Shown piece by piece: positions 1-10,425 of a DNA stretch of 10,425 bases (positions within the stretch are counted from its first letter, which is position 1; the number at the start of each line of letters is the position of its first letter). The stretch lies in contig RFHZ01000617.1 of NCBI GenBank assembly GCA_003696125.1, positions 1-10,425 on the forward strand, in the 5' to 3' direction. The stretch is from Nitrospinota bacterium (GTDB lineage: Bacteria > Tectomicrobia > Entotheonellia > J063). The position numbers and the translations under genes were made by a program. The notes under the pieces were generated by a model. That model was not told the DNA's origin. It searched no databases and saw nothing but the letters and a program-made list of their open reading frames with translations.

Positions 1-594
1 ATGCTGGGAAGTGTCGAGACAGGGGGAGCGATTTACCGCTCTGGGGCTCAGGTGGGTGATGAGATCTGGGTTACGGGCACGCTGGGGGATGCCTATGCCG
101 GTCTGCGTGTCCTGCAAGAGGAGAGGGAGGAGCGAGAAGCCTGGGAGGAAAAGCTCATCCAGCACTATCTCCAGCCGGTCCCCCGGGTCAGGGAGGCCCT
201 ATGGCTTCGCTCTACCGGCTTCATCCACAGCATGATCGATCTGAGTGACGGCTTATCGAGCGATCTCGGGCATATCTGCCAGGAGAGCAGGGTAGGGGTT
301 CGCGTAGAAGCAGCGGCTCTCCCGCTTTCCGAAGAGACCCGGCGTTTAGCCGCCCGGCGAGGAGAGGATCCCCTGGAGTATGCCCTGCATGGCGGGGAGG
401 ATTTTGAGCTCTGCTTTACCGCTTCCCCAGGGACGATAGGCCCTCTGGTGGCGCAGTTTCGGACCCGGTTTGCACTCCCGCTGAGTCGTATCGGGGAGGT
501 TGGCCCTGCCGCAGAACCGGTGCTGATCAAAGCAGGACAGGAGGTTCCCCTCACCCCTCAAGGGTACGATCATTTCCGAAAAAAGCGGGACTGA
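1..594 (+). CDS. thiL: Thiamine-monophosphate kinase ThiL, C-terminal part (5' end outside window)
   Basis: ThiL phosphorylates thiamine monophosphate with ATP to give thiamine pyrophosphate, the last step of cofactor synthesis, in the cytoplasm. The visible 197 residues match the middle and C-terminal part of the family: RSGAQVGDEIWVTGTLGD (residues 13-30), the SMIDLSDGLSSDLGHI segment (77-92), HGGEDFEL (130-137) and a final GYDHF (188-192; usually GWDHF). Full ThiL is about 320-350 residues. The N-terminal Asp-rich ATP/Mg2+-binding part is missing, so the ATG at base 1 is almost certainly an internal methionine and not the true start. The TGA at 592-594 ends the gene, and a promoter for the next operon begins only 3 bp later, so thiL probably belongs to an upstream transcription unit. 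I am confident of the family. Confidence 0.93.
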   Translation: MLGSVETGGAIYRSGAQVGDEIWVTGTLGDAYAGLRVLQEEREEREAWEEKLIQHYLQPVPRVREALWLRSTGFIHSMIDLSDGLSSDLGHICQESRVGVRVEAAALPLSEETRRLAARRGEDPLEYALHGGEDFELCFTASPGTIGPLVAQFRTRFALPLSRIGEVGPAAEPVLIKAGQEVPLTPQGYDHFRKKRD

Positions 595-597
595 TCA

Positions 598-626
598 TTG
601 ACAACTGGCCTGAGGAATGGTATATA
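598..626 (+). promoter_or_regulatory. Sigma-70-type promoter for the putrescine operon
   Basis: A perfect -35 hexamer TTGACA (598-603) is followed after exactly 17 bp by TATATA (621-626); an overlapping TATAAG lies at 623-628. It starts 3 bp after the thiL stop and points at the arginine decarboxylase gene. Transcription would begin near 633, giving a leader of about 117 nt to the ATG at 750. This is the best promoter match seen in the window. Experimental start-site data are absent, so the call rests on consensus and spacing. Confidence 0.7.
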
Positions 627-647
627 AGAAGAGTTTACCTTGGGGAA

Positions 648-673
648 GGTGCGTCCCTGGTCGAGGGGGCACC
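648..673 (+). other. Hairpin in the 5' leader of the putrescine operon
   Basis: GGTGC (648-652) pairs with GCACC (669-673), and CCCT (655-658) pairs with AGGG (664-667), around a 5-nt loop, with a small asymmetric bulge between the two stems. No T tract follows, so it is not a terminator. It could be a leader structure affecting mRNA stability or translation of the decarboxylase. Function is inference; a stem this short can arise by chance. Confidence 0.35.
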
Positions 674-749
674 AGAGACAATGGGAAAAGGTCGGGAGAG
701 AAAGAAGTTTTGGTGAGGATGTAGAGGGGTGAAGGGGAATACCTGGTCC

Positions 750-1295
750 ATGGTACCAAAAGAGGTCTTTTTTACCAGAGGAGTAGGACGACATAAGCAG
801 AAGCTGGAATCTTTCGAGCTGGCTCTACGGGCAGCAGGAATAGAGAAATTCAATCTGGTGCGGGTTTCCAGTATCCTCCCCCCGGGGTGTAAGGTGATCT
901 CGAAGGAACGGGGACTCAGAAAGCTACGGCCAGGGGAGATCGTCTTCTCGGTGATCAGCGAGAACAGTACCAACGAACCGAATCGCTTGATCGCAGCCAG
1001 CATTGGCCTGGCGATTCCAGCAGAACCGAATCACTATGGCTACCTGAGCGAGCACCATAGCTTTGGGGAGACAGAGGAGAAGGCGGGGGATTATGCAGAG
1101 GATCTGGCAGCCAGCATGCTCGCCTCCTCCCTGGGGATCGAGTTTGATGAGGATAAGGCCTGGGATGAGCGGAAAGAGATCTGGATGCTCGATGGACGCA
1201 TCGTCACGACCCGCAACATCACCCAGTCGGCCATCGGGGATAAACACGGGCTGTGGACAACGGTTGTGGTTGCTGCCGTCTTTCTCAACAGTTGA
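750..1295 (+). CDS. pdaD: Pyruvoyl-dependent arginine decarboxylase (PvlArgDC)
   Basis: The enzyme decarboxylates arginine to agmatine using a pyruvoyl group that it makes itself by cleaving its own chain at a Ser-Ser bond. The start-region motif [12 protein letters not shown], the segment [16 protein letters not shown] holding the Ser-Ser cleavage site (about residues 40-41 counted from base 750), [12 protein letters not shown] with candidate acidic catalytic residues, and a C-terminal TTRNITQSA are typical of the family. The 181 residues are somewhat more than the 165 of the Methanocaldococcus jannaschii enzyme. I prefer ATG 750 because homologues usually begin near [12 protein letters not shown] at 729 with GGTGAGG (712-718) upstream would add seven residues and cannot be excluded. 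It is followed after 15 bp by agmatinase, the next enzyme of the pathway, and lies under the promoter at 598-626. Cleavage would give a small beta and a larger alpha chain. Confidence 0.92.
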
Positions 1296-1310
1296 TCCCT
1301 TTCGCTCCAG

Positions 1311-2210
1311 ATGGTAAAGATGGAGGATCTTTTCGTTGCACCGCAGAATTTCGGAGGACTGGTAGGGGCAGAGGCGGCTTTGGAGACGGCACAGATCGTG
1401 ATCCTCCCCGTCCCGTACGAACAGACGACGAGCTATCGGGGAGGAACCCGGGAGGGACCGGCAGCCATTATCGAGGCCTCTCGCAACATGGAGTTGTACG
1501 ATGAAGAGCTGGCCTATGAGGTTTACCGGCACGGGATCTACACGGCACCAGGGCTGGCACCGCTGACCGCCGGCCCGGCCCAGATGTTGGAACGGGTCTA
1601 TGAGACGGTACGCAGGTTCTTGGCCCAAGAGAAGTTTGTGGTCATGCTGGGAGGGGAGCATTCGTTGTCGTACGGGATGGTGAAGGCGCTACGGGAATAT
1701 TATCCGGCTCTCTCCGTTTTGCAGCTCGATGCCCATGCGGATATGCGTGATGAGTATCTGGGAAGCGCCTATAACCACGCCTGTGTCATGCGCCGCATCT
1801 CCCAGCTTGTGCCCTGTGTGCAGGTGGGAATCCGTAGCTTAAGCCGGGAAGAAGCGGAGTATTTACCCCAGGCCCAGAGTCGCGTCTTTTTTCGCCAGGA
1901 CCTTCGCCAGGGAGAGGGGGTGGTGGCCCGTATCCTGGAGGGATTGTCTGAGCAGGTGTTTCTCACCATCGATCTGGATGTGTTTGATCCGGCCTATGTC
2001 CCGGCCGTGGGAACCCCTGAGCCGGATGGCCTGGACTGGCATGAGGTGCTGTCGATCATCCGGCAGGTGGCGACCCACAAGCAGATCGTCGGGTTTGATG
2101 TGGTAGAGCTCTCGCCGCTTCCCGGCATGGTCGCTTCCGATTTTCTGGCGGCAAAGCTCGTGTACAAGGTTTTGGGATACTGCTTCTACTCTCCAACAAC
2201 ACCAGAGTAG
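1311..2210 (+). CDS. speB: Agmatinase (agmatine ureohydrolase)
   Basis: Agmatinase hydrolyses agmatine to putrescine and urea at a binuclear Mn2+ centre in the cytoplasm. The 299-residue protein has normal family length and all ureohydrolase signatures: GGEHS (114-118), DAHADMRD (140-147), DLDVFDPAYVPAVGTPEPDG (221-240) and DVVELSP (263-269). Predicted metal ligands H117, D140, H142, D144, D221 and D223 are all present, so it should be active. GTPEPDG favours agmatinase over arginase or formimidoylglutamase, as does the adjacent arginine decarboxylase. There is no clear Shine-Dalgarno sequence before ATG 1311 or before the alternative ATG 1320. With the upstream stop only 15 bp away, translation is probably coupled to the decarboxylase. 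Both genes share one reading frame with only the TGA at 1293-1295 between them and the ATG. Confidence 0.94.
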   Translation: MVKMEDLFVAPQNFGGLVGAEAALETAQIVILPVPYEQTTSYRGGTREGPAAIIEASRNMELYDEELAYEVYRHGIYTAPGLAPLTAGPAQMLERVYETVRRFLAQEKFVVMLGGEHSLSYGMVKALREYYPALSVLQLDAHADMRDEYLGSAYNHACVMRRISQLVPCVQVGIRSLSREEAEYLPQAQSRVFFRQDLRQGEGVVARILEGLSEQVFLTIDLDVFDPAYVPAVGTPEPDGLDWHEVLSIIRQVATHKQIVGFDVVELSPLPGMVASDFLAAKLVYKVLGYCFYSPTTPE

Positions 2211-2215
2211 TTTCT
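2186..2215 (+). terminator. Weak terminator candidate at the end of speB
   Basis: CTACTCT (2186-2192) and AGAGTAG (2204-2210) form a perfect 7-bp stem around an 11-nt loop. The second arm ends on the speB stop codon and is followed by TTTCT. The stem is AT-rich and the T tract short, so termination would be weak at best. It sits where the putrescine operon should end. Confidence 0.3.
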
Positions 2216-2256
2216 AGGGGCAGTGAAACGGGGGAGCGAGGTTTTGGGCAGATAAC

Positions 2257-2287
2257 GTCCCGGAGATAAGGCCTTAGGCAGTCCCGG
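2257..2287. promoter_or_regulatory. Repeat pair flanking a palindrome upstream of mreB
   Basis: Two copies of GTCCCGG (2257-2263 and 2281-2287), 24 bp apart, flank a perfect 10-bp palindrome TAAGGCCTTA (2267-2276). This lies in the 115-bp gap before mreB, where its promoter would be expected. Only poor promoter matches are visible, such as TTGGGC (2244-2249) with TAAGGC (2267-2272), or TTAGGC (2274-2279) with TAAACA (2296-2301). The arrangement resembles a regulator-binding site, but the short repeats could be chance. Confidence 0.25.
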
Positions 2288-2307
2288 TGGCAAGGTAAAC
2301 ACTCTAG

Positions 2308-3348
<1,041 letters not shown>

Positions 3349-3413
3349 CGCATCCTGTCCTCTCCTGCGTTCCCTGATATTTCCGGTGATACTTTTTTGA
3401 TGCCCAGATGGGC

Positions 3414-3478
3414 GGAGGGAGAAGGCTCTCTTCTCTCCTGACACCAGGTGAGAATCCCTCCCTGTCGACTTTTCTCTT
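3414..3478 (+). terminator. Two-tier hairpin after mreB, terminator-like
   Basis: A perfect 7-bp outer stem pairs GGAGGGA (3414-3420) with TCCCTCC (3455-3461). Inside it, TTCTC (3431-3435) pairs with GAGAA (3450-3454) and CCTG (3437-3440) with CAGG (3445-3448), separated by one T-T mismatch and closed by a 4-nt loop. A competing hairpin GAGAAG/CTTCTC (3419-3424 with 3430-3435) is also possible. A T-rich run (3470-3478) follows after 8 nt, farther than in a standard intrinsic terminator. It lies 65 bp beyond the mreB stop and probably ends or processes the mreB transcript; the role is inference. Confidence 0.42.
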
Positions 3479-3487
3479 GGTTTATAG

Positions 3488-3618
3488 CTGGACAATGTTA
3501 AATTAACCACAGAGTTCGTAGAGAACGCGGAGAGGAACAGCGTTCTTTATTCATCCCAGAACTATCCTCTGCGACCTCAGCGTGCTCTGCGGTAAAATGC
3601 AACTGTAACATTGTCAAG
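3488..3618. repeat. 131-bp MITE-like palindromic intergenic element
   Basis: The ends form a 13-bp terminal inverted repeat with one mismatch: CTGGACAATGTTA (3488-3500) against TAACATTGTCAAG (3606-3618), ten inner bases perfect. The tetramer ATAG abuts both ends (3484-3487 and 3619-3622), as a target-site duplication would. Inside, the left arm carries three 9-nt units ACCACAGAG, TTCGTAGAG, AACGCGGAG (3506-3532). The right arm carries their inverted counterparts CTCTGCGAC, CTCAGCGTG, CTCTGCGGT (3567-3593), and GTTCT/AGAAC (3542-3546 with 3558-3562) pairs in the centre. RNA from either strand could fold into one long imperfect hairpin. There is no coding capacity, so any movement would need a transposase elsewhere. 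From memory, similar CCACAGAG...CTCTGCGG intergenic repeats occur in many environmental bacterial genomes; that was not checked here. Confidence 0.72.
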
Positions 3619-3640
3619 ATAGAGTCGTCATCTCTGTACT
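3611..3640 (+). promoter_or_regulatory. Possible mgtE promoter partly inside the repeat
   Basis: TTGTCA (3611-3616, five of six bases of the -35 consensus) lies in the right terminal repeat. It is followed after 18 bp by TGTACT (3635-3640, four of six of the -10 consensus), 39 bp before the mgtE ATG. If real, insertion of the element gave mgtE its -35 box. The match is weak. Confidence 0.25.
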
Positions 3641-3666
3641 CGTTGGTGAGGGGTGGCAAAAACGAG

Positions 3667-3673
3667 AAGGAAG
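3667..3673 (+). promoter_or_regulatory. Ribosome binding site that decides the mgtE start
   Basis: AAGGAAG ends 6 nt before ATG 3680, an ideal distance. The alternative in-frame GTG at 3653 has its purine-rich stretch (3645-3652) directly abutting it, with no spacing. The ATG is therefore preferred; this removes nine basic residues from the longest reading. Confidence 0.55.
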
Positions 3674-3679
3674 AAAACG

Positions 3680-5044
3680 ATGGAGGCACACCGACAAAAA
3701 TTCTTTGTCACCCTGGAAGCACTTCGCAAGCTGATCCATCGTCAGGCGATTGCCCATATTCGTAATGTGCTTCAAAAGCTTAACCCGAAGGATATTGCCC
3801 ACCTCCTCCCGCATTTCAGCCGGGAAGAGCAACGGCTGCTGTTTGCCCTCATCGATGACCCTGTTCTGGCGGCAGAGGTGCTGCGGGAAACGGATCAGGC
3901 AACGCAACAGGAGCTCTTGAGCCGGCAAACACCGGAGAAGCTCATCGAGATCTTTCGAGAGATGCCCTCCGATGATGTGACCGATATCATCGCTATCCTG
4001 CCCGAGGAGCTGGCCAAGCAGGTCCTGGAGCGCCTCAGTGCCCAGGAAGCCCAGGAGGTGGCAGAACTCCTCAAATATCCCAGCGACACGGCTGGCGGGA
4101 TCATGAATCCTGATTTCCTGGCCTTGCCGGAGACCATGACCGTGGAGGAGGCCATCCGCGAGGTACGCAAGGCGAGCGAAGTGGAGATGGTCTTTTACAT
4201 CTACGTGGTCGATGAGAAGAATCACCTGCGCGGTGTCCTCTCGTTGCGGCAGCTCCTGCTGGCTTCACCGGAGCAGACCCTGCAGGAGATCATGTGGCGA
4301 GATGTGATCAAGGTCAACGTGGCCATGGACCAGGAGGAGGTGGCCCGCATCGTTTCCCGTTACAACTTCGTTGCCATCCCGGTGGTCAACGACGAAGGGG
4401 AACTGGTCGGCATCATCACCGTAGACGATATCATCGATGTCATCCGCGAGGAGGCGACCGAAGATATCTTCCGCATGGCCGGGACGGATGAAGAAGAGCT
4501 CCTCTTTTCCCACTCCATCTTGCGAGTAGCCCGCTTCCGGCTCCCCTGGCTGTTAACCTCGCTGGTTGGGGGCATCATCAGCAGTGAACTGATCTGGCGG
4601 TTTAACTTCGTTATCCGGGACCTGGTCGCCCTGGCCACCTTCATCCCGGTCATCATGGGTATGGGAGGGAATGTCGGTACCCAATCGGCCGCCATCGTGG
4701 TGCGGGGACTGGCCACCGGCCGGATCGATCTCGCTTTGATCGGTCGGACGATTCGACGGGAGGTCTGTACCGGCCTGGTCATGGGGGGGGTCTGCGGCGT
4801 CTTACTGGCTCTTGTTGCCACCCTGCTCCACTGGAATCCTCTACTGGGATTGGTCGTCGGGGTCTCCCTGTTTTTCGCTATCCTGGTAGCGGCCACCATG
4901 GGTACCCTCATGCCGGTCCTCTTCCGCAAGCTCGGTATCGATCCGGCCATCGCCTCCGGCCCCTTTGTCACCACCGCCAACGATATTACCGGTCTGTTGA
5001 TCTACTTCTCCCTGGCCACCCTGATGCTCAGCTATCTGCTCTAA
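3680..5044 (+). CDS. mgtE: Magnesium transporter MgtE
   Basis: MgtE is a dimeric inner-membrane Mg2+ channel/transporter gated by its own cytosolic Mg2+ sensor. The 454-residue protein has the full family layout: an N-terminal superhelical domain (about 10-130), a tandem CBS pair (about 135-255, with VVNDEGELVGIITVDDII near 235-252), a linker with GTDEEE (269-274), then the membrane domain (about 285-454). Signature motifs are PVIMGMGGNVGTQSA (323-337) and GPFVTTANDITGLL (427-440). The Asp of TANDITG is residue 435, matching the pore Mg2+ ligand D432 of Thermus thermophilus MgtE. Acidic residues in the N and CBS domains fit Mg2+ sensing. The gene opens a co-directional cluster with a DASS-like transporter 80 bp downstream. 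No M-box-like leader is visible; the region upstream is occupied by the palindromic repeat. Some family members also pass Co2+. Confidence 0.95.
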   Translation: MEAHRQKFFVTLEALRKLIHRQAIAHIRNVLQKLNPKDIAHLLPHFSREEQRLLFALIDDPVLAAEVLRETDQATQQELLSRQTPEKLIEIFREMPSDDVTDIIAILPEELAKQVLERLSAQEAQEVAELLKYPSDTAGGIMNPDFLALPETMTVEEAIREVRKASEVEMVFYIYVVDEKNHLRGVLSLRQLLLASPEQTLQEIMWRDVIKVNVAMDQEEVARIVSRYNFVAIPVVNDEGELVGIITVDDIIDVIREEATEDIFRMAGTDEEELLFSHSILRVARFRLPWLLTSLVGGIISSELIWRFNFVIRDLVALATFIPVIMGMGGNVGTQSAAIVVRGLATGRIDLALIGRTIRREVCTGLVMGGVCGVLLALVATLLHWNPLLGLVVGVSLFFAILVAATMGTLMPVLFRKLGIDPAIASGPFVTTANDITGLLIYFSLATLMLSYLL

Positions 5045-5124
5045 AGCCTCCTGCCCGGCGCAGAGCGGTTGGGGAGAGGGAGGCCAGGACAAAGCATCAC
5101 GAACTAGAGGGGAGAAAAAGGCGT

Positions 5125-6549
5125 TTGTACAAGGAATGGTTGATACCGATCCTCCAGTTTTCCTCTCGCCGCAAGTGGTTCTTCTTCGCCCTGGTGTGTG
5201 CCGGCGTCCTCCTGCTCCTTCCCCCACCGGCCACCCTGAGTCGAGAGGGGATGGCCACCCTGGCCATCGTCCTCTTCTCCGTTATCTGCTTTGTTACCGA
5301 GCCGATCCCCTTGCCCACGGTCCCTCTGTTGATCGCCGTGCTGCAGGTCTTGACCGGGATAGCCCGTCCCAACGAGGTTGCCCGCTCCTTCATGAGCGAT
5401 GCGGTCTTCTTTATCATGGGTTCCCTCATGCTGGCCGTGGCCCTCGTGAAGCAGAACCTGGATAAACGGCTGGCCCTTTTGATCCTTCGCTTTACCGGGC
5501 CCAAGGTGGAGCGGGTGGTCTTCGGCGTGATTGCCGTCTCTGCCCTGGTCTCTTCGGTGATCGGTGGACATACCGTGGCTGCGCTCATGCTCCCCGTGGT
5601 CCTCTCCTTGATCCGCCTGGCTTCAGATAAGCCTGACCAGATCCGGAATCTGACCACCCTCCTCCTCCTCTCCATCGCCTACGGGGGGAACGTGGCCTCG
5701 CTGGGTACCCCATCGGGAGGTGCCCGCAATGCCATCATGATCGACTACCTGGACCGGCTGTATGGCGTCCAGGTGAGTTACTTCCAGTGGGTGAAGTTTG
5801 CCTATCCCCTGGCCCTGGTCCAGATCCCCCTGCTCTGGGTAGTGTTGCTGCGAACCTTTCCTCCAGAAAGACGCGACCTCTCTGAAGCATTGCGTACCTT
5901 ACAACACCAGGTCCAGGCAGCCGGAAAGCTGCATGGAAACGACTGGCTCGCCATCGGGATCTTTGCCCTGACCTTTCTCCTGTGGATGACGGCCAGCACC
6001 ACCTTCGGTTTGGGCACCATCGCCCTTTTAGGGGTATCCCTCTACCTGGTCTGTGGCCTGGTGCGCTGGGAAGATCTCAACAACAACGTCAACTGGGGGG
6101 TGGTCCTCCTCTACGCGGGGGCGCTTTCCATCGGGATCGCCATGCGCAAAACCGGGGCCGCGCAGTGGGTGGCAGAGACTTTCGTTACCTTCCTCCAGGT
6201 GCCCGGGCTTTCCGATGTTCCCCTCTTCTTTGCCATCGGGGGATTAACCATAGTGATGGCTAATATCATGGGACAGGGACCGGCGGTGGCTGTTCTCGGT
6301 CCCATCCTGCTGAGCATGGCAGAAATCAGCCACACAAGCCTCCTCGCGGCCGGTTTCATGACCGCCTTTGCCGCATCGATTGTCAAGCTGACCGTTATCG
6401 GCGCCCCGCCCTGTGCTATCGTCTACTCGAGCGGGTATCTACGGGGAGGAGATTTTCTGAGAGGAGGATGGCGCATGACCCTCCTCTCCTGGGGACTCCT
6501 CCTCCTCTTCCGCTATTTCTACTGGCCCCTCCTGGGCCTATCTCCTTAA
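5125..6549 (+). CDS. Divergent DASS/SLC13-type membrane transporter
   Basis: This 474-residue polytopic protein has the inverted-repeat layout of divalent anion:Na+ symporters (DASS/SLC13), which import sulfate, di- or tricarboxylates. Family landmarks are ICFVTEPIPLPTVPLLIAVL (about 54-73), the first hairpin region SVIGGHTVAALMLPV (144-158), GGNVASLGTPSGG (187-199), VNWGVVLLYAGALSIG (322-337), MANIMGQGPAVAVLGPIL (378-395) and APPCAIVYSSGYLRGGDF (427-444). The two SNT motifs that bind Na+ and substrate in characterised members are replaced by GHT (148-150) and GQG (383-385), and the usual GTPPN by GTPSGG. Substrate and coupling ion are therefore unknown. About ten hydrophobic segments are visible. 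The start is a TTG with GAGGGGAG (5107-5114) 10 nt upstream; no ATG or GTG lies in frame before residue 43, which would cut off the first membrane segment. It is followed after 29 bp by a Usp-domain protein. ArsB/CitM-type permeases are the alternative family. Confidence 0.82.
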   Translation: MYKEWLIPILQFSSRRKWFFFALVCAGVLLLLPPPATLSREGMATLAIVLFSVICFVTEPIPLPTVPLLIAVLQVLTGIARPNEVARSFMSDAVFFIMGSLMLAVALVKQNLDKRLALLILRFTGPKVERVVFGVIAVSALVSSVIGGHTVAALMLPVVLSLIRLASDKPDQIRNLTTLLLLSIAYGGNVASLGTPSGGARNAIMIDYLDRLYGVQVSYFQWVKFAYPLALVQIPLLWVVLLRTFPPERRDLSEALRTLQHQVQAAGKLHGNDWLAIGIFALTFLLWMTASTTFGLGTIALLGVSLYLVCGLVRWEDLNNNVNWGVVLLYAGALSIGIAMRKTGAAQWVAETFVTFLQVPGLSDVPLFFAIGGLTIVMANIMGQGPAVAVLGPILLSMAEISHTSLLAAGFMTAFAASIVKLTVIGAPPCAIVYSSGYLRGGDFLRGGWRMTLLSWGLLLLFRYFYWPLLGLSP

Positions 6550-6578
6550 AGGAGGAAAGGAGAGAAAGGGTGAGAAGT

Positions 6579-7481
6579 ATGAAGTTTCTCATCTGCTATG
6601 ATGGAAAGGAATACTCTGAACAGGCCCTCCGTTTCGGCGGGAAGGTGGCCAAACGCCTCGATGCCGATGTCTCGGTGCTCTATGTCCAGCCACCGGTGTC
6701 CAGCTTCAACCGGGACGAGCTGGCCATTGCACACAAGAAGCTCTCGGAATGGGAGATCGACCTCCCGGGTGTCCGCTTTTTGAAGCGTGCCCAGGAGATA
6801 TTACTCGAGCTCGACGTGGTGATGCGCAACGAAAACGGAGAAGCGGTAGAGCGCCATCCCCTCAAATGGGGGATCAAGGGAGCCTTTGAGACGCACTATC
6901 TGGGATACCATGGACAGAACATCCGTTTGCGACTGCGGGAAGGGGAGGTGGCAGAGGAGATACTGAAAGAGGCAGAGGAAAACGCCTACGACCTGGTCAT
7001 TACCGGTTCACGAGGGCATCGCGGTCTTTACCGCTTTTTTCTCGGTAGTGTCGCCCAGCGGGTAGCCCAGTTTGCCCCCTGTTCGGTCCTCGTCGCCAAG
7101 AATATCAAGGAGGATGATAACGTGTTGATCTGCACCGATGGATCGCCAGGAGCGGAGAAGGCCGAGCATTGGGGTCTGCAGATCGCCAGGGCACTGGGGG
7201 CAGAGGTGACCATCCTTTCCGTAGCGGAGAACGAAGAGAAGGAAGAGTCTGCCCGGCATTGTACCGAACGGGTCCAGAAGCTCCTGGCCGATTTCCAGCT
7301 CAGCGGGAAACAAAAGGTGAGAGTCGGGCGTCCCAGCGAAGTGATCATAGAAGAAGCCGAGGATCACGATATCGTGGTGCTCGGTGCCAGCCGGCGGACA
7401 GGGGTTTCTCGCTTTCTGCTGGGCAGCGTTCCGCTCAAGGTGAGTGCATATGGCCTCTGCCCGGTCCTGATTGTGCGATGA
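6579..7481 (+). CDS. Universal stress protein with two Usp domains
   Basis: The 300-residue protein holds two UspA folds (about 1-175 and 181-300), each starting with a hydrophobic strand and acidic end (LICYDGKEYSEQAL, 4-17; LICTDGSPGAEKA, 183-195). Domain 1 has a perfect nucleotide-binding motif G-2x-G-9x-G-S (G143, G146, G156, S157). Domain 2 has the same layout (G269 to S283), but the second glycine is Arg272. Domain 1 carries an extra insert (about 58-118), including KWGIKGAFETHYLGY. Usp proteins bind ATP or other nucleotides and act in stress and in control of transporters, usually in the cytoplasm. The longest reading would start at 6468 inside the transporter gene, giving a Pro-rich non-homologous tail. 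ATG 6579, just after the transporter stop and behind GGAGAG (6559-6564) and AGGGTGAG (6567-6574), is the convincing start. Its position suggests it serves the transporter upstream. Confidence 0.88.
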   Translation: MKFLICYDGKEYSEQALRFGGKVAKRLDADVSVLYVQPPVSSFNRDELAIAHKKLSEWEIDLPGVRFLKRAQEILLELDVVMRNENGEAVERHPLKWGIKGAFETHYLGYHGQNIRLRLREGEVAEEILKEAEENAYDLVITGSRGHRGLYRFFLGSVAQRVAQFAPCSVLVAKNIKEDDNVLICTDGSPGAEKAEHWGLQIARALGAEVTILSVAENEEKEESARHCTERVQKLLADFQLSGKQKVRVGRPSEVIIEEAEDHDIVVLGASRRTGVSRFLLGSVPLKVSAYGLCPVLIVR

Positions 7482-7521
7482 CTCCTCTGGCGAGGGGAGC
7501 TGGGGGCAGAGAGAAGCCGGT

Positions 7522-7534
7522 CTTGCCTGGCAAG
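7522..7534. other. 13-bp palindrome in the gap before the DUF3108 gene
   Basis: CTTGCC and GGCAAG are perfectly inverted around a single T. The central spacing is too short for a good RNA hairpin, but it looks like a dimeric regulator site. No promoter elements are recognised beside it, and it may be chance. Confidence 0.2.
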
Positions 7535-7557
7535 TTTCTGGTGAAGGGAGGAGTGCT

Positions 7558-8316
7558 ATGATTGCCCGCTTCTTTGCTCTGACCCTCCTCTTGACCCTCA
7601 GCCTGGGCTGGGGGTGGGTTTACCCCTCTGTGCAGAGAGAGGAAGGAGGCGTTCCATTTGGGCCGGGAGAACGGTTACGTTTTCAGGTCACCTGGCTCGG
7701 CATCCCGGCCGGTGAGGCGGAGTTCCAGGTGGTGTCCCAAACGGTGTGGAAGGGGAAACCGGTCTATCATCTGGTGGCCACGGTCAGGTCTTCCCAGTTC
7801 CTCTCCCTCTTCTACAAGATCAGAGATCGACTCGAGTCCTATTGGGACAGGACGTATCTCATCCCCTGGTACTTCTCCCTGCGCCAGCGGGAGGGACGGT
7901 ACCGGAGTTATAGAGAGGTGATCTTTGATCATGCCCAGAGCCAGGCCCTGTACCAGAAGAATCGCCGTCCTCCGCGTGCCATCCCTGTGCCAAACGGGGT
8001 GCAGGACTCCCTCTCCAGCCTCTATTATCTCCGGACCTTGCCCCTGCAGGTAGGACAGCGCCTGACCATCCCCCTCTGGGTGGGCAGTGGGGTGAAGAGC
8101 GTTGAGGTGCGGGTACTGCGGAGGGAGGCATTGGAGACCAGGTGGGGAGAGATAGAGGCCTTTGTGGTTCAGCCGTTGATTACGGAAGGAGAGGGGATCT
8201 TTCGAGACAAGCGGGACCTCCTGATCTGGCTATCCAGCGACCGGCGTAAGCTCCCCCTCAAGGTGTCGATGCGTATCGCGATTGGACACATCGAGGGAAC
8301 CCTGGTCGAGCGATAA
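7558..8316 (+). CDS. Exported DUF3108 family protein
   Basis: The 252-residue protein begins with a signal-like N-terminus: one Arg, a run of hydrophobic residues (5-21), then a polar stretch. It should be exported to the periplasm or outer membrane; there is no lipobox cysteine. The body has the DUF3108 pattern: FGPGERLRFQVTWLGIPAGE (34-53), a Ser-rich strand then FYKIRDRLESYWD (85-97), PNGVQDSLSSLYYLRTLPL (145-163) and a C-terminal WLSSDRRKLPLKVSMRIAIG (224-243). The family is beta-rich and of unproved function. ATG 7558 is chosen because GGAGG (7547-7551) lies 6 nt upstream and the signal sequence follows at once; a longer reading from 7471 would overlap the Usp gene and add 29 residues without family likeness. 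It lies 76 bp after the Usp gene and probably ends the cluster, since a promoter for secA follows. Confidence 0.85.
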   Translation: MIARFFALTLLLTLSLGWGWVYPSVQREEGGVPFGPGERLRFQVTWLGIPAGEAEFQVVSQTVWKGKPVYHLVATVRSSQFLSLFYKIRDRLESYWDRTYLIPWYFSLRQREGRYRSYREVIFDHAQSQALYQKNRRPPRAIPVPNGVQDSLSSLYYLRTLPLQVGQRLTIPLWVGSGVKSVEVRVLRREALETRWGEIEAFVVQPLITEGEGIFRDKRDLLIWLSSDRRKLPLKVSMRIAIGHIEGTLVER

Positions 8317-8375
8317 GCGGGAAGATGCCCTGCTCTCCCGGGAAGGTTTCCCCCTTTCCCTCTTCTGTCTCTCTG

Positions 8376-8384
8376 TGGTATACT
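8376..8384 (+). promoter_or_regulatory. Extended -10 promoter candidate for secA
   Basis: TGGTATACT combines the TGn extension with a TATACT box (8379-8384). No good -35 is present at 17-18 bp (TTCCCT or TTTCCC), which fits an extended -10 promoter. Transcription from about 8391 would give a leader of about 87 nt before the secA ATG. It lies 60 bp after the DUF3108 stop. Confidence 0.5.
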
Positions 8385-8437
8385 AGACTTCGGTGTGCAT
8401 GTAACGGACATGATTATACGCTGGTAGTACCCAGAGC

Positions 8438-8456
8438 CCTGAGAGGATCTCCCAGG
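8438..8456 (+). other. Hairpin in the secA 5' leader
   Basis: CCTG (8438-8441) pairs with CAGG (8453-8456), and GAG (8443-8445) with CTC (8449-8451), leaving one A-C mismatch and a 3-nt loop. Its 3' arm overlaps the purine-rich AGGAAGG (8454-8460), upstream of the likely secA ribosome site AAAAGGG (8462-8468). A smaller dyad CATGT/ACATG (8398-8402 with 8408-8412) lies before it. It could modulate secA translation; this is inference. Confidence 0.3.
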
Positions 8457-8477
8457 AAGGTAAAAGGGTAAAAAGCG

Positions 8478-10425
8478 ATGATACAGCGGATACTGACCAA
8501 AATAATCGGTAGCAAAAACGAACGGGAACTGCGTCGGCTCCAGCCCCTGGTTGATCGCATCAATCAACTGGAACCCTCTGTACAGCGCCTCTCTGATGCC
8601 CAGCTCCAGGCCAAAACGGCGGAGTTCAAGCAGCGGATCGCCAACGGTGAACCGCTCGATAGCCTCCTCTGTGAAGCCTTTGCCGTGGTCCGGGAGGTGG
8701 CGCGACGGGTGTTGAACATGCGCCACTTTGATGTACAACTGATCGGTGGCATCGTGTTGCACGAGGGGAAGATCGCCGAGATGAAGACCGGCGAAGGGAA
8801 GACCCTGGTGGCCACGTTGCCGGTCTACCTGAACAGCCTCACCGGTCGGGGTGTGCATGTCGTTACCGTGAACGACTACCTGGCCCGCCGCGATAGTGAG
8901 TGGATGGGAGGGATCTACCGCTTTCTCGGCCTCGAAGTGGGTACCATCCAGCATGACATGGATGATAATGCCCGCCGGAAAGCCTACCAGGCAGATGTGA
9001 CCTATGGAACCAATAACGAATTCGGGTTCGACTATCTGCGCGATAACATGAAATTCTCCCTGGAAGACTATGTGCAGCGGGAACTCCACTACGCCATTGT
9101 CGATGAGGTCGATAGCATCCTGATCGACGAAGCCCGCACTCCGCTTATCATCTCTGGCCCGGCTGAGGAATCGACGGACAAATACTATATCATTGACCGG
9201 ATTATTCCGCGCCTGCGCCGTGACCGGGATTATACGGTAGATGAAAAGCTGCGCACCGTGACCCTGACCGAAGAAGGGGTGGCCCGGGTGGAGAAGCTGC
9301 TGCATGTCGATAATCTCTACGATCCGGCAAACATCGAGACGCTACACCACGTGAACCAGGCCCTGAAGGCGCATGTGCTCTTTAAACGGGATGTGGATTA
9401 TGTGGTCAAAGATGGCCAGGTGATCATCGTGGATGAATTCACCGGCCGTTTGATGCCAGGAAGACGGTACAGCGATGGACTCCATCAGGCCCTGGAGGCC
9501 AAGGAGCGGGTCAAGGTGGCCAATGAGAACCAGACCCTGGCCTCCATCACCTTCCAGAACTATTTCCGCATGTACGAGAAGCTGGCCGGCATGACCGGGA
9601 CGGCCGATACGGAAGCGGAGGAGTTCCATGAGATCTACGGACTCGATGTCGTCGTGATCCCCACCAACCGTCCCCTGATCCGGTACAACTACCCGGACGT
9701 GGTCTATCGGACCGAACGGGAGAAGTTTCAGGCCGTGGTGGAAGAGATCATCGAACTGCACCGCCAGGGACGACCGGTCCTGGTAGGAACCACCTCCATT
9801 GAGAAATCGGAACGTCTCAGCCGCATGCTGAAAGCCCGAGGCATTCCTCATCACGTGCTCAACGCCAAGCATCATGAGAAGGAAGCGGAGATCGTGGCCC
9901 AGGCCGGTCAGCGCGGGGCGGTGACCATTGCTACGAACATGGCGGGACGGGGTACCGATATCGTGCTGGGGGAGGGTGTGGCCCAGCTCGGTGGGCTGCA
10001 CATCATCGGTACCGAACGCCACGAGAGCCGGCGGATCGATAACCAGTTACGGGGACGAGCCGGCCGGCAGGGTGATCCCGGCTCCTCGCGCTTTTATCTC
10101 TCGCTGGAGGATGATCTGTTGCGGATTTTCGGCTCCGATCGTATCTCCGGCATCATGAACAAACTCGGGATGGAAGAAGGGGTGCCTATCGAGCATAAGA
10201 TGATTACCCGGGCCATCGAGAATGCCCAGCGCAAGGTGGAGGGACACAACTTCGATATCCGGAAGCACCTCCTCGAGTACGATGATGTCATGAACAAGCA
10301 GCGGGAGGTGATCTACGAGCAGCGGCGCCAGATCCTCAAAGGGGGTCCTGAGCTGCGTGAGATGCTGCTCGAGTTCCTGGAGGAGGTGGTCGATGACCTC
10401 CTGGAGAATACGATCGATCCAGACC
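8478..10425 (+). CDS. secA: Preprotein translocase ATPase SecA (3' end outside window)
   Basis: SecA is the motor ATPase that drives unfolded preproteins through SecYEG. The frame is open to the window edge, 649 codons of the usual 830-950, so the C-terminal helical wing/scaffold end and any zinc-binding tail are not visible. Seen in order: the N-terminal helix ending in NERELRRL (14-21), the Walker A motif MKTGEGKT (102-109), THE PPXD landmark [16 protein letters not shown] (176-191), the DEAD-type Walker [15 protein letters not shown] (209-222), [20 protein letters not shown] (318-337), [12 protein letters not shown] (372-383), [13 protein letters not shown] (486-498) and [16 protein letters not shown] (522-537). 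All catalytic motifs are intact. The domain order is nucleotide-binding domain 1, preprotein cross-linking domain, nucleotide-binding domain 2, then the scaffold helix. Start ATG 8478 has AAAAGGG 9 nt upstream and matches the family N-terminus. Confidence 0.97.

Follow-up and report, generated by a model that had tools for sequence, protein, structure and literature searches.

A palindromic element between mreB and mgtE of a Nitrospinota bacterium is very probably a MITE with IS701-type ends

The DNA analysed here (the window, 10,425 nucleotides from a Nitrospinota bacterium) carries the genes mreB and mgtE, and the gap between them holds a 131 bp element (Table 1). Read base by base, its junctions are gtttATAG/CTGGACAATGTTAAATT...ACTGTAACATTGTCAAG/ATAGagtcg, with slashes marking the element boundaries. 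The outermost 13 bp, CTGGACAATGTTA (3488-3500) and TAACATTGTCAAG (3606-3618), match in inverted orientation at 12 of 13 positions, and a preliminary description that reported these ends, their ATAG flanks and a length of 131 bp is correct to the base; the inverted terminal repeats are present as described but extend over 17 bp rather than 13, with an inverted match of 14/17. As is usual for a MITE, the element is short, non-coding with no ORF filling it, and bordered by terminal inverted repeats. One strand folds with -44.5 kcal/mol and a z-score of -4.35 against shuffles, the palindrome being imperfect. An Rfam search of the window returns zero family matches to the element, and no promoter- or terminator-like site is found on the + strand between mreB and mgtE.

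Table 1. Coordinates of the features at the mreB-mgtE locus (positions in the window) and of type-B elements at other loci
Feature	Position	Strand or place	Basis
mreB	2326-3348	upstream flank in coordinates	NCBIfam-confirmed
Target site duplication, left copy ATAG	3484-3487		direct reading; 4 bp length from 68 homologous elements
Whole MITE, 131 bp, mreB-mgtE intergenic gap	3488-3618		direct reading and host copies with coincident boundaries
Left terminal inverted repeat, 17 bp, CTGGACAATGTTAAATT	3488-3504	+	consensus of the ends CTYGACAATGTTARATT; shared with IS701 elements
Imperfect palindromic core CCACAGAG...CTCTGCGGT	3507-3593		no ORF fills it; core family common to Calditrichota L065, L069
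Right terminal inverted repeat, 17 bp, ACTGTAACATTGTCAAG	3602-3618	-	direct reading and end consensus
Target site duplication, right copy ATAG	3619-3622		direct reading
mgtE	3653-5044	next gene after element	NCBIfam-confirmed
Type-B MITE-like copies	L321:1501-1602, L333:1501-1637, L335:1501-1685, L323:1501-1685		ends and 8 bp duplications

The host assembly is a MAG of 4.18 Mb in 990 contigs that is 94.8% complete. A 139 bp query recovers about 20 clear dispersed copies that for most of their extent share 73-89% identity with the window copy, and CTTGACAATGTTA, with up to two mismatches, occurs 54 times compared with 12 times for a reversed control pattern, which places the repeat far above chance. 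As the preliminary description had anticipated, the host copies, once aligned, end at identical boundaries that coincide with the ends of the element. Perfect 4 bp duplications flank three complete copies, namely the window copy (ATAG/ATAG), L002 (GTAA/GTAA) and L012 (CTAT/CTAT), while the flanks of three further two-ended copies (L006, L008, L018) agree at three of four bases and those of L004 at two of four. Many host copies are devoid of one end. The unpaired ends, which have one or two mismatches, belong to degenerate copies or coding matches and no IS is found with them. Two host copies, L011 and L013, form a tandem pair with a short spacer (contig C808, positions 2-234), complete ends being absent in both. 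The divergence and truncation of the host copies mark the family as old in the host, and the 73-89% identity together with the many one-ended copies gives no indication that it has moved recently.

A scan of 84,980 GTDB species genomes with the pattern GACAATGTTA N88-118 TAACATTGTC yields 76 loci, of which 73 are real elements once three coding chance matches are removed. According to their record titles, these derive from Anaerolineales/Anaerolineae, other Chloroflexi, Thermoflexales, Armatimonadetes, Calditrichaceae, KSB1, Poribacteria, Eremiobacterota, Planctomycetota, Brocadiia, Xenococcus, Parabeggiatoa, two Jordarchaeia archaea and a 'Deltaproteobacteria' MAG assigned to the phylum of the Calditrichaceae MAG, with the proviso that misbinning may affect some MAG contigs, so that no single locus can be tied to its host with certainty. 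CTYGACAATGTTA is present in 21 of 22 element-bearing genomes, where a control pattern is nearly absent, and a scan of viral contigs for paired ends produces only coding chance matches. The search pattern fixes end positions 4-13; positions 1-3 and 15-17 lie outside this forced part. Nevertheless, across both ends of 78 elements conservation is high at the free positions (1 C 0.89, 2 T 0.98, 15 A 0.87, 16 T 0.99, 17 T 0.98) and drops sharply to background from position 18, which defines the conserved end as the 17 bp sequence CTYGACAATGTTARATT.

Sixty-eight elements have 20 bp readable on both sides, and 51 of these are flanked by an exact 4 bp duplication, whereas 5 bp match once and 3 bp never; the length is the one seen at the window copy, L002 and L012. 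As the duplication lies outside the ends, the unit bounded by the ends moved as a whole. Most duplications read NTAN, but CAAT, TAAA and CTTG are also exact, and thus TA is a preference only while the duplication itself comprises 4 bp. A filled site in Jordarchaeia MAG QZM_A3 (L113) has CTAA on both sides, and the orthologous site in Jordarchaeia MAG RPF2 (L317) is empty with a single CTAA, the joined flanks of the former aligning across the junction to the latter, without gaps over about 15 bp ahead of it and 25 bp beyond it. The single target copy that the preliminary description had sought between mreB and mgtE is therefore seen, at this archaeal locus instead. Flanks from HSG25 and HSG24 (L064, L117) also have orthologous sites that are free of the element, with a junction too diverged for the target to be read, and for L069 in G044 the left flank alone aligns.

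End pairs at wider spacing, followed by a family search, lead to IS701-family transposase genes that are bounded by the same ends in MAGs of Thermoflexales, Brocadiia, Poribacteria and Xenococcus. The Thermoflexales element (L245:752-2307) is 1556 bp long, matches at 19 of 20 end bases, is flanked by GTAC/GTAC, and encodes a 468 aa transposase that scores 223 bits against NF033540 (the IS701 equivalog, cut-off 150) and 1.7e-38 against Pfam DDE_5. The second complete element, from Brocadiia (L282:1283-2857), was found by the family search and is 1575 bp long, with a TTAT/TTAT duplication and a 492 aa frame that scores 218 bits. Two others were found by their ends: the Poribacteria element (L246, 1794 bp) is decayed with a broken frame, and the Xenococcus element (L261) is partial, consisting of an IS701 C-terminal part and the right end. 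In a fifth genome, HSG24, an IS701 C-terminal match is followed downstream by the same right end (L291). The four comparable transposases share 45-68% identity with each other and mostly 25-38% with other IS701 members from the same search, and among other MITE-bearing genomes an IS701 transposase is found in G050, G055, G059 and G062 and partly in G047. The transposase sharing the ends that the preliminary description proposed does exist, albeit in other genomes and in the IS701 family rather than IS200/IS605, IS630 or ISL3.

IS701 elements (NCBIfam NF033540, Pfam DDE_5) have ends of 17-20 bp, CTTGACAATGTTARATTAG, that are identical to those of the MITEs, and they share the 4 bp duplication and an A/T-centred target. 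The window element differs in that it contains no transposase, has a hairpin core that bears no relation to the interior of the IS, and measures 131 bp compared with about 1.56 kb. The right end of the Xenococcus IS is AATCAAATCTAACATTGTCAAG preceded by a GATCGCGAC palindrome and resembles the left half of an 86 bp MITE (L247), which by its sequence looks to be an instance of a MITE derived from an IS end; the Thermoflexales MITE core, judged by eye, is unlike the IS interior. Another Brocadiia IS701 element (L269:1276-2773) has variant ends, CTTGACATTGTCACATT, and represents a sister end type. At the end of contig C105 in the Calditrichota MAG G046 (L158:2353-2575) and in C332:1-127 of the same MAG, two IS701-type ends lie in direct orientation 53 bp apart, at L158 right after an IS701 gene and ahead of an ORF start, MLGDQLNRLFHRELSQGYYSHQQLSDIG, that is cut by the contig end. 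This ORF (MLGDQL...) was initially read as a transposase, a reading that was dropped as it has no family and no relatives. A search of the phylum of G046 finds the tandem-end pattern in G046 alone.

The incomplete host MAG contains no IS701 transposase above the cut-off, only background matches of 26.7 and 22.7 bits, and sub-cut-off matches also occur in 6 of 14 control genomes. A transposase in the same genome, which would be expected beside an IS701 derivative, is not defining for a MITE, as the parent may be lost; in the host it is either lost or missing from the assembly. With no such transposase in the assembly, the copy in the window is probably a relic.

The cores that lie between the ends fall into 18 clusters with no detectable similarity between clusters and are mostly palindromic, and 57 of 78 fold clearly better than shuffles. 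The window core groups with Calditrichota elements L065 and L069, and in G046 the same ends enclose no fewer than two unrelated cores. The CCACAGAG..CTCTGCGG palindrome of the preliminary description is present, but as a putatively exchangeable core it does not define the element. Palindromes of the CACAGAG/CGCAGAG type are also found with other borders around them: among 44 distinct occurrences at the fetched loci, 10 have IS701-type ends upstream, four have a different end termed type B (one has both), and the rest have neither. Directly outside CACAGAG palindromes of Calditrichota (L138:600-629, L185, L302) lies a border of approximately ACTGATGTTACGCA, perhaps a third end type.

Type-B ends belong to a second, very abundant repeat, with 115 end copies in G044, 142 in G051, 159 in G058 and 51-159 per genome across the four genomes counted (G044, G051, G057, G058), and none counted in the host genome. 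Complete copies have GTAACTAYTCAG ends and 8 bp duplications (GTTTTTCC, AAAGTGTT, TTTAAAAG) and, like IS701-type elements, wrap CACAGAG and TGTCATTGCGAG cores, while their ends and duplication length differ. The GTAA ends and 8 bp duplications presumably point to IS66, from which the family is possibly derived. Many IS701-type elements sit within GTAA[CTAY]TCAG, the type-B end, which is thus often their target. Such insertions, at L062, L070, L073, L093, L095, L098, L107, L114, L120, L125 and L130, mark the type-B end as a hot spot at which one transposon inserts into the end of another.

As one end type surrounds many cores and one core occurs in two end types, we infer core exchange between end types as the best reading of these sequences. 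More tentatively, and with the odds somewhat against it, the intergenic palindromes of the CCGCAGAG, TGTCATTGCGAG, TGTCATTCTGAG and ACACGGAT types, which are widespread in the environment, might form a common reservoir of hairpin cores, repeatedly captured and exchanged by several unrelated transposase systems (IS701-type with 4 bp, type-B with 8 bp), with ends and cores evolving as separate modules and crossing from phylum to phylum and between bacteria and archaea. The sharing of core families between two end types, their occurrence without recognised ends, and the 18 unrelated cores within one type of end might also be explained if the core palindrome itself were mobile, as a REP/RAYT-like or other hairpin element that inserts into pre-existing short pairs of IS701-type ends and into other MITEs, the ends being passive. 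This is unlikely, however, because the 4 bp duplication in 51 of 68 elements and the 8 bp duplications of type B lie outside the ends, and no core-specific duplication or boundary is seen. REP palindromes with RAYT are 20-40 bp long and carry a GTAG or CGTC tag (PMC3733652); they resemble the window element as dispersed intergenic palindromes, but it alone has terminal inverted repeats and an exact 4 bp duplication, so that a REP/RAYT assignment was rejected.

The strong fold (z -4.35) and the position between two genes could likewise suggest a cis-acting RNA or DNA hairpin, such as a terminator, a processing site or an mgtE leader, which is under selection at the locus and whose repeats are coincidental, but about 20 dispersed copies beside unrelated sequence, the target duplications, the empty Rfam search and the lack of a terminator-like site on the + strand make this very improbable. 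Least probable of all is a MITE of the IS630/Tc1 type with a 2 bp TA duplication and chance agreement of the neighbouring bases, for although TA is central in most targets, the bases beside it match too, in 51 of 68 exact 4-mers that include CAAT, TAAA and CTTG with no central TA, the transposases found are of IS701, and the observed empty site has CTAA; an IS630-type assignment was accordingly dropped.

The element is therefore very probably a MITE whose IS701-type ends enclose a hairpin core without genes, a reading which is about as well supported as sequence allows, and it was probably mobilised in trans by an IS701-family transposase. The non-autonomous transposed element with a 4 bp duplication that was first proposed is borne out by what can be seen directly, namely dispersed copies that share their end boundaries, exact duplications, an empty site elsewhere and, in other genomes, autonomous IS701 elements whose ends are identical and which are likewise flanked by duplications. 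None of the outcomes that the preliminary description named as refuting it was observed. Points against it are that the host has no IS701 transposase above the cut-off, that its copies bear no trace of a recent transposition, that the search pattern itself fixed part of the end, and that the empty site is from another locus in other organisms. It is proposed that the element retains just two transposase-recognised CTYGACAATGTTARATT ends around its core, and that an IS701-family DDE transposase supplied in trans would bind both ends and move the unit. The unit would then be joined to a target opened with a 4 bp stagger, preferably around TA, and repair would leave ATAG on each side. The past action of this transposase subgroup in the host, where no copy is assembled, is something we infer, as is the choice between cut-and-paste and replicative movement.

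The element resembles prokaryotic MITEs such as MITEAba12 (PMC6382973) in being short and non-coding, with terminal inverted repeats, a target duplication and dependence on an IS transposase, but whereas those have one conserved sequence per lineage, here one end sequence encloses 18 unrelated core families in bacteria and archaea. No earlier description of these ends was found in the open-access literature, where the papers that combine IS701, 'miniature inverted' and MITE are, by title and abstract, not on such an element, and those listed as containing GACAATGTTA are, by title, not on one either. What is new here is the apparently exchangeable cores, the insertion into ends that belong to another abundant MITE family, and the taxonomic breadth.

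Overall, these results connect a set of intergenic palindromes of uncultured bacteria with a particular transposase family, end sequence and target rule, and offer a route by which some intergenic hairpins of formerly unclear mobility can spread. The spread of such palindromes is now testable by means of CTYGACAATGTTARATT pairs, the 4 bp duplication and an IS701 partner. If ends and cores truly exchange, MITEs would have a modular make-up, and what is selected in a hairpin core may be a property beyond its sequence, for example its ability to hold both ends together or to resist nucleases of the host.
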